Shown: positions 1 through 56,919 of the stretch, in pieces
Numbering within the stretch: the first letter of the stretch is position 1
Layout of the letters: every line of letters starts with the position of its first letter
Source of the DNA: Bacillota bacterium
Lineage (GTDB): Bacteria; Bacillota; Clostridia; Clostridiales; Clostridiaceae
DNA: 56,919 nucleotides
Assembly (NCBI GenBank): GCA_030705885.1
Contig: JAUZPN010000002.1
Coordinates: 1 to 56,919 of the forward strand
Direction: 5' to 3'
The notes under the pieces: generated by a model
Seen by the model: only the letters and a program-made list of their open reading frames with translations
Database searches by the model: none
Told to the model about the DNA's origin: nothing
Position numbers and translations under genes: made by a program

Positions 1-177
1 AGAACAAATTTCATGGTTAAATTTCCTATGTGCCTTGGTTATACAAAATTAAGAAATACTACTTCTCTCAAAGTTGAAGTAATTCTTGCTGCTATAACTC
101 AGCAAATTGTAATTTTAATTGCTGATAAACTAGATAAAAAAACTCATCTTTTATCTATAAAATCTTTAGTAGATTAG
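1..177 (+). CDS. 3' end of an unrecognised open frame, cut by the window edge
   Basis: An open frame enters from the left edge and stops at 175-177, giving 58 codons. The end of the product is rich in Ile, Leu and Lys. I do not recognise a family. It sits beside gene debris (RHS and DUF1016 remnants), so it may itself be the tail of a mobile-element or degraded gene. No terminator is visible after it, and the rest of the gap up to 330 holds no feature I can support. Confidence 0.3.
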   Translation, partial: RTNFMVKFPMCLGYTKLRNTTSLKVEVILAAITQQIVILIADKLDKKTHLLSIKSLVD

Positions 178-329
178 TAATTTTTTGGTAAATAAGAGAC
201 CTATTAAATTCGCCCAAATTTAGAATCACACTTTTATTATTACTAAAATTAGATGATTCAATTAATACATAATATTTTAGAATGTAAATAGTACACTTTA
301 TTATCCACGTTTTACCTTAAAACCATTAA

Positions 330-634
330 TTGTATGACAGCAATGATAGACTAAAAAATGAAGGAAACATAACTTATGGTTATGATAATAATGAAAGTCT
401 GAAATTAAAAACAGATACATCAAGAATAAAAGTTAATAACTATCTTTATGATAGAGAGCAGTATGATTTGAATACAAAATTTTACTATTTAAGAGACCAA
501 TACATGAATCCATCAAATATAGATGCATTTTGAAAACCCTAGGGAAAAATGAAATTATAGGAGCAATAGGCGAAGGAGCAAATGGATTTTTAGATGCTAT
601 GATTGGTCACGAAAGTTCAATAAAGGTTATCTAA
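330..634 (+). pseudogene. RHS/YD-repeat protein remnant
   Basis: The first frame (330-533) encodes YD-repeat-like text ending in YLYDREQYDLNTKFYYLRDQ. This matches the RHS core hallmark (YLYD.EQYD..T.LYYLR.RYY.P...RF). The ATG is internal, with no ribosome binding site. A stop at 531-533 falls where the core normally continues. The reading then resumes in another frame (about 543-634, GAIGEGANGFLDAMIG) before a second stop. RHS proteins are large secreted or surface polymorphic-toxin carriers; only the end of the core and a scrap of the variable tip survive. It is a decayed gene, probably non-functional. Confidence 0.6.
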
Positions 635-819
635 ATAAGATAGTCTTTTATTTTTGATAATTAAATATCACGGAAAAGTGATTTAATAGGGGAAAAAGTA
701 AAATAATATGTTAAAATATAATGTAAGCAAATTTTAATAAGAAGAATAGTTTTAGAAGAAAATCTATTTCAATATAAGGTTAAGTCAAGTATGAGAAGTA
801 GGTTCAAAAGAACTATAAG

Positions 820-1150
820 AAAAACTTTGAAGCATATAATTTGAGCAAATAGTTAATTAAGAATTATGGCAGAGGTGTATTGCAGAAGAGATTTGTCTAA
901 TATGGTTTCCTTTTATGAAGCTTTTGGAGACTTTAAAATTGTGTATACACTGTCTGCACAATTAACCTGGTCTCATATCAAGAAATTTATATCAATAGAA
1001 GATAATATAAAAAGAGAGTTTTATGCAACCATGTGCAATACTATGACACTGCCATATATGTTTATAGCTCTTGCATTTCCTTTTTTCAAGATGAAAACGG
1101 AAATAAGTAAACCATTTATAGTGTATAGTAGTTATTTAAAGAGAATTTAA
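820..1150 (+). pseudogene. DUF1016 (YhcG-like) N-terminal domain remnant
   Basis: The frame from 866 encodes SNMVSFYEAF, then TLSAQLTWSHIKKFISIED and REFYA. This follows the DUF1016 N-terminal pattern (L..M..FY..F....LS.QLSWSH...L..I.D...R.FY). The expected preceding block (LSK.L...YGRG) is present at about 840-870 but in another frame and interrupted by a stop. The downstream PD-(D/E)XK nuclease domain is missing and the tail is unrelated hydrophobic sequence. The gene is broken by at least one frameshift and a 3' truncation. DUF1016 proteins are found in restriction and defence neighbourhoods, which fits a decayed accessory region. Confidence 0.55.
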
Positions 1151-1190
1151 GTATATTAATTTATATCAATAAACTATAAAGTAATTAAGA

Positions 1191-1224
1191 TAAAAATAGG
1201 AAAGTAGATTAAATCCACTCTCCT
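1191..1224 (-). terminator. Rho-independent terminator after mglC
   Basis: On the minus strand a 13-bp arm at 1224-1212 pairs with 1210-1198 with two G-U type mismatches. A T-rich tract (1197-1191) follows. It lies 12 nt beyond the mglC stop codon and should end the sugar-uptake transcript. Confidence 0.6.
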
Positions 1225-1235
1225 AAATCATGCTA

Positions 1236-2264
1236 TTATTTCTTTTTAATATATTTTCTGATATCAATTGCTACTGCACAAACTATGATTAAACCTTTTA
1301 CGATGTACTGTAAATATGCATTTACTCCTATAAAGGCAAGTCCGTAGTTTATAACTTGGAATATTAATACACCTGTTATAATTCCACCAACGGTACCAAT
1401 ACCTCCTGAAGTAGAAACTCCACCAACCACGCAGGCAGCGATAGCATCTAATTCATACATGTTTCCTGTATTGTTGGTAGCACTACCTACACGGCCGCCT
1501 TCCAAAGCTCCAGCAAATCCATACAAAGCACCAGCCATCATATAGATTAGTATTAAATACTTTGTTACATTAACTCCGGATACTGCAGCGGCTTCATTGT
1601 TTCCACCTATAGCATACATATTTTTACCAAAACGTGTTTTGTTCCATAACATCCAAATTAAAACTGTTACAATAATTGCATATACTATAAGGTAAGGAAC
1701 TGAAAGTGCTCCTGAACCAAAACTTCCTCCAACGAAATGTGTAAACTTAGGATCAAATCCGCCTATAGGTTGTGCTCCATATGGAGGACGATCAAAATAA
1801 GTAGAGTTTAAACCATAAACTATAATCATCATACCTAGAGTTGCTATAAATGGAGGTACTTTAAATATTGATACTACTACACCGTTAAGTGTACCAATGA
1901 TTCCACAGATAATCATAGCAATTAATATAGGGACTATTATAGGAAGCCTCTGAAGATGAGGATACATTCTATAAGCATAGTCTGTAGCTTGAAGTAATGA
2001 ACCTGATATAACTGCTGCTAGTCCAACCATACGTCCGGCTGAAAGATCAGTACCTTCTGTTATTAGTATACCACCAACCCCTAAAGCTATAATAATACGT
2101 GTTGAAGATTGAGTTAAAATATTTTTAAAGTTATTAAGTGATAAAAAATCTGGTGAAAGTGAAACTATTACAATTAGTAATACTAGTAATACTACATAAA
2201 TTGCATTATTCATTAAAAATTGTGAAGCAGATTTGCCATCTACTGAAAATTTACGTTTTTCCAT
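1236..2264 (-). CDS. mglC: Galactose/methyl-galactoside ABC transporter permease MglC
   Basis: Membrane permease of a CUT2-type (ribose/galactose family) ABC importer. The 342-residue product has about eight to ten hydrophobic segments. It carries the BPD_transp_2 family signatures, including ITEGTDLSAGRMVGLAAVISG near residue 70 and GGVSTSGGIGTVGGIITG near residue 280. Its length fits MglC. Only 16 nt separate it from mglA upstream, and a GGAGG site precedes the ATG. With the ATPase (2281-3804) and the binding protein (3898-4932) it makes a complete importer. The sugar could equally be a related pentose, but the MglA/MglB resemblance favours galactose or methyl-galactosides. Confidence 0.92.
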   Translation of the reverse strand: MEKRKFSVDGKSASQFLMNNAIYVVLLVLLIVIVSLSPDFLSLNNFKNILTQSSTRIIIALGVGGILITEGTDLSAGRMVGLAAVISGSLLQATDYAYRMYPHLQRLPIIVPILIAMIICGIIGTLNGVVVSIFKVPPFIATLGMMIIVYGLNSTYFDRPPYGAQPIGGFDPKFTHFVGGSFGSGALSVPYLIVYAIIVTVLIWMLWNKTRFGKNMYAIGGNNEAAAVSGVNVTKYLILIYMMAGALYGFAGALEGGRVGSATNNTGNMYELDAIAACVVGGVSTSGGIGTVGGIITGVLIFQVINYGLAFIGVNAYLQYIVKGLIIVCAVAIDIRKYIKKK

Positions 2265-2280
2265 TATTAACGTCCTCCTC

Positions 2281-3804
2281 CTATAAGTACATTGCGGATA
2301 ATCGCATTATTTCTTCTTGATTAGTTTTCTTTGTGTCAACTATTCCTGCAAGCCTTCCATTGCTCATTACCATAATTCTATCAGTAACGCCTAAAAGTTC
2401 AGCCATTTCTGAAGAAACCATTATAATACCTTTTCCTTCTGCAGCAAGATTATTCATAAGCTGATAAATTTCAAATTTTGCTCCTACGTCAATACCTCTT
2501 GTAGGTTCATCCAGCATAAGAATTTCAGGCTTTATTAAAAGCCACCTTCCTATTATAACCTTCTGCTGATTACCTCCTGATAGAGATCTGATATGAGTCT
2601 TTTGTGAAGGAGTCTTTACTCTCATAGAATCTATAACCCATTGAGTATCCTTCTGAATATTTTTATTTGATAAAAGACCAGTTTTCCCAACATAGTTTCC
2701 AATATTGGCTATAACTGCATTAAAATCTATAGGAAGTCTGTCAAAGATACCTGTAACACGTCTTTCTTCTGTAACTAAAGCAAATCCATTCTGCATAGAT
2801 TTTTGTGGATGCGAATTTTCTATTTTCTTGCCGTGCAACATTACCTCGCCTGACTGTATTTTCCTCATACCAAACAGTGCTTCAAGTACTTCTGTTCTTT
2901 TAGCACCAACTAGACCTGCTACTCCAAGTATCTCACCTTTTCTAAGATTAAAACTTACATTTTGTATTTTAGGTTGAGTATTTACACTTATATTTTTAAC
3001 TTCTAATATAACATTTTTAGGTTCGTTTAATCTTTCTGGGAAACGGTTTGACAAGTCTCTGCCAACCATTAAGTTTATAATTAAATCAGTAGTTAACTCT
3101 TTTGCTTCCTTTGTAGCAATCCATTGACCATCTCTCATTATGGTAACGTCTTCTGAAATCTTTAATATTTCCTCCATTTTATGAGAAATGTAAATTATGC
3201 CTACGTTTTTTTTCTTCAATTTGTCTATTATTCTAAATAAGTGATCAACTTCTTTTTCTGTAAGAGATGAAGTTGGTTCATCCATTACAATTATTTTTGA
3301 ATCGTAAGAAACAGCTTTTGCAATTTCCACCATCTGCATTTGTGAAACGGAAAGAGTATTTATTTTTTTTCTTGGGTTCAAATCTATACCAAGTTCTTTG
3401 AATATGGCGAGAGTGTCTTCATACATTTTTGCTTCATTAATAAACGGACCTTTTTCAGGGTAACGTCCAAGCCATATATTATCAATAATGTTTCTTTGCC
3501 TTACTTGGTTTAATTCCTGATGAACCATTGAAACTCCATTGTCTAATGCTTGTTTTGAGTTCTGGAACTCTATTTTTTGACCATTTAAGAATATTTCACC
3601 TTCATCCATGTGATAAATACCAAATAAACATTTCATTAATGTAGATTTTCCAGCTCCATTTTCGCCCATAAGAGCATGCACTGTACCAGGTCTAACTTTT
3701 AAGTTTACGCCAGATAAAGCCTTTACTCCAGGGAATTCTTTTGTTACATTTTTCATTTCTAAGACATATTTTTTATTTAAATTTTCACTGGCTGAGTTAT
3801 TCAT
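2281..3804 (-). CDS. mglA: Galactose/methyl-galactoside ABC transporter ATP-binding protein MglA
   Basis: Double-cassette ATPase (507 residues) that powers the CUT2 importer at the inner face of the membrane. Cassette 1 has Walker [10 protein letters not shown] (about residues 48-56), the signature [14 protein letters not shown] and Walker [10 protein letters not shown]. Cassette 2 has a degenerate P-loop (GLVGAKRTE), the signature LSGGNQQKV and Walker [11 protein letters not shown]. One canonical and one weakened site is normal for MglA/RbsA/XylG proteins. The gene follows mglB after a 93-nt gap that contains a strong hairpin, and it precedes mglC by 16 nt. Confidence 0.93.
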
Positions 3805-3855
3805 GGTTTGCCTCCTTTTCTTTCTTAGTTAGAGATTAAATAAAATTTGAAAAAC

Positions 3856-3881
3856 ATGAGACACACTGAAGTGCGTCTCAT
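3856..3881 (-). promoter_or_regulatory. Hairpin between mglB and mglA
   Basis: The 12-nt arms ATGAGACACACT and AGTGCGTCTCAT pair with one mismatch (G-U in RNA). The hairpin lies just past the mglB stop and has no T-tract. Such intercistronic hairpins commonly protect the 3' end of the binding-protein mRNA, or cause partial termination, so that binding protein exceeds ATPase and permease. That role is inferred. Confidence 0.6.
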
Positions 3882-3897
3882 ATGAAATTAAATAGAA

Positions 3898-4932
3898 TTA
3901 TTTGTATGCATTCTGAGCTACGCTGATATTATCCTTTGTAATTGCTACATAAGGAACACGTACTGATTTATCAGTATCAAGTTTCCAGTTTGTTCCTTCA
4001 ACTACAGATTTACCACTGGCAAGATTAAAGGAAAGATCAAAAGTAGCCTGACCTTGATTTTTAGCATCATTAAGAACTGTTCCCAGCATTTCTCCAGCAG
4101 TAATCTTTGTTAATGCATCTGGTATGGCATCAACACCTACTACAGGCATATATTTATCATTTTTAAAATAACCAGTCTTTTCTAGCGAAGCAACAGCTCC
4201 TAAAGCCATAGCATCATTGTTTGCAATAACCATTTCAATCTTATCACCTTGTTTTGCAAGCCATGCATCCATCTTGTCTGTTGCTTTAGCAGTATCCCAC
4301 ATTGCTGTGTCTATGGCTAATTCTTCCACATTAATTCCAGCTGCTTTAATTGTGTCTATTACATATTTTGTTCTGGCTTCAGCATCTGGATGTCCTGGTT
4401 CACCTTTAAGCAATACGTATTGGATTTTGCCATCTTTGTTCTTATCCCATTTGTCTTTGTTTTTGTTCCACTGATCAACTATCATCTGACCTTGAAGTAT
4501 ACCTGCTTCTTTTGAAGCTGTTCCAACATAGTAAGCTTTATCATAGCCTTGTAGTACAGATGCATCAGGTTCCTTATTAAAGAATATTACAGGTAAGTTT
4601 GCTGCTTTAGCTTTGGTAATAACTGTAGGTGCAGCTTTTGGATCTACAAGATTAATTGCCAGACATTTAACGCCTTTTGAAATCATTGTATCAATTTGAT
4701 CTAGTTGTTTTGATTCATCATTTTGCGAATCATTAACAATTAAGCTTGCTTTATCTTTACCAGCTGTTTCTATAGATCTACGAACGAAGGACATAAAATT
4801 ATCATCATATTTGTAGATTGCTACTCCTATTTTTGGTTTTGCAGCAGTGCTGACACCAGAACTGGTTTTGCCACAGCCTCCTAAAAGTAATGCAGCAATA
4901 ATTGGTAATACTAGTAAACTTTTTCTTTTCAT
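3898..4932 (-). CDS. mglB: Galactose/glucose-type sugar-binding lipoprotein MglB
   Basis: Extracytoplasmic solute-binding protein (344 residues) of the CUT2 importer. It has a lipoprotein signal peptide with lipobox LLGGC, cysteine near residue 20. The mature protein is a type 1 periplasmic-binding fold. MglB-like text includes [14 protein letters not shown] near residue 36, [35 protein letters not shown] and [12 protein letters not shown]. The insert [12 protein letters not shown] resembles the calcium-binding loop of galactose-binding proteins. It is first in the transporter transcript, with a GGGGG ribosome binding site. Its upstream gap of about 220 nt contains a likely regulated promoter. 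Confidence 0.93.
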
Positions 4933-4986
4933 TTTTGTACCCCCTAGAAAATTTTATTTGCTTATATTTTGTGTTGTTTTGAAAAG

Positions 4987-5014
4987 ATTATACTTAGTAA
5001 AGGTTTACACTAAG
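4987..5014 (-). promoter_or_regulatory. Candidate mglB promoter with overlapping palindromic operator
   Basis: On the minus strand a perfect TATAAT lies at 4992-4987, about 55 nt upstream of the mglB ATG. No good -35 lies 17 nt upstream. Instead a palindrome, CTTAGT-N10-ACTAAG (4993-5014), abuts the -10 and covers the -35 region. A consensus -10 with no -35 but an adjacent dyad is typical of activator-dependent promoters. The natural activator here is the YesN-type regulator encoded at 8070-9722. Confidence 0.4.
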
Positions 5015-5151
5015 CTTATATAATTTTGTTTAATTTCTATGAATAAATAATATCATCAGTTCATATTAAAAATAATAGAAAATAATATGATTTTATATAA
5101 AAATTCTACTGTATTTTTATAGGGAACCCTAAAATTTTACTGGCAGATACT

Positions 5152-6129
5152 TTAAGATTCATTTATAAAAGGAAAAATTATTTTTTCGTATTGAGGTAAA
5201 TATAGACTGCTTTTGTCAATTATTATTGAGTTAGTAATAAATTTTTTAGGAATCTTTTCACCTCTTGCTGACATTGCTGCATACTTTACTGCCAGATATC
5301 CCATATTGAATTGCTGCTGAACCAGTGAAGCCTCAATAACTCCATTTTCAATATAGCTAATCTCTTCTATTGAATTATCAAAGGTTACAAGCTTTATCTT
5401 TTCCTTAAGATGCATATCGTCTATGGCTTCAGCTGCACCATCAGAGGCTATGGCGCTTAATGCTATGATTCCGTTCAGCTTATTGTGACTGGAAATCATT
5501 TTTTTTGTAAGTTCATAAGCAAGCTTTTTGTCTGACATGCAGTATTCAATAGCTGCAATTTTTACATCAGGGAATTTACTAAAGGTACTTACAGCACCTG
5601 CCTCTCTTTCCTCAGCATTTTTAGCGCCTTTTACAAAATTTATGATTCCAACAGTAGATTCTTTTCCTACTAAGTCAATAAGCTTCTCTCCTAATTTTTG
5701 TCCTGCAGCTTTATTATCAGAAGCTATATATCCAGTTATTTTATTAGTACTTATTGCTGAATCTACTATTATTATTGGGATTTTTTTATCAAAAATTTTA
5801 GAAGTGACTTCACTGAGCGCTTTATAGTCTGCAGGGGCAAGTATTATTCCATCAGATTTACCGTTAGAAGCCTGATTAAGTTCTCTTAGCTGTTCGGACA
5901 CGTCAGTTTCTTTCATTGGACCTATAAAGTTTAAGTTTACATTAAACTCTTTTGCTGCCTCATTAGCACCTAGTTTTACACTATCCCAATAATCTCCATT
6001 ACTCATTTTGGCAATGAAATCTATATTTTTTCTATTTTCTGTTTCATTTTCAGTATTAGAATAACTGCAGCCAGTTAAAAAAGAAGAGGTTAATAGAGTA
6101 ATAAATAATAGAAATTTTATTTTTGACAT
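5152..6129 (-). CDS. Sugar-binding lipoprotein, probable sensor partner of the adjacent histidine kinase
   Basis: A 325-residue type 1 periplasmic binding protein (LacI/RbsB-like fold). Its lipoprotein signal peptide ends in FLTGC, cysteine near residue 21. The text around IDFIAKMSNGDYWDSVKLG and GIILAPADYKAL is typical of the fold. The longer open frame starts at 6168, but the ATG at 6129 has an AGGAGG site and is preferred. This start overlaps the end of the kinase gene by 13 nt, which implies translational coupling. It is not needed for transport because mglB is present. The order regulator-kinase-binding protein matches the XylFII-LytS/YesN three-component systems of clostridia, where the binding protein presents sugar to the kinase. 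Confidence 0.8.
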   Translation of the reverse strand: MSKIKFLLFITLLTSSFLTGCSYSNTENETENRKNIDFIAKMSNGDYWDSVKLGANEAAKEFNVNLNFIGPMKETDVSEQLRELNQASNGKSDGIILAPADYKALSEVTSKIFDKKIPIIIVDSAISTNKITGYIASDNKAAGQKLGEKLIDLVGKESTVGIINFVKGAKNAEEREAGAVSTFSKFPDVKIAAIEYCMSDKKLAYELTKKMISSHNKLNGIIALSAIASDGAAEAIDDMHLKEKIKLVTFDNSIEEISYIENGVIEASLVQQQFNMGYLAVKYAAMSARGEKIPKKFITNSIIIDKSSLYLPQYEKIIFPFINES

Positions 6130-7916
6130 TTTTTGTCCTCCTGGTCGTCTTTTAGAAGAGGAAGCCATACTTTTACCTTAGTTCCTTCTTCAGGCTCACT
6201 TTCGATATTAATTCCATATTCTATTCCAAAACTCAATTGAATTCTTTGATGAACATTCTTTACTCCTACACCTGCAGCACTTTTTTTCTTAAAATCTGTT
6301 GTAAGTAAAGCTTCAACAGTTTCTTTGTTCATACCAAGGCCATTATCAATTACTTCAAACAATAACTTATTTTCTGCTATAGCTGCAGATATAATGATGC
6401 TGCCTTCATCTACCATGTACTCAATTCCATGATATATAGCATTTTCTATAATAGGCTGGAGTATTAATTTTATAGTCTTATATTGGAGAACCTCCTGAGA
6501 CACATGAATTTCATATTGAAATTTATTTTTATATCGTATCTTTTGTATTATGAGATAATTTCTTGCATGTTCAAGCTCTTCGCCTACGGAAATAATATTT
6601 CTGCCACGACTTATACTTATACGAAACAATCTGGCAAGAGAAGTTACCATGGTTATTACATCATCACTTTTACCGTTTTCAGCCATCCATACAATAGAGT
6701 CCAAAGTATTATATAAAAAATGTGGATTGATCTGAGCCTGCAAGGCATTAAGCTCACTTTTTCTAAGTGCTTCCTGTTCTACTACTATCTGATCCATTAA
6801 CTGTTTTATTTTGTTCACCATCATATTAAAAGTTTTTGACAAATGAACAACTTCATCTTCACCTTTTATGCTTACATTTACATCAAAGCTTCCTTCTTCA
6901 ACCTTTTTCATTGACTCTTCTAACTGCTTTATTGGTTTTGTAATTTTAGCAGAGATAAATATGAATATGATTGCTAGAAATATTATTGACAATAACAATA
7001 TCCATACTGAATATGTCATAACCTCATTTTTGGAGGCTACCAATTCATTCATATAAAATATGCCAACTATTTTCCAGCCTATATAATTAATTGGTTTTAT
7101 GGTCACTAAATGCTTGGAATCACCTGAATCTTCAAAAAAATTAGTATAGGAATACTTGGATATATTTTCATTATTTTCGTGTTTTAGTCCAGCATAAATC
7201 AAATTTTGCTGAGGGTGATAAATGATATTCCCATCGGAATCTATAATATAAATGTAGCCAATTTTCCCTAAGCTAGCTTTCTCACAGAGTTTATTAATCG
7301 AATTAAAATTAACATCTATAAGGAGAATTCCTTGGGTTAAACTTCCATTATAATAAAAGGATATTGTCCTAGTGTGAGATATTACCCAATTATATTTTCC
7401 GTCAAATAAATTCTGAACATGGGGATAAGAAAATGATATGTCCTGAAGATTAGATATAGATTTTTTAAACCAGTCCTGTTCTGAAACATTAAGACCAGCT
7501 TTGAGCTTATTAAAGGGTGAACCTTGAATCAACTGGCCTTTATCAGTAAAAATTGATATAGAAACTATATCATCTCGTGTATCACAAATTCCATCCATCT
7601 GTTCTTCAATTTTAGTGCTGGGAAGAGATGGAGCTTTATTAATGCTGCTTTTCAAAAGGTTGGATATTGATGTTATGCTGCTTTGATAATAGTCCACGTT
7701 TACACATAATTGGTCTATTATTTGAGCTTTGCTCATCTGAATATTTTGAACTGCTGCATTTGAATATTTACTATAGAAAATAAAGCCTATAAGCAGCATA
7801 GCTAAAATAGTAGTAAGAGTGAAAGATATTGTAATTATAAAATGAATGCTTTTCATTTTTAATGCTTTTAAAATTAATGAAAACATCTCTTTTGTTTTTT
7901 TGAAAAAATTGTCCAT
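6117..7916 (-). CDS. YesM/LytS-type sensor histidine kinase
   Basis: Membrane sensor kinase of 599 residues from the ATG at 7916, which has GGAG six nt upstream. An ATG at 7928 lacks a good site. Layout: TM1 at about 25-48, an extracytoplasmic Cache-like region to about 300, TM2 at 303-323, HAMP at 325-380. The His_kinase domain follows with QINPHFLYNT (phosphoacceptor His near 399), then a GHKL ATPase with IENAIYHGIE and DNGLGM. It should phosphorylate the response regulator encoded at 8070-9722. Coupling to the adjacent binding lipoprotein suggests that sugar-loaded binding protein docks on the extracytoplasmic domain. Confidence 0.87.
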   Translation of the reverse strand: MDNFFKKTKEMFSLILKALKMKSIHFIITISFTLTTILAMLLIGFIFYSKYSNAAVQNIQMSKAQIIDQLCVNVDYYQSSITSISNLLKSSINKAPSLPSTKIEEQMDGICDTRDDIVSISIFTDKGQLIQGSPFNKLKAGLNVSEQDWFKKSISNLQDISFSYPHVQNLFDGKYNWVISHTRTISFYYNGSLTQGILLIDVNFNSINKLCEKASLGKIGYIYIIDSDGNIIYHPQQNLIYAGLKHENNENISKYSYTNFFEDSGDSKHLVTIKPINYIGWKIVGIFYMNELVASKNEVMTYSVWILLLSIIFLAIIFIFISAKITKPIKQLEESMKKVEEGSFDVNVSIKGEDEVVHLSKTFNMMVNKIKQLMDQIVVEQEALRKSELNALQAQINPHFLYNTLDSIVWMAENGKSDDVITMVTSLARLFRISISRGRNIISVGEELEHARNYLIIQKIRYKNKFQYEIHVSQEVLQYKTIKLILQPIIENAIYHGIEYMVDEGSIIISAAIAENKLLFEVIDNGLGMNKETVEALLTTDFKKKSAAGVGVKNVHQRIQLSFGIEYGINIESEPEEGTKVKVWLPLLKDDQEDKKCQK

Positions 7917-8069
7917 AGTGTACTCCATTCTGCAGCATAAAGATAGCTCTACTTAAAACTATAAGTTTAGGTATTTTAAAATAAATAACAAGTCTAAGGC
8001 TTTTCAAAAACCTATAAATTAAATCAATGTTATAGTTACTTTTCAGACTAATGAAATTTTGAAAAGCTC

Positions 8070-9722
8070 TTAAATGTTGATTCTAAATTCAGAGGGCGAC
8101 AGACCAAATTTTTTTTTGAAGCTATAACTAAAATAATTGGCATCAGGGTATCCAACTCTTTCAGCTATTTCAAAAGCCTTCATATTAGTAGTCTTTAAAA
8201 GCTCTTTTGCAGCATCCATCCTTATTTGTGTTAAGTAATTTATGAAAGTAGTTTTTGTTTCTTTTTTGAAAATAAAACTGAAATAGGTGGGACTTATATG
8301 AAGATAATCGCAAATAGTATTTATTGACATTTCATTATTCTGATAATTTTTCTTTATAAAATTCTTTGCTTCATCAACTAAAAGCTTGCAGTTATCCTGT
8401 CTGTCCTTAGTAATATATTTCATGGTACGTATTGCAATGTTCTTGAACCAATTTTGAATTTCTCCTATACTTTTATAGGAATACATTTCTAAATATAAAT
8501 TAGAGTTAGAGCCAAATATATCCTCAATGTCTACGTTAGAGTTTTTTACAGCTTTTAAAATAGAGGTAAGTACTTCCATAAGGTAAATTTGATAATCTTT
8601 ATAAGAAGCTTTAAAATTTGAAATTTCATTGAAAATCCAATCAATAGTTGAACTTACTTCTTCTATCGTGCCAACCTTTATAGAACTTTCCAGGGCATGC
8701 TCCTTTGAATCATCAAATACTATTCTATCTGCACTTTTAGGTTCAATATCTTCAATACAGATAATTCTGTTGCTTCCCATAAAAAGCTTATAATCTAGAG
8801 CAGTTATTGCACTTGCATAAGATCGATTGATAGAAATAACATCGGGATAAACATTACCAATTCCTATGGTCACAGTGTTATTTAAAAATTTTTCGATAGT
8901 TTGTTTTAATTCTTGCATAACAGAAAAGTTTTTTTGGGTCACTTCATTTTTATAACTTTCAGAAGAAATATGTATAATGACGACAAACTCATTGTTAAGA
9001 AATACTGGCCCAAATTCATACTTAGTTGTTATTTCTTCAGCAATGTTAAGCACAGCAAAGTTTAAAAGTTCTTTTTCTTGTTGAATTACTGCATTGAATG
9101 AGTGATCAAGGGATGGATCGTTAGGTGCAGTTAATTTATGATCAATTTTATCAATGCTGACAACTGATACAACATAGTTACTTTCATTTAAATTTAAATT
9201 GTAGCTTCTGGCTTTTTCATCTATTTCTTCCTTGGTAAGTGTGGTCGTTACTAAAGAAATAAGAAATTTTTCTTTTAAAACAGCAAGACTTTTTTTATAG
9301 TATTCTTTAAGAGAATCTATATCCTTTTTTTCTTGAAATTCCTTGTCAAACTGTGACTTAACTTTTATTAGTATATTAGTGAGCTCAGTGGCAGAAATAG
9401 GCTTAAGCAAATACTCCATAACATTATAAGAGATAGCTTTTTGAGCATAATTAAACTCATCAAATCCTGTCAGTACTATAATTTTTGTCATGGGATATTT
9501 TTCATTAACTGCTTTACAAAGTTGCATTCCATCCATGTAAGGCATTTTAATGTCTGTAATTACAAGGTCCGGAAGTTCCTTTTCCATGATTTCTAATGCT
9601 TCCTTGCCATTTTCAGCAGCTCCTATAATTTCAAAGCCATATTTTATCCAATCAATTTTTTTTAGGATGCCATCTCTAACTTCTTCTTCATCATCTACAA
9701 GAAGTAACTTATATTCATTCAT
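8070..9722 (-). CDS. YesN-type response regulator (REC plus AraC-family HTH)
   Basis: DNA-binding regulator of 550 residues. The N-terminal receiver begins YKLLLVDDEEEVRDGI, with acceptor Asp in LVITDIKMPYMDG and conserved Lys in EYLLKPIS. A long middle region separates it from a C-terminal pair of AraC helix-turn-helix motifs (about 450-550), with INTICDYLHISPTYFSFIFKK and FEIAERVGYPDANYFSYSFKK. The start at 9722 has AGGTG upstream and begins directly at the receiver; an earlier ATG at 9776 adds an unlikely leader. The gene lies 153 nt upstream of the kinase. It probably activates mglBAC. Confidence 0.88.
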   Translation of the reverse strand: MNEYKLLLVDDEEEVRDGILKKIDWIKYGFEIIGAAENGKEALEIMEKELPDLVITDIKMPYMDGMQLCKAVNEKYPMTKIIVLTGFDEFNYAQKAISYNVMEYLLKPISATELTNILIKVKSQFDKEFQEKKDIDSLKEYYKKSLAVLKEKFLISLVTTTLTKEEIDEKARSYNLNLNESNYVVSVVSIDKIDHKLTAPNDPSLDHSFNAVIQQEKELLNFAVLNIAEEITTKYEFGPVFLNNEFVVIIHISSESYKNEVTQKNFSVMQELKQTIEKFLNNTVTIGIGNVYPDVISINRSYASAITALDYKLFMGSNRIICIEDIEPKSADRIVFDDSKEHALESSIKVGTIEEVSSTIDWIFNEISNFKASYKDYQIYLMEVLTSILKAVKNSNVDIEDIFGSNSNLYLEMYSYKSIGEIQNWFKNIAIRTMKYITKDRQDNCKLLVDEAKNFIKKNYQNNEMSINTICDYLHISPTYFSFIFKKETKTTFINYLTQIRMDAAKELLKTTNMKAFEIAERVGYPDANYFSYSFKKKFGLSPSEFRINI

Positions 9723-9790
9723 AAAAAATGTTTCACCTACAATTCTGTACATTAAGATATATATAATATATCCCAATATTTAATTGTTTT

Positions 9791-10187
9791 ATGCAAAGAA
9801 TAAAAAGCTAAACTTTTTAATATAATCCAGAAAATTTTTAAAATTGCTGTTGATTTTGAAATTGAAATATAATTTAACTATTTTCTTAACTACAGGAAAA
9901 GCAGCATATTTAAGCCTTCTTTCTTGGCCTTTTTTATCCTTTAGTTTTTGAGATGTAATTATTGGAATATATATTATAGTATAAATTTAAAATCTTTATA
10001 TTTTCTTTATATTTTTTCTATAAATTTCATACATTTTATATTCTATATTTTTAAGTATATAATCCGAAAATTCTAATACATACCACCTTCTGAAGAATTT
10101 TACAAGCATGGATATTTTCCTTGGTGAAATGTAAGAATTTTATTGAATTATACGTATTGTAAGAGTTATATAATTGGAGGCTTTAAA
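9791..10187. other. Intergenic region between divergent sugar and ABC-transporter loci, with an imperfect palindrome
   Basis: No gene is supported here. At 10068-10140 the arms AAATTCT..TACAT..CACC and GGTG..ATGTA.AGAATTT can pair with small bulges, giving a long hairpin or dyad about 50 nt upstream of the ABC ATPase start at 10188. It could be an operator or leader structure for that operon. A lysine-rich open stretch on the minus strand (about 9791-9985) has no start codon and is probably chance or a remnant. Confidence 0.3.
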
Positions 10188-10856
10188 ATGATAGAATTAA
10201 AAAATGTATGGAAAAACTTCAAGATGGAGAATACAGAACATAAGGTGCTTAAAGATATTAATCTTACTATTGATGAGGGAGAATTTATTACTATAATGGG
10301 ACCTTCAGGAGGTGGAAAATCAACACTTTTATATATTTTGTCCATGCTGGATACCGTAAGTTCAGGAGAATTCAGCTTTGATGGAAAAATAATAGACTTA
10401 AAAAGGGAAAAAGAGGTAGAGAATATAAGACAAAAAAATATAGGACTTATTTTTCAAAATTCAAATTTAATAGCAAGCTTAACTCCTTTGGAAAACCTGC
10501 TTTTAGCCATGAACAGCAGGGCAGGAAAAAGAGAAAAGAAGGAAAAGTGCCAGGAGTTATTAAACATGGTAGGACTTCTGCAAAAGAAAAATGCAAAGGT
10601 AACAACTCTTTCAGGAGGAGAAGCTCAGAGGGTAGCTGTAGTAAGAGCACTTGTAAACAATCCAAGGTTTATATTCTGCGATGAACCTACAGGTGCTTTG
10701 AATTCTGAAAACGGGAGCAGAGTAGTAGAATTATTATTAAAAGTAAAGGAAAATACGGGCTGCTCAATAGTCATAGTGACCCATGATGAAAGTATAGGAA
10801 AATTAGGAGAGAGAAGATTTTTCTTGAAGGATGGTGTTTTAAATGAATTGGTTTAA
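10188..10856 (+). CDS. ABC transporter ATPase, MacB/BceA/SalX family
   Basis: Cytoplasmic ATPase of 222 residues. Walker A is GPSGGGKST near residue 37. The Q-loop is LIFQNSNL, the signature LSGGEAQRVAVVRAL and Walker B IFCDEPTGAL. The family energises export or sensing of peptides, lipids or antimicrobials with an FtsX-type permease. The ATG at 10188 has GGAGG and opens on the usual MIELKNVWKNF; an upstream in-frame ATG at 10143 has no site. The end overlaps the permease start by 14 nt. Linkage to a two-component system suggests a peptide-antibiotic detoxification module. Confidence 0.88.
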   Translation: MIELKNVWKNFKMENTEHKVLKDINLTIDEGEFITIMGPSGGGKSTLLYILSMLDTVSSGEFSFDGKIIDLKREKEVENIRQKNIGLIFQNSNLIASLTPLENLLLAMNSRAGKREKKEKCQELLNMVGLLQKKNAKVTTLSGGEAQRVAVVRALVNNPRFIFCDEPTGALNSENGSRVVELLLKVKENTGCSIVIVTHDESIGKLGERRFFLKDGVLNELV

Positions 10857-13158
10857 TTTATTTAAAACCTATAACTTGAAGAACTTCAAGAAAGAAAAAC
10901 TGATACTATTATTTACTGTGCTTTCTATTTTCATTACTGCAACTTTATCTCTTGTGGTTCCAATACTTTCAGAAAATATGAGTAGATACAATGAGAAGAG
11001 CTTTACTCAGGCTAATGGAGGAACTTTGTTTGTAAAAGCAGATTTTAAGTCTGAGGCTTTTGATGAAGAACTAGATAAACTAAAAGGTGAAGGCTGCACT
11101 GTAACTTATAAAAAAATTAATTCGGCTTTTTTTATTAAAACTAGTGGTGGCAAATTTTATGGAAGACTTATTTCTGGAGAGCCTGGATTAAAGCAGGATG
11201 AGATTATACTTGGAGCTTCCATGGCAAAGAATCTTGGAGTAAAAGCAGGTGACAGGATTAATATAAAAGATACTGATGGAACCAAAACTTATACTGTTAA
11301 AAAAATAGAAAGTATCCCTGAAGGACTTACCAATGATGAAACTATAATAGGTTATGGAAAAATTGGCGGTGAGCTTTCCTATGGAGATTTAGTGTATATA
11401 AAAGGAAATATTGATGGAGATGTGCTTAAAAAGAGATTAAAAGTGAGGGAAGATGGCTTTAGCTATAGCTCTGTAAAGGATAAAAAGCAGGAGCTTGAAA
11501 ACAGTACGAAACAGCAGATTGCTTCCTTTGGTATACTTACTACTATGGGATATATACTGTCCTCAGCAGTAATAATAACTACTTCTATTATGCTCATTAT
11601 AAGGCGGAAAAGGGATATATCTATAATGAAACTTTTGTCCATAAAAAATAAAGCTATTAAAAATGCAATGAGGATGGAATTATCTGTTATTATTTTGGCT
11701 CCAGTGATTTTAGCTGTCATAGCAGCAATTTTTATATCAAAATATATACTAATAGTGAACTATATACCTGAAGGTATCACACTTACAGAGCAATTTAAAA
11801 TTCTAACAGAAGGCATGCTTATGAATATTATCTTTTTTGAGATATTTTCAAACCTACCTCTTTTAATTATAAATGATTTTAAAGGCATATGGCTCTTAAG
11901 AGAAAATGAAGAAAAGAGCAGTATCATAAAGAAGAGGATATTCATATATCTAGCAATATTAATTCCAATTGTACTTTTTATTTACTCAGTTTTTATAGGG
12001 AACTCCTTAAATGTAGCTACTTCTTTAGGAATAATATTTGTAATCATGCTGTTTGTAGTAGTAAGCTCCCTGTTAATAAAAATTTTTTCATCCATACATT
12101 ATACAAATAAATTTTTTATGTATTCCTTCAAGAATATAAAGAAAAATTTTTTGACTTTTGTACTTTTAATAGTAAGTTTTTCTATTACACTAATGTTTTT
12201 AATGATTTCTATGAATTTAAATAAGAACGTAAAGGATAGTATGCATAAAACACTGAATAATTCTTTGCCATACAATTATATGGCAGCTAAAAAAGATAAT
12301 TTGGATATAGAAGAAATACTTAATGAAAGAAAAAGTGGTGTAGAAGGTTATAATATATATTATATTTCTAATGCCAAGGTACTGAATGAGGGGATAGAAT
12401 CCAGAGCTGTGATGTTAAATGAAGTGAAAAGTCAGGATTTTAGTCTTGGAGTAAAAATGGTAAGTGGAGAAAAACTTTTTCAGGGTGAAGAGGGCTGTTT
12501 GATTACTTCAAAATACCAAAAACAAAATAACTTAAAAATTGGTGATATGCTTCATATTTCATATGAGGACAAGGTTATAGATATAAAAATAAAAGGTGTT
12601 TACGATAATTCTATAATAAATAGTATGGCAATATTGCTTCCGTATAAAGGCTACAGCAGTATTCAACAGTTTTATATCAAAGCTTCTAAGGGGAACTGGA
12701 TGGACAAATTGGGAGATAATCCTGTTGTAGCTATAGATACCTTAGGAAGTGCACTTTCTGCATATGTAGCTAAATTTACAAATATATTTAGAATGCTTTC
12801 TGTTATGGTTATATTTGCTTCTTTAATATTTAATATAAATCTTCTAAACATAACATTTATAGAAGAAAGAAAAGAAGAAACAATAATACGGGCTTTAGGG
12901 ATAGGAAAAGGCTTTATATCCAAGGTGTATTTATTAAAAGGAATTATACTAGGTGTAGTTTCCTGCATTTTGGCCTATGGATTTTATATATTGGTTTCAA
13001 AACTACTTCTTACACTGATGGGAGTGACTGCGGTATATTCTATAAGTGATATACTTATATTGATAGCCTGCAGCGCTGCTTTAATTACAGTTACTTTCAT
13101 ATATCCTTTTATAAAAATGAAAAAGTATGCTTCTTATGAATTTTTAAGAGAGAATTAG
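10843..13158 (+). CDS. FtsX-like ABC transporter permease
   Basis: Membrane permease of 771 residues. TM1 is at about 18-38. A first extracytoplasmic domain runs from about 50 to 220, followed by several TM segments (about 225-430) and a second extracytoplasmic domain (about 465-630). Three C-terminal TM segments make up the FtsX core. This two-domain, roughly eight-to-ten TM plan fits large MacB/LolE or bacitracin-type permeases. It overlaps the ATPase gene, and the stop is followed within 30 nt by the response regulator. The substrate is unknown; a cell-wall-active peptide is the best guess from context. Confidence 0.83.
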   Translation: MNWFNLFKTYNLKNFKKEKLILLFTVLSIFITATLSLVVPILSENMSRYNEKSFTQANGGTLFVKADFKSEAFDEELDKLKGEGCTVTYKKINSAFFIKTSGGKFYGRLISGEPGLKQDEIILGASMAKNLGVKAGDRINIKDTDGTKTYTVKKIESIPEGLTNDETIIGYGKIGGELSYGDLVYIKGNIDGDVLKKRLKVREDGFSYSSVKDKKQELENSTKQQIASFGILTTMGYILSSAVIITTSIMLIIRRKRDISIMKLLSIKNKAIKNAMRMELSVIILAPVILAVIAAIFISKYILIVNYIPEGITLTEQFKILTEGMLMNIIFFEIFSNLPLLIINDFKGIWLLRENEEKSSIIKKRIFIYLAILIPIVLFIYSVFIGNSLNVATSLGIIFVIMLFVVVSSLLIKIFSSIHYTNKFFMYSFKNIKKNFLTFVLLIVSFSITLMFLMISMNLNKNVKDSMHKTLNNSLPYNYMAAKKDNLDIEEILNERKSGVEGYNIYYISNAKVLNEGIESRAVMLNEVKSQDFSLGVKMVSGEKLFQGEEGCLITSKYQKQNNLKIGDMLHISYEDKVIDIKIKGVYDNSIINSMAILLPYKGYSSIQQFYIKASKGNWMDKLGDNPVVAIDTLGSALSAYVAKFTNIFRMLSVMVIFASLIFNINLLNITFIEERKEETIIRALGIGKGFISKVYLLKGIILGVVSCILAYGFYILVSKLLLTLMGVTAVYSISDILILIACSAALITVTFIYPFIKMKKYASYEFLREN

Positions 13159-13171
13159 AGTGGTATAATTA

Positions 13172-13873
13172 ATGTGGGTGATGATTGTGAATAATATATT
13201 GATAATAGACGATGATACAGATATAAGGGAAATGCTTGAAAATTATTTTTCAAGAGAAGGCTACAGCACTTTTTCTGCTTGCAATGGTGAAGAAGGGTTA
13301 ATTCTAGCAAAAAGTGCTGATCCTTCAGTAGTTCTTCTAGATGTGATGATGCCTAAGATGGATGGGTACACTATGCTGTCCAAGCTCAGGGAATTCAGCA
13401 ATGTTCCTGTTATTCTGCTTACAGCCAAGGGAGAACAGCTTGATAAGATTAAAGGCTTCACAAAAGGCTGCGATGACTATATAGTTAAGCCTTTTGATTT
13501 TACAGAGTTATCTCTAAGAATTTCAGCAATACTAAGAAGGACCGGAAAATCAAATGTAAATGAGGAAAGCACTATATATGTAAAAGATTTAGAGATAGAT
13601 CCATTGGAGCACAGGGTGCAGAAGTGCGGAGAAGAAATAATACTCACTCCTAAAGAATTTGATATATTATATACTCTGGCTTCAAACAAAGGAAGAGTTT
13701 ATTCCACAAGGACGCTGTATGAACTTATATGGAAGGACACATTTTTAGAGAATGATAATAGCGTGATAACTCACATAAGAAATTTAAGAGATAAGCTTGG
13801 TGACAGAGTAAAGGAAGGCAGATATATAAAAACTATATGGGGAATGGGGTATAAAATTGAAAAGGATTGTTAG
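13172..13873 (+). CDS. OmpR-family response regulator
   Basis: DNA-binding response regulator of about 230 residues. The receiver has NNILIIDDDTD, acceptor Asp in VVLLDVMMPKMDG, and LLTAKG and YIVKPFD. A winged-helix Trans_reg_C domain follows (about 130-230; LTPKEFDILYTLASN and HIRNLRDKLGD). Three starts are possible (13172 ATG, 13181 ATG, 13187 GTG). Homologous proteins usually begin at NNILIIDDD, and GGGTGA sits just before the GTG, so the last may be the true one. Its end overlaps the kinase start by 17 nt. It likely controls the adjacent ABC transporter. Confidence 0.88.
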   Translation: MWVMIVNNILIIDDDTDIREMLENYFSREGYSTFSACNGEEGLILAKSADPSVVLLDVMMPKMDGYTMLSKLREFSNVPVILLTAKGEQLDKIKGFTKGCDDYIVKPFDFTELSLRISAILRRTGKSNVNEESTIYVKDLEIDPLEHRVQKCGEEIILTPKEFDILYTLASNKGRVYSTRTLYELIWKDTFLENDNSVITHIRNLRDKLGDRVKEGRYIKTIWGMGYKIEKDC

Positions 13874-15230
13874 TCTCAGAGCTGAATTAGTTATAATAGC
13901 TGCATTAACAATAGTTTTTTCATTTTTCGTAGGAATGATAGCAAAAGGTTTTGGTGTAGCAAGTTACAGCAAAAGCCCTGATTATAGAATGAATTATATT
14001 TATTCTGGTGGTGTAGCACCTGTTGAAAAAAAACTAAAAAAAGAGAACATGTCAGATCCCATAGAACTTCAAAAATTTTTAGATAAAGAAGGTTCTTTTG
14101 AAATTGGATATAACTTGTGTATCACAGATAGTGAAGGCAATGTAATTGCTGCTAGCAATAAAGATGTAAAGAAAATTGACAGAGATAAAATTCAGGCTGG
14201 CGGCAGGCATTATGCAGTATCACCTGATAACAATGAAGGAAGTTTTAAAGTAGATGGCTGTGATTATCTTAAAGAAGGTTATTATTTGTATTATTCATAT
14301 CTTGGCTATGGTAAAGACGATCAATTAGCTGCATTATGGGCTTTAGTTGGTTTTGTAATCTTATTTCTTATTTTAATATGGAGAAGAGTATCCTATATTT
14401 CCAGGATGAAATCTGCAGTAAATAACATTGCAGAAGGGAATCTAAGCTACAGAGTCCCACTGAAATATAGGGATGAGCTCAGAGAATTGGCAGAAGGAAT
14501 TAATTATATGGCATCTGAACTTGAAAATGAAGAGAAAAAAAGAAATGAGTTTTTAACTAATATATCTCATGATCTAAGGACTCCTCTTACCACAATTTTA
14601 GGTTATATAGATATGATAAAGAAGGAAAAATATGATTCTAAAGAAGAAATGGCTAAATATATAAATGTTATGGAAAGGAAGGGAGTATTCTTAAGAAAGA
14701 TGCTGGAGGACTTTTTTCAGTATTCAAAACTTGCATCTAAAGACATAGAACTTAATTTTAGCAGAATAGAGTTAAATGAGGTGGGAAGACAGGTGTTTGA
14801 AGATGAATGCACAGCCTTTGAAGAAAAAAGGTTAAAACTCAGTCTTAAGCTGTCACAAGAGCCTATTTATACTGAAGTTGATCAGGAACTTTTCATAAGA
14901 GCCATAAGTAATCTTATAAGCAATGCATTAAAATATTCCAAGGCAGATACTACAGTTATGATAAATGTTTCAGGGCAAAAGCTTAATAATTTAAGCTATG
15001 GAGTTTTTTCTATAAGCAATGTTCCGAAAGAGCCTATATCCAAAGAAGAACTTATAAGTTTTTTTGAAAGGCTGTATAAAAAAGATAAAGCAAGACATGA
15101 GGAAGGAAGCGGTTTAGGTTTATCAATTGTAAAAGATATTGTTGAGCTTCATGGAGGAAATGTTAAAGGAACAATTGAAGGGGAAAGATTAATAATTAAA
15201 ATTAATGTAAAAATAAATTATACACAATGA
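13857..15230 (+). CDS. Sensor histidine kinase with HAMP domain
   Basis: Membrane kinase of 457 residues. TM1 lies at about 7-29 and TM2 at about 160-180 (LWALVGFVILFLILIW). Between them is an extracytoplasmic sensing region of about 130 residues. HAMP comes next, then the HisKA motif NISHDLRTPLTTILGYID (phosphoacceptor His near 239) and a HATPase with NLISNALKYS and GSGLGLSIVKDIVELHGG. Partner of the regulator at 13172-13873. The sensor region is longer than in BceS-type intramembrane kinases, so it may detect a ligand directly. Confidence 0.87.
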   Translation: MKRIVSLRAELVIIAALTIVFSFFVGMIAKGFGVASYSKSPDYRMNYIYSGGVAPVEKKLKKENMSDPIELQKFLDKEGSFEIGYNLCITDSEGNVIAASNKDVKKIDRDKIQAGGRHYAVSPDNNEGSFKVDGCDYLKEGYYLYYSYLGYGKDDQLAALWALVGFVILFLILIWRRVSYISRMKSAVNNIAEGNLSYRVPLKYRDELRELAEGINYMASELENEEKKRNEFLTNISHDLRTPLTTILGYIDMIKKEKYDSKEEMAKYINVMERKGVFLRKMLEDFFQYSKLASKDIELNFSRIELNEVGRQVFEDECTAFEEKRLKLSLKLSQEPIYTEVDQELFIRAISNLISNALKYSKADTTVMINVSGQKLNNLSYGVFSISNVPKEPISKEELISFFERLYKKDKARHEEGSGLGLSIVKDIVELHGGNVKGTIEGERLIIKINVKINYTQ

Positions 15231-15862
15231 ATGGAGTACAAAAGGGAATGGATGTTAATGTTTTTATTATTTTATTAAAGTATATGGAAATAATTACCCT
15301 TATTTTTATTATCATAATTTTTGTATTAGTCAACTTATATCCACTTTTAGTTTATAAGTCTCCTGTAACAAAATTAAAAAGGTATAGATTTGATGTGATA
15401 ATTATTTTAGGCTTTCCTGCATTACAGGATGGGAAGATTTCTCCGATAATGAGAGAAAGAGTTATAAAAGCAGTTGAATTATTTAATAAGGGATACGCTA
15501 ATAATATTATATGTTCGGGTGAAGGAGTCTATAATAAATATATTGAAGCAGATGTTATGGCTAACTTTGCAGAATCATTAGGTATTCCAAATAGTTGTTT
15601 AATTAAAGAGGATAAATCAAAAAATACATATCAAAATATACAAAACTCAATAAAGATAATGGAAGGTAAAAATTGGTCATCAGCACTGGTAGTAACTTCT
15701 CCTTGGCATTTAAGACGTGCTAACTATTTTTTATCAAAATTCAATATCACATATCAAATGGAAAAATCGTACTATCCAAAAGAATTCTCTTATCTTTATA
15801 TTATTGCTATATATATGTGGGAAAATTATGTAATGACCAAAACTAAGATAAAAAAACACTAA
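15227..15862 (+). CDS. DUF218 (YdcF/ElyC/SanA-like) membrane protein
   Basis: Product of up to 211 residues with one N-terminal TM segment (about 10-36) and a DUF218 domain. Family marks include VIIILGFPALQDGKIS, RVIKAVELFNKG, IICSGEG, EDKSKNTYQNIQNS and VVTSPWHLRRA. DUF218 proteins are linked to cell-envelope or peptidoglycan-precursor metabolism, but the reaction is not settled. The ATG overlaps the kinase stop (ATGA), implying coupling. A second ATG at 15248 is possible. As the fifth gene of this operon it fits an envelope-stress role. Confidence 0.75.
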   Translation: MNGVQKGMDVNVFIILLKYMEIITLIFIIIIFVLVNLYPLLVYKSPVTKLKRYRFDVIIILGFPALQDGKISPIMRERVIKAVELFNKGYANNIICSGEGVYNKYIEADVMANFAESLGIPNSCLIKEDKSKNTYQNIQNSIKIMEGKNWSSALVVTSPWHLRRANYFLSKFNITYQMEKSYYPKEFSYLYIIAIYMWENYVMTKTKIKKH

Positions 15863-16013
15863 TGCTATACTGTTGAGTGGGGTAATAAAATATTAGCTGT
15901 ATATGTTTGAATAATATTATTATATGTGTTAATATAATTGTAATTATATATTTACAGCTAGTTATCAGCTGTTTATCGGTTGAACAAATTTTTATTTGAT
16001 TTCAAGAGAATCT

Positions 16014-16062
16014 GACTTTTGGGGTGGAAAGTCCTTATTGGACTATCCACCTTTTTATTTTT
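16014..16062 (+). promoter_or_regulatory. Leader terminator with competing anti-terminator pairing (candidate attenuator)
   Basis: Arms GGTGGAAAGTCC (16023-16034) and GGACTATCCACC (16040-16051) form a 12-bp stem with one mismatch, followed by TTTTTATTTTT (16052-16062). The antiporter's ribosome binding site (AAGGAGGG, 16063-16070) begins at the next base, so no promoter fits between them and all transcripts must pass this terminator. GACTTT at 16014-16019 can pair with AAAGTC at 16028-16033 and so disrupt the stem. The 150-nt leader upstream is AU-rich, with long pairing arms (AGCTGTATATG near 15894 with ATATTTACAGCT near 15950). I cannot assign a known riboswitch class. Confidence 0.6.
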
Positions 16063-16074
16063 AAGGAGGGAATT

Positions 16075-17253
16075 ATGGAAAAAACATTATTGAGCATTGT
16101 ATTAATTCTCATTTTTACTAAGATAGGAGGAATAATAAGCAGAAAATTAAAAATGCCAGAAGTTCTCGGAGCATTAATTTCTGGAGTTATACTTGGACCT
16201 GTTGTATTGAATATTGTACAGTATGATAATAATATTAAGCTGCTTGCAAATCTTGGAGTGATTATGCTGATGTTTCTAGCAGGTCTTGAAACCAATGTAG
16301 AAGAGTTTAAAAAATCAGGGCTGTCTGCATTTATAATAGCAGTAGCTGGTATAATACTTCCACTTGTTTTAGGAACCATAAGTGCATATATGTTTTTTAA
16401 TAATTTTTGGGAGAATTTATTTGTAGGTGTTATTTTGACTGCAACAAGTGTGAGTATTACAGTGGAGACTCTTAAAGAACTTGGAAAACTTAATACAAGA
16501 TCAGGAATAAATATTCTTGGAGCAGCAGTAATTGATGATGTTTTAGGACTTATACTTATATCTGTAGTTTTAGCTGTAGCTCAAACTTCCAGCTCAAATT
16601 CAGGAAGCTTGGGGGTATTATCAATTTTATATGTTTTGGTTAAAATTGTTTTGTTTTGTATTCTTTCAATAGTAGGAGTTATTTATATACCTAAAATTTT
16701 AAATAAATTTAGTGAGTATACAAAACCAGGTAGAGAACTGCTTACTTTTTCTATAGCCTTTGCTATATTAATTGCATTTATTGCTGAAGAATTGGGAATA
16801 GCATCTATAACTGGTGCATATATAGCTGGACTTATACTTTCATCGCTTACCCATAAGGAGTATCTGGAGAGAAATGTGAAGGCAATTTCATCAGGCTTTT
16901 TATCGCTGATATTTTTTGCAAGTGTTGGAATTGAATCAAATTTAAAGGGAATTAATTTAGAAGTGATTTATATTACCTTGACCATGTTTATTATAGCTGT
17001 TGTGGGAAAAATAATAGGCTGCGGCGGGGCTGCAAAGCTGTTAAAAATGACTACAAGTGAATCAATTCAGATTGGAACAGGTATGATTTCCAGGGGAGAG
17101 GTTGCTATAATTACTGCCAATATTGGACTACAAAAAGGAATAATTTCAGAAGAAATATTTCTTCCTACATTAATTGTTGTAATATTGACTACTATTATAA
17201 CACCTATTTTGCTTAAATTAGCATTTTCGCATAGAATCGAAAAAAGTGTTTAG
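16075..17253 (+). CDS. CPA2-family cation:proton antiporter (KefB/NapA type)
   Basis: Integral membrane protein of 392 residues with about 12 TM segments. It has the Na_H_Exchanger fold: LKMPEVLGALISGVILGP near the start, LANLGVIMLMFLAGLETN, TATSVSITVETLKELGKL, and GAAVIDDVLGLILIS with the paired acidic residues typical of electrogenic exchangers. No C-terminal TrkA-N/RCK domain is present, so it is NapA-like rather than KefC-like. The ATG at 16075 has a perfect AAGGAGG site; the open frame back to 16024 runs through the terminator hairpin and is not used. Expression is probably controlled by the leader attenuator. Confidence 0.87.
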   Translation: MEKTLLSIVLILIFTKIGGIISRKLKMPEVLGALISGVILGPVVLNIVQYDNNIKLLANLGVIMLMFLAGLETNVEEFKKSGLSAFIIAVAGIILPLVLGTISAYMFFNNFWENLFVGVILTATSVSITVETLKELGKLNTRSGINILGAAVIDDVLGLILISVVLAVAQTSSSNSGSLGVLSILYVLVKIVLFCILSIVGVIYIPKILNKFSEYTKPGRELLTFSIAFAILIAFIAEELGIASITGAYIAGLILSSLTHKEYLERNVKAISSGFLSLIFFASVGIESNLKGINLEVIYITLTMFIIAVVGKIIGCGGAAKLLKMTTSESIQIGTGMISRGEVAIITANIGLQKGIISEEIFLPTLIVVILTTIITPILLKLAFSHRIEKSV

Positions 17254-17393
17254 AAATTAAACTTATATTGATTAAACAAAATATAAAAAGCTGATATAGG
17301 AATACTTGCATAATGATATATGTAAAACAATAAACATATTTTTATTCTTATTCACATAGTAATTATTGTAGTAATATGTTTTAGGAGATAAAT

Positions 17394-18728
17394 ATGCCAA
17401 CAGGAAGTTTAAAAGTTCAGGCTTTTGAAGGAGATACGTATAAACCTATAGAAAATGCTAAAGTTACTATATTAGGTGTGAGCAATAAAAATGTTACACA
17501 AAATGCTGCAACAGATTCTTCAGGTGTTACAAGGGAAATTGAGCTTGATGCTCCGCCAATGCAATATTCAGAAGTACCAAGTAAAAACATTCCATATAGT
17601 CTTTATGATGTTATGATTGAAGCTCCAGGATATAATAATCTTGTTATAAGGGGATCACAAATTTATCCTGAACGTGTTGCACTTCAGGATTGCAGACTTC
17701 AAAAGACTGGAATGAGACAGGGGCAAATGCAGGAAATTATTGTGCCCGCCAATACTTTGGTAGGTGATTTTCCACCAAAGATTCCGGAAAGCCCAATTAA
17801 AATACCTGAGCAGGAAGGAAGCGGTTTTGTTGTCTTAGATCAAGCAGTAGTACCTGAATTTATAGTTGTGCATGCAGGGGCACCAAACAATACTTCAGCA
17901 GCAAATTATACTATAAGATATAAAGATTATATTAAAAATGTTGCATCTAGTGAAATATTTTCAACTTGGCCTGAAAGTACTATAAGGGCAAATGTGTATT
18001 GCATTAATTCCTTTACACTAAATAGAGTATTTACAGAATGGTATAGAAATAAGGGTAAAAATTTCACAGTTACTAATTCTACAGCTTATGACCAGGCGTT
18101 TAGCTATGGAAGGACTATATATGCCAATATAAGCAGAATTGTAGATGAATTATTTACAACATATGTTAAAAGACCAGGCGTAAAGCAGCCACTATTAACA
18201 CAATACTGTGATGGGATAAATGTACAGTGTCCTGGATGGCTTACACAATGGGGCAGTAAGTATTTAGGAGATAAGGGATACGTTCCATATAATATACTTA
18301 CACATTTTTATGGTACTAATTTAAGTTTATCTACAGCTCCAAAGGTATCAGGTATTCCTTCATCATATCCAGGATATTCACTTGGTATAGGGTCAAGCGG
18401 ACTGCCAGTAAGAAATATACAGACATATTTAAATGTTATCTCAAATAACTATCCGGCTATACCTAAATTGAGAGTAGATGGTTTGTATGGAACAAGTACA
18501 AAAAATGCAGTAGCTGCTTTTCAAAGAATTTTTAATCTTTATCCTACTGGTGTGGTAAATTACCCTACTTGGTATAGAATTTCTGATATTTATACAGCAG
18601 TTAGTAAAATAGGGGAATCTAGATACAGAAATAATTATAGAAAAAATATATTTATTCCACCAGTGCCCTTCAATTATCGTGAAGAAAATATACCAAGTGT
18701 ATCTTATTATGAAGATGAAAATGATTAA
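17394..18728 (+). CDS. sleC: SleC-like spore cortex-lytic protein
   Basis: Product of 444 residues, close to the length of clostridial SleC. The N-terminal region (MPTGSLKVQAFEGDTYKPIE) is the SleC pro-domain type. The central region (about 160-320) contains a SpoIID-like lytic transglycosylase text with INSFTLNRVFTEWYRNKGK. The C-terminal region (about 335-405) is a peptidoglycan-binding repeat (LPVRNIQTYLNVI, DGLYGTSTKNAVAAFQ). SleC is stored as a zymogen in the spore and degrades cortex during germination after cleavage by Csp proteases. No signal peptide is expected in the mother-cell-made form. No csp genes are in the window. Clostridia often carry several paralogues, so the exact orthologue is uncertain. 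Confidence 0.8.
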   Translation: MPTGSLKVQAFEGDTYKPIENAKVTILGVSNKNVTQNAATDSSGVTREIELDAPPMQYSEVPSKNIPYSLYDVMIEAPGYNNLVIRGSQIYPERVALQDCRLQKTGMRQGQMQEIIVPANTLVGDFPPKIPESPIKIPEQEGSGFVVLDQAVVPEFIVVHAGAPNNTSAANYTIRYKDYIKNVASSEIFSTWPESTIRANVYCINSFTLNRVFTEWYRNKGKNFTVTNSTAYDQAFSYGRTIYANISRIVDELFTTYVKRPGVKQPLLTQYCDGINVQCPGWLTQWGSKYLGDKGYVPYNILTHFYGTNLSLSTAPKVSGIPSSYPGYSLGIGSSGLPVRNIQTYLNVISNNYPAIPKLRVDGLYGTSTKNAVAAFQRIFNLYPTGVVNYPTWYRISDIYTAVSKIGESRYRNNYRKNIFIPPVPFNYREENIPSVSYYEDEND

Positions 18729-18766
18729 TAACAGTATCTTATGGGAATTTTTTTGATGGTTATTAT

Positions 18767-18802
18767 AAAAATACTCTCCTCGGCAATGAGGTGAGTATTT
18801 TT
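18767..18802. terminator. Bidirectional terminator between sleC and the hydrogenase genes
   Basis: Arms AAAAATACTCTCCTC and GAGGTGAGTATTTTT form a 15-bp stem with one mismatch around a 6-nt loop. There is a T-run on either strand. It lies 38 nt past the sleC stop and about 100 nt past the convergent hydrogenase large-subunit stop, so it can serve both. Confidence 0.75.
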
Positions 18803-18900
18803 AATGATTTTCTTCCTATTGTAAGAAAATCTTAATTTATAGATTCTCTTAAATACAAAGAAAATTATCTATATTTGAACTTTGATATCTGAATTTTAAA

Positions 18901-20313
18901 CTAATGGGTGGCACAGGATATGCAGGGATCAAAGGAACGTATTATTCTTCCAAGTTCAGGATTACCTTCACTGTTTCCAAGTTTTGTACCAATCAATGCT
19001 TTTTCAGCAGGTCCATGAATACCTTTTTCATCTATTGGTGATAGATTCCAACCTGAAGGAGTAATAATATCATAATATTTAATGACTTTATTTTCAATCT
19101 GAACCCAGTGACCTAGTGTGCCTCGTATTGTATCTGTAAGTCCAACTCCAAAAGCACTGTTTGGCATCTCATAAATCCTTTGATTATTGTTCTTTATCTC
19201 AATTCTATTGACTATATTATCCATTATTTTAATGATTTTTTGAGTCTCAAGTACTCTTGCAGTATTTCTATCCATACATGAGCTTCCTTTAGTATACTCT
19301 CCAGTTATCATCATTCTTGCCAGAGGTCCGCCTTCCATAGGAAGTCCTTTATATCTTGCAGCTTTCACAAAAGAATATGCATCTGTTTTTTTGAGGTCAA
19401 CTTCTTCAATTTCTTCTATTCCAGGTTTTTCTATAGTTTCATCACTTAAGTACCAGGAATATCGTATGTTTTCATTAATATTATTGATATCCAGCAGTTG
19501 TCTTTTCCCATTTATCATTACACCAGGTTTTACATAACTTATTTCTGGTTCTTTATAGTTATTAAAGAGACCATAACTCATGTAGTTTGAATAAGATTCT
19601 CCCTTTTCAAAGTAGTCTTGGTAGTACTTAGATATGATATTCATATCTTCAAGCATATACATTTCTATAAAGTCTTTGATTTGAGTTATTATTGATTTTA
19701 CCTTTTCAAGTTTATAAGCATCTATATTTACTGTTATTCCTCCAAGAAAAATGCCGTGATTGTGGGGAGCCTTTCCACCTAATACAGCCAGTCCCTCATG
19801 AGCTAATCTGCTGTATTGTATGCTTTTAATATAATGGTCAGATAATCTTTTATTTAATTCTTCTGGCAATCTATAATCAGTATATTGCTGAGGTGAAACA
19901 GGATTTATATCTGGCAGCTTTACATAATCAGGCAATGTTAAAAAATAGAACTGTCTTAGATGGTTTTGCATTATTTCAAAGCCATGAATTAAATCTCGTA
20001 TATACTGGTCATTTATATCTATAGTTATTTTAAGTGCGTTTTCAAGTGCCAGGGAGGAGGCTATTCCATGAGAGGTTGAGCAGATCCCGCATATTCTTTC
20101 AGTAAAATATATAGCGTCTAGAGGAGATCTTCCTTTTAACATTTTTTCAAAACCTCTGAATAATAATCCGCTTGTTTTAGCATTTGTCACTATGTTATTT
20201 TCTACTTCAGTGCTTATATCCAAAAATCCGCTTATCCTAGTAACAGGATCAATTTTTATATTTATTTTTATCCCACCCTTATTATTAATATCTAACAAAT
20301 GGTTCCATTCCAT
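18901..20313 (-). CDS. [NiFe] hydrogenase large subunit, lacking the C-terminal maturation extension
   Basis: Catalytic subunit for reversible H2 oxidation or production. The N-terminal Ni ligand motif RICGIC is near residue 73 and the C-terminal motif DPCISCATH forms the last nine residues. The stop codon directly follows the His that is normally the cleavage point for the maturation endopeptidase, so no processing should be needed. The conserved N-terminus (INIKIDPVTRISG) is preceded by an AAGGGTGGG site but no ATG, GTG or TTG at suitable spacing. The nearest canonical in-frame starts are TTG 20298 and ATG 20313, inside the small-subunit gene; an ATA start near 20260 is possible. No hyp genes are in the window. 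Confidence 0.88.
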   Translation of the reverse strand: MEWNHLLDINNKGGIKINIKIDPVTRISGFLDISTEVENNIVTNAKTSGLLFRGFEKMLKGRSPLDAIYFTERICGICSTSHGIASSLALENALKITIDINDQYIRDLIHGFEIMQNHLRQFYFLTLPDYVKLPDINPVSPQQYTDYRLPEELNKRLSDHYIKSIQYSRLAHEGLAVLGGKAPHNHGIFLGGITVNIDAYKLEKVKSIITQIKDFIEMYMLEDMNIISKYYQDYFEKGESYSNYMSYGLFNNYKEPEISYVKPGVMINGKRQLLDINNINENIRYSWYLSDETIEKPGIEEIEEVDLKKTDAYSFVKAARYKGLPMEGGPLARMMITGEYTKGSSCMDRNTARVLETQKIIKIMDNIVNRIEIKNNNQRIYEMPNSAFGVGLTDTIRGTLGHWVQIENKVIKYYDIITPSGWNLSPIDEKGIHGPAEKALIGTKLGNSEGNPELGRIIRSFDPCISCATH

Positions 20314-21157
20314 CTGGAAAATGCGGCTGAGCACAGCCTATACATGGTGAATTATCTTGCACCGGCCAGTTTACATAACCATTCCATTTTCGTCTAGGAC
20401 AGTCAGTTTTGGTTACAGGACCTCTGCAGCCAATTTTAAACATACAACCTTCATCCCCAACTTTTTTTGCAAACTGTTTCTTGTCGAAATAACCTCTTCG
20501 TGTGCAATTATCGTGTATAGTAACACTATAAAATAATAGAGGTCTTCCGTCTTCATCAAGTTCAGGCATGCCAAATCCAACTAAATGGGCTATCGTCCCA
20601 ATTACCCAGTCAGGATGGCTGGGGCATCCGGGAGCCCGTATAACCTCTCTATTTAAAACTTCTTTTGCACTTTTACTTTCTGAAGGATTAGGTTTTGCAG
20701 CAGAAATTCCTCCATAAGAAGCACAGGTTCCGACAGCAATAACGTACTTGGCTTTTTCACCAGCCAGCTTTACTGCATCCAGAGATGTTATAGGTTTTCC
20801 TTTATAATTTGCTATTATATTGTAAAGTCCATTTTCTTTAGTAGATATTGCACCATCTACTAAAAGAATAAATTCTCCATTTAATGTATCAAGAAACTGT
20901 TCAAAAGCTTTTTCACCTTCAGTACCCATTAATGTATTGTTAAATTTTAAGTTTATGAGCTGCGTTAAAATATAGAAAATGCCAGGATTTTCACCATTTA
21001 TGAAAGATATTATATTTCCTGAACAACCTGTAGCTTCAAGCCATATAGCATCTATTTTTTTTGCTTTGTTTTCGCGCAGCAATGTCAATGTTTCATCAGT
21101 AATTATTTCGGATATAGATTTTTTACTAGCATTTAAGGGACAATCTTTATTATTCAT
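20285..21157 (-). CDS. [NiFe] hydrogenase small subunit (soluble type)
   Basis: Electron-transfer subunit of 290 residues with iron-sulfur cluster motifs. EATGCSGN holds the proximal cysteines. GTCASYGG, APGCPSHPDW, TIHDNCTRRG (His ligand of the distal cluster), CMFKIGCRGP and SPCIGCAQPHFPD follow. There is no twin-arginine leader and no C-terminal membrane anchor, so the enzyme is cytoplasmic. The ATG at 21157 has GAAGGGG upstream; a longer frame begins with TTG at 21190. It overlaps the large-subunit frame and lies 16 nt after the cytochrome b5-like gene. The layout resembles the mbhS/mbhL-type uptake hydrogenase genes of some solventogenic clostridia. Confidence 0.88.
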   Translation of the reverse strand: MNNKDCPLNASKKSISEIITDETLTLLRENKAKKIDAIWLEATGCSGNIISFINGENPGIFYILTQLINLKFNNTLMGTEGEKAFEQFLDTLNGEFILLVDGAISTKENGLYNIIANYKGKPITSLDAVKLAGEKAKYVIAVGTCASYGGISAAKPNPSESKSAKEVLNREVIRAPGCPSHPDWVIGTIAHLVGFGMPELDEDGRPLLFYSVTIHDNCTRRGYFDKKQFAKKVGDEGCMFKIGCRGPVTKTDCPRRKWNGYVNWPVQDNSPCIGCAQPHFPDGMEPFVRY

Positions 21158-21173
21158 TATATATAAACCCCTT

Positions 21174-21617
21174 CTACTTAATTGTTCCAACTTTAGGAAG
21201 GTTAGATAAAATAGAAATCATTCCATGGCATTTATTAAATTCAGCACTTAAATCTTTTCCGGCTATTAGTCCAAAGTGACTTGCTCCTCCCCAGGTCGCT
21301 TCATTGCTCACATCATAAACTACTCCATTTACTGCTACATAAGCAGGTTTACCACCAGTGCCATTAAAATTAGAAAGTTCACTAATAGTGAATTCCGTAG
21401 TTTGCCTACTTTTAGTTTTTATAATATCTTCTTGAAAGTATCTATATAATTCATCTGTAATTTTTATTGTATGATTAATTTGTCTGAATAAATGAACTTC
21501 AAGATATTGTCTTTTGTATGGGCAGAATGCAGATGCAATAGCATTCTTTAAGTGTATAATTTCTAATTGCGTTTTTTCTAGTTCATCAAACTTTTGAGCA
21601 ATATCAAAACTATCCAT
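21174..21617 (-). CDS. Cytochrome b5-like heme/steroid-binding domain protein
   Basis: Soluble protein of 147 residues. The first half (about 1-70) is helical and charged. The second half (about 76-147) is a Cyt-b5-like domain: FTISELSNFNGTGGKPAYVA, then VNGVVYDVSNEATW and LIAGKDLSAEFNKCHG. The classical HPGG motif is missing. Possible axial ligands are the His in GASHFG and in KCHG. It is first in the hydrogenase operon, 16 nt before the small subunit, so it may act as electron carrier or assembly partner. Whether heme is bound cannot be told from sequence. Confidence 0.75.
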   Translation of the reverse strand: MDSFDIAQKFDELEKTQLEIIHLKNAIASAFCPYKRQYLEVHLFRQINHTIKITDELYRYFQEDIIKTKSRQTTEFTISELSNFNGTGGKPAYVAVNGVVYDVSNEATWGGASHFGLIAGKDLSAEFNKCHGMISILSNLPKVGTIK

Positions 21618-21835
21618 GTAAGCTCCTTAATTTAAAAATCACTTCATTTACTACTTTATGTTTAAATTATGGAATTAGAACATTACTTATTGATGAGATA
21701 AGTACAGCTCTGTTAGATAAATTAAAGTTCTTTTTATAAAATATTTACTTGTATATAGGTCGGTAATAATGCGAATAGTATAAATACTGAAGAAAATTTA
21801 TATGTTTCAAAAAAATTAAATAAATAAAAACGGTA

Positions 21836-21864
21836 TTGACAAAAATAATTTTATGACATAATAT
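21836..21864 (+). promoter_or_regulatory. Promoter for the rhodanese-thioredoxin genes
   Basis: TTGACA (21836-21841), 17-nt spacer, TAATAT (21859-21864), ending 55 nt upstream of the rhodanese ATG. The rest of the 21618-21919 gap is AT-rich and must also carry the divergent hydrogenase promoter. I see no clear operator there. Confidence 0.6.
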
Positions 21865-21919
21865 AAGTATATAAGAAACTACTAATATATTAACCGAAGA
21901 TGATGGGAGGTAGACAACT

Positions 21920-22240
21920 ATGTTTTCAATTTTTGGGAAAAACAAATTTAATTCTGTAAGTGTTCATGACTTAAATGATAAACTTAAGAAAATAAATTTA
22001 ATTGATATAAGGGAACCATATGAATATAGCAGCGGGCATGTTCCAACTGCAAAGAATATTCCAATGGGTACAATTCTGACTCAGCCTGAAAAATATCTTA
22101 ATAAAGAGAAAGAATATCATATTATCTGTCAGTCTGGAGGGAGAAGTTCAAGGACCTGCAGCGAATTATCTTCCAAAGGATATAGGGTGGTCAATGTGGC
22201 TGGCGGAACAGGCTCGTATATTCTTCCTTTAGAAAGATAA
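21920..22240 (+). CDS. Single-domain rhodanese-like sulfurtransferase
   Basis: Small cytoplasmic protein of 106 residues that is one rhodanese domain. It has LIDIREPYEYSSGHVPTAKNIP, the active-site loop CQSGGRS (Cys near 75), and GYRVVNVAGGTGSY. Such proteins relay persulfide sulfur. A GGGAGG site precedes the ATG. A thioredoxin gene follows after 45 nt, so the pair probably acts together in thiol/persulfide reduction. It diverges from the hydrogenase operon. Confidence 0.87.
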   Translation: MFSIFGKNKFNSVSVHDLNDKLKKINLIDIREPYEYSSGHVPTAKNIPMGTILTQPEKYLNKEKEYHIICQSGGRSSRTCSELSSKGYRVVNVAGGTGSYILPLER

Positions 22241-22285
22241 AATTAATAAAGATATTAAAATAAAAATATTGAGGGGGTAATGATT

Positions 22286-22603
22286 ATGGCAAAAGAATTA
22301 AATAGCAGTGAATTTCAAAGCGAGGTTTTAAATGGTAGTGGTACAGCACTAGTAGATTTTTCAGCAACATGGTGTAGACCTTGTAAAATGCTTGCGCCAA
22401 TAGTTGATGAATTAAGCACAGAAATGCAAGAAAAAGCAAAAGTGTTTAAGGTAGATGTGGATAAAAGCAGTGATATAGCTGAAAAGTACAAAATTACAGG
22501 AGTACCTACTGTAATAATATTTAAAAATGGAACAGCTGTTGATAGAATAGTAGGTTTTCAACCAAAAGGTGTTTTGAAAAGTAAATTAGAACAGTATTCA
22601 TAA
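22286..22603 (+). CDS. Thioredoxin with a WCRPC active site
   Basis: Cytoplasmic thiol-disulfide oxidoreductase of 105 residues. The thioredoxin fold shows ALVDFSATWCRPCKMLAP, KVDVDKSSDIAEKY, the cis-Pro loop GVPTVIIFKNG and a terminal helix. The active site is WCRPC rather than the usual WCGPC; Arg at this position should shift the redox potential. The ATG at 22286 is eight nt past GAGGGGG and preferred over ATG 22280. It is cotranscribed with the rhodanese. Confidence 0.9.
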   Translation: MAKELNSSEFQSEVLNGSGTALVDFSATWCRPCKMLAPIVDELSTEMQEKAKVFKVDVDKSSDIAEKYKITGVPTVIIFKNGTAVDRIVGFQPKGVLKSKLEQYS

Positions 22604-22680
22604 TAAATGAGAAAATTGATTATGAGTAAGAAAGAAAAATGAATTATGGCTTTAAGAATAGAGGAAGTTTTTGGTTTATA

Positions 22681-22731
22681 AAAAAGATTCTCAAGATGGA
22701 AATGAAATATTGTCATTTTGGGAATCTTTTT
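22681..22731 (+). terminator. Terminator after the thioredoxin gene
   Basis: Arms AAAAAGATTCTCAAGATG and TCATTTTGGGAATCTTTTTTT form a long stem with two mismatches, ending in seven T. It lies about 80 nt beyond the stop codon. Confidence 0.7.
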
Positions 22732-22776
22732 TTGCAGATATAAAATTTAAATAGCTATTTTTCATCCAAATAATGG

Positions 22777-22834
22777 TTGACAATTTGATTTTAAAGTAAT
22801 ATAATTCAACTATAGTATAGTACGATTATAGTAC
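22777..22834 (+). promoter_or_regulatory. Consensus promoter with candidate operator repeats
   Basis: TTGACA (22777-22782), 17-nt spacer, TATAAT (22800-22805): a perfect consensus. Immediately downstream lies the self-complementary ACTATAGT (22809-22816), then ATAGTAC at 22817-22823 and again at 22828-22834, one helical turn apart. A strong promoter with repeats over the start site suggests repression. The MarR-family regulator at 24405 is the obvious candidate. Confidence 0.6.
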
Positions 22835-22853
22835 AATATTAAAGGGGGATAAT

Positions 22854-23480
22854 ATGGATAATAGTAAAGAAATGTATAAAGAGAAATCAAAACAAACATT
22901 TAGCAATCAAGCAAATATTTATGACGCAACTTATTATGGAAAACATGCAAAGAAGTTATATGCTAGCGTAATTGAGAAGGTAAATGATTTTAAATGTACA
23001 AAGGTTTTAGATGTAGGATGTGGAACAGGAACAATACTTTCTTTGTTATCTAAAAATGAAAGCATTAGTCTTTCAGGAGTAGACTTATCAGAAAAAATGC
23101 TAGATATTGCAAAGCAAAAATTAGATGATAGGGTTGAATTGAAGTTAGGAGATTCAGAACAAATACCTTGGGCGAATCAAACTTTTGATGCAATTATTTG
23201 TACAGACTCCTTTCATCACTATCCTGAACCAGAAAAAGTATTGTATGAAATATTAAGAGTGCTTAAAAAAGGAGGGCATTTAATAATTGGAGATCCATGG
23301 ATGCCTTCACCTTTTAGACAAGTTACCAACAGATTATTGAAATATAGTAAAGATGGTGATTATAAAATATATTCAAAGGCAGAAATAATTAAATTGCTTA
23401 CAAGATGCGGATTTAGTTCAGTTAATTGGAGCAGAGTAAATGCTAGTTCATTTATAGTAACTGCTGAAGCAAATGAATAG
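22854..23480 (+). CDS. Class I SAM-dependent methyltransferase
   Basis: Soluble protein of 208 residues with a Methyltransf_11-type Rossmann fold. Motif I is VLDVGCGTGT near residue 50, then SGVDLSEKMLDIAK, GDSEQIPWANQTFDAIICTDSFHHY and VLKKGGHLIIGDPW. The substrate is unknown. It opens a cluster with a metallo-beta-lactamase-fold protein and a MarR regulator. A GGGGG ribosome binding site precedes the ATG, and the consensus promoter lies 50 nt upstream. Confidence 0.87.
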   Translation: MDNSKEMYKEKSKQTFSNQANIYDATYYGKHAKKLYASVIEKVNDFKCTKVLDVGCGTGTILSLLSKNESISLSGVDLSEKMLDIAKQKLDDRVELKLGDSEQIPWANQTFDAIICTDSFHHYPEPEKVLYEILRVLKKGGHLIIGDPWMPSPFRQVTNRLLKYSKDGDYKIYSKAEIIKLLTRCGFSSVNWSRVNASSFIVTAEANE

Positions 23481-23580
23481 TATTTAAATTTTTTTAAGAT
23501 TGAAATGGAGCTTAAAACTAGAATAAATAGTAGATCAATATGACATGTTTTTTATAATAACTACTTTAAAGGGGAATAAA

Positions 23581-24351
23581 ATGGAACTAATTAATTTGAA
23601 ACTTTCTGTGACAAATTGTTTTTTAATTAAAAATAAGGAAAAGTATATTTTAATTGATACTGGCTATGAGTATGAATGGGAATTATTTTGTAAGAGATTA
23701 TACGAAGCTCAGGTAAGTATTCATGAAATCTCACATATTATTCTCACTCATCATCATGATGATCATTGTGGATTATTAAATAAAATATTAGAAGAAAATA
23801 ATGAGATTAAAATAGTAATGTCTTATCTCGCCAAGGATTTATTATTAAAAGGAGAAAATGATCAAAGCCATGGAGGAGGACTAATTAATAAACGTATAAA
23901 ACTTTTACTGTCTTTGTCGTTGAAACGTATTAAAATAATGATTACTTTGAAAAAGTTTATAGATAAAAAAACAAATTTAAAATTTCCTCCATATAAGACG
24001 AGAGAAAAAGATATTATTATTTTAGAAGAAACAAGGCTTAAGGATATTGGTATTGAATTAGATGGTACAATCATAGAAACACCTGGTCACACCATTGATT
24101 CTATTTCAATATTATTTGATGATGGAGATTGCATTGTTGGTGATGCAGCAGCTAATTTTCTTCAATTTGCAGGAACAAAGTATTGTGTAATATATGTTTG
24201 TGATATTGATGAATATTATAAGAGTTGGAGAAAAATAATTTCAAAGAATACGAAGCAAATATTTCCAGCACATGGTGAACCATTTTTAGTTAATAAATTA
24301 AAAGAAAATATAGGAAAGAATAAGAAAAAGAATATGGTTATGAACAAATAA
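23581..24351 (+). CDS. Metallo-beta-lactamase-fold hydrolase
   Basis: Product of 256 residues with the MBL zinc motif LTHHHDDHCG (HxHxDH, near residue 58), a later His in TPGHTIDS, an Asp in VGDAAANF and a final His in PAHGEP. The family includes glyoxalase II, lactonases and many unknown hydrolases; the sequence does not identify the substrate. The ATG at 23581 has AAAGGGG upstream and is preferred over a frame open from 23545. It lies 100 nt after the methyltransferase and 53 nt before the MarR gene. Confidence 0.82.
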   Translation: MELINLKLSVTNCFLIKNKEKYILIDTGYEYEWELFCKRLYEAQVSIHEISHIILTHHHDDHCGLLNKILEENNEIKIVMSYLAKDLLLKGENDQSHGGGLINKRIKLLLSLSLKRIKIMITLKKFIDKKTNLKFPPYKTREKDIIILEETRLKDIGIELDGTIIETPGHTIDSISILFDDGDCIVGDAAANFLQFAGTKYCVIYVCDIDEYYKSWRKIISKNTKQIFPAHGEPFLVNKLKENIGKNKKKNMVMNK

Positions 24352-24404
24352 GGTATACATTTTAAAATTTATACTAGCCAATAAAAATTAAGGAGTAACA
24401 AAAA

Positions 24405-24854
24405 ATGAACAGCAAAAATAAAAAACAAATTGAAGAATTTAGTGAGCTTTGGCATGTGCTCATTAACAAATCGAATTTTAGAAATGTAGAAGAGCAATTT
24501 CCAAGATTCAGTGTACTAACAACTATTGAAATTAGCATAATTAATATTGTTTCAAAGAATCCTGATGTTATTTTGGGGGAAATCGTTTCTGTTTTAGATA
24601 TACCTAAAAGTACATTAACCAATGCTATTGATAGACTTGAAAAACGTAATTATATAAATAGAATAATTAGTAAAAGAGACAGAAGATCTTATGGTCTTGA
24701 ACTTACGGAAGAAGGTCATCTTGCTCAAAAAGAGCATTTAGATTTTGAGTGCATGGTTTATGGAAGAATATTAAATGCTCTTGATACTGAAGAAGAAAAA
24801 CAAGAATTATTTAAACTATTAAGAAAGATTGTTAATAATATTGAACAACAATAA
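24405..24854 (+). CDS. MarR-family transcriptional regulator
   Basis: Product of 149 residues with a MarR winged helix. It shows VLGEIVSVLDIPKSTLTNAIDRLEKRNYI (recognition region about 60-90), the wing SKRDRRSYGLELTEEG and flanking dimerisation helices. An AAGGAG site precedes the ATG. As the last gene of the methyltransferase-hydrolase cluster it probably represses the strong promoter at 22777 until a ligand binds. Confidence 0.85.
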   Translation: MNSKNKKQIEEFSELWHVLINKSNFRNVEEQFPRFSVLTTIEISIINIVSKNPDVILGEIVSVLDIPKSTLTNAIDRLEKRNYINRIISKRDRRSYGLELTEEGHLAQKEHLDFECMVYGRILNALDTEEEKQELFKLLRKIVNNIEQQ

Positions 24855-24881
24855 ATTTTTGTGTATTATTGTTTTATAGTG

Positions 24882-24912
24882 TTGACTTTAACGCAGCGTA
24901 AAACATTATACT
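24882..24912 (+). promoter_or_regulatory. MerR-type promoter: 19-nt spacer with dyad
   Basis: TTGACT (24882-24887) and TATACT (24907-24912) are separated by 19 nt instead of 17. Within the spacer lies the inverted repeat TTTA-(A)-CGC-A-GCG-TAAA (24887-24902). Overlong spacers carrying an operator dyad are the hallmark of promoters untwisted by MerR-family activators. A MerR-family gene (25797-26584) lies at the end of the transcript, so this looks like its own operator. Confidence 0.6.
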
Positions 24913-24957
24913 AAAAATCACTCAATTATTAATAAATAAAATAGGAAGGGTGATTTT

Positions 24958-25791
24958 ATGTCAATTAAAAAAATGGAAGAAATGAATTGGAATGAATTCG
25001 ATAAACTTGATAAAGAGATAACTGTGATTATAGTGGGGTTAAGTCCAATTGAGGAACATGGACCACATCTGCCTTTAGGAACAGATTTTATTTCTGCAAA
25101 GGATTGTTTATCAGAGGTAGTTAATTATCTTGAAATAAATGATAGCAAATACAACTATGTTATTCATCCACCATTTCCAGTGGGGTATAATGAGTGTGTT
25201 ATGAACTTTCCTGGTACAATGTTTTATAGAAGTAAAACAATTGAAAATTTAATAATTGATTTTGGAGAATCTATTGCTAGAAGTGGGATTAATAAAATGA
25301 TAATTATTAATCATCATTTAGATTTGGGACATATTAAAGCTATTGAGAATGCAAGGGAGTATCTACTAACCAAGTTTAATATTAAACTTTTAGAAGCTGC
25401 AAGTCGTATAATTTATTCTGAGCAAAATCATCAAGATGATATTAAAAATGAAGAGGATTGCCAAAGGGAAATACATGCTGATGTAAGGGAAACATCTTTT
25501 ATGTTATATAAGCATCCTGAATTAGTAAGAGAATGTTATAAAAATTTAGAACCTGTTTATTTAGATATGAAAAAATTTATAATGTCTGGCGGAAAATGCT
25601 TTAGAGAAAATGGAATAATAGAAGGATATGTTGGTTCTCCAGGAAACGCTTCTTTTGAATATGGACAAAAGCAATTTAAAAATATGATTACTCAAACTGG
25701 TAATCTAATAATAAGATTTTTAGAAGATGGATATATTCCTGAAATATCTTCAGGAATTAAATCAGCCATGAATCACATGAAGTGGAGGTAA
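24958..25791 (+). CDS. Creatininase-family amidohydrolase
   Basis: Product of 277 residues of the creatininase/ArfB/MftE fold. The metal-binding text is LSPIEEHGPHLPLGTDF near residue 30, NHHLDLGHIKA near 120 (Asn-His-His in the usual Asn-Gly-His place), and EIHADVRETSFML near 180. The family hydrolyses cyclic or linear amides, such as creatinine or a formamidopyrimidine, or trims peptides. The substrate here is unknown. A GGAAGG site precedes the ATG. It overlaps the region of the MerR ribosome binding site, and the MerR start is six nt past its stop, so the two are one operon. Confidence 0.83.
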   Translation: MSIKKMEEMNWNEFDKLDKEITVIIVGLSPIEEHGPHLPLGTDFISAKDCLSEVVNYLEINDSKYNYVIHPPFPVGYNECVMNFPGTMFYRSKTIENLIIDFGESIARSGINKMIIINHHLDLGHIKAIENAREYLLTKFNIKLLEAASRIIYSEQNHQDDIKNEEDCQREIHADVRETSFMLYKHPELVRECYKNLEPVYLDMKKFIMSGGKCFRENGIIEGYVGSPGNASFEYGQKQFKNMITQTGNLIIRFLEDGYIPEISSGIKSAMNHMKWR

Positions 25792-25796
25792 GCATT

Positions 25797-26584
25797 ATGT
25801 ATTCCATTGGTCAGTTCTCCTTAATATTAAAAGTTTCAACAAGAACACTTAGACATTATGATGAAATTGGACTTTTAAAGCCAAGTTTCGTTAGTGAAGA
25901 AAATAATTATAGATATTATGAAAAAGAACAAATTGATACTGCTAAATACATTATAAGCCTCAAAGAATCAGGATTAGCACTTGATGAAATTAAGAAGATT
26001 ATATTTAAAAATGATAGTAATAATTATAGGGAAACAATTGAAAAAAGATTAGTGTTAATTGAAGATGAAATTCAAAAGTTGATAAATATGAAAAATAATT
26101 TATATATGCTTTTAAAAGAAGATAAAATAAAAAATAATCCGCCTGCTTGGGATACAAGTATTGTTAATATAATTTTGAAAGATGAAGTATATGTAATTAG
26201 CAAAAGGGTAAAGATTAATATTAAAAATGTGGGAGAAGTAGTAGGATTATTATATGAAGAAATAAATAAAAAAGGATTAAGGATAGCAGGTGGACATATT
26301 ATAAAATATTATGATTCAGAATATGATCCTGATAATGCAGATATTGAAGTATGTATACCAGTTGAGAAGAGAAAAGAGAGCAAGGTAAAATTTAATTGTA
26401 TACCTGCTGCAGGTATGTTACAGCATCCTCTGATTCAATAAATGAAAAAGGAAATATACATGCAATTATAATAGATTGGATACGTTCTAATAATTATGAG
26501 ATTGATGGAGAACCTTTTGAGCAGTATAGTATTGTATATGATAAGGGAAAGTTTAAAATAGATATATTTTATCCTGTTAAATAA
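25797..26584 (+). pseudogene. MerR-family regulator with GyrI-like effector domain, frameshifted
   Basis: The N-terminal MerR domain (MYSIGQFSLILKVSTRTLRHYDEIGLLKP) and its coiled coil are intact. The effector-binding domain is split. The first frame runs to IPAAG near 26412 and then reads out to a stop at 26441. The rest (YVTASSDSINEKGN to a stop at 26584, ending IDIFYPVK) continues in the +2 frame. Adding one base near 26412 restores one product of about 262 residues of BmrR/GyrI type. It is either a true recent mutation or a sequencing error. If real, the protein keeps DNA binding but loses its ligand domain. The ATG at 25797 has GGAGG. Confidence 0.78.
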
Positions 26585-26630
26585 AGTACGCGGTTAATAT
26601 CTTATCACCTTAACAGATATTAACCACTTT
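26583..26630 (+). terminator. Terminator-like hairpin after the MerR gene
   Basis: GGTTAATATCT (26592-26602) and AGATATTAACC (26615-26625) form a perfect 11-bp stem. AAAGT and ACTTT on the outside can extend it. The T-tract is weak (ACTTTACCTTTAT). Confidence 0.5.
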
Positions 26631-26711
26631 ACCTTTATAATATTTAATTGTAATCTTTAACAAAATATAATATACAAGGCATGTACACAAACTTAACTCC
26701 AAACAAAGTCA

Positions 26712-27257
26712 TTAATTATGCGAATACTGTGTAAAAAAATCGCACACATCTTTTGATCTATCATTAAAGAAATCTTCTATCTTGTTCAAAGTCTTTTCTA
26801 CCCATTCAGAAATTTTATTAACCATCTCTTTCATAAAATCATTTATTTTATCTAAAATACTATTAGAAAAAAAGCAATAAATGTTACGAGCAGTTTCTAC
26901 AATTAAATCCTGTGATTCTAAATGGTTCTCAGCTAAATGCCTCATTTCATCAAAAAAGTTATCTATTTTTTTATTTGTTTCTTTTCTTAATTCATCTCTG
27001 ATTTCCTCCATACGATGCTTGAAATTATCACTATCATTATTTTTTAAATAGATATCTGTTGCATCCTTAAGTTTCTTTTCTTGACCCGAATCACATCCAT
27101 CAACATCAAGTCTGAAATTATCAATACACGAATATACATCATGTGGTAATAATTGATCTTTTATGTTTAACTTAACAGTAAATTCATATGAAAGACTTGA
27201 TGGTTTGTAATATCTTTTTATGTCATCCATCAATTGAGAGAATTCGTTATTATTCAT
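26712..27257 (-). CDS. Unknown charged, helical protein
   Basis: Product of 181 residues that I do not recognise. It is soluble, highly charged and predicted almost wholly helical, with possible coiled coil between about 75 and 170 (KKIDNFFDEMRHLAENHLES, KMVNKISEWVEKTLNKIEDFF-like heptads). A GGAGG site stands seven nt before the ATG, so it is a real gene. It is alone on the minus strand, facing the MerR gene. No function is claimed. Confidence 0.65.
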   Translation of the reverse strand: MNNNEFSQLMDDIKRYYKPSSLSYEFTVKLNIKDQLLPHDVYSCIDNFRLDVDGCDSGQEKKLKDATDIYLKNNDSDNFKHRMEEIRDELRKETNKKIDNFFDEMRHLAENHLESQDLIVETARNIYCFFSNSILDKINDFMKEMVNKISEWVEKTLNKIEDFFNDRSKDVCDFFTQYSHN

Positions 27258-27507
27258 AAATAACCTCCATAAATTTTAATTATATTTTAAGTTTTCATCT
27301 TTTTTATAGAACGATAGATTGTGTGCTTCTATTTTTGTATTATAATTTTATTATATCAAAACAAAAAGAGTATTACAAATGGCTGCAAAATGATATTGTT
27401 TCTGTTAGATGGAGTACTATTGACATTAGAAGCGATTGCTACGGCTTATGTATTTAATCCTGAAGGTTGAACTTAAGAATTCTAATTTTTCATAGAAGAA
27501 TACTCAT

Positions 27508-27771
27508 TTGAAACTACATAATTATATTAAGTTAATAAAGGGCATTAAAAGACTAAGTGATGGATTTTTTCTTATGGCAGAAAATTTTTATAATCTTGCT
27601 ACTAATATTGATGAAAGTGGAGTTGTTAAATCTTATTGTGGATGGTCATTACGCAAGAGATCGCAAGAAGAATCATTCTTTGCAGTTTTTATGAATAGAT
27701 TTAGAGGAAATGGACCATATATACTTGATGAACTAGAAGCAGCATTATCAAGTAATGAAAAAATTTTATAA
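27508..27771 (+). CDS. Small unknown protein, possibly a remnant
   Basis: An 87-codon frame beginning with TTG and lacking a convincing ribosome binding site. The product is soluble with a basic helix (KLIKGIKRL) and no recognised domain. The preceding 100 nt contain short open stretches in other frames, so this may be the end of a decayed gene. The following gap to 28065 holds no supported gene. Confidence 0.3.
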   Translation: MKLHNYIKLIKGIKRLSDGFFLMAENFYNLATNIDESGVVKSYCGWSLRKRSQEESFFAVFMNRFRGNGPYILDELEAALSSNEKIL

Positions 27772-28065
27772 TAATACAAAAAGAATGCTGAATATACATT
27801 TGGAAGAAAAAATAAATACAGTTTACTTTGATAATAGTACAGCAACGATTTTACAAAAACTGTTACATAAGTACTTCTATTAATTTTTGTGCTATCACAA
27901 AATATATAATTAACATTTTTGTGATGGTCATTGTTTGTAAAAATGGTGCTTTTATGCTACAATGTTTCCAACGATTAAGTGGCAACAGTAAAATATTATG
28001 CTATAAATTATTTATATACTTTTGCACTATAATCCAATAAAAACATTAATGAAAGGATGTTGATT

Positions 28066-28122
28066 ATGGAAGCTTTACATAAAAATACAATTATGAATTT
28101 AGGAGAAAAAATATATTTTTAA
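28066..28122 (+). CDS. Possible 18-residue small ORF upstream of the deaminase
   Basis: ATG at 28066 with AAAGGATG upstream opens an 18-codon frame (MEALHKNTIMNLGEKIYF) and stops 41 nt before the deaminase start. The site is as good as that of neighbouring genes. It could be a leader peptide or the stub of a lost gene. Confidence 0.3.
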   Translation: MEALHKNTIMNLGEKIYF

Positions 28123-28163
28123 GAAGCATGATTTAATTCATGTTTCGGAAGGAAGTAATAGAA

Positions 28164-28682
28164 ATGAATAATAATAAACATGAATTATATATCAAAAAAT
28201 GTTATGAGTTAGCAGTGAATGCTGGAAAAAAAGGATATGATACCTTCGGTGCTATATTGGTTAACGAAGGGAAAATTCTTGAGGAATCAGAAAATACAGC
28301 AGATTATGAAAATGGATTATTTGGTCATGCAGAATTTAATTTAGTGCATAAATGTGCCAATAAATATTCAGATAGTATTTTAGAAAAATCCATTTTATAT
28401 ACGAGTTGTGCGCTATGTACTCGTTGCATGATGGCAATTGCTTCACTTGGAATTAAGAACATAGTATGCGGAGTATCTTATAAATCATTTAATCTGTTAT
28501 TACCTTTTGAACCAAAGTTGATTGAGTATGAAACTATCATGAAGGAAATGGGAGTATCAATTAATCTGGTTGGACCAGTTTTAGAAGATGAAGGAATGAA
28601 AACTTTTGAGTATTGGGGTGGAAATTATCGTCCAATTGAAGAACTTCTTGAAGAAAGTGCTAATATGAGAAAAGGCAAATAA
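28164..28682 (+). CDS. Cytidine/nucleoside deaminase-family protein
   Basis: Product of 172 residues of the zinc-dependent deaminase fold. The proton-shuttle motif is HAE (in LFGHAEFNLVHK, near residue 56). The two zinc cysteines lie in TSCALCTRCMMAI (SCxxC where PCxxC is usual). Text after them, GIKNIVCGVSY, also fits. Substrate could be a free base, nucleoside or tRNA adenosine; the Ser for Pro change and the short length argue against TadA. The ATG at 28164 has GGAAGGAAG upstream; a frame from 28140 has none. Confidence 0.78.
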   Translation: MNNNKHELYIKKCYELAVNAGKKGYDTFGAILVNEGKILEESENTADYENGLFGHAEFNLVHKCANKYSDSILEKSILYTSCALCTRCMMAIASLGIKNIVCGVSYKSFNLLLPFEPKLIEYETIMKEMGVSINLVGPVLEDEGMKTFEYWGGNYRPIEELLEESANMRKGK

Positions 28683-28852
28683 TAGTAGTTATTGAGTTTG
28701 AGAAATTTTTGTTACAATTATGATACGATTTTGATTAGATAAACAAAAATGACAAGACATAGAATGCGTAGGAGATAATGCATTATAACTGTTTTTGCAT
28801 GAATCATTGTTGTATCTTAGATATAAATTAATAATTACTTAAAGACAGAAAG

Positions 28853-28877
28853 ACTCCCGATATTATCAGGAGTTTTT
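28853..28877 (+). terminator. Terminator after the deaminase gene
   Basis: ACTCCCGATA and TATCAGGAGT pair with one mismatch and are followed by TTTTT. It lies 170 nt past the deaminase stop. Confidence 0.6.
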
Positions 28878-28926
28878 AAAATACCTCTTACATTTTATTA
28901 ATTCTAAGAATCTAATACTTAAAGTT

Positions 28927-28961
28927 TAATATGTAATAAATGTAACGTTGATTACATATTA
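28927..28961. repeat. Perfect 11-bp inverted repeat in the 28.7-29.1 kb gap
   Basis: TAATATGTAAT (28927-28937) and ATTACATATTA (28951-28961) flank a 13-nt centre that contains AACGTT. There is no T-tract, so it looks more like an operator or structural site than a terminator. It lies 120 nt upstream of the 29083 gene. The rest of the gap shows nothing else. Confidence 0.5.
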
Positions 28962-29082
28962 GATGAGTTTTATAGTTTATTTATTGCATCTTCTAATTCT
29001 CCAGGATTATTATAATAATTATAGAGATGGATGTTAAATCAATCAGATAAGAAATAGAGCAATAAGCGGAGGAGATGATATT

Positions 29083-29373
29083 TTGAATGAATTGATTAAT
29101 CTTTTGTATAAGATTAAAGAACGACCAGGTATGTATATTGGATGTAAATCACTTACTTCGTTAGCTGATTTTGTAAATGGATATTTGCTTGCAAAACATG
29201 AAGATGGAATTAATATAGAATTTTTTGATGGATTTAATAAATGGATTGCTGAAAAGTATTCCATAAAATCTACTCATGATTGGAGTAGAATAATATCATT
29301 TTATTATTTATCTCCAGAATCAGCCTTTGATAAATTCTATGAACATCTTGAGGAATTTCTAGAAGAAAACTAG
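29083..29373 (+). CDS. Small immunity-like protein
   Basis: Soluble acidic protein of 96 residues. It begins at TTG, eight nt past a clear GGAGGAG site. Text such as LLYKIKERPGMYIGCKSLTSLADFVNGYLLA and ..WSRIISFYYLSPESAFDKFYEHLEEFLEE resembles a group of small bacterial proteins often found beside polymorphic toxins and thought to be immunity proteins. I make that link from pattern memory only. No toxin gene is adjacent, so it may be an orphan immunity gene. Confidence 0.6.
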   Translation: MNELINLLYKIKERPGMYIGCKSLTSLADFVNGYLLAKHEDGINIEFFDGFNKWIAEKYSIKSTHDWSRIISFYYLSPESAFDKFYEHLEEFLEEN

Positions 29374-29377
29374 AGAA

Positions 29378-29484
29378 TATAGTAAGCAACTAGTACCATA
29401 AGACACAAATTTGTACTCATAGATATTTGATAGTGTATATATAAAATATAAATTTATTGGAACATTATGACTAAGTATAGTATA
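29378..29484 (+). repeat. Promoter-bearing palindromic repeat, copy 1 (diverged left arm)
   Basis: The left end TATAGT and right end AGTATA bound about 107 nt. The right arm carries TGGAAC (29458-29463), 17 nt, then TATAGT (29481-29486), identical in spacing to the other copies. The left arm matches only loosely (GACACAAATTTGTAC, ATATTTGATAGTG). The element ends 16 nt upstream of the start of the next gene (29501). Confidence 0.6.
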
Positions 29485-29500
29485 GTTAATGGAGGCAAAA

Positions 29501-30052
29501 ATGTTTGAAATATTATACAGAATTATTGATGATATTAATGATATAAAAAATATGAAAGCAGATGAGTTTGATAGAAATGATATTGATGGTTTTTTTCAAC
29601 TAAGATTTAATGATAGTTCATATGGTCAATATAATGACATTACACCGGTAGATGAAAATGGATATTCATTTGAATATATAACAAAATGGTTTGAAAATAT
29701 TATAAATGCTGCTCTATTATTAGATAAAAATGAATATGTAGCCATAAATGATACTGAATCATTTAACACATGGATAGAGATTAAAAAAGTGAAAAATGAT
29801 ATAATTGTAGGAATAATACAAGCGGAAAAAGATGGAGAGAAGCAGATTAGAACTATACCATTTGAGAATGTCAAATATTCAGAATGGAAAGAAGAGTGTA
29901 TAAATTTAGATAAATTTAGAAATGAAGTAATAAGTAAGTTGTTAATGTATATAGATGAACTTATAAGAATAAATTCTAATTTAATTAACAGTAAGAGATT
30001 AAATAAGCTTAAGAATAATGTTAATATAATAAAAGAAAGTTTGAGAAATTGA
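29501..30052 (+). CDS. Unknown acidic protein, possibly immunity-like
   Basis: Product of 183 residues from the ATG at 29501, which follows GGAGG by six nt. The ATG at 29489 overlaps that site and is rejected. It is soluble and acidic with a helical, lysine/asparagine-rich C-terminus; no domain is recognised. The composition (many Asp, Asn, Ile; F and W scattered) resembles small immunity proteins. Its promoter appears to come from the repeat element directly upstream. Confidence 0.6.
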   Translation: MFEILYRIIDDINDIKNMKADEFDRNDIDGFFQLRFNDSSYGQYNDITPVDENGYSFEYITKWFENIINAALLLDKNEYVAINDTESFNTWIEIKKVKNDIIVGIIQAEKDGEKQIRTIPFENVKYSEWKEECINLDKFRNEVISKLLMYIDELIRINSNLINSKRLNKLKNNVNIIKESLRN

Positions 30053-30182
30053 AATAAATTTAAATGCACCAAAACAAGTAAAGTTGATGATGCTGCAGAA
30101 GCTGTTATTTAGATGTAAAAAATTAGGTAAATATATAGAATTAGTTTCCGATAGAAATATTGTTTAATATGAAAATTGATAG

Positions 30183-30275
30183 AAAGGTAAAGACAAATAT
30201 GGGAAAATGGAAAGAAATGAAAATGGAATGGTAAATCCATGTTATTTTGAATGGGCTGAATCACAAGATTTTTAA
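30183..30275 (+). pseudogene. Short coding remnant
   Basis: An open stretch without a start reads KGKDKYGKMERNENGMV, then NPCYFEWAESQDF, before a stop. It looks protein-like but has no ribosome binding site and is surrounded by stops in all frames. It is probably the tail of a lost gene. The rest of the 30053-30382 gap shows nothing else supported. Confidence 0.25.
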
Positions 30276-30382
30276 TGGGTGTATGATTATTTACAAGTAA
30301 AGAAAAATACTATGTGTAAGAGTGAGATTTTTTAAATAAATAGTTTCACAGATACAATAATTGAAAATAGAAAGGATAAATT

Positions 30383-31138
30383 ATGAAAATTTTAATTTCT
30401 TTAATTACGAAGGTAAGAGATAATACAAAATATCATATACAGCAATATGGACGTATTAAGGGACTTTTTAGGTCAAGCTGGTATAATTTCCTTGCGTTAT
30501 TAGTTATTTTTTGGATTACACTTGTTCCTTTTAAGATACTAAGTTTTATTTTTACTTTTTTTAGTCCAAAGATACAGTATGATTCACTAATGATGTTCGT
30601 TTATATGAGTAATATCGAATTAATAATAGGAGCAATTATAATAGAAATAGGGTTATATTTATATACCGGTATACCTTTATTGAATAATAAATCTAAGCAA
30701 AGAGTTATATCATATATTTGTGTTAGTGTTTTAACGCTAGGTGGAATTTTTATGTCACTTAATGGTGTAAATAAGTATTGTTATATAAAGGAACAGAAAG
30801 ATCATGAACAATTTGTTATAGCTGCAAGATATGGTTTTATTAACAAAGAAATAATTTATAAGCCAAGTGATATTGATTTTGTTAATATATCTGATGAAAT
30901 TTGTTATGGACAAAAATCCAATGGAAAGTCAACTATACGTACAGGACCATATCAAAGTTATAATTTTAAAATATATTTAAAAAATAATAAGTGTTTAGAA
31001 ATGCAAGCTTTAAAATTAGATAATTGTGATTATTTATATGAATATTTAACTCAAAATAATGTACCTATAGTTTATGAGGGAAAAACGAAATTTGGTATAA
31101 ATGAATCAGCAAGGTATTCTTTCCTTGATCACAATTAG
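30383..31138 (+). CDS. Unknown four-TM membrane protein, first tandem paralogue
   Basis: Product of 251 residues. Hydrophobic segments lie at about 35-60, 72-95 and 108-125, with a weaker one near 15-30. A C-terminal soluble domain of about 115 residues follows (EQFVIAARYG, PSDIDFVNISDEI, TGPYQSYNFKIYLKNNK). The C-terminal half is nearly identical to the next gene. I do not recognise the family; the C-terminal part could be a PH-like or PepSY-like beta fold. AAAGGAT precedes the ATG. Its last codons (FLDHN) are encoded by the left arm of a repeat element. Confidence 0.7.
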   Translation: MKILISLITKVRDNTKYHIQQYGRIKGLFRSSWYNFLALLVIFWITLVPFKILSFIFTFFSPKIQYDSLMMFVYMSNIELIIGAIIIEIGLYLYTGIPLLNNKSKQRVISYICVSVLTLGGIFMSLNGVNKYCYIKEQKDHEQFVIAARYGFINKEIIYKPSDIDFVNISDEICYGQKSNGKSTIRTGPYQSYNFKIYLKNNKCLEMQALKLDNCDYLYEYLTQNNVPIVYEGKTKFGINESARYSFLDHN

Positions 31139-31145
31139 TTCCACT
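31115..31145 (+). repeat. Left-arm fragment of the palindromic repeat
   Basis: TATTCTTTCCTTGATCACA followed by ATTAGTTCCACT matches the left arm of the full copies, then the match stops abruptly at 31145 where the second gene's duplicated leader begins. The fragment supplies the stop codon and last residues of the first paralogue. Confidence 0.6.
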
Positions 31146-31174
31146 ACAATAATTGAAAATAGAAAGGATAAATT

Positions 31175-31930
31175 ATGAAACTTTTAATTTCCATAATTAT
31201 AGATATAAAAGATATTATAAAAGATAATATACATCAATATGGATGGATTAAAGGATGTTTCAGGTCATGCCAGTATATTTTTATTCCACTATTATGTATT
31301 TGCTCGCTTATAGGTATTCCTTTTACCGCACTAAGTTTTATTTTCAAATTATTTAGTCCAGATGTAAAGTATCATTCACTTATGATGGTTGCTGGTATGA
31401 GTAATATGGAATTAACAATAGGAATAATTATTACAGAAATAGGATTGCTTTTATATATTGGTATATATTTGTTGAATAATAAAATCAGGCAAATAGTTAT
31501 GGCGTGTATTTGTGTTAGTGTTTTAACGCTAGGTGGAATTTTTATAGCATTTGATGGTATAGATAAGTATTGTTATATAAAGGAAAATAAAAATTATGAA
31601 CAATTTGTTATAGCTGCAAGATATGGTCTGCTTAGTGAAGAAATATTTTATGAGCCAAGTGATATTGATTTTGTTAAAATATCTGATGAAATTTCCTATG
31701 AAGAAAAAGTCCAGGGAAAGTCAACTATACTTACAGGACCATATCAAAGTTATAATTTTAAAATATATTTAAAAAATAATAAGTGTTTAGAAATGCAAGC
31801 TTTAAAGTCAGATAATTGTGATTATTTATATGAATATTTAACTCAAAATAATGTACCTATAGTTTATGAGGGAAAAACGAAACTTGGTATAAATGTAACA
31901 GCAAAGTATACTTTCCTCGGTCACATTTAG
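31175..31930 (+). CDS. Unknown four-TM membrane protein, second tandem paralogue
   Basis: Product of 251 residues, the same length and topology as the preceding gene. The membrane half differs at many positions while the C-terminal domain is almost identical, including silent sites, which suggests duplication followed by uneven divergence or gene conversion. The leader (ACAATAATTGAAAATAG and AAAGGATAAATT before ATG) is also duplicated. The last codons (FLGHI, stop 31928-31930) lie inside the left arm of a full repeat element. Function unknown. Confidence 0.7.
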   Translation: MKLLISIIIDIKDIIKDNIHQYGWIKGCFRSCQYIFIPLLCICSLIGIPFTALSFIFKLFSPDVKYHSLMMVAGMSNMELTIGIIITEIGLLLYIGIYLLNNKIRQIVMACICVSVLTLGGIFIAFDGIDKYCYIKENKNYEQFVIAARYGLLSEEIFYEPSDIDFVKISDEISYEEKVQGKSTILTGPYQSYNFKIYLKNNKCLEMQALKSDNCDYLYEYLTQNNVPIVYEGKTKLGINVTAKYTFLGHI

Positions 31931-32009
31931 TTCCACTTAATTTATAAATGATAGCGGAGAGAAGCTTCTTTTAGAAATCTAGTGGAACTTTGTGACTGAG
32001 GATAGTATA
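31907..32009 (+). repeat. Promoter-bearing palindromic repeat, copy 2
   Basis: A 103-nt element. The left end TATACTTTCCTCGGTCACA pairs with the right end TGTGACTGAGGATAGTATA with two mismatches. AGTTCCACT pairs with AGTGGAACT further in. The unpaired centre is about 40 nt (ATAAATGATAGCGGAGAG, then AAGCTTCTTTTA). The right arm holds TGGAAC (31983-31988), 17 nt, TATATA (32006-32011). It overlaps the 3' end of the upstream gene and shares one TA with the next copy. Confidence 0.75.
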
Positions 32010-32110
32010 TACTTCCCTTGATCACAATTATTTAAGATTAATTAATAAATGAGAACAGAAGAAAGTTTCTTTTAAAAATTTAGCGATATTTTGTGGACAT
32101 GGATAGTATA
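32008..32110 (+). repeat. Promoter-bearing palindromic repeat, copy 3 (diverged, adjoining copy 2)
   Basis: A 103-nt element with left end TATACTTCCCTTGATCACA and right end TGTGGACATGGATAGTATA. The body (AATAAATGAGAACAGAAG, TTTCTTTTAAAAATTTAG) matches the family with many changes. The -10 is a perfect TATAAT (32107-32112), while the -35 position (32084-32089, CGATAT) has decayed. It ends 32 nt upstream of the LRR gene's ATG. Confidence 0.65.
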
Positions 32111-32142
32111 ATTAAAAAATAATAATGGGTGGGTAAAATTAA

Positions 32143-33177
32143 ATGAGTAAAAGTAAGATTGCTGGAATTGTATTATCATTAAGCTTAATTGTTATTATGT
32201 TAGGTTTAATTATAACAAATTTAAATAAACAGATATATACTATAAAATTTAAAAATACGATAATTGAAAATAAAGTAAGAGAAATAATAAATAAGCCTGA
32301 AGGTGATATATCAGCTTCAGATATTAGTAAAGTTAAGGTTCTAAATTTAAATGATAAAAAAATAAGTGATATAAGTGATTTGAAAAATTTAACTAATCTA
32401 AAAGACCTTTATTTAAATAATAATGAAATAGAAGATATAAATTCATTAAAAAATTTGACTGGTTTAACAGAACTTTATTTATCTAATAATCAAGTAAGTG
32501 ATATTAGTGCATTAGAAAACTTAAAAAACTTAAAATATCTTTGTTTAAACTCTAATCAAATAAGTGATATTAGTGTATTAGTAAAATTGAAAAACTTAAA
32601 AGATCTTTATTTAAATTCTAATCTAATAAGTGATATAAGTTCATTAAAAAAGTTGACTAATTTGAATTATCTTTATTTAAGTTCTAATCAAATAAGTGAT
32701 GTAAGTGCGTTAAGAAATTTATATAAATTAAAGGTTGTTTATTTAAATAATAATGAAATAAGTGATATATATACTTTAAAAAGCTTAAATGAGCTAGCTA
32801 TTCTTGATTTAAGCAATAATAGAATAAATAATATAAGTTCAGTACAAAAATTGACTGATTTAATTGAACTTTATATTGGCGGGACTCAAATAGATAATGA
32901 TGATATGTATGTATTAAACAGCTTAACTAAATTAGAAACTCTTGATTTAAGTCATACTGAAATAAGTTATTTAGACCCTTTAAAAGACTTGAGAGAGTTA
33001 GATTCTGTTGATTTGAGTTACACTCCAATAGATGATTTGAGCGTGTTTGAAGAATGTAAGTTTTTAAGTGAGATTAAATTAATAAATACTCCAAACATAA
33101 CGCAAAAACAAATAAATGAATTGATGAAGTCACAGCCAAGTAAATCTATTATTCAGGATAATGTTTTAAAACAGTGA
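32143..33177 (+). CDS. Membrane-anchored leucine-rich-repeat protein, internalin type
   Basis: Product of 344 residues. An N-terminal hydrophobic segment (about 5-25) acts as signal or anchor. After about 40 residues come at least ten 22-residue repeats of the internalin LRR type (LTNLKDLYLNNNEIEDINSL pattern; L..L..L.L..N.I.DI..L), ending near residue 320. There is no LPxTG and no dockerin, so it is probably held by its N-terminal segment and faces outward. Such proteins mediate protein binding; the partner is unknown. GGGTGGG precedes the ATG. Two repeat elements directly upstream may provide its promoter. Confidence 0.82.
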   Translation: MSKSKIAGIVLSLSLIVIMLGLIITNLNKQIYTIKFKNTIIENKVREIINKPEGDISASDISKVKVLNLNDKKISDISDLKNLTNLKDLYLNNNEIEDINSLKNLTGLTELYLSNNQVSDISALENLKNLKYLCLNSNQISDISVLVKLKNLKDLYLNSNLISDISSLKKLTNLNYLYLSSNQISDVSALRNLYKLKVVYLNNNEISDIYTLKSLNELAILDLSNNRINNISSVQKLTDLIELYIGGTQIDNDDMYVLNSLTKLETLDLSHTEISYLDPLKDLRELDSVDLSYTPIDDLSVFEECKFLSEIKLINTPNITQKQINELMKSQPSKSIIQDNVLKQ

Positions 33178-33196
33178 GGTTTGGAAATATATTAAG

Positions 33197-33222
33197 TTGC
33201 AAAGTTCCACTAAATAAAAGAA
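33197..33222 (-). repeat. Inverted right-arm fragment of the palindromic repeat
   Basis: Read on the minus strand, the sequence contains TTTAGTGGAACTTTG, a 15-nt exact match to the right arm of the copy at 35762, preceded by TTCTTTTA as in that arm. It is a truncated copy in the opposite orientation, 20 nt after the LRR gene. Confidence 0.5.
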
Positions 33223-33250
33223 TTTTGTTGCTGTCATTTGTAAAGTGTTT

Positions 33251-33285
33251 AGCACTAAATTTAATATTGTTGAAAATTTAGTACT
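33251..33285 (+). terminator. Hairpin after the LRR gene
   Basis: AGCACTAAATTT (33251-33262) and AAATTTAGTACT (33274-33285) pair with one mismatch, followed by GTTAAAAAATTAAT. The T-tract is poor, so terminator function is only likely. Confidence 0.35.
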
Positions 33286-33348
33286 GTTAAAAAATTAATA
33301 AGTATATGAATAAATTATTGATAAATTAGATAAAAAATTATATATTTA

Positions 33349-33377
33349 TTGACATACTTATATTAATAGATTAAATT
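33349..33377 (+). promoter_or_regulatory. Promoter of the BASS transporter gene
   Basis: TTGACA (33349-33354), 17-nt spacer, TAAATT (33372-33377), ending 32 nt before the ATG. Confidence 0.5.
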
Positions 33378-33409
33378 ATTAATATAAATTAAATATTGGG
33401 GTGATAGTA

Positions 33410-34363
33410 ATGATAAAAGTGCTAAAATGGATTTCAGATCATCTTTTATTTTTTGTAGTTGTTGTAGGAACTTTTTCAATGATATTTCCTAAGTTAGGAT
33501 CTTCTTTAGGAGGAATAGTAACTCCTGTGTTAGCTTTGATGGTGTTAAGTGTAAGTATGACAATTAAAGTTGAGGACTTGAAGCAAATTAAAAAGTATCC
33601 GAAAATAATTTTATGGAGTGTATTTCTTCAGTTTGTTCCAATGGTATTATTTTCATTTATGCTTGGAAAAATATTCTTTAAGTCTGGAGATATTAGTACT
33701 GGGCAATTACTTTTAGGCAGTCTCCCAGCAGATATTTCAGCACCGCTTATGGTTTACCTTGTTGGAGGCAGTACAGCTTTAGCAACTGCTATGTTAGTTG
33801 CTGCAATGATACTGACTCCTTTTGTTTTACCTAATGTATTAACTTTTTTAGGAGGTGTAACCTTTAAAGTACCAACATCATATTTAATTATTGAATTAGC
33901 CGGAATAATTTTAATACCTGCAATTTTAGGCGTTTTATTAAATTACTTTTCAAAAAAAGTTAGAGAAAAAGAAGAAGCTTGGTCAGGTGCAGCTTCAGTC
34001 TGCTACATAATATTACTTTTTGTAGTTGTTTCATCTAATGCTAAAGCTATTATAGCCTTAAAAGTATTTGCATTACTTATACTGTTTGTTGAAATATTGC
34101 TTAACCTTTTTGGATATTTATTAGCATATATAACAAAACTTATCTTTAAACAAAATAATACATATTATCCTATCTTGTTCCTTGTAAGCAGCAAAGAATT
34201 TGGTATTGCTTCTGCTGCTGTAGATACAATGAAGTTAAATACTTCAATAGTCATACCATCAGCATTTTATGCAGTAGTTCAAATGGTATCATTACCGATT
34301 ATGGTGTCTATAGTCAATAAATATAAATCAAGCAGTAATCCAAATATTTCTAATCAAAAATAA
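33410..34363 (+). CDS. Bile acid:sodium symporter (BASS/SBF) family transporter
   Basis: Integral membrane protein of 317 residues with about nine or ten TM segments. Family signatures are VTPVLALMVLSVSMTIKVEDL near residue 35, LLLGSLPADISAPLMVYLVGGSTALATAM near 100 and SSKEFGIASAAVDTM near 265. BASS proteins move organic anions with sodium; clostridial members may carry keto acids or unknown anions. The ATG at 33410 has GGGGTG eight nt upstream; the GTG at 33401 overlaps that site. Confidence 0.83.
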   Translation: MIKVLKWISDHLLFFVVVVGTFSMIFPKLGSSLGGIVTPVLALMVLSVSMTIKVEDLKQIKKYPKIILWSVFLQFVPMVLFSFMLGKIFFKSGDISTGQLLLGSLPADISAPLMVYLVGGSTALATAMLVAAMILTPFVLPNVLTFLGGVTFKVPTSYLIIELAGIILIPAILGVLLNYFSKKVREKEEAWSGAASVCYIILLFVVVSSNAKAIIALKVFALLILFVEILLNLFGYLLAYITKLIFKQNNTYYPILFLVSSKEFGIASAAVDTMKLNTSIVIPSAFYAVVQMVSLPIMVSIVNKYKSSSNPNISNQK

Positions 34364-34471
34364 TAATAACATATAAATAATAAATCATGTAATATTTGCA
34401 CAATAACAACTATTAAATCGATATAAAAAGTGGTAAAATGTCAGTATAGTTTATGCGAGGGAGTGATAGTT

Positions 34472-35698
34472 TTGAAATGTGAAATATTATGTGTAGGCAC
34501 AGAATTGCTGTTAGGTGATACTTTAAACACCAACTCACAATTTTTGGCTAAGGAATTATCCTTTTTAGGAATTGGTGTTTTTCATCAAAGTGTAGTAGGA
34601 GATAATCCAGAAAGAGTGAGGGAATCTCTTAAAGTCGCATTTGACAGGTCAGATATGGTTATAACTACTGGGGGATTAGGACCAACAAAAGATGATTTAA
34701 CAAAGGAAGAATGTGCAAAATTTTTTAATAAAAAATTAATTTTAAATGAAGAAGCATTATCAAGATTAAAAGCAATCTTTATTAAAAGAGGATTTGAATT
34801 AAGTGAAAGTAATATTAAGCAAGCTTATTTACCTGAAGGCTGTATACCAATGCAAAATAATAATGGAACAGCACCAGGCTGTATAATAACTGATAATAAT
34901 AAAACATTAATTATGCTTCCAGGACCTCCAAAGGAAGTTTATCCTATGTTTAAAGAAAGTGTAGTGCCTTATTTAAAAACATTGTCAAATGATGTTTTTG
35001 TTTCAAAGGTTCTTAGAGTATTTGGAATAGGAGAATCAAATGCAGCAGATAGAATTTCAAACCTTTTAGATAATGAAAATCCAACAGTTGCACCTTATGC
35101 AAAAGATAACGAAGTTATTTTTAGAATTACAGCAAAGTGTAAAAATGAAGATGAAGCTGCAATATTAATTAAACCAATAGAACAAGAAATAAGAGAAAAG
35201 CTTGGAGATTGTATTTATGGAGAAGGAGAAAAAACTTTAGAATATGTAGTAGGTGAACTTCTTGTAAATAATAATCTTACTATATCTGCTGCAGAATCAT
35301 GCACAGGTGGTTTAGTTTCAGGAAAACTTATAAATTACCCAGGAATATCATCAGCTTTTTTAGAGGGAGCTGTTACATATACTAATGAAGCAAAAATGAA
35401 AAGACTGAATGTAAAAAAGGAAACACTTGATAAATATGGTGCAGTTAGTGAACAGACAGCTAAAGAGATGGCAGAGGGTATTGCAAAAGCAGCTGGTACG
35501 GATATAGGAGTTTCAACTACAGGTATTGCAGGTCCTGGCGGCGGCAGTGATGAAAAGCCGGTTGGTTTAGTTTATATTGGAATATATTATAATAATGAAA
35601 CATATGTAAAAAAATTAAATCTATCAGGAAGCAGAGAGAAAATAAGAAACAGAGCAGTTATGGAAGTTTTAGATATGATAAGAAGGAAAATCAGTTAG
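34472..35698 (+). CDS. cinA: CinA-family nicotinamide-nucleotide amidohydrolase / competence-damage protein
   Basis: Product of 408 residues in two domains. The N-terminal MoCF-like domain (about 1-170) has ILCVGTELLLGDTLNTN, TTGGLGPTKDDLTKE and MLPGPPKEV, typical of the ADP-ribose-pyrophosphatase half. The C-terminal PncC domain (about 250-408) has SAAESCTGGLVSGKL, GVSTTGIAGPGGG and KPVGLVYIG, the NMN deamidase half that recycles pyridine nucleotides. The TTG at 34472 follows GGGAG by eight nt and starts exactly at the conserved sequence; the ATG at 34430 has no site. Confidence 0.92.
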   Translation: MKCEILCVGTELLLGDTLNTNSQFLAKELSFLGIGVFHQSVVGDNPERVRESLKVAFDRSDMVITTGGLGPTKDDLTKEECAKFFNKKLILNEEALSRLKAIFIKRGFELSESNIKQAYLPEGCIPMQNNNGTAPGCIITDNNKTLIMLPGPPKEVYPMFKESVVPYLKTLSNDVFVSKVLRVFGIGESNAADRISNLLDNENPTVAPYAKDNEVIFRITAKCKNEDEAAILIKPIEQEIREKLGDCIYGEGEKTLEYVVGELLVNNNLTISAAESCTGGLVSGKLINYPGISSAFLEGAVTYTNEAKMKRLNVKKETLDKYGAVSEQTAKEMAEGIAKAAGTDIGVSTTGIAGPGGGSDEKPVGLVYIGIYYNNETYVKKLNLSGSREKIRNRAVMEVLDMIRRKIS

Positions 35699-35761
35699 AA
35701 ATTAGCTTGTCACTATTTTTATTTATGGTTTTGCTGATAGCAGTATAGGTGGTTAATTAGT

Positions 35762-35863
35762 TATACTTTGTTCGTCACATTTAGTTCCACTTAATTTATA
35801 AATGATAGCGGAGAGAAGCTTCTTTTAAAAATTTAGTGGAACTTTGTGACCGAACATAGTATA
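35762..35863 (+). repeat. Promoter-bearing palindromic repeat, copy 4 (best preserved)
   Basis: A 102-nt element. The left end TATACTTTGTTCG-TCACA pairs with the right end TGTGACCGAACATAGTATA. AGTTCCACTtAATTT pairs with AAATTtAGTGGAACT. The centre matches copy 2 exactly over more than 30 nt. The right arm holds TGGAAC (35837-35842), 17 nt, TATATT (35860-35865). GTTC/GAAC here replaces CCTC/GAGG of copy 2, a compensatory change. It ends 33 nt before the exporter ATG. Confidence 0.75.
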
Positions 35864-35896
35864 TTAGCCACTTTTCATTATTGGGGGGTCAATTTT

Positions 35897-36520
35897 ATGA
35901 TGGCTGTTTTTTTAAAATCACTGATTATTGGATATTCAGGAGCTGTTATGCCGGGACCTATGCTTACATATACAATAGACAAAAGTATACAGCATGGTGC
36001 AAAGTCAGGTTTACTTGTATCTTTTGGGCATGCAGTTGTTGAACTGCTTTTAGTAATATTTTTATTTGTAGGAGCAGGAAAATACCTTACTATGAACATT
36101 TCTAAAACTATTATAGGAATAGTAGGCGGAATAATTTTAGCATATATGGGATTTGGCATGATAAAGGATGTATATCTTAATAAAATTTCTCTAAATATTG
36201 AGAAGAGCAAAGATACAAAGCAAGGAAGTATGCCTTTAGTAGGTGCTTTATTGAGTATATCTAACCCGTATTTTATCATTTGGTGGGCTGCAGTAGGTCT
36301 TGCACTAATAATGAGTTCTTATGCTTCTTTTGGAATTAAGGGCATTTTAGTGTTTTATGTTGGACACATTTTATCAGATATTTCATGGTTTACCCTGGTA
36401 TCTGTTCTTATAAGCAAAACACGCCGTTTAATTAATATAAAAGTATATAAGTGCATTATAATTTTTTTAGCAGGCTGCCTTATGTTTTTTGGAGTAAAAT
36501 TTTTTATTAGCAGTATATAA
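35897..36520 (+). CDS. LysE/RhtB-family amino acid exporter
   Basis: Integral membrane protein of 207 residues with about six TM segments. The family mark is IIGYSGAVMPGPMLTYTIDKSIQHGAKSG at the N-terminus (consensus PGP near residue 18), then GHAVVELLLV and SISNPYFIIWWAAVG. LysE proteins export amino acids or similar small molecules; the cargo is unknown. The ATG at 35897 has GGGGGG eight nt upstream. Its promoter is probably the right arm of the repeat element at 35762-35863. Confidence 0.85.
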   Translation: MMAVFLKSLIIGYSGAVMPGPMLTYTIDKSIQHGAKSGLLVSFGHAVVELLLVIFLFVGAGKYLTMNISKTIIGIVGGIILAYMGFGMIKDVYLNKISLNIEKSKDTKQGSMPLVGALLSISNPYFIIWWAAVGLALIMSSYASFGIKGILVFYVGHILSDISWFTLVSVLISKTRRLINIKVYKCIIIFLAGCLMFFGVKFFISSI

Positions 36521-36532
36521 TTTGTCGATGCA

Positions 36533-36577
36533 TTGACATAAGCTAAAAATCAAACTATAATTAATTAGAAATCTAAC
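36533..36577 (+). promoter_or_regulatory. Consensus promoter with palindromic operator, MarR gene
   Basis: TTGACA (36533-36538), 17-nt spacer, TATAAT (36556-36561), a perfect consensus. The palindrome TTAGA-AA-TCTAA (36565-36576) lies over the expected transcription start. The same sequence recurs before the ABC exporter at 37053, which suggests autorepression by the MarR protein encoded next. Confidence 0.7.
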
Positions 36578-36597
36578 AAATTTACAGAGGTATAAAT

Positions 36598-37029
36598 ATG
36601 GATGGGGAAAGACGCATAGGAAGAGAAGCTATAATTTTTGCTAATAGAATCCACAGGACAATAGATAAGGAAACCTCAAAATATGGTGTGACAGGTGTTC
36701 AAGGAAGAATACTTGGTTATATATATCGTGAGTCTGATAAAAGGAATGTATTTCAAAAAAATATTGAGCAAGAGCTTGATATTAGGCGTTCTTCTGTAAC
36801 TAGCGTTCTTCAGCTAATGGAGAAAAATGGACTAATTAATAGAATAAGTGTCTGCGAAGATGGAAGGCTTAAGAAATTAATACTTACAGAAAAAGGTCTA
36901 GAAACTCATTATAAGGTTCGAGCATGTATTGATAAGATAGAAGAATCTTTTAGGAATCAGCTTAGCATTGATGAATTTAATATGTTAATATCACTAATAG
37001 AAAGGTTATCTAAAAAAATTGCGGAATAA
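36598..37029 (+). CDS. MarR-family repressor of the adjacent ABC exporter
   Basis: Product of 143 residues. The winged helix shows NIEQELDIRRSSVTSVLQLMEKNGLI (about 55-82), the wing SVCEDGRLKKLILTEKG and a C-terminal dimer helix. The ribosome binding site is AGAGG. The identical palindrome GTTAGAAATCTAAC occurs 20-30 nt before this gene and again directly before the exporter gene, so it probably binds both and senses a drug or metabolite that the exporter removes. Confidence 0.87.
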   Translation: MDGERRIGREAIIFANRIHRTIDKETSKYGVTGVQGRILGYIYRESDKRNVFQKNIEQELDIRRSSVTSVLQLMEKNGLINRISVCEDGRLKKLILTEKGLETHYKVRACIDKIEESFRNQLSIDEFNMLISLIERLSKKIAE

Positions 37030-37052
37030 ATGCAATTTTTTTTAAAATAATG

Positions 37053-37066
37053 GTTAGAAATCTAAC
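37053..37066 (+). promoter_or_regulatory. Operator before the ABC exporter genes
   Basis: GTTAGAAATCTAAC is a 14-nt near-perfect palindrome (only the central AA is unpaired) that repeats the site at 36565. It lies immediately upstream of the GGGAGG site of the first exporter gene. Its presence inside the longer open frame from 37050 supports the later start at 37083. Confidence 0.6.
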
Positions 37067-37082
37067 AAAAGGGAGGAAATCT

Positions 37083-38822
37083 ATGATTAAAAAATTAACA
37101 AGTTACATAGGAGAATTTAAAAAAGATACAATTATAACTCCTATAATCGTTGCCTTAGAATCAATAATGGAGATGATAATACCATTATTGATGGGGTATA
37201 TCATTGATAAGGGATTAGAGAAAGGAGATATGAAATATGTCTGTACTGTTGGAGCAGTAATGGTAATACTGGCATTTTTATCACTTTTCTGCGGTATATT
37301 ATCAGGTAAATATGCGGCTAGAGCATCTACTGGTTTTGCAAGGAATTTAAGAAAATCAATGTTTTATAACATACAGGAATATTCCTTTTCTAATATAGAA
37401 GAGTATTCTACAGCTGGACTTATAACAAGACTTACTACAGATATAACAAATGTTCAAAATGCATTTCAAATGATTATAAGAATGTGTGTAAAAGCACCAT
37501 TTATTATGATTTCTGCTGTTGTTATGAGCTTTTGTATTAATGCAAAATTAGCACTTATCTTTTTAGGGTCTATTATTTTTTTAGGAGTTATACTTTATTT
37601 TGTCATGACTTCAGCACATCCATATTTTATGGAAGTATTCAGAAAATATGATGATTTAAATGCAAGTGTACAGGAAAATTTAACATCAATACGTACAGTA
37701 AAGGCATATGTAAGGGAAGAGTATGAAACAAGTAAGTTTTATAAAGCTTCTGAAAATGTATATAAACTTTTTTTAAGAGCTGAAAAATTAATTATAATTA
37801 ATGCACCAGCAATGCAATTTACAGTTTATACCTGCATATTGCTACTTTCTTGGCTTGGAGCAAAGATGATTTTATCAGGTACAATGACAACTGGTCAATT
37901 AATGAGTTTTTTTACATATACAACTAGTATATTTTTATCTCTTATGTTTATTTCTATGGTACTTGTAATGGTTATTATGTCAAAATCATCAGCTGAAAGA
38001 ATTATACAGGTTTTAGATGAGAAAAGTGATTTAAAAAATTGTAAAAATCCGATTTATGAAGTAAGGAATGGATCTATTACATTTAATGATGTTAATTTCT
38101 CATATAATAATAATGTGGACAACTGTGTTCTTGAAAATATAAATATTAGGATCAATTCAGGTGAAACTATAGGTGTAATAGGTGAAACGGGAAGTGCTAA
38201 ATCTACATTAGTCCAGCTTATTCCAAGGTTATATGATACTACAAATGGAATTGTAGAGGTTGGTGGAATTGATGTAAGAAACTATGATATACAAACTCTT
38301 AGAAATGCAGTTTCAATGGTGCTTCAAAAAAATGTATTATTTTCTGGTACCATAAAAGAAAATTTAAGATGGGGAAATAAGGATGCTTCTGATGAAGATA
38401 TTATTGATGCATGCAAACAATCAAGTGCGGATGAATTCATAGAAAATCTGTCTGATAAATATGATACTTATATAGAACAGGGTGGAACTAATGTATCAGG
38501 CGGTCAGAAGCAAAGATTATGTATTGCAAGAGCATTACTTAAGAAACCTAAAATATTAATTTTAGATGATTCTACAAGTGCAGTTGATACAAGAACAGAT
38601 GCGCTGATCAGAAAAGCATTTAAGGAAACAATACCAGACACTACAAAAATTATTATTGCACAGCGTATTTCATCTGTACAGGAAGCAGACAAGATTGTTG
38701 TATTAAATGATGGAAAAATTAATGGATTTGGAACTCATGAAGAGCTTCTAAAAACAAATGATATATATCGTGAAGTTTATGAGTCTCAAGTGAAAGGAGC
38801 TGATAATAATGAGTCAAGATAA
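37083..38822 (+). CDS. Heterodimeric ABC exporter subunit with a degenerate ATP site
   Basis: Half-transporter of 579 residues. Six TM segments (about 15-300) form a type IV exporter domain, followed by a nucleotide-binding domain. Walker A is GETGSAKST (Ala where Gly is usual), the signature VSGGQKQRL and Walker B LILDDSTSAVD, with Asp replacing the catalytic Glu. This is the degenerate site expected of one half of a heterodimer such as LmrC or YheI. ATG 37083 has GGGAGG. It overlaps the partner gene by 14 nt. A multidrug role is likely given the MarR control. Confidence 0.88.
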   Translation: MIKKLTSYIGEFKKDTIITPIIVALESIMEMIIPLLMGYIIDKGLEKGDMKYVCTVGAVMVILAFLSLFCGILSGKYAARASTGFARNLRKSMFYNIQEYSFSNIEEYSTAGLITRLTTDITNVQNAFQMIIRMCVKAPFIMISAVVMSFCINAKLALIFLGSIIFLGVILYFVMTSAHPYFMEVFRKYDDLNASVQENLTSIRTVKAYVREEYETSKFYKASENVYKLFLRAEKLIIINAPAMQFTVYTCILLLSWLGAKMILSGTMTTGQLMSFFTYTTSIFLSLMFISMVLVMVIMSKSSAERIIQVLDEKSDLKNCKNPIYEVRNGSITFNDVNFSYNNNVDNCVLENINIRINSGETIGVIGETGSAKSTLVQLIPRLYDTTNGIVEVGGIDVRNYDIQTLRNAVSMVLQKNVLFSGTIKENLRWGNKDASDEDIIDACKQSSADEFIENLSDKYDTYIEQGGTNVSGGQKQRLCIARALLKKPKILILDDSTSAVDTRTDALIRKAFKETIPDTTKIIIAQRISSVQEADKIVVLNDGKINGFGTHEELLKTNDIYREVYESQVKGADNNESR

Positions 38823-40737
38823 TAAAGTTAGGGTTGTAAAAGGACCAGGATTACGTACTCAAGGTCATGTTAAGCCTACAAAAGATTCGCTAAAAACCTT
38901 GCTAAGGCTTATATTATACATATTTAATGAATATAAATTATTATTTTTAATTGTATTTGTAATGATTATTATAAGTTCTCTTGCTAATGTTATTGGTATA
39001 TTATTTATAAAAAAGCTAATTGATGATTATATATCACCACTCATACATAAATCTGCACCAGATTTTGGACCATTACTTAAAATGATAGGTTCTATGGCAG
39101 TTATTTATTATATTGGAGTATTATCCACATATATATACAGCCGTATTATGATTGTTGTATGTCAGGGTTCGCTCAAAAGAATGAGAGATAGTATGTTTTC
39201 TCATATGGAAGGCCTATCTATTAAATTTTTTGATACACATGCTCATGGAGATTTGATGAGCCTTTATACAAATGATACAGATACATTGAGGCAGATGATA
39301 AGCCAGGGTATACCTCAGTTATTAACTGCAATTATTACTGTAATTGGTGTATTTGTTTCGATGATATATTTAAGCTTACCATTAGCAGGAATTGAAGTTA
39401 TAATAATAATTGTAATACTTCAAGTAACCAAAGTTATTGGAGGGAAAAGTGGACAATACTTTGATTCTCAGCAAAAAGATCTAGGTACATTAAATGGATA
39501 TATTGAAGAACTGATGGAAGGACAAAAAGTTGTTAAGGTATTCTGTCATGAAGATGAAGCAAAGATTGATTTTGATAAGTTAAATAATCAGCTTTGTAAC
39601 AGTGCAAATAAGGCAAATTTCTATGCAAATATTATGATGCCTATTATGGGCAACATTGGATATTTAAATTATGTTGCAGTTGCAATAGTTGGGTCGCTTC
39701 TTGCTATTTCAGGATTTGAAGGTTTTACTGTTGGTGCACTTGCATCATTTCTACAATTAACTAGAACCTTTAGTCAAACCATAAATCAAATGTCTCAGCA
39801 GTTTAACTTTGTTTTCACAGCATTATCAGGAGCAGGACGTGTATTTAAGCTTGTTGATGAAGAAAAGGAAACAGATAATGGTTATGTATCTTTAGTCAAT
39901 GCAAAGGAAAATGAAAAAGGTGAATTAACAGAAACAAAAGAACATACAGGAATGTGGGCATGGAAGCATCCACATAGCGATGGTACAGTTACCTATACAA
40001 AGCTTCTTGGCGAGGTAGTTTTTGATGATGTAGATTTTGGTTATAACAATGAAAAAATTATACTGCACAACATAAAACTTTATGCAAAACCAGGGCAAAA
40101 AATAGCCTTTGTGGGTGCTACTGGTGCAGGAAAAACTACCATCACAAATTTAATCAATCGTTTTTATGATATTCAGGATGGAAAGATAAGATATGACAGC
40201 ATTAATATCAATAAAATTAAGAAAAGTGATTTAAGAAACTCTCTTGGAATAGTGCTGCAGGATCCTCATCTATTTACAGGCACCATAGCAGACAATATCA
40301 GATATGGAAAGCTTGATGCAACTGATGAAGAGGTAATTGCTGCAGCAAAACTTGCTAATGCACATGGATTTATAAAACATCTGCCAAAGGGATATGATAC
40401 AGTTATAACTGGTGATGGCGGAAATCTTTCACAAGGACAGAGGCAGCTTTTGACTATTGCAAGAGCAGCTATTTCAGATCCTCCAGTTTTAATACTTGAT
40501 GAAGCAACATCAAGCATTGATACAAGAACAGAAATTATTGTTCAGGAAGGAATGGACAGACTTATGAAAGGAAGGACAGTATTTGTAATTGCACATAGAC
40601 TTTCTACAGTTAAAAATTCAGATGTAATCATGGTGTTAGATCAAGGCAGAATTATTGAAAGAGGAAGCCATGATGATTTAATTAGCCAAAGAGGTAAATA
40701 TTATCAGTTGTACACAGGAGCGTTTGAATTGTCGTAA
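38809..40737 (+). CDS. Heterodimeric ABC exporter subunit with a canonical ATP site
   Basis: Half-transporter of 642 residues. An N-terminal extension of about 35 residues precedes six TM segments (about 45-340). Residues 360-400 form an extra loop (KENEKGELTETKEHTGMWAW) before the nucleotide-binding domain. Walker A is GATGAGKTT, the signature LSQGQRQLL and Walker B LILDEATSSID, with catalytic Glu intact. With its partner it makes one active and one inactive ATP site, as in LmrCD, TM287/288 and YheIH. AAAGGAG lies in the end of the preceding gene. Confidence 0.9.
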   Translation: MSQDNKVRVVKGPGLRTQGHVKPTKDSLKTLLRLILYIFNEYKLLFLIVFVMIIISSLANVIGILFIKKLIDDYISPLIHKSAPDFGPLLKMIGSMAVIYYIGVLSTYIYSRIMIVVCQGSLKRMRDSMFSHMEGLSIKFFDTHAHGDLMSLYTNDTDTLRQMISQGIPQLLTAIITVIGVFVSMIYLSLPLAGIEVIIIIVILQVTKVIGGKSGQYFDSQQKDLGTLNGYIEELMEGQKVVKVFCHEDEAKIDFDKLNNQLCNSANKANFYANIMMPIMGNIGYLNYVAVAIVGSLLAISGFEGFTVGALASFLQLTRTFSQTINQMSQQFNFVFTALSGAGRVFKLVDEEKETDNGYVSLVNAKENEKGELTETKEHTGMWAWKHPHSDGTVTYTKLLGEVVFDDVDFGYNNEKIILHNIKLYAKPGQKIAFVGATGAGKTTITNLINRFYDIQDGKIRYDSININKIKKSDLRNSLGIVLQDPHLFTGTIADNIRYGKLDATDEEVIAAAKLANAHGFIKHLPKGYDTVITGDGGNLSQGQRQLLTIARAAISDPPVLILDEATSSIDTRTEIIVQEGMDRLMKGRTVFVIAHRLSTVKNSDVIMVLDQGRIIERGSHDDLISQRGKYYQLYTGAFELS

Positions 40738-40774
40738 ATATAAGGAAAAAATTATAGTTAGAGGTGATATTTAA

Positions 40775-41629
40775 ATGAATTTCAATAGAAAAGAATATTT
40801 AAAAAATATAGCTAATGAAACTTTAGATATAATTAATAAAGGTTACTATATAAATAATCTTAATCAAAAAATAGATGTTCGAGAATTAATAGATAAAGCA
40901 ATAGAAAACTCAGAATTAATAGAAAATGAAAACTTAATTGAACAAGACAATACAAGTTATTTAGAAAAAAGTAATATTAAAAATATCACTGCTATAAATT
41001 CAGCTACAATAAACACCATAATTGAATTAAGAAAAAAAGATATTAAGGGAAATATAATTGCTCTTAATTTTGCTTCAGCTAAGAATCCAGGAGGAGGATT
41101 TCTGAATGGCTCTAGTGCTCAAGAAGAAAGCATCGCTAGATCTTCTGCACTATATCCATGTCTTTTGAGTCAAAAGAAGTTTTATGAGTTTCATAAGAAG
41201 CAAGGAAGCCCGCTATATTCGCATAAAATGATATATTCACCAGATGTTCCGATTTTTAGAGATGATAATGGTAAATTGCTTTCTGAACCTATACTTTGTT
41301 CTTTTATAACATCACCTGCTGTAAATGCTAAAGTAGCAAGAGATAGAGGAATCAATGAAAATGAAATAAGAAAAAATATGGACATAAGGATTAATAAAAT
41401 ATTGGATTTAGCTTTAAATAAGAAACCAAGTGCTATCATACTTGGGGCATTTGGATGTGGAGTATTTGGAAATAATCCAAGGGATGTTGCAGATATATTT
41501 GCATCACAACTTGTGAGAAAAGTTGATAAAATCAAAGATACAGAAATTATTTTTTCAATATATGATAGAAATGGAGAGGTAGTAAATATTTTCAGTCAGG
41601 AATTTAGAAAATATTTTAGACAGCAGTAA
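40775..41629 (+). CDS. Bacterial-type poly(ADP-ribose) glycohydrolase (TIGR02452 family)
   Basis: Soluble protein of 284 residues with a macrodomain-like fold. The PARG signature is present: NFASAKNPGGGFLNGSSAQEES, with the GGG loop followed by QEE, catalytic Glu near residue 119. Other marks are YSPDVPIFRD, ITSPAVNAK and ILGAFGCGVFGNNP. The family removes ADP-ribose from proteins or nucleic acids. GAGGTG precedes the ATG, 37 nt after the exporter gene. It may reverse endogenous or toxin-derived ADP-ribosylation; no ADP-ribosyltransferase is visible in the window. Confidence 0.87.
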   Translation: MNFNRKEYLKNIANETLDIINKGYYINNLNQKIDVRELIDKAIENSELIENENLIEQDNTSYLEKSNIKNITAINSATINTIIELRKKDIKGNIIALNFASAKNPGGGFLNGSSAQEESIARSSALYPCLLSQKKFYEFHKKQGSPLYSHKMIYSPDVPIFRDDNGKLLSEPILCSFITSPAVNAKVARDRGINENEIRKNMDIRINKILDLALNKKPSAIILGAFGCGVFGNNPRDVADIFASQLVRKVDKIKDTEIIFSIYDRNGEVVNIFSQEFRKYFRQQ

Positions 41630-41670
41630 TAAAGAAAATTCTTTATTTTTTATAGTATGTGATATTATCA

Positions 41671-41703
41671 AAATAGATGGACAATGCTCGTCCATCTATT
41701 TTT
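41671..41703. terminator. Bidirectional terminator between PARG and rhamnogalacturonan lyase
   Basis: AAATAGATGGAC and GTCCATCTATTT form a perfect 12-bp stem with a 7-nt loop, with T-rich tracts on both strands. A second small hairpin (AATAAAGAA and TTCTTTATT, then TTTTTT) lies at 41628-41652 just after the PARG stop. Confidence 0.85.
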
Positions 41704-41732
41704 AATATACTAAGTTTTATTTAGAAGTTGTA

Positions 41733-43805
41733 TTATTTAGTAGTAGGATAATAAATATTCGGAGTTGGAATGCTTGTTGTGTCTGTTCCTAAGTAGAAGC
41801 CTGTATGTGGAGGTTGATTGTAAGCTACATTCTGCCATGCAATACCTAATCTATAAGTAGGATCATGCATAAGTGTATACATACGTGTATTTGTTAAACT
41901 TGTAGTTGTATATATATGCAGTGCAGAACTATCAGTTGTCTTCCAGATTACTTCTTCTCTCCAGTCTCCAAAAATATCTGCCTGCAAACAAGGTGTAGCT
42001 TTTGTAGAATTATTTGCTGAACATTCACTAGCTGTAAGTATAATATTTGCTGTGCTGGTTTTATAATCCCATTTTGAGATGCTGTTTCCATCGAGAAGTT
42101 CACGGCTTAAATCACCATCCCACCATATTGCAAAGTTTATTGAAGGACGGCTGTTAGTTATAACATTTCCTTTGCAGTCAAATAGTGAACTTTGACCTGT
42201 TGACCACATTTCTTCTCCCTTATGTGTAGGGTCTATATCTGCACATAATCCTCTGCCTACATCCTTAGATGCATCTACTTTCCAAAGAATTTTTCCAGTT
42301 TGAGCATCATGTAATTCAGTACTAGGTATGCCTTCATGAACATCAAATACTTCAAGTCCAGGATGGTCTGGATCTAAATCACCTAAGTGCATAGCATCTC
42401 CATGACCTAAACCTGTTGTATACATTCCTTTACCGTTATCATCAATGGCACATGCACCATAAACTATTTCGTCTTTACCATCATTATCAATATCACCTGC
42501 ACTTAAATTGTGGTTTCCTTGACCTGCATATGATGAATTACCAGAATCATTTGAATCAAACCTCCACAATTTAGTAAGGGTTCCGTTTCTCCAGTTATAT
42601 GCTGTTAATACTGTTCTTGTATAGTATCCACGACACATAACTATACTTGGATGCAGCCCATCAAGGTATGCTATACATGCAAGGAAACGGTCAACACGAT
42701 TGCCATATTTGTCTCCCCATGATGAAACAGTTCCCCTTGGAGGATCATAGTCAGTAGTATTAAGTGCTTTGCCTGTTTTTCCTTCAAATATAGTAAAATA
42801 TTCAGGTCCGCTTAATATATATCCAGAGCTGTTACGATAATCAGCATAAGCATTTCCAATAACTTTTCCTGTGCTGTCTACAGTACCATCTGCAGTTTTG
42901 CAGGCAATTTCAGCCTTTCCGTCACCATCCAAGTCATAAACCATGAATTGAGTATAGTGAGCACCTGCACGAATATTTTTTCCTAAATCTATTCTCCATA
43001 ATTTTGTGCCATCTAATTTATAAGCATCAAGATAAACATTTCCAGTGTATCCACTCTGTGAGTTGTCTTTAGAATTTGATGGATCCCATTTTACTATAAG
43101 TTCATATTGCCCATCACCATCAACATCACCTACACTCATATCATTTGCACTGTAAGTATAGCTTACATTATCAGGTGTTGTACCTCCCTGAGGTTTTTGA
43201 AGAGCAACTGAAAGGTAATTGTTATCTATTACTTTTACTGGTGTTGATTTTACCTGTTCAATATTATTTACAATAGCACTTACTGTATATGTTGATGATG
43301 TTGTTCCTGAAGTGTCAATAAAATTACTTGTAGTTATTGGAGAGGTATTAATTTTTACATTGTCACGATATAAGTTAAAATTAACACCATTAAATTCAGT
43401 ACCTAAGATACGCCAGCTTACAAATACCCCATTATCTACTTTAACAGCAGTAACCCCTCTGTCAAGTTTCTCCATCTGACGAGCATTTGGATCAGGTTCA
43501 GGAATTTTATTTACAATCCTTTGAAGCAAAAGATTTCTTAGAAGTGTTTTATCATTATTGTCTATTACTCCATTTCCATCTAAATCAAGTGCAGCAAGAT
43601 AATTATCAATAGGAAATCTGCTAAGTGTACCATTTGTATATCGTGAAACAAGTAAATAATCTAATACATTTAACCTTCCATCACCATTAGCATCACCAAC
43701 TATTTGAGTTGAAGATGCAAATACTGGAAATATTCCAAAGATAGATGACAGAGTAAAAAATACAGCAGTCATCATAATTGAAAATTTCCGAAGTCGTTTT
43801 TTCAT
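41733..43805 (-). CDS. PL11 rhamnogalacturonan lyase with N-terminal dockerin
   Basis: Secreted enzyme of 690 residues. A signal peptide (about 1-31, ending VFASS) is followed at once by a type I dockerin with two calcium loops: GDANGDGRLNVLDYLLVSRY (about 37-56) and LDLDGNGVIDNNDKTLLRN (about 72-90). After a short linker the rest (about 108-690) is a family 11 polysaccharide lyase, an eight-bladed propeller that cleaves the rhamnogalacturonan I backbone of pectin. Dockerins sit at the C-terminus in most such enzymes; here it is N-terminal. It should attach to a cellulosomal scaffoldin not encoded in the window. The gene diverges from the GH74 gene. Confidence 0.9.
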   Translation of the reverse strand: MKKRLRKFSIMMTAVFFTLSSIFGIFPVFASSTQIVGDANGDGRLNVLDYLLVSRYTNGTLSRFPIDNYLAALDLDGNGVIDNNDKTLLRNLLLQRIVNKIPEPDPNARQMEKLDRGVTAVKVDNGVFVSWRILGTEFNGVNFNLYRDNVKINTSPITTSNFIDTSGTTSSTYTVSAIVNNIEQVKSTPVKVIDNNYLSVALQKPQGGTTPDNVSYTYSANDMSVGDVDGDGQYELIVKWDPSNSKDNSQSGYTGNVYLDAYKLDGTKLWRIDLGKNIRAGAHYTQFMVYDLDGDGKAEIACKTADGTVDSTGKVIGNAYADYRNSSGYILSGPEYFTIFEGKTGKALNTTDYDPPRGTVSSWGDKYGNRVDRFLACIAYLDGLHPSIVMCRGYYTRTVLTAYNWRNGTLTKLWRFDSNDSGNSSYAGQGNHNLSAGDIDNDGKDEIVYGACAIDDNGKGMYTTGLGHGDAMHLGDLDPDHPGLEVFDVHEGIPSTELHDAQTGKILWKVDASKDVGRGLCADIDPTHKGEEMWSTGQSSLFDCKGNVITNSRPSINFAIWWDGDLSRELLDGNSISKWDYKTSTANIILTASECSANNSTKATPCLQADIFGDWREEVIWKTTDSSALHIYTTTSLTNTRMYTLMHDPTYRLGIAWQNVAYNQPPHTGFYLGTDTTSIPTPNIYYPTTK

Positions 43806-43982
43806 AATAATTAATCACCCCTTTAACTAAATAATACATATTTTCATTTATGTATACAATATTAATTGATAAATATGCTCAATAATATTATAATATATAT
43901 TAATTGTTGTGTAAATGATTACATACAGTTAATCCTAATGATTTACTTTACAATATTAATAATTTTTAAGGAGGATTTTTTA

Positions 43983-46364
43983 ATGAAAAAAAGACTAGCT
44001 TTAATGCTTGCATTAGTTGTACTTTTTGTGAGTACTTTTGGGACAACTATTAGCTTTGCATTCACAAATGACAGTTACACATGGAAAACTGTACCTATTA
44101 ATGGAGGAGGATTTGTTACTGGAGCAGTGTATAATCCATCTCAAAATGGGCTTCTTTATGTTCGTACAGATGTTGGAGGTGCCTATAGATGGGAACCTTC
44201 TTCAAAATCATGGACACCATTAATGGATGGATACGCTCCCTCTGATGATATGGGAGTATTAGGTATTGCAACAGATCCTACAGATGTAAACAGAGTATAT
44301 ATGATGACGGGATTATATACTCAATCATGGGCAGGTTATGGCAGCTTTTGTTCTTCAACTGATAAAGGAGCAACATGGACAAAGACAAAATTGCCAGTAA
44401 AAGTTGGTGGAAATGAGGATGGGCGTAATTCAGGAGAACGTCTTCAAGTAGATCCAAATCTTTCTTCTACTTTGTATATGGGTACTACAAAGGATGGACT
44501 ATATAAGAGTACTGATTATGGAAAGACATGGAATAAGATTACTACTTTTACTCCTTCAGATGTAAACTTTGTATGCCTTGATAAGGATAGTTCTTCTTCA
44601 GGTACTGCAACAAAGAGGATAATAGTAGGAACAAATTCTCTAACTAACAATTTATACATGAGTGAAGATGGTGGAACTACATGGAATTTAATATCTGGAG
44701 CACCATCGAATTACAGCCCAGTACGTTTTGATATAAACTCAGGAGTATTGTATGTTACTTACGCTGGAGGGGATATTAGCTATTTACCTGGTCCTGGAAG
44801 TGCATCAAGTGGTGTTATATATAAATATAGTATTTCAGATAAAAAGTGGACAAACATTACTCCAGCTGGTCAAGGAACTTATTTTGGTTTTGGTGGTATA
44901 TCTGTAGATAGTAAGAATCCAAATATCATAGTTGCTGCAACTCTTGACTGCTGGTGGCCTGGTGATATGATATTCCGAAGTACAGATGGCGGAAAATCTT
45001 GGACAGAAATATTAAGAGCAGGTACTCGTGATGAATCAAAAGCTCCATGGTTCAGTAAATCAAATATTGGTTGGATAGCTACTATACAGATAGATCCGTA
45101 TAATAGTGATAATGCAATATTTACAACAGGCGGCGGCGTTTTTATGACAAATAATTTATCAAGTTCCAAAGTAGTATGGTCTTATGAAGATTCTGGTCTT
45201 GAAGAAACTTGCACATTAGAACTAAAAAGTCCTCCAACAGGTACTAATTTGATAAGTGCTTTAGGAGATGTAACAGGGTTTAAGCATGATGATCTTACTA
45301 AAGCTCCTACTTCAACTTTAAATGGTGGTTTTGGAAATAATGAGTGTGTTGATTATGCTGAGTTAGCACCTTCAAAATTTGTAAGAGCTCAAAATGTAAA
45401 GGTTGATACAGCTTATGGTTCATATTCAAATGATGGAGGAAGTACATGGACTGAGTTTAAAAATTTTCCTTCTGATGTAGAAGGAACCAAGTATATTGCA
45501 ATTTCTGCAGATGGTTCAAGTATACTTGTATCACCTTATATTAAAGGCAGCAATTATAGTACTACAGACACATATTTTTCAAAAGATAATGGCTCTACGT
45601 GGACTAAATGTACAGGACTGCCTCAAACTATTAAGCCTGTATCTGATCGTGTAAATCCAAATAAATTCTATGCATTTGATTGTTATACAGGAATAGTATA
45701 TATAAGTACTGATGGTGGAGCAACCTTTAGTACTGGAGCATCAAATCTTCCTACATTACCTAGCTGGTTGTCTGGAGAAATGAGAGCTGTGTTTGGAAAA
45801 GAGGGACATCTATGGATAACATCTTCTAATAATGGACTTTATTATTCTACAGATTCAGGTAAATCATTTACACAAGTAAGTAATGTTACTGAAGCATATA
45901 AAGTTGGTTTTGGCAAAGCTGCTGTTCAGGGCGGATATCCAGCGATATATATAGTAGGTATAATAGATGGAACATATGGATTCTTTAGATCTAATGATCA
46001 GGGTGCAAGTTGGACACGAATTAACGATGATGCTCATCAGTTTGGGGCGAGTATATCTGTTATTACTGGAGACCCTAAAGTATATGGACGTGTTTATTTA
46101 GGAGTTGGCGGCAGGGGAATTAAGTATGGTGATATATCTGGCAGCAGTTCAGTAAAATATGGTGATATAAATGGTGATAATAAGATAAATGTTCTTGATT
46201 ATCTGCTTTTGAAAAGATATATTAATAATACTAATATAAAACTTCCTAGTGATAATAGCCTTAAAGCTGCAGATTTAAATGGAGATAGTAAGGTCGATTC
46301 AAGTGATTATGTTTTGCTTAGAAACTATCTTATTCATAAAATAACACAATTACCAGTTAAATAA
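43983..46364 (+). CDS. GH74 xyloglucanase with C-terminal dockerin
   Basis: Secreted endo-xyloglucanase of 793 residues. Signal peptide at about 1-28 (ending ISFAF). The catalytic module (about 30-725) is a tandem seven-bladed propeller with TWKTVPINGGGFVTGAVYNP and repeated Asp-box-like strands (STDGGATF, STDKGATW, SEDGGTTW). A type I dockerin closes the protein (about 730-793): GDINGDNKINVLDYLLLKRY and ADLNGDSKVDSSDYVLLRNY. It degrades hemicellulose for the cellulosome. The ATG at 43983 has AAGGAGG; the frame back to 43866 is non-coding. The shared 176-nt gap with the lyase may coordinate both genes. Confidence 0.92.
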   Translation: MKKRLALMLALVVLFVSTFGTTISFAFTNDSYTWKTVPINGGGFVTGAVYNPSQNGLLYVRTDVGGAYRWEPSSKSWTPLMDGYAPSDDMGVLGIATDPTDVNRVYMMTGLYTQSWAGYGSFCSSTDKGATWTKTKLPVKVGGNEDGRNSGERLQVDPNLSSTLYMGTTKDGLYKSTDYGKTWNKITTFTPSDVNFVCLDKDSSSSGTATKRIIVGTNSLTNNLYMSEDGGTTWNLISGAPSNYSPVRFDINSGVLYVTYAGGDISYLPGPGSASSGVIYKYSISDKKWTNITPAGQGTYFGFGGISVDSKNPNIIVAATLDCWWPGDMIFRSTDGGKSWTEILRAGTRDESKAPWFSKSNIGWIATIQIDPYNSDNAIFTTGGGVFMTNNLSSSKVVWSYEDSGLEETCTLELKSPPTGTNLISALGDVTGFKHDDLTKAPTSTLNGGFGNNECVDYAELAPSKFVRAQNVKVDTAYGSYSNDGGSTWTEFKNFPSDVEGTKYIAISADGSSILVSPYIKGSNYSTTDTYFSKDNGSTWTKCTGLPQTIKPVSDRVNPNKFYAFDCYTGIVYISTDGGATFSTGASNLPTLPSWLSGEMRAVFGKEGHLWITSSNNGLYYSTDSGKSFTQVSNVTEAYKVGFGKAAVQGGYPAIYIVGIIDGTYGFFRSNDQGASWTRINDDAHQFGASISVITGDPKVYGRVYLGVGGRGIKYGDISGSSSVKYGDINGDNKINVLDYLLLKRYINNTNIKLPSDNSLKAADLNGDSKVDSSDYVLLRNYLIHKITQLPVK

Positions 46365-46373
46365 TAAAGTAAT

Positions 46374-46419
46374 AAAAAGCTTCTTTCTTATCATTTAGAT
46401 GATGAGAAAGGAGCTTTTT
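46374..46419 (+). terminator. Terminator after the xyloglucanase gene
   Basis: AAAAAGCTTCTTTCTTATCAT and ATGATGAGAAAGGAGCTTTTT form a stem of about 20 bp with one mismatch and end in TTTTT. It begins nine nt after the stop codon. Confidence 0.85.
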
Positions 46420-46524
46420 ATAATAAACTTTTAATAAAAAAATAATAATTAATTAGTAATAATTGTTTTATACAATGTGATAAAATTAAGTATCATTATA
46501 TTTATATTGAAGGGAGAAAAATTT

Positions 46525-47103
46525 ATGGGAAAGAATGAATTATCAGTTAAAACTAAAGAAGAATTAGTTAAGGAAATATTAAATAGAGATAAGGATTTTG
46601 AGGGTAGTAATATTGACGAAGATTTATTGCATGAACTTATCAGCGGCAAAGTTTCAAAAAATATAAATGAAACACATGAAGATAATTCAACATTAGGTCA
46701 AAGAACAGCAGATAAAATAGCTGCCTTTGGAGGCAGCTGGACATTTATAATAGCATTTTTAACTACTTTAATACTTTGGATAGCAGTAAATGCATTAATT
46801 CTAAGAAGTAAAGCATTTGATGCATACCCATTTGTGTTTTTAAACCTTATATTATCCTGTCTTGCAGCAATTCAAGCACCAATAATAATGATGTCACAAA
46901 ATCGTCAGTCTGATAAAGATAGATTAACTGCTGCTAATGATTATCTTGTTAATTTAAAATCTGAAATTATAATTGAAGATTTACACAATAAAATTGATAT
47001 ATTAATGGAGCAGCACCAAACTAATAAAGAAAACCAAGAAATTCTTATGAAGAAAATAGAAGAACTGCAAAATAAAATTGAATCAGCATCATTAAGTAAA
47101 TAA
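46525..47103 (+). CDS. DUF1003 membrane protein
   Basis: Product of 192 residues. After a charged N-terminus of about 60 residues comes the DUF1003 core: GQRTADKIAAFGGSWTFIIAF (TM about 72-95), a second TM (FDAYPFVFLNLILSCLAAIQAP, about 108-130), then MMSQNRQSDKDRL and a C-terminal coiled coil. The biochemical role is unknown. ATG 46525 has GAAGGGAG and is preferred over a frame from 46477. It is convergent with the L,D-transpeptidase gene, with only five nt between stops. Confidence 0.82.
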   Translation: MGKNELSVKTKEELVKEILNRDKDFEGSNIDEDLLHELISGKVSKNINETHEDNSTLGQRTADKIAAFGGSWTFIIAFLTTLILWIAVNALILRSKAFDAYPFVFLNLILSCLAAIQAPIIMMSQNRQSDKDRLTAANDYLVNLKSEIIIEDLHNKIDILMEQHQTNKENQEILMKKIEELQNKIESASLSK

Positions 47104-47108
47104 TAATA

Positions 47109-47441
47109 TTAATATATATTTACTGGTGTTCCTATGGAAACTTTATTATATAGTTCTGCTGCATTATTTTTGTACATTCGAATGCATCCATGGGTAACAT
47201 ATTTCGATATTGAATTAGGTTTGTTAGTTCCATGAATTCCATAAGTTCCCCAAGGAACACTAAGCTGCATAAAATGGCCTCCAAACTGCTGTCCCCATAA
47301 TCCTTTTTTTATTATCTGCCAATGGCCTAAGGGTGTAGGTGTAGATGGCTTACCAACAGCTATAGGGTATTCTTTTATAAGAGTACCTTCTTTTATTAAC
47401 AATAATTTTAATTTTTTTGTGTTTATATCTATTCTATACAT
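47109..47441 (-). CDS. Short YkuD-type L,D-transpeptidase
   Basis: Product of 110 residues that is essentially one YkuD domain. The start is YRIDINTKKLKLLLIKEG, and the catalytic motif GIHGTNKPNSISKYVTHGCIRM holds the His and Cys (SHGC-type, near residue 88). The family forms 3-3 peptidoglycan crosslinks or attaches proteins to the wall. No signal peptide or LysM is present, so it may be cytoplasmic, spore-related or non-classically exported. GGAGG lies before the ATG. The 49 nt holding this site and start are duplicated upstream. Confidence 0.85.
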   Translation of the reverse strand: MYRIDINTKKLKLLLIKEGTLIKEYPIAVGKPSTPTPLGHWQIIKKGLWGQQFGGHFMQLSVPWGTYGIHGTNKPNSISKYVTHGCIRMYKNNAAELYNKVSIGTPVNIY

Positions 47442-47529
47442 AAAGCACCTCCGAATTAAATTTGATAATTCTTATACATATTCTATACATAAAAACACCT
47501 CCAAATCAAATTTGGGAATTTTTATACAT
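47432..47529 (-). repeat. 49-bp tandem duplication of the transpeptidase start region
   Basis: Units 47432-47480 and 47481-47529 match at all but about six positions. Each contains a GGAGG site and the start ATG TAT AGA. The upstream unit therefore opens a second frame (ATG at 47490-47488, MYRICIRI and so on, 18 codons) that stops just inside the true start, TATGTATAG overlapping 47441. It makes a short upstream ORF before the transpeptidase gene. Confidence 0.65.
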
Positions 47530-47642
47530 GATTTTTTATATAAAAAATTATGTATTTACTATTATTTTATTCACAATAATAGTAAAAAAGATAATCATTT
47601 CAATATTTTAAATATAATAATAAAATATTCAATTTAATATTT

Positions 47643-47664
47643 AAAATTAGTATAAAATTAGTAT
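47643..47664 (+). repeat. Two tandem 11-bp repeats in an AT-rich gap
   Basis: AAAATTAGTAT occurs twice head to tail. The 47530-47876 stretch holds no gene that I can support; it is almost wholly A and T. Confidence 0.5.
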
Positions 47665-47876
47665 AAAATATGATAAAATAAATAATTAGAAATTATAAAT
47701 ATTAAAAATTTATTTATGAACAAATGGGCATAACTCAAAAGTTAAAATATGTACATTGCAAAAAATGGCAAATTTCGTAGTAATAATGATGCAAAATAGT
47801 GTAATAAATATTAATTTATCTTATTATATTATAATATTTTTCTAAAATTAGAAAAAAGAATTATGCAGATTACAAG

Positions 47877-47905
47877 TTGACAATTAATTTTAAAACCTTT
47901 ATAAT
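47877..47905 (+). promoter_or_regulatory. Consensus promoter for the 48058 gene
   Basis: TTGACA (47877-47882), 17-nt spacer, TATAAT (47900-47905), perfect consensus. The next start codon is about 150 nt away, so the transcript has a long leader, which carries the 11-bp repeat array. Confidence 0.65.
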
Positions 47906-47969
47906 ATAATTAAAGAAAAAATTCAATGTTTTTTATTCAGAGCAAAATATTTTAATAAAATTTTAATAT

Positions 47970-48024
47970 AAAAGTAAGATAAAAGTAAGATAACAAAAAG
48001 ATAACAAAAAGGTAAAAGTAAGAT
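47970..48024 (+). repeat. Array of five 11-bp direct repeats
   Basis: Five head-to-tail 11-nt units: AAAAGTAAGAT at 47970, 47981 and 48014, with AACAAAAAGAT (47992) and AACAAAAAGGT (48003) between them. The period equals one turn of DNA helix. The array lies between the promoter at 47877 and the GGGGGG ribosome binding site at 48044. Confidence 0.75.
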
Positions 48025-48057
48025 AAAAATACAATACAGTATAGGGGGGGCTTTATT

Positions 48058-48375
48058 TTGTTAGGGACGCTATATGCAGATGAAATTGGTTTTGATAGAC
48101 TATATATAACTAAGAAGAAAAAAAAATATTTTATAGCTGTAGATGATGGTGGAGAAAAGTACAAAATTTTATTGAACAGTTATTCAAAGAAATTTTCAAA
48201 GGGATATGATTCATATTTGCATTATTCAATAGTAAGAAAAGGAATATTTTATACAACAGTAAATCCTATCAGTCATGAAGACTATCTTAAAATGGCTTCG
48301 ACAGGAGTAAATGAAAATAAATTAAATAATAGTATGAAAGATGCCTTTCTAATGTTAAATACAAAAAAGATTTAG
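48058..48375 (+). CDS. Unknown basic protein
   Basis: Product of 105 residues from a TTG eight nt after GGGGGGG. It is small, basic and soluble. The first half looks beta-rich (LYADEIGFDRLYITKKKKKY, FIAVDDGGEKYKILLN), like a small nucleic-acid or ligand-binding barrel. I recognise no family. It has its own strong promoter, a repeat-containing leader and a terminator, so it is a self-standing, probably regulated gene. Confidence 0.6.
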   Translation: MLGTLYADEIGFDRLYITKKKKKYFIAVDDGGEKYKILLNSYSKKFSKGYDSYLHYSIVRKGIFYTTVNPISHEDYLKMASTGVNENKLNNSMKDAFLMLNTKKI

Positions 48376-48420
48376 TATTATGCAGTAATTAAGTGAAAAA
48401 TTTTCATTTAAGTGGTTTTA

Positions 48421-48443
48421 GAAGATACCTGAGGGTATCTTTT
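48421..48443 (+). terminator. Terminator after the 48058 gene
   Basis: AAGATACC and GGGTATCT close a short loop (TGA) and are followed by seven T. It lies 46 nt past the stop codon. Confidence 0.8.
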
Positions 48444-48544
48444 TTTGCCTTTGACTGCAAAAAAGATATTTTTATAAAATATGTTTAAAATATGTTCACA
48501 TTTGTATCACTTTACTGTCACTTAAAAAAAATAGAATGAATACA

Positions 48545-48645
48545 TGTACTTATTTCGTTATATTTAATTCAAATTAATTCATAAATAGTAGTGGATAGAA
48601 GTTTTTTTACAAATTAATTTGAACTTTATGACCAAAGGTAATATA
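48545..48645 (+). repeat. Promoter-bearing palindromic repeat, copy 5
   Basis: About 101 nt. The inner arms TTCAAATTAATT and AATTAATTTGAA are perfectly paired, although the sequence differs from TTCCACT/AGTGGAA in copies 2 and 4. The outer ends have decayed (TGTACTTATTTCGTTATA against TATGACCAAAGGTAATATA). The right arm gives TTGAAC (48619-48624), 17 nt, TATAAT (48642-48647). It ends 55 nt before the MBOAT gene's start. Confidence 0.65.
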
Positions 48646-48700
48646 ATATTTTGTGTTGAAGTACAAATTGTAATGCTTTTCAATTGAGGAGGAGACTTCG

Positions 48701-50188
48701 TTGTTATTTAATTCTATTAATTTTTTGATTTTTTTCTCGGTGGTCACAGTAATATATTTTTTATTACCTCATAAGTTTCAGTGTATATGGCTTCTTATTG
48801 CAAGCTGTGTTTTTTTTATGAGTTTTTATACTAAATATATAGTACTAATTTTATTTGCTATATTGGTAACATACATAGCTGGATTACAAATTGATAAATC
48901 AAAAAAAATAACAAACTATAAAATTTCGGTTCAATATAGAAAAATATGGGTTTTTATAAGCTTTTTTAGTAATTTAGGTATGTTATTCCTATTTAAATAT
49001 TATAACTTTTTTAGTGAAAATTTGTCAATAGTATTTATACATTTAAATTTTAATATACATTTGTCTAAACTTTCATATATTCTTCCAATTGGCATTTCAT
49101 TTTATACATTTAAAGCACTTAGTTATGTTATTGATGTATATAGAGATGACTGTAAAGCAGAAAAGAATATAGTTAAGTATGCTTTATATGTAAGCTTTTT
49201 TCCACAAATAGTATCTGGACCAATACAGAGAGCAAATGATTTTATTTCACAAATTAATGAAAAACATACATATGATTATGATAGAATAAAGAATGGATTA
49301 GTTTTAATTCTATGGGGGCTTTTTCAAAAAATGGTGGTTGCAGATAGATTAGCTATTTTGGTAAATACCGTTTTTAGTAATCCTTCTCATTATCATGGAT
49401 TTGAAGTAATCACAGCCTCTATATTTTTTACATTTCAAATTTATATTGATTTTTCAGCTTATTCAAACATGTCAATAGGAATAGCACAGGTTTTAGGATA
49501 TAAAGTTTCAGCAAATTTCTTAAGACCATATTTTTCAAAATCAATTAAAGAATTTTGGAGAAGATGGCATATATCTTTAAGCACATGGTTTAAGGATTAT
49601 TTATATATTCCACTAGGCGGTAATAGGTGCAGCAAATTTAGATATTATTTTAATATTATGGTTGTATTTATTTTAAGCGGTTTATGGCATGGCTCAGCTT
49701 TTACTTTTATTATATGGGGAGCACTTCATGGTATATATCAAATAATAGGAAATATTCTAAAACCACTTAAGAAGCTAATTGTAAAATCATGTAATATAAA
49801 TATTAATTCTCATAGTTATAAATTATTGAAAATATTAATTACTTTTGCATTAGTTAATTTTGCGTGGATTTTTTTTAGAGCAAGTTCATTTAAAGCTGCT
49901 GTAATACTGATAAAGAATATGATGTATTTTAATCCGCAGATATTAATTAATGGTTCAATATTTAAATTAGGACTAAATTCATCAGATTTTGTAGCAGCAC
50001 TAATAGGAATATGTGTAATAATAATTGTAGATATTATTCAAATTAGTGGAAGTGTTCGTGATAAATTATCTAACAAAAAACTTTTATTTAGATGGGGCAT
50101 ATACATATCGTCAATAGTCATTATACTAATATTAGGAATATATGGACCTGGCTATGATATTCAGCAATTTATATATTCTAAATTTTAG
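48701..50188 (+). CDS. MBOAT O-acyltransferase (AlgI/DltB-like)
   Basis: Polytopic membrane protein of 495 residues with about eleven TM segments. Family marks: ILPIGISFYTFKALSYVIDVYR near residue 130, FFPQIVSGPIQRAND near 170, IYIDFSAYSNMSIGIA near 250, FWRRWHISLSTWFKDYLYIPLGGNR near 285, and the catalytic His in LSGLWHGSAFTFIIWG near 330. MBOAT proteins pass an acyl (usually acetyl) group across the membrane to an exported polysaccharide or teichoic acid. It starts at TTG after GGAGGAG. The partner gene begins 12 nt later. The upstream repeat element supplies a good promoter. Confidence 0.9.
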   Translation: MLFNSINFLIFFSVVTVIYFLLPHKFQCIWLLIASCVFFMSFYTKYIVLILFAILVTYIAGLQIDKSKKITNYKISVQYRKIWVFISFFSNLGMLFLFKYYNFFSENLSIVFIHLNFNIHLSKLSYILPIGISFYTFKALSYVIDVYRDDCKAEKNIVKYALYVSFFPQIVSGPIQRANDFISQINEKHTYDYDRIKNGLVLILWGLFQKMVVADRLAILVNTVFSNPSHYHGFEVITASIFFTFQIYIDFSAYSNMSIGIAQVLGYKVSANFLRPYFSKSIKEFWRRWHISLSTWFKDYLYIPLGGNRCSKFRYYFNIMVVFILSGLWHGSAFTFIIWGALHGIYQIIGNILKPLKKLIVKSCNININSHSYKLLKILITFALVNFAWIFFRASSFKAAVILIKNMMYFNPQILINGSIFKLGLNSSDFVAALIGICVIIIVDIIQISGSVRDKLSNKKLLFRWGIYISSIVIILILGIYGPGYDIQQFIYSKF

Positions 50189-50200
50189 GAGGAAGAAATT

Positions 50201-51241
50201 GTGTTAAAAAAAGGTTTTATCAAAGGATTAAGTTTTATTATTATATTATTAATTATTATGTCTGCTTTAAATTATATATTTATACTAAAGACTGATCATA
50301 GATATAAATTGACGCAAGGACTGTATTTGCATAAAGGAAACTGTTATGATGTTGTTTTTATAGGTTCAAGTCATATGAATGCTGCTATGGATCCAAATGT
50401 TTTATGGAATGAATATGGTATAACAAGTTTTAATTATGCGACAGGTGGTCAGACAATTAATGTTACATATTATTTACTTAAGGAAGTTTTAAAACAACAT
50501 AAAAATCCTATTGTTGTAGTAGATTTGTATTATTTGGGACTGGAATCTAAGTATGGAGATGAAGGATATACAAGAAGTGTTATTGATAATATGAGATTTT
50601 CAAAAAATAAACTAGATGCTATTAATAACTGCACACCAGCACAAGATAGGATAAATTATTTATTTCCAATTTTTAAATATCATTATAGGTGGAATCAATT
50701 AAAAGCTAATGATTTTAACCTTGATCTTAATTTTGCCTATTATGTAAAAGGATTTAATGCTGGAACAGATAGATATGGAAAGGCTAATACTAGCAATACT
50801 TCTGTAACAGAAATGGAAAATATTCCTAATGAAAGCAAAGAATATTTATATAAAATAATTGATTTATCGAAAAAAAATGGATTTAAACTTATTTTTACAA
50901 ACATACCATGTGATTATAACGATGAGGATGGTACTGATAATTGGGTTAAAAGTACAGCAAAGGTTCTTAATACTGCTTCAAAAATAGCAAAAGAAAATGA
51001 TATTCCTTATATAGATTATAATGCAGAGGTTGATGAATTAGGGTTTGATTTTAAAAATGATATGAATAATGCAGGACATGTTAACATTTGGGGATCAAAA
51101 ATACTTTCTTCAGATTTTGGAAAATATCTTAAAACAAATTATCAATTAACTGATCATAGAAGTGATATTAATTATAACAGCTGGAATGAAGAATATAAAA
51201 TTTCGCAGATAGAAAGCTTAAAAAAGCAATTATTAAAATAA
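50201..51241 (+). CDS. SGNH-type acyltransferase/esterase partner of the MBOAT protein
   Basis: Product of 346 residues with an N-terminal membrane anchor (about 8-30) and an extracytoplasmic SGNH/AlgX-DltD-like domain. The nucleophile block is VVFIGSSHMNAAMDP (Ser near 57), an Asn/Gly block is ATGGQTINVTYYLL, and a C-terminal DxxH-like motif is NNAGHVNIWGSKIL. It begins with GTG 13 nt after the MBOAT stop, with AGGAGGAAG between. Together they form a two-part acetylation system for a surface polymer that cannot be identified here. Confidence 0.8.
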   Translation: MLKKGFIKGLSFIIILLIIMSALNYIFILKTDHRYKLTQGLYLHKGNCYDVVFIGSSHMNAAMDPNVLWNEYGITSFNYATGGQTINVTYYLLKEVLKQHKNPIVVVDLYYLGLESKYGDEGYTRSVIDNMRFSKNKLDAINNCTPAQDRINYLFPIFKYHYRWNQLKANDFNLDLNFAYYVKGFNAGTDRYGKANTSNTSVTEMENIPNESKEYLYKIIDLSKKNGFKLIFTNIPCDYNDEDGTDNWVKSTAKVLNTASKIAKENDIPYIDYNAEVDELGFDFKNDMNNAGHVNIWGSKILSSDFGKYLKTNYQLTDHRSDINYNSWNEEYKISQIESLKKQLLK

Positions 51242-51252
51242 AGTATAATTAT

Positions 51253-51293
51253 AATACACAAGAGATTTGATAAATCACTCTTGTGTATTTTTG
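51253..51293 (+). terminator. Terminator after the acetylation genes
   Basis: AATACACAAGAG and CTCTTGTGTATT pair perfectly over 12 bp, with an inner GATTT/AAATC stem, followed by TTTTG. Confidence 0.8.
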
Positions 51294-51405
51294 TTTATAG
51301 AAGTTTAAAAGTTATATTACATTCTTTATTTCCTAGTATAGTTTTTGCAATTTGATATAAAAATATTAATATCTGCAAATTTATTAGAAGAAGTGGAGAT
51401 ATGTA

Positions 51406-52266
51406 ATGAAAATGTTGAAACAGTATAAAGAATGTATTATTGATTTATCTTTCATATTACTTGGCAGCTTTTTAGGTTCAATAGGAATAAATATGTTTTT
51501 AACTAATGCAAAGCTTCTTAGCAGTGGCTTATCTGGTATAGCTTTAATCTTTCAATACATGTTTAACATTCAAGCTGGAGTTTTAATAATAGTATTAAAT
51601 ATACCACTATTTATACTTAGTTTTATAAAATTGGATAGAAGGTTTACTATTTACAGTGTGACTGGAACAATTGCTTTATCACTTTCACTTATACTGACTC
51701 ATAATGCAGGAAGCATTATTAACATGAATGATAAGTTATTATATTGCATTTACGGCGGGGCGATAAATGGAATTGGATTTGGGATTGTATTTGCACATAA
51801 TGGTTCTACTGGAGGATTTGATATTGTTTCAATGCTTATAAAGAAAAAATATTCCAATTTTGATTTAGGTAATATAATGTTTTGCATAAATTTAATTATT
51901 ATAGCGGCAAGTACTGTTTTATTTAATCTTCCAATAGCATTATATACACTGCTTGCAATGTATATACAAACCTTTGTTTTAGATCATGTTGTTAAAGGAA
52001 CAAATAAAAAAAAGCTTGTATTTATTATTACAAATAAAGAAAATGAAATACAGGAACTAATTATGACAAGGTTAAGAAGAGGCGTAACTTTGTTATATGG
52101 CGAAGGAGCATATACAAAGGAAAAAAGAAAAATATTATATTGTATAATACCACTTTCACAGCTGCCTGAAATTAAAAAAATTGTAACTACTATTGATAAA
52201 AAAGCTTTTCTTACAATTGCTGATGCAACAGAGGTACAAGGAACAGGATTTAAAAGTAATATATAA
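51406..52266 (+). CDS. YitT-family membrane protein (DUF161-DUF2179)
   Basis: Product of 286 residues. Five or six TM segments occupy about 10-190. The YitT motifs are GSFLGSIGINMFLTNAKLLSSGLSGIAL and FGIVFAHNGSTGGFDIVSMLI. A C-terminal cytoplasmic DUF2179 domain runs from about 205 to 286 (FIITNKENEIQELIM, RGVTLLYGEGAYTKEKRKILYCII). The function of YitT proteins is unsettled. The ATG at 51406 has GTGGAG upstream. Confidence 0.87.
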   Translation: MKMLKQYKECIIDLSFILLGSFLGSIGINMFLTNAKLLSSGLSGIALIFQYMFNIQAGVLIIVLNIPLFILSFIKLDRRFTIYSVTGTIALSLSLILTHNAGSIINMNDKLLYCIYGGAINGIGFGIVFAHNGSTGGFDIVSMLIKKKYSNFDLGNIMFCINLIIIAASTVLFNLPIALYTLLAMYIQTFVLDHVVKGTNKKKLVFIITNKENEIQELIMTRLRRGVTLLYGEGAYTKEKRKILYCIIPLSQLPEIKKIVTTIDKKAFLTIADATEVQGTGFKSNI

Positions 52267-52373
52267 ATAGTTCAGAAAAATTATTAAGGACTTATTTATT
52301 TATCGATAAATAAATACAATTAACTAAAAGATTTTTTGTTTTTCTCTTGAGATATTCTTTTATTTAATTGTAT

Positions 52374-52470
52374 TATACGATAAAATATATATAATTGTTA
52401 AATTATAAATGACAGTGTAGATAAGCTTAATTTAGAAATTTAGTTGAAATTTGTGACTTAGGATAGTATA
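52374..52470 (+). repeat. Promoter-bearing palindromic repeat, copy 6
   Basis: About 97 nt. The right arm is well kept (AAATTTAGTTGAAATTTGTG, ACTTAGGATAGTATA) and the centre matches (ATTATAAATGACAG, GATAAGCTTAATTTAG). The left arm is decayed after TATACG. The promoter TTGAAA (52444-52449), 17 nt, TATAAC (52467-52472) is the closest to consensus at -35. It ends 31 nt before the helicase start codon. Confidence 0.65.
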
Positions 52471-52500
52471 ACCATATATTAAGAATCTGGAGTGAGTATA

Positions 52501-55500
52501 TTGTTTGAAATTAATAAAAGTGTAATTAAAGAAATCTGCAGGACCAGCATTTATAATAGGGGTATGGAGTATAATAATCAAGGCAAAGTATATATAACTC
52601 AAATTGATTATTTAGACAAAAGCAAGTATGGAGTACCAGTAACATCAGTAAAAGCAGCAGTTAAAATTTCGCCTAAAGCTATTTATAATATTTCAATTGA
52701 ATATTCTAACATAAAGGGATTCTTAGAATTTAAATGTGATTGCGGTGATTACTATAATTCTCATTATTATAATAATAATATATGTAGTCATATTGCAGCA
52801 GTACTTATTAATTTGATAAAAGAAAAAGATAATATAAATAAAGCAATTAGTAATTCTAGGACAGAAAAAATAATAAATCAGTTAAATGCAAGAATGGTCA
52901 CTGATAATATAATAAAAAAAAGTGAATTGAAATTGGAAATAATATTAGGCTATGAAATGAACTATTATGGAAAAAATTTTTTTGCTGAACTTAAAATTGG
53001 AGAAAATAAAATTTATGTAGTTAAAAATTTAAATGAATTAATTAAAGCAATTATATTTAAGAAAAGTTTAGAATTTGGTAAATTCTTTACATATAATCCA
53101 CAGCTGCATACTTTTAGTTATATGGATAAAGAAATCATAAATCTGTTTAGAGAAGTATACGAAATTAATTTAAGGGCTGGAGACCTTCAAGACAGATATA
53201 GAAGTTCAAATATAAAATTCTTATCAGGCAGAAGAGCGTTTTTGACTGAATTGCAGTTTAAAAGATTACTTGAAATTTTAAAGGGACATTCAATTAATTG
53301 TTTTATTTTAAATGAAAGATACTTTTATGATGTTAACATAATTCAAGAAGACCTTCCTTTAGAATTTGACTTAAAACTTAAAAAAAATAATATGGTATTA
53401 GCTTCATCTATTGAAAGGCCAGTACCTGTTACTAATGATGGAGAGTATTTTTTCTATAAGGAAAACATATATAAACCATCTTTAGAACAGATTAATATTT
53501 ATACACCTTTTTATAATAATTTTATTGATGAACCTAGTAATGAACTATCTTTTGATATTAGTGATAGTGAGAAAATAGCATCTTTTATTGTACCTAATCT
53601 TAGAAAGATAAGTAAGTCAGTAAATGTGGATAAAAACTTGGAAAATAACTTCTATGAAGAACCATTAAAGACTAATATATACTTTGATAAGGTTGATGAT
53701 TATGCTGCAGCTGAATTAAAATTTAACTATGGAGATATTGAAATAAATCCTTTAAAAGAACCTGAAAAACGACTAGGGAGCAGAATTCTTATTAGAGATG
53801 TTTGTGCAGAAAATGATATAAGTGCAATATTACAAGGTTATGGTTTTACAAAAGCTGATGAAAAATATGTACTTAAAGACGAAGAAAAATTAGTTGATTT
53901 TCTTATGGAAGGACTTGAAAAACTTCAGGACCAGGCAGATGTCTATTATTCAGAAGCATTTAAAGGTATGAAGATTTATGGAAAATCAAGTTACAAATCA
54001 AGTATTAGATTGAATGATAATAATTTATTAGAATTTTCTTTTAAAATTGAAGATGTGGATAATGATGAAATTAAAAAAATATTTTATGCTTTAAGAGAAA
54101 AGAAAAAGTATTACAGACTTAAAAAAGGAGGATTTATTTCTTTAGAATCTGAAGAACTTAAAAATGTAAACAGCCTTTTAGAATATCTTGATATAAAAGA
54201 TTCAGATATTGGAAAAGATAAAATATTATTAAATAAATATAATGCTATGTATATTGACCAAAAATTAAAACAAAATGAATTGGATTTTATAGAAAAAAAT
54301 AAAAAGTTCAGAGAACTTGTAAATAATATAAAGGATGTTCAGGAATTAGATTATTCTTTACCAAAGAACTTAGATAAAATTATGAGACCATATCAGAAAA
54401 TTGGATTTAAATGGTTTAAAACATTAGCATCATGCAATTTTGGAGGTATAATTGCAGATGAAATGGGACTTGGTAAAACACTTCAAACTATAGCTTTTAT
54501 AGCTTCAGAGGCAGAAGAAGAAAATAGAAAGCCTTCTTTAGTAGTATGCCCTACCTCCCTAGCGTATAATTGGAAGGATGAAGTAGAGAAATTTGCACCT
54601 GAATTAAAAGCTTTGGTTATTTCAGGTAATCCTAATGAAAGAGAAGAGCAAAGAAAAGAAATTGATAGTTTCAACATAGTTATTACAACATATCCATTAA
54701 TAAGAAGAGATATAGATGAATATAAAGAAATGTCTTTTAAGTACTGCTTTTTAGATGAAGCACAGCAGATTAAGAATCCTATGTCTATTAATGCACAATC
54801 TGTAAAGGAAATTAAAGCAGAAGGATACTTTGCAATTACAGGAACTCCTTTAGAAAATTCACTGTCTGAGCTCTGGTCAATATTTGATTTTATTATGCCA
54901 GGGTATTTATTAAGCCATAGAAAATTTGCATCTAAATATGAATCTCCAATAGTTAAAAATAAGGATAAAGCTGTTCTTGATGAATTAAATAAGCATATAA
55001 AACCATTTATTTTACGAAGATTAAAGAAAGATGTAATGAAGGAACTACCGCCGAAAATAGAACATAAAGTAGTAGTAGAGATGACAGATGATCAGAAAAA
55101 ACTTTATATGACATATGTAAAAGCTATAAAAGATGAGATAGATGAAGAAATCAAAATAAAAGGTTTTGAGAAAAGCAGAATTAAAATTTTGGCGGGGCTT
55201 ACAAGGCTAAGACAGATATGTTGTGATCCTTCAGTTTTTGTAGAGAATTTTTCAGGAGAAAGCGGCAAGATTACTGCACTTTTAGAAATTCTTGAAGATA
55301 GTATAGATGGAGGACATAGAATTTTATTATTTTCACAATTCACAACAGTTTTAAAGAATATTTCACAGAAACTTACACAAAATAAAATTGAATATTTATA
55401 TTTAGATGGAAATACTAAAACAGAAGAAAGAGGAAAACTTGTTAAAGAGTTTAATGAAGGAAGAGGTAGTGTTTTCTTAATTTCTCTAAAAGCCGGAGGT

Positions 55501-55779
55501 ATGGGATTAAATCTTACAGGAGCAGATGTAGTTATGCATTTCGATCCATGGTGGAATCCAGCAGTAGAATCGCAAGCTACAGATAGAGCTCATAGAATAG
55601 GCCAAAAGAAGACTGTAGAGGTAATTAAACTCATAGCAAGAGGTACTATTGAAGAAAAAATATATGAATTACAAGAGAAAAAGAAAGAAATAATAAAGAA
55701 TGTAATAGATTATAATATGAATGAAGAAGATATGGTCTCTAAAATGACTCAAGCAGATTTGGAAAGCTTGTTTAGTTAA
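52501..55779 (+). CDS. SWIM-domain SNF2-family helicase
   Basis: Product of 1092 residues. An N-terminal SWIM zinc motif (CDCGDYYN...CSHIAAVL, about 80-102) is followed by a long SNF2-associated region (to about 610). The SNF2 ATPase comes next: GGIIADEMGLGKTLQTI (Walker A), FLDEAQQIKNP (DEAQ box), TGTPLENSLSELWSIFDF. The C-terminal helicase half has LLFSQFTTVL, LISLKAGGMGLNLTGADVV and ATDRAHRIGQ. The family translocates on double-stranded DNA; bacterial members are linked to DNA repair or transcription recycling. TTG 52501 follows CTGGAG by eight nt; the GTG at 52492 overlaps that site. Confidence 0.9.
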   Translation: MFEINKSVIKEICRTSIYNRGMEYNNQGKVYITQIDYLDKSKYGVPVTSVKAAVKISPKAIYNISIEYSNIKGFLEFKCDCGDYYNSHYYNNNICSHIAAVLINLIKEKDNINKAISNSRTEKIINQLNARMVTDNIIKKSELKLEIILGYEMNYYGKNFFAELKIGENKIYVVKNLNELIKAIIFKKSLEFGKFFTYNPQLHTFSYMDKEIINLFREVYEINLRAGDLQDRYRSSNIKFLSGRRAFLTELQFKRLLEILKGHSINCFILNERYFYDVNIIQEDLPLEFDLKLKKNNMVLASSIERPVPVTNDGEYFFYKENIYKPSLEQINIYTPFYNNFIDEPSNELSFDISDSEKIASFIVPNLRKISKSVNVDKNLENNFYEEPLKTNIYFDKVDDYAAAELKFNYGDIEINPLKEPEKRLGSRILIRDVCAENDISAILQGYGFTKADEKYVLKDEEKLVDFLMEGLEKLQDQADVYYSEAFKGMKIYGKSSYKSSIRLNDNNLLEFSFKIEDVDNDEIKKIFYALREKKKYYRLKKGGFISLESEELKNVNSLLEYLDIKDSDIGKDKILLNKYNAMYIDQKLKQNELDFIEKNKKFRELVNNIKDVQELDYSLPKNLDKIMRPYQKIGFKWFKTLASCNFGGIIADEMGLGKTLQTIAFIASEAEEENRKPSLVVCPTSLAYNWKDEVEKFAPELKALVISGNPNEREEQRKEIDSFNIVITTYPLIRRDIDEYKEMSFKYCFLDEAQQIKNPMSINAQSVKEIKAEGYFAITGTPLENSLSELWSIFDFIMPGYLLSHRKFASKYESPIVKNKDKAVLDELNKHIKPFILRRLKKDVMKELPPKIEHKVVVEMTDDQKKLYMTYVKAIKDEIDEEIKIKGFEKSRIKILAGLTRLRQICCDPSVFVENFSGESGKITALLEILEDSIDGGHRILLFSQFTTVLKNISQKLTQNKIEYLYLDGNTKTEERGKLVKEFNEGRGSVFLISLKAGGMGLNLTGADVVMHFDPWWNPAVESQATDRAHRIGQKKTVEVIKLIARGTIEEKIYELQEKKKEIIKNVIDYNMNEEDMVSKMTQADLESLFS

Positions 55780-55799
55780 TAATTAAAATTGCAATAGTA

Positions 55800-55828
55800 T
55801 TGACATATGAGATTATTTATTATAATAT
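55800..55828 (+). promoter_or_regulatory. Promoter of the T-box/metG transcript
   Basis: TTGACA (55800-55805) is followed by TATAAT at 55821 (15-nt spacer) or TAATAT at 55823 (17-nt spacer). The T-box begins about 15 nt downstream, as expected. Confidence 0.6.
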
Positions 55829-55840
55829 TATAACGTAAAA

Positions 55841-56142
55841 TTAAAGTGCAGTGATGGGAAGAGTAGTAACAAGAGAATTCTAAAGAGAACTGGGTTAGGT
55901 GAAAGCCAGTGATGCATCGACTTATGAACATGGCCCCTGAGCAGATTACTTGAAGAAGATACTATCTTTGCTGATATATTAAGGCTTAAAGAAAGTATAG
56001 TAGGGTAATACGGCAGCAACCGTTATATTGCAGGGTGATGATAGTCACTTACTGAGGTCTTTATTGTGAGGTAAAGATGAATTAGAGTGGTGCGCGTTTT
56101 AACGCCTCTAAGTGGAGTAATCCATTTAGAGGCGTTTTTATA
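55841..56142 (+). ncRNA. Methionine T-box leader of metG
   Basis: A complete T-box riboswitch. The Stem I start is GTGATGGGAAGAGTAGTAAC. An apical GGGTTAGGTGAAAGCC-like stem follows. The specifier region is GAACATGGCCCCTGAGC, with AUG at 55930-55932, immediately before the conserved CCTGAGC. The antiterminator T-box is ATTAGAGTGGTGCGCG, with TGGT at 56088-56091 able to pair with the ACCA end of uncharged tRNA-Met. The terminator stem AACGCCTCTAAGTGGA / TCCATTTAGAGGCGTT is followed by TTTTATATTTTT (56101-56148). Uncharged tRNA-Met should allow read-through into metG. Confidence 0.93.
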
Positions 56143-56173
56143 TTTTTATAAATTCAGAGTTAAAATACTATAA

Positions 56174-56919
<746 letters not shown>

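Follow-up and report, generated by a model that had tools for sequence, protein, structure and literature searches.

A group-1-type [NiFe] hydrogenase encoded without a C-terminal extension, in a Bacillota clade with replaced proton-relay and proximal-cluster residues

The large subunit of a [NiFe] hydrogenase encoded in a draft Clostridiaceae genome ends at its mature histidine, and the maturation protease gene that usually follows this subunit in relatives is missing from the operon. The window analysed here is a stretch of 56,919 nucleotides (contig JAUZPN010000002.1 of assembly GCA_030705885.1). With moderate confidence, we favour its product being a cytoplasmic, two-subunit enzyme of a Bacillota group-1-type clade, matured by the Hyp proteins without a protease, having a b5/MAPR-like protein as its probable partner and probably oxidising H2. 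More tentatively, we propose that a widespread Bacillota [NiFe] clade, in which the proton-relay Glu (E28) and one proximal-cluster Cys are replaced, may use a different proton and electron route or perform another chemistry, one of its lineages having dispensed with both extension and protease.

The three genes form one tight operon on the minus strand, led by the gene for the b5-like protein (21174..21617) and continuing with the small subunit (20288..21157) and the large subunit (18901..20334). The longest large-subunit ORF is 477 aa with an uncertain start, and matches Pfam PF00374 (E=1.9e-102); the small subunit counts 290 aa from a likely ATG at 21157, has its stop codon at 20285, and matches both Oxidored_q6 and NiFe_hyd_SSU_C (PF14720). 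Searches of Pfam, NCBIfam and PDB place the enzyme among the [NiFe] hydrogenases of group-1 type, and the nearest solved structures for both subunits are Desulfovibrio [NiFeSe]/[NiFe] group 1 enzymes (5jsu, 4kl8, 1e3d). A Tat signal on the small subunit is typical of group 1 uptake enzymes. Here the small subunit lacks both an RR motif and a hydrophobic anchor at its C-terminus, which reads ...DGMEPFVRY; these features suggest a soluble, cytoplasmic enzyme. Clostridial homologues have likewise been described as devoid of Tat signal (PMC9431212). The anatomy given in the initial annotation (DPCISCATH followed by a stop, a small subunit free of Tat signal and anchor, a b5-like gene at the head of the operon) was confirmed, and its description of the enzyme as soluble was supported. 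PF00374 had no second match in the same genome, and a search of plasmids for relatives returned only matches of about 30% identity, none of them a close named relative.

The large subunit terminates in ...SFDPCISCATH followed immediately by TAG, the L2 motif DPCISCATH lying at 18901..18930 (minus strand). In relatives, 4-23 residues (mostly 13-16) follow the equivalent His, and among 104 distinct large subunits that lack the canonical Glu, that of the window is alone in having zero. C. necator HoxC, our control for a naturally tail-less enzyme, likewise ends at its His. A published list of naturally tail-less enzymes comprises groups 2b, 2d, 4c, 4e and 4g, and does not mention group 1 (PMC7294309).

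A HycI-type protease gene is usually found directly after the large subunit in relatives, often overlapping it. In the window, the interval of 172 bases (18729..18900) between the large subunit and a convergent gene contains no protease gene: the protease has been lost from the operon. The convergent gene (17394-18728, plus strand) encodes a peptidoglycan-binding domain with weak SleB similarity, and is probably spore-related and unrelated to the hydrogenase. Elsewhere in the source genome (a draft of 249 contigs, 78% complete), no HycI protease was detected with either Pfam PF01750 or a clade profile, A3, built from the family's own proteases. As a positive control, A3 recovered the protease in 5/5 relatives, including the sister genome G025 and also G037, where the gene lies away from the operon. 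Since the genome is only 78% complete, absence of the protease from the whole of it is likely rather than proven. A hypC-D-E-A-B cluster is located on another contig (L065), with HypF elsewhere, so that hypABCDEF are all represented. The view that the enzyme should be able to dispense with its maturation protease, which a genome devoid of hyp genes would have refuted, is thus upheld and reinforced by the hyp genes found outside the window and by two protease profiles, one of them positively controlled. Downstream of hypCDEAB on the same contig (L065:9265-13256, C228) are MbhD-, NuoK/MnhC- and MnhD-like membrane genes of the Mrp/Mbh type, which have no hydrogenase catalytic subunit in their vicinity.

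Phylogenetic analysis places the enzyme close to relatives with graded tails: 15 aa in L196, 10 aa in L147, 5 aa in L146 and none in the window. The window sequence is sister to L146 (pair support 98), and the set of these four sequences has an SH-aLRT support of 95. L146 ends in IVRTQ and L196 in IAGNNQEPIRIEILV, each with an adjacent protease gene; L147 ends in IIGKYDKCIN and has its protease elsewhere, about 2.4 Mb away from the operon (G037, L147/L148). HoxC and a regulatory hydrogenase (RH)-like outgroup form a separate branch with 100% support, the window being nested elsewhere. Because tails of 5, 10 and 15 residues occur in its three nearest kin, the combined absence of extension and protease is best read, at the level of sequence, as a natural joint loss; and because the window falls outside the RH branch and its small subunit contains PF14720, unlike group 4, this would be a new loss, derived within a group-1-type clade. 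In a separate lineage (L150-L152, from G073, G075 and G086) the tail is independently short (VTIRR/VTLRR), and a divergent protease gene still adjoins. The clade extends over Clostridiaceae, Bacillaceae, Paenibacillaceae, Anaerotignum, Anaerosolibacter and one Calditrichales genome, and appears to include the C. acetobutylicum pSOL1 locus (L014, MbhS/MbhL) and a C. ljungdahlii locus (L218). Some Clostridiaceae genomes (L035-L041, L090) have a second, canonical group-1 enzyme that contains the Glu and has its own HycI; the small subunit examined for this second enzyme, in L090, carries Tat signals.

Comparison of large-subunit residues with E. coli HyaB and C. necator HoxG/HoxC, together with the small-subunit alignment, brings out two apparently unusual features that the initial annotation had missed: the replacement of E28 by Ser and the loss of the second proximal-cluster Cys. 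At the HyaB E28 position, the window has Ser (TRISGF, 20230..20232, minus strand), as do 64/66 core members, with Asn, His or Met in others, versus Glu in 8/8 canonical sequences that cover the site. This residue, Ser11, is invariant in all 25 sequences of alignment A1. The neighbour of E28, D118, is Asn across the window and the clade, and P508 is Thr or Ile. The second proximal-cluster ligand (C20 of mature HyaA) is Asn, Asp or Glu clade-wide, and Asn in the window (GCSGN, 21014..21016, minus strand); the remaining proximal, medial and distal cluster ligands are retained in the core clade. R509, D574 and the four NiFe cysteines (RICGIC and DPCISC) are invariant in all aligned members, and clade-specific invariants include an Arg at HyaB V121 (R103, three residues from D118) and a His at HyaB N231 (H169). 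FrhG-type enzymes have Asp at the same proximal-cluster position. So do Tat-bearing relatives from Desulfosporosinus, Tepidanaerobacter and an archaeon (L084, L085, L077, L079, L113). No report of a Glu or Cys replacement in such enzymes was found in the open literature searched.

The first gene of the operon encodes a protein with a helical N-terminal half and a C-terminal cytochrome-b5/MAPR-like domain, which scores 37.9 bits against Pfam Cyt-b5 (cut-off 23.7). A structural model searched with Foldseek gives the C-terminal half a b5 fold, with archaeal cytochrome-b5-domain proteins (6nzx, 6vz6) as nearest neighbours and PGRMC1 more distant; phmmer identity to these archaeal proteins is about 40% over 75 residues. 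In alignment A2, all 15 members share H114 and C130-H131, the two His being putative axial heme ligands, and the HPGG motif is absent. The gene, often found away from the operon, occurs in 23/25 hydrogenase-bearing versus 2/11 hydrogenase-less genomes, a distribution which makes it a probable partner of the hydrogenase. A cytochrome b5 gene near the hydrogenase has been noted in only three acetogens (PMC9431212), and the papers searched held nothing on point about b5/MAPR proteins beside clostridial hydrogenases. Ferrochelatase was detected in only 1/118 relatives and not in the enzyme's own genome, and no strong match to AhbD, of the alternative heme route, was seen in that genome (G000), in its sister G025, or in G006, G033 or G050; heme, if bound, would therefore probably be scavenged in those genomes. 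A subset of relatives does have strong AhbD-like matches, in a locus of paired AhbC/AhbD-like radical SAM genes, all below the curated cut-off, which suggests siroheme-dependent heme synthesis in some Clostridiaceae relatives only. Of the 'cytochrome b5-like companion' first proposed, the fold and, by co-occurrence, the partnership hold up; heme binding is unproven, and a heme-free role is possible.

In the mechanism we favour, HypA-F, whose genes are all present, would supply the NiFe(CN)2CO site, and the large subunit, translated with its mature His already at the end, would join the small subunit without proteolytic release. Comparison with relatives indicates that the extension shortened and then vanished in this lineage, and that the operon protease was lost along with it. 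H2 oxidation is probable, judging from the expression of MbhSL in C. acetobutylicum, whose locus appears to belong to the clade: mbhS/mbhL are expressed through stationary phase (PMC2530871), and more highly in a strain with lower H2 formation (PMC3044671). The hupCBA genes of C. saccharoperbutylacetonicum have also been reported to encode an H2-uptake hydrogenase (PMC7701477). The literature searched contained no purified clade member and no biochemistry of any. For catalysis, protons would have to move independently of E28, by a route for which R103 and H169 are candidates, and the proximal cluster would either have a ligand other than Cys or take a [3Fe-4S] form.

Other explanations can be set against this mechanism, two of which bear on whether the gene is intact. 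The genome is a draft, and one wrong base could create the TAG and conceal a normal extension. We scored peptides past the stop against 80 real extensions, which score 36-47, the 95th percentile for shuffled DNA being 11.2. The peptide obtained by reading through the TAG (FKIQISKFKYR) scored 5.0 and that of the +1 frame (SLKFRYQSSNIDNFLCI) 8.4; as both lie within the range of shuffled DNA, no downstream frame offers an extension-like peptide, and a frame-shifted hidden extension was rejected. Nor could one miscalled base account for the missing protease gene next door. Faulty sequencing or assembly, a concern already raised in the initial annotation, is thus extremely improbable. The gene could instead be beginning to decay, a stop mutation having taken the tail, the protease having been lost and the ATG having become ATA, with the enzyme made poorly or not at all. 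Two processing features have indeed gone simultaneously, and where relatives have their ATG the alignment shows ATA (20271), with odd, poor ribosome-binding spacing; such a non-canonical start could entail weak expression. However, a TTG upstream (20298) could act as start and, like an ATG at 20313, would give a longer N-terminus. Of the 84 alignment columns at which no more than one of 50 members deviates, none shows a residue unique to the window; its end branch (0.20) is no longer in any marked way than its sister's (0.19); and every gene of the operon, like the hyp genes, is open. We regard decay as rather unlikely.

The remaining alternatives concern what the enzyme does. A tail-less, soluble hydrogenase with altered active-site and cluster ligands, which could make it slow, might be an H2 sensor that signals through a kinase, like the group 2b regulatory hydrogenases. 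The sensor option of the initial annotation did not withstand comparison: HoxC and its RH-like companion sit on their own fully supported branch with Glu28 kept, HoxB keeps the proximal Cys, and most relatives of the window enzyme have both tail and protease. The operon also lacks a histidine kinase; a gene for one, at 13857-15230, stands three genes off and on the opposite strand, and kinase-like ORFs appear in only 3/152 homologous stretches. Sensing is in our opinion very unlikely. A somewhat stronger case, although still an unlikely one, can be made for the absence of H2 turnover, the NiFe site having been turned to a different two-electron reaction or to storage or sensing, with the b5-like protein as specific partner. 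E28 is generally accepted as critical in proton transfer (PMC8514002), so its absence argues against ordinary H2 turnover, and D118, P508 and one proximal Cys are replaced clade-wide as well, with R103 and H169 as new invariants. Against repurposing stand the invariance of the four NiFe cysteines, R509 and D574, the retention of hyp genes in the same genome, and the mbhS/mbhL expression that tracks lower H2 formation (PMC3044671).

If the enzymes of the clade oxidise H2, the near-essential status of the proton-relay Glu and of the proximal Cys would be challenged; if not, the common annotation 'uptake hydrogenase' is a misreading of these enzymes. The need of the C-terminal extension for NiFe cofactor insertion is itself debated, since deleting it by genetic means has had opposite outcomes (PMC7294309): without it, R. 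eutropha SH and E. coli Hyd-2 yield cofactor-deficient, inactive protein, which speaks against protease-free maturation here, whereas the genetically pre-cleaved R. eutropha MBH (HoxG-proc), a precedent in its favour, retains full activity, although less of it is produced. A natural group-1-type loss of tail and protease, with close kin at 5, 10 and 15 residues, makes this question directly testable by tail swaps.

Among known systems, the closest are the clostridial 'group 1a' uptake enzymes of acetogens (PMC9431212) and C. acetobutylicum MbhS/MbhL, which share the subunits, the lack of Tat signal, the single-enzyme pattern and an often nearby cytochrome b5 gene. The apparent C. ljungdahlii and pSOL1 loci (L218 and L014) have the TRISG and CSGN motifs of the window, but retain C-terminal extensions (LVSDKYEPVDVQVIV, LVSDKYSPIDIKVIV) and, in L218, an adjoining protease gene, both of which the window lacks. 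The Desulfovibrio [NiFeSe]/[NiFe] group 1 enzymes have the same four NiFe cysteines and the same distal and medial cluster ligands; they are periplasmic, whereas the window enzyme is predicted to be cytoplasmic, with Cys instead of Sec, Ser for E28 and Asn for the proximal Cys. Its medial site has Pro rather than Cys, unlike NiFeSe, and a [NiFeSe] identity was rejected, L2 being DPCISC with no in-frame TGA. CooH and other group 4 enzymes combine membrane subunits with a short, NuoB-like small subunit devoid of PF14720. An origin from group 4 was rejected, as PF14720 is present and the operon has no membrane subunits. The regulatory hydrogenases (group 2b, HoxBC) resemble the window enzyme in being Hyp-matured and in having the mature His as the final residue of the large subunit, and differ in their tree position, in keeping E28 and the proximal Cys, and in their kinase linkage; the early comparison with RH and CooH therefore survives for the missing tail and fails for kinship. 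The b5-like protein shares its fold and a conserved loop His with the MAPR-like archaeal proteins 6nzx and 6vz6, but differs in its fusion with a helical N-terminal half and in its link with a hydrogenase, its heme being putative. Finally, HoxG-proc (PMC7294309) is likewise a group 1 large subunit whose chain stops at the mature His and which dispenses with the protease: what was engineered there is apparently natural here.
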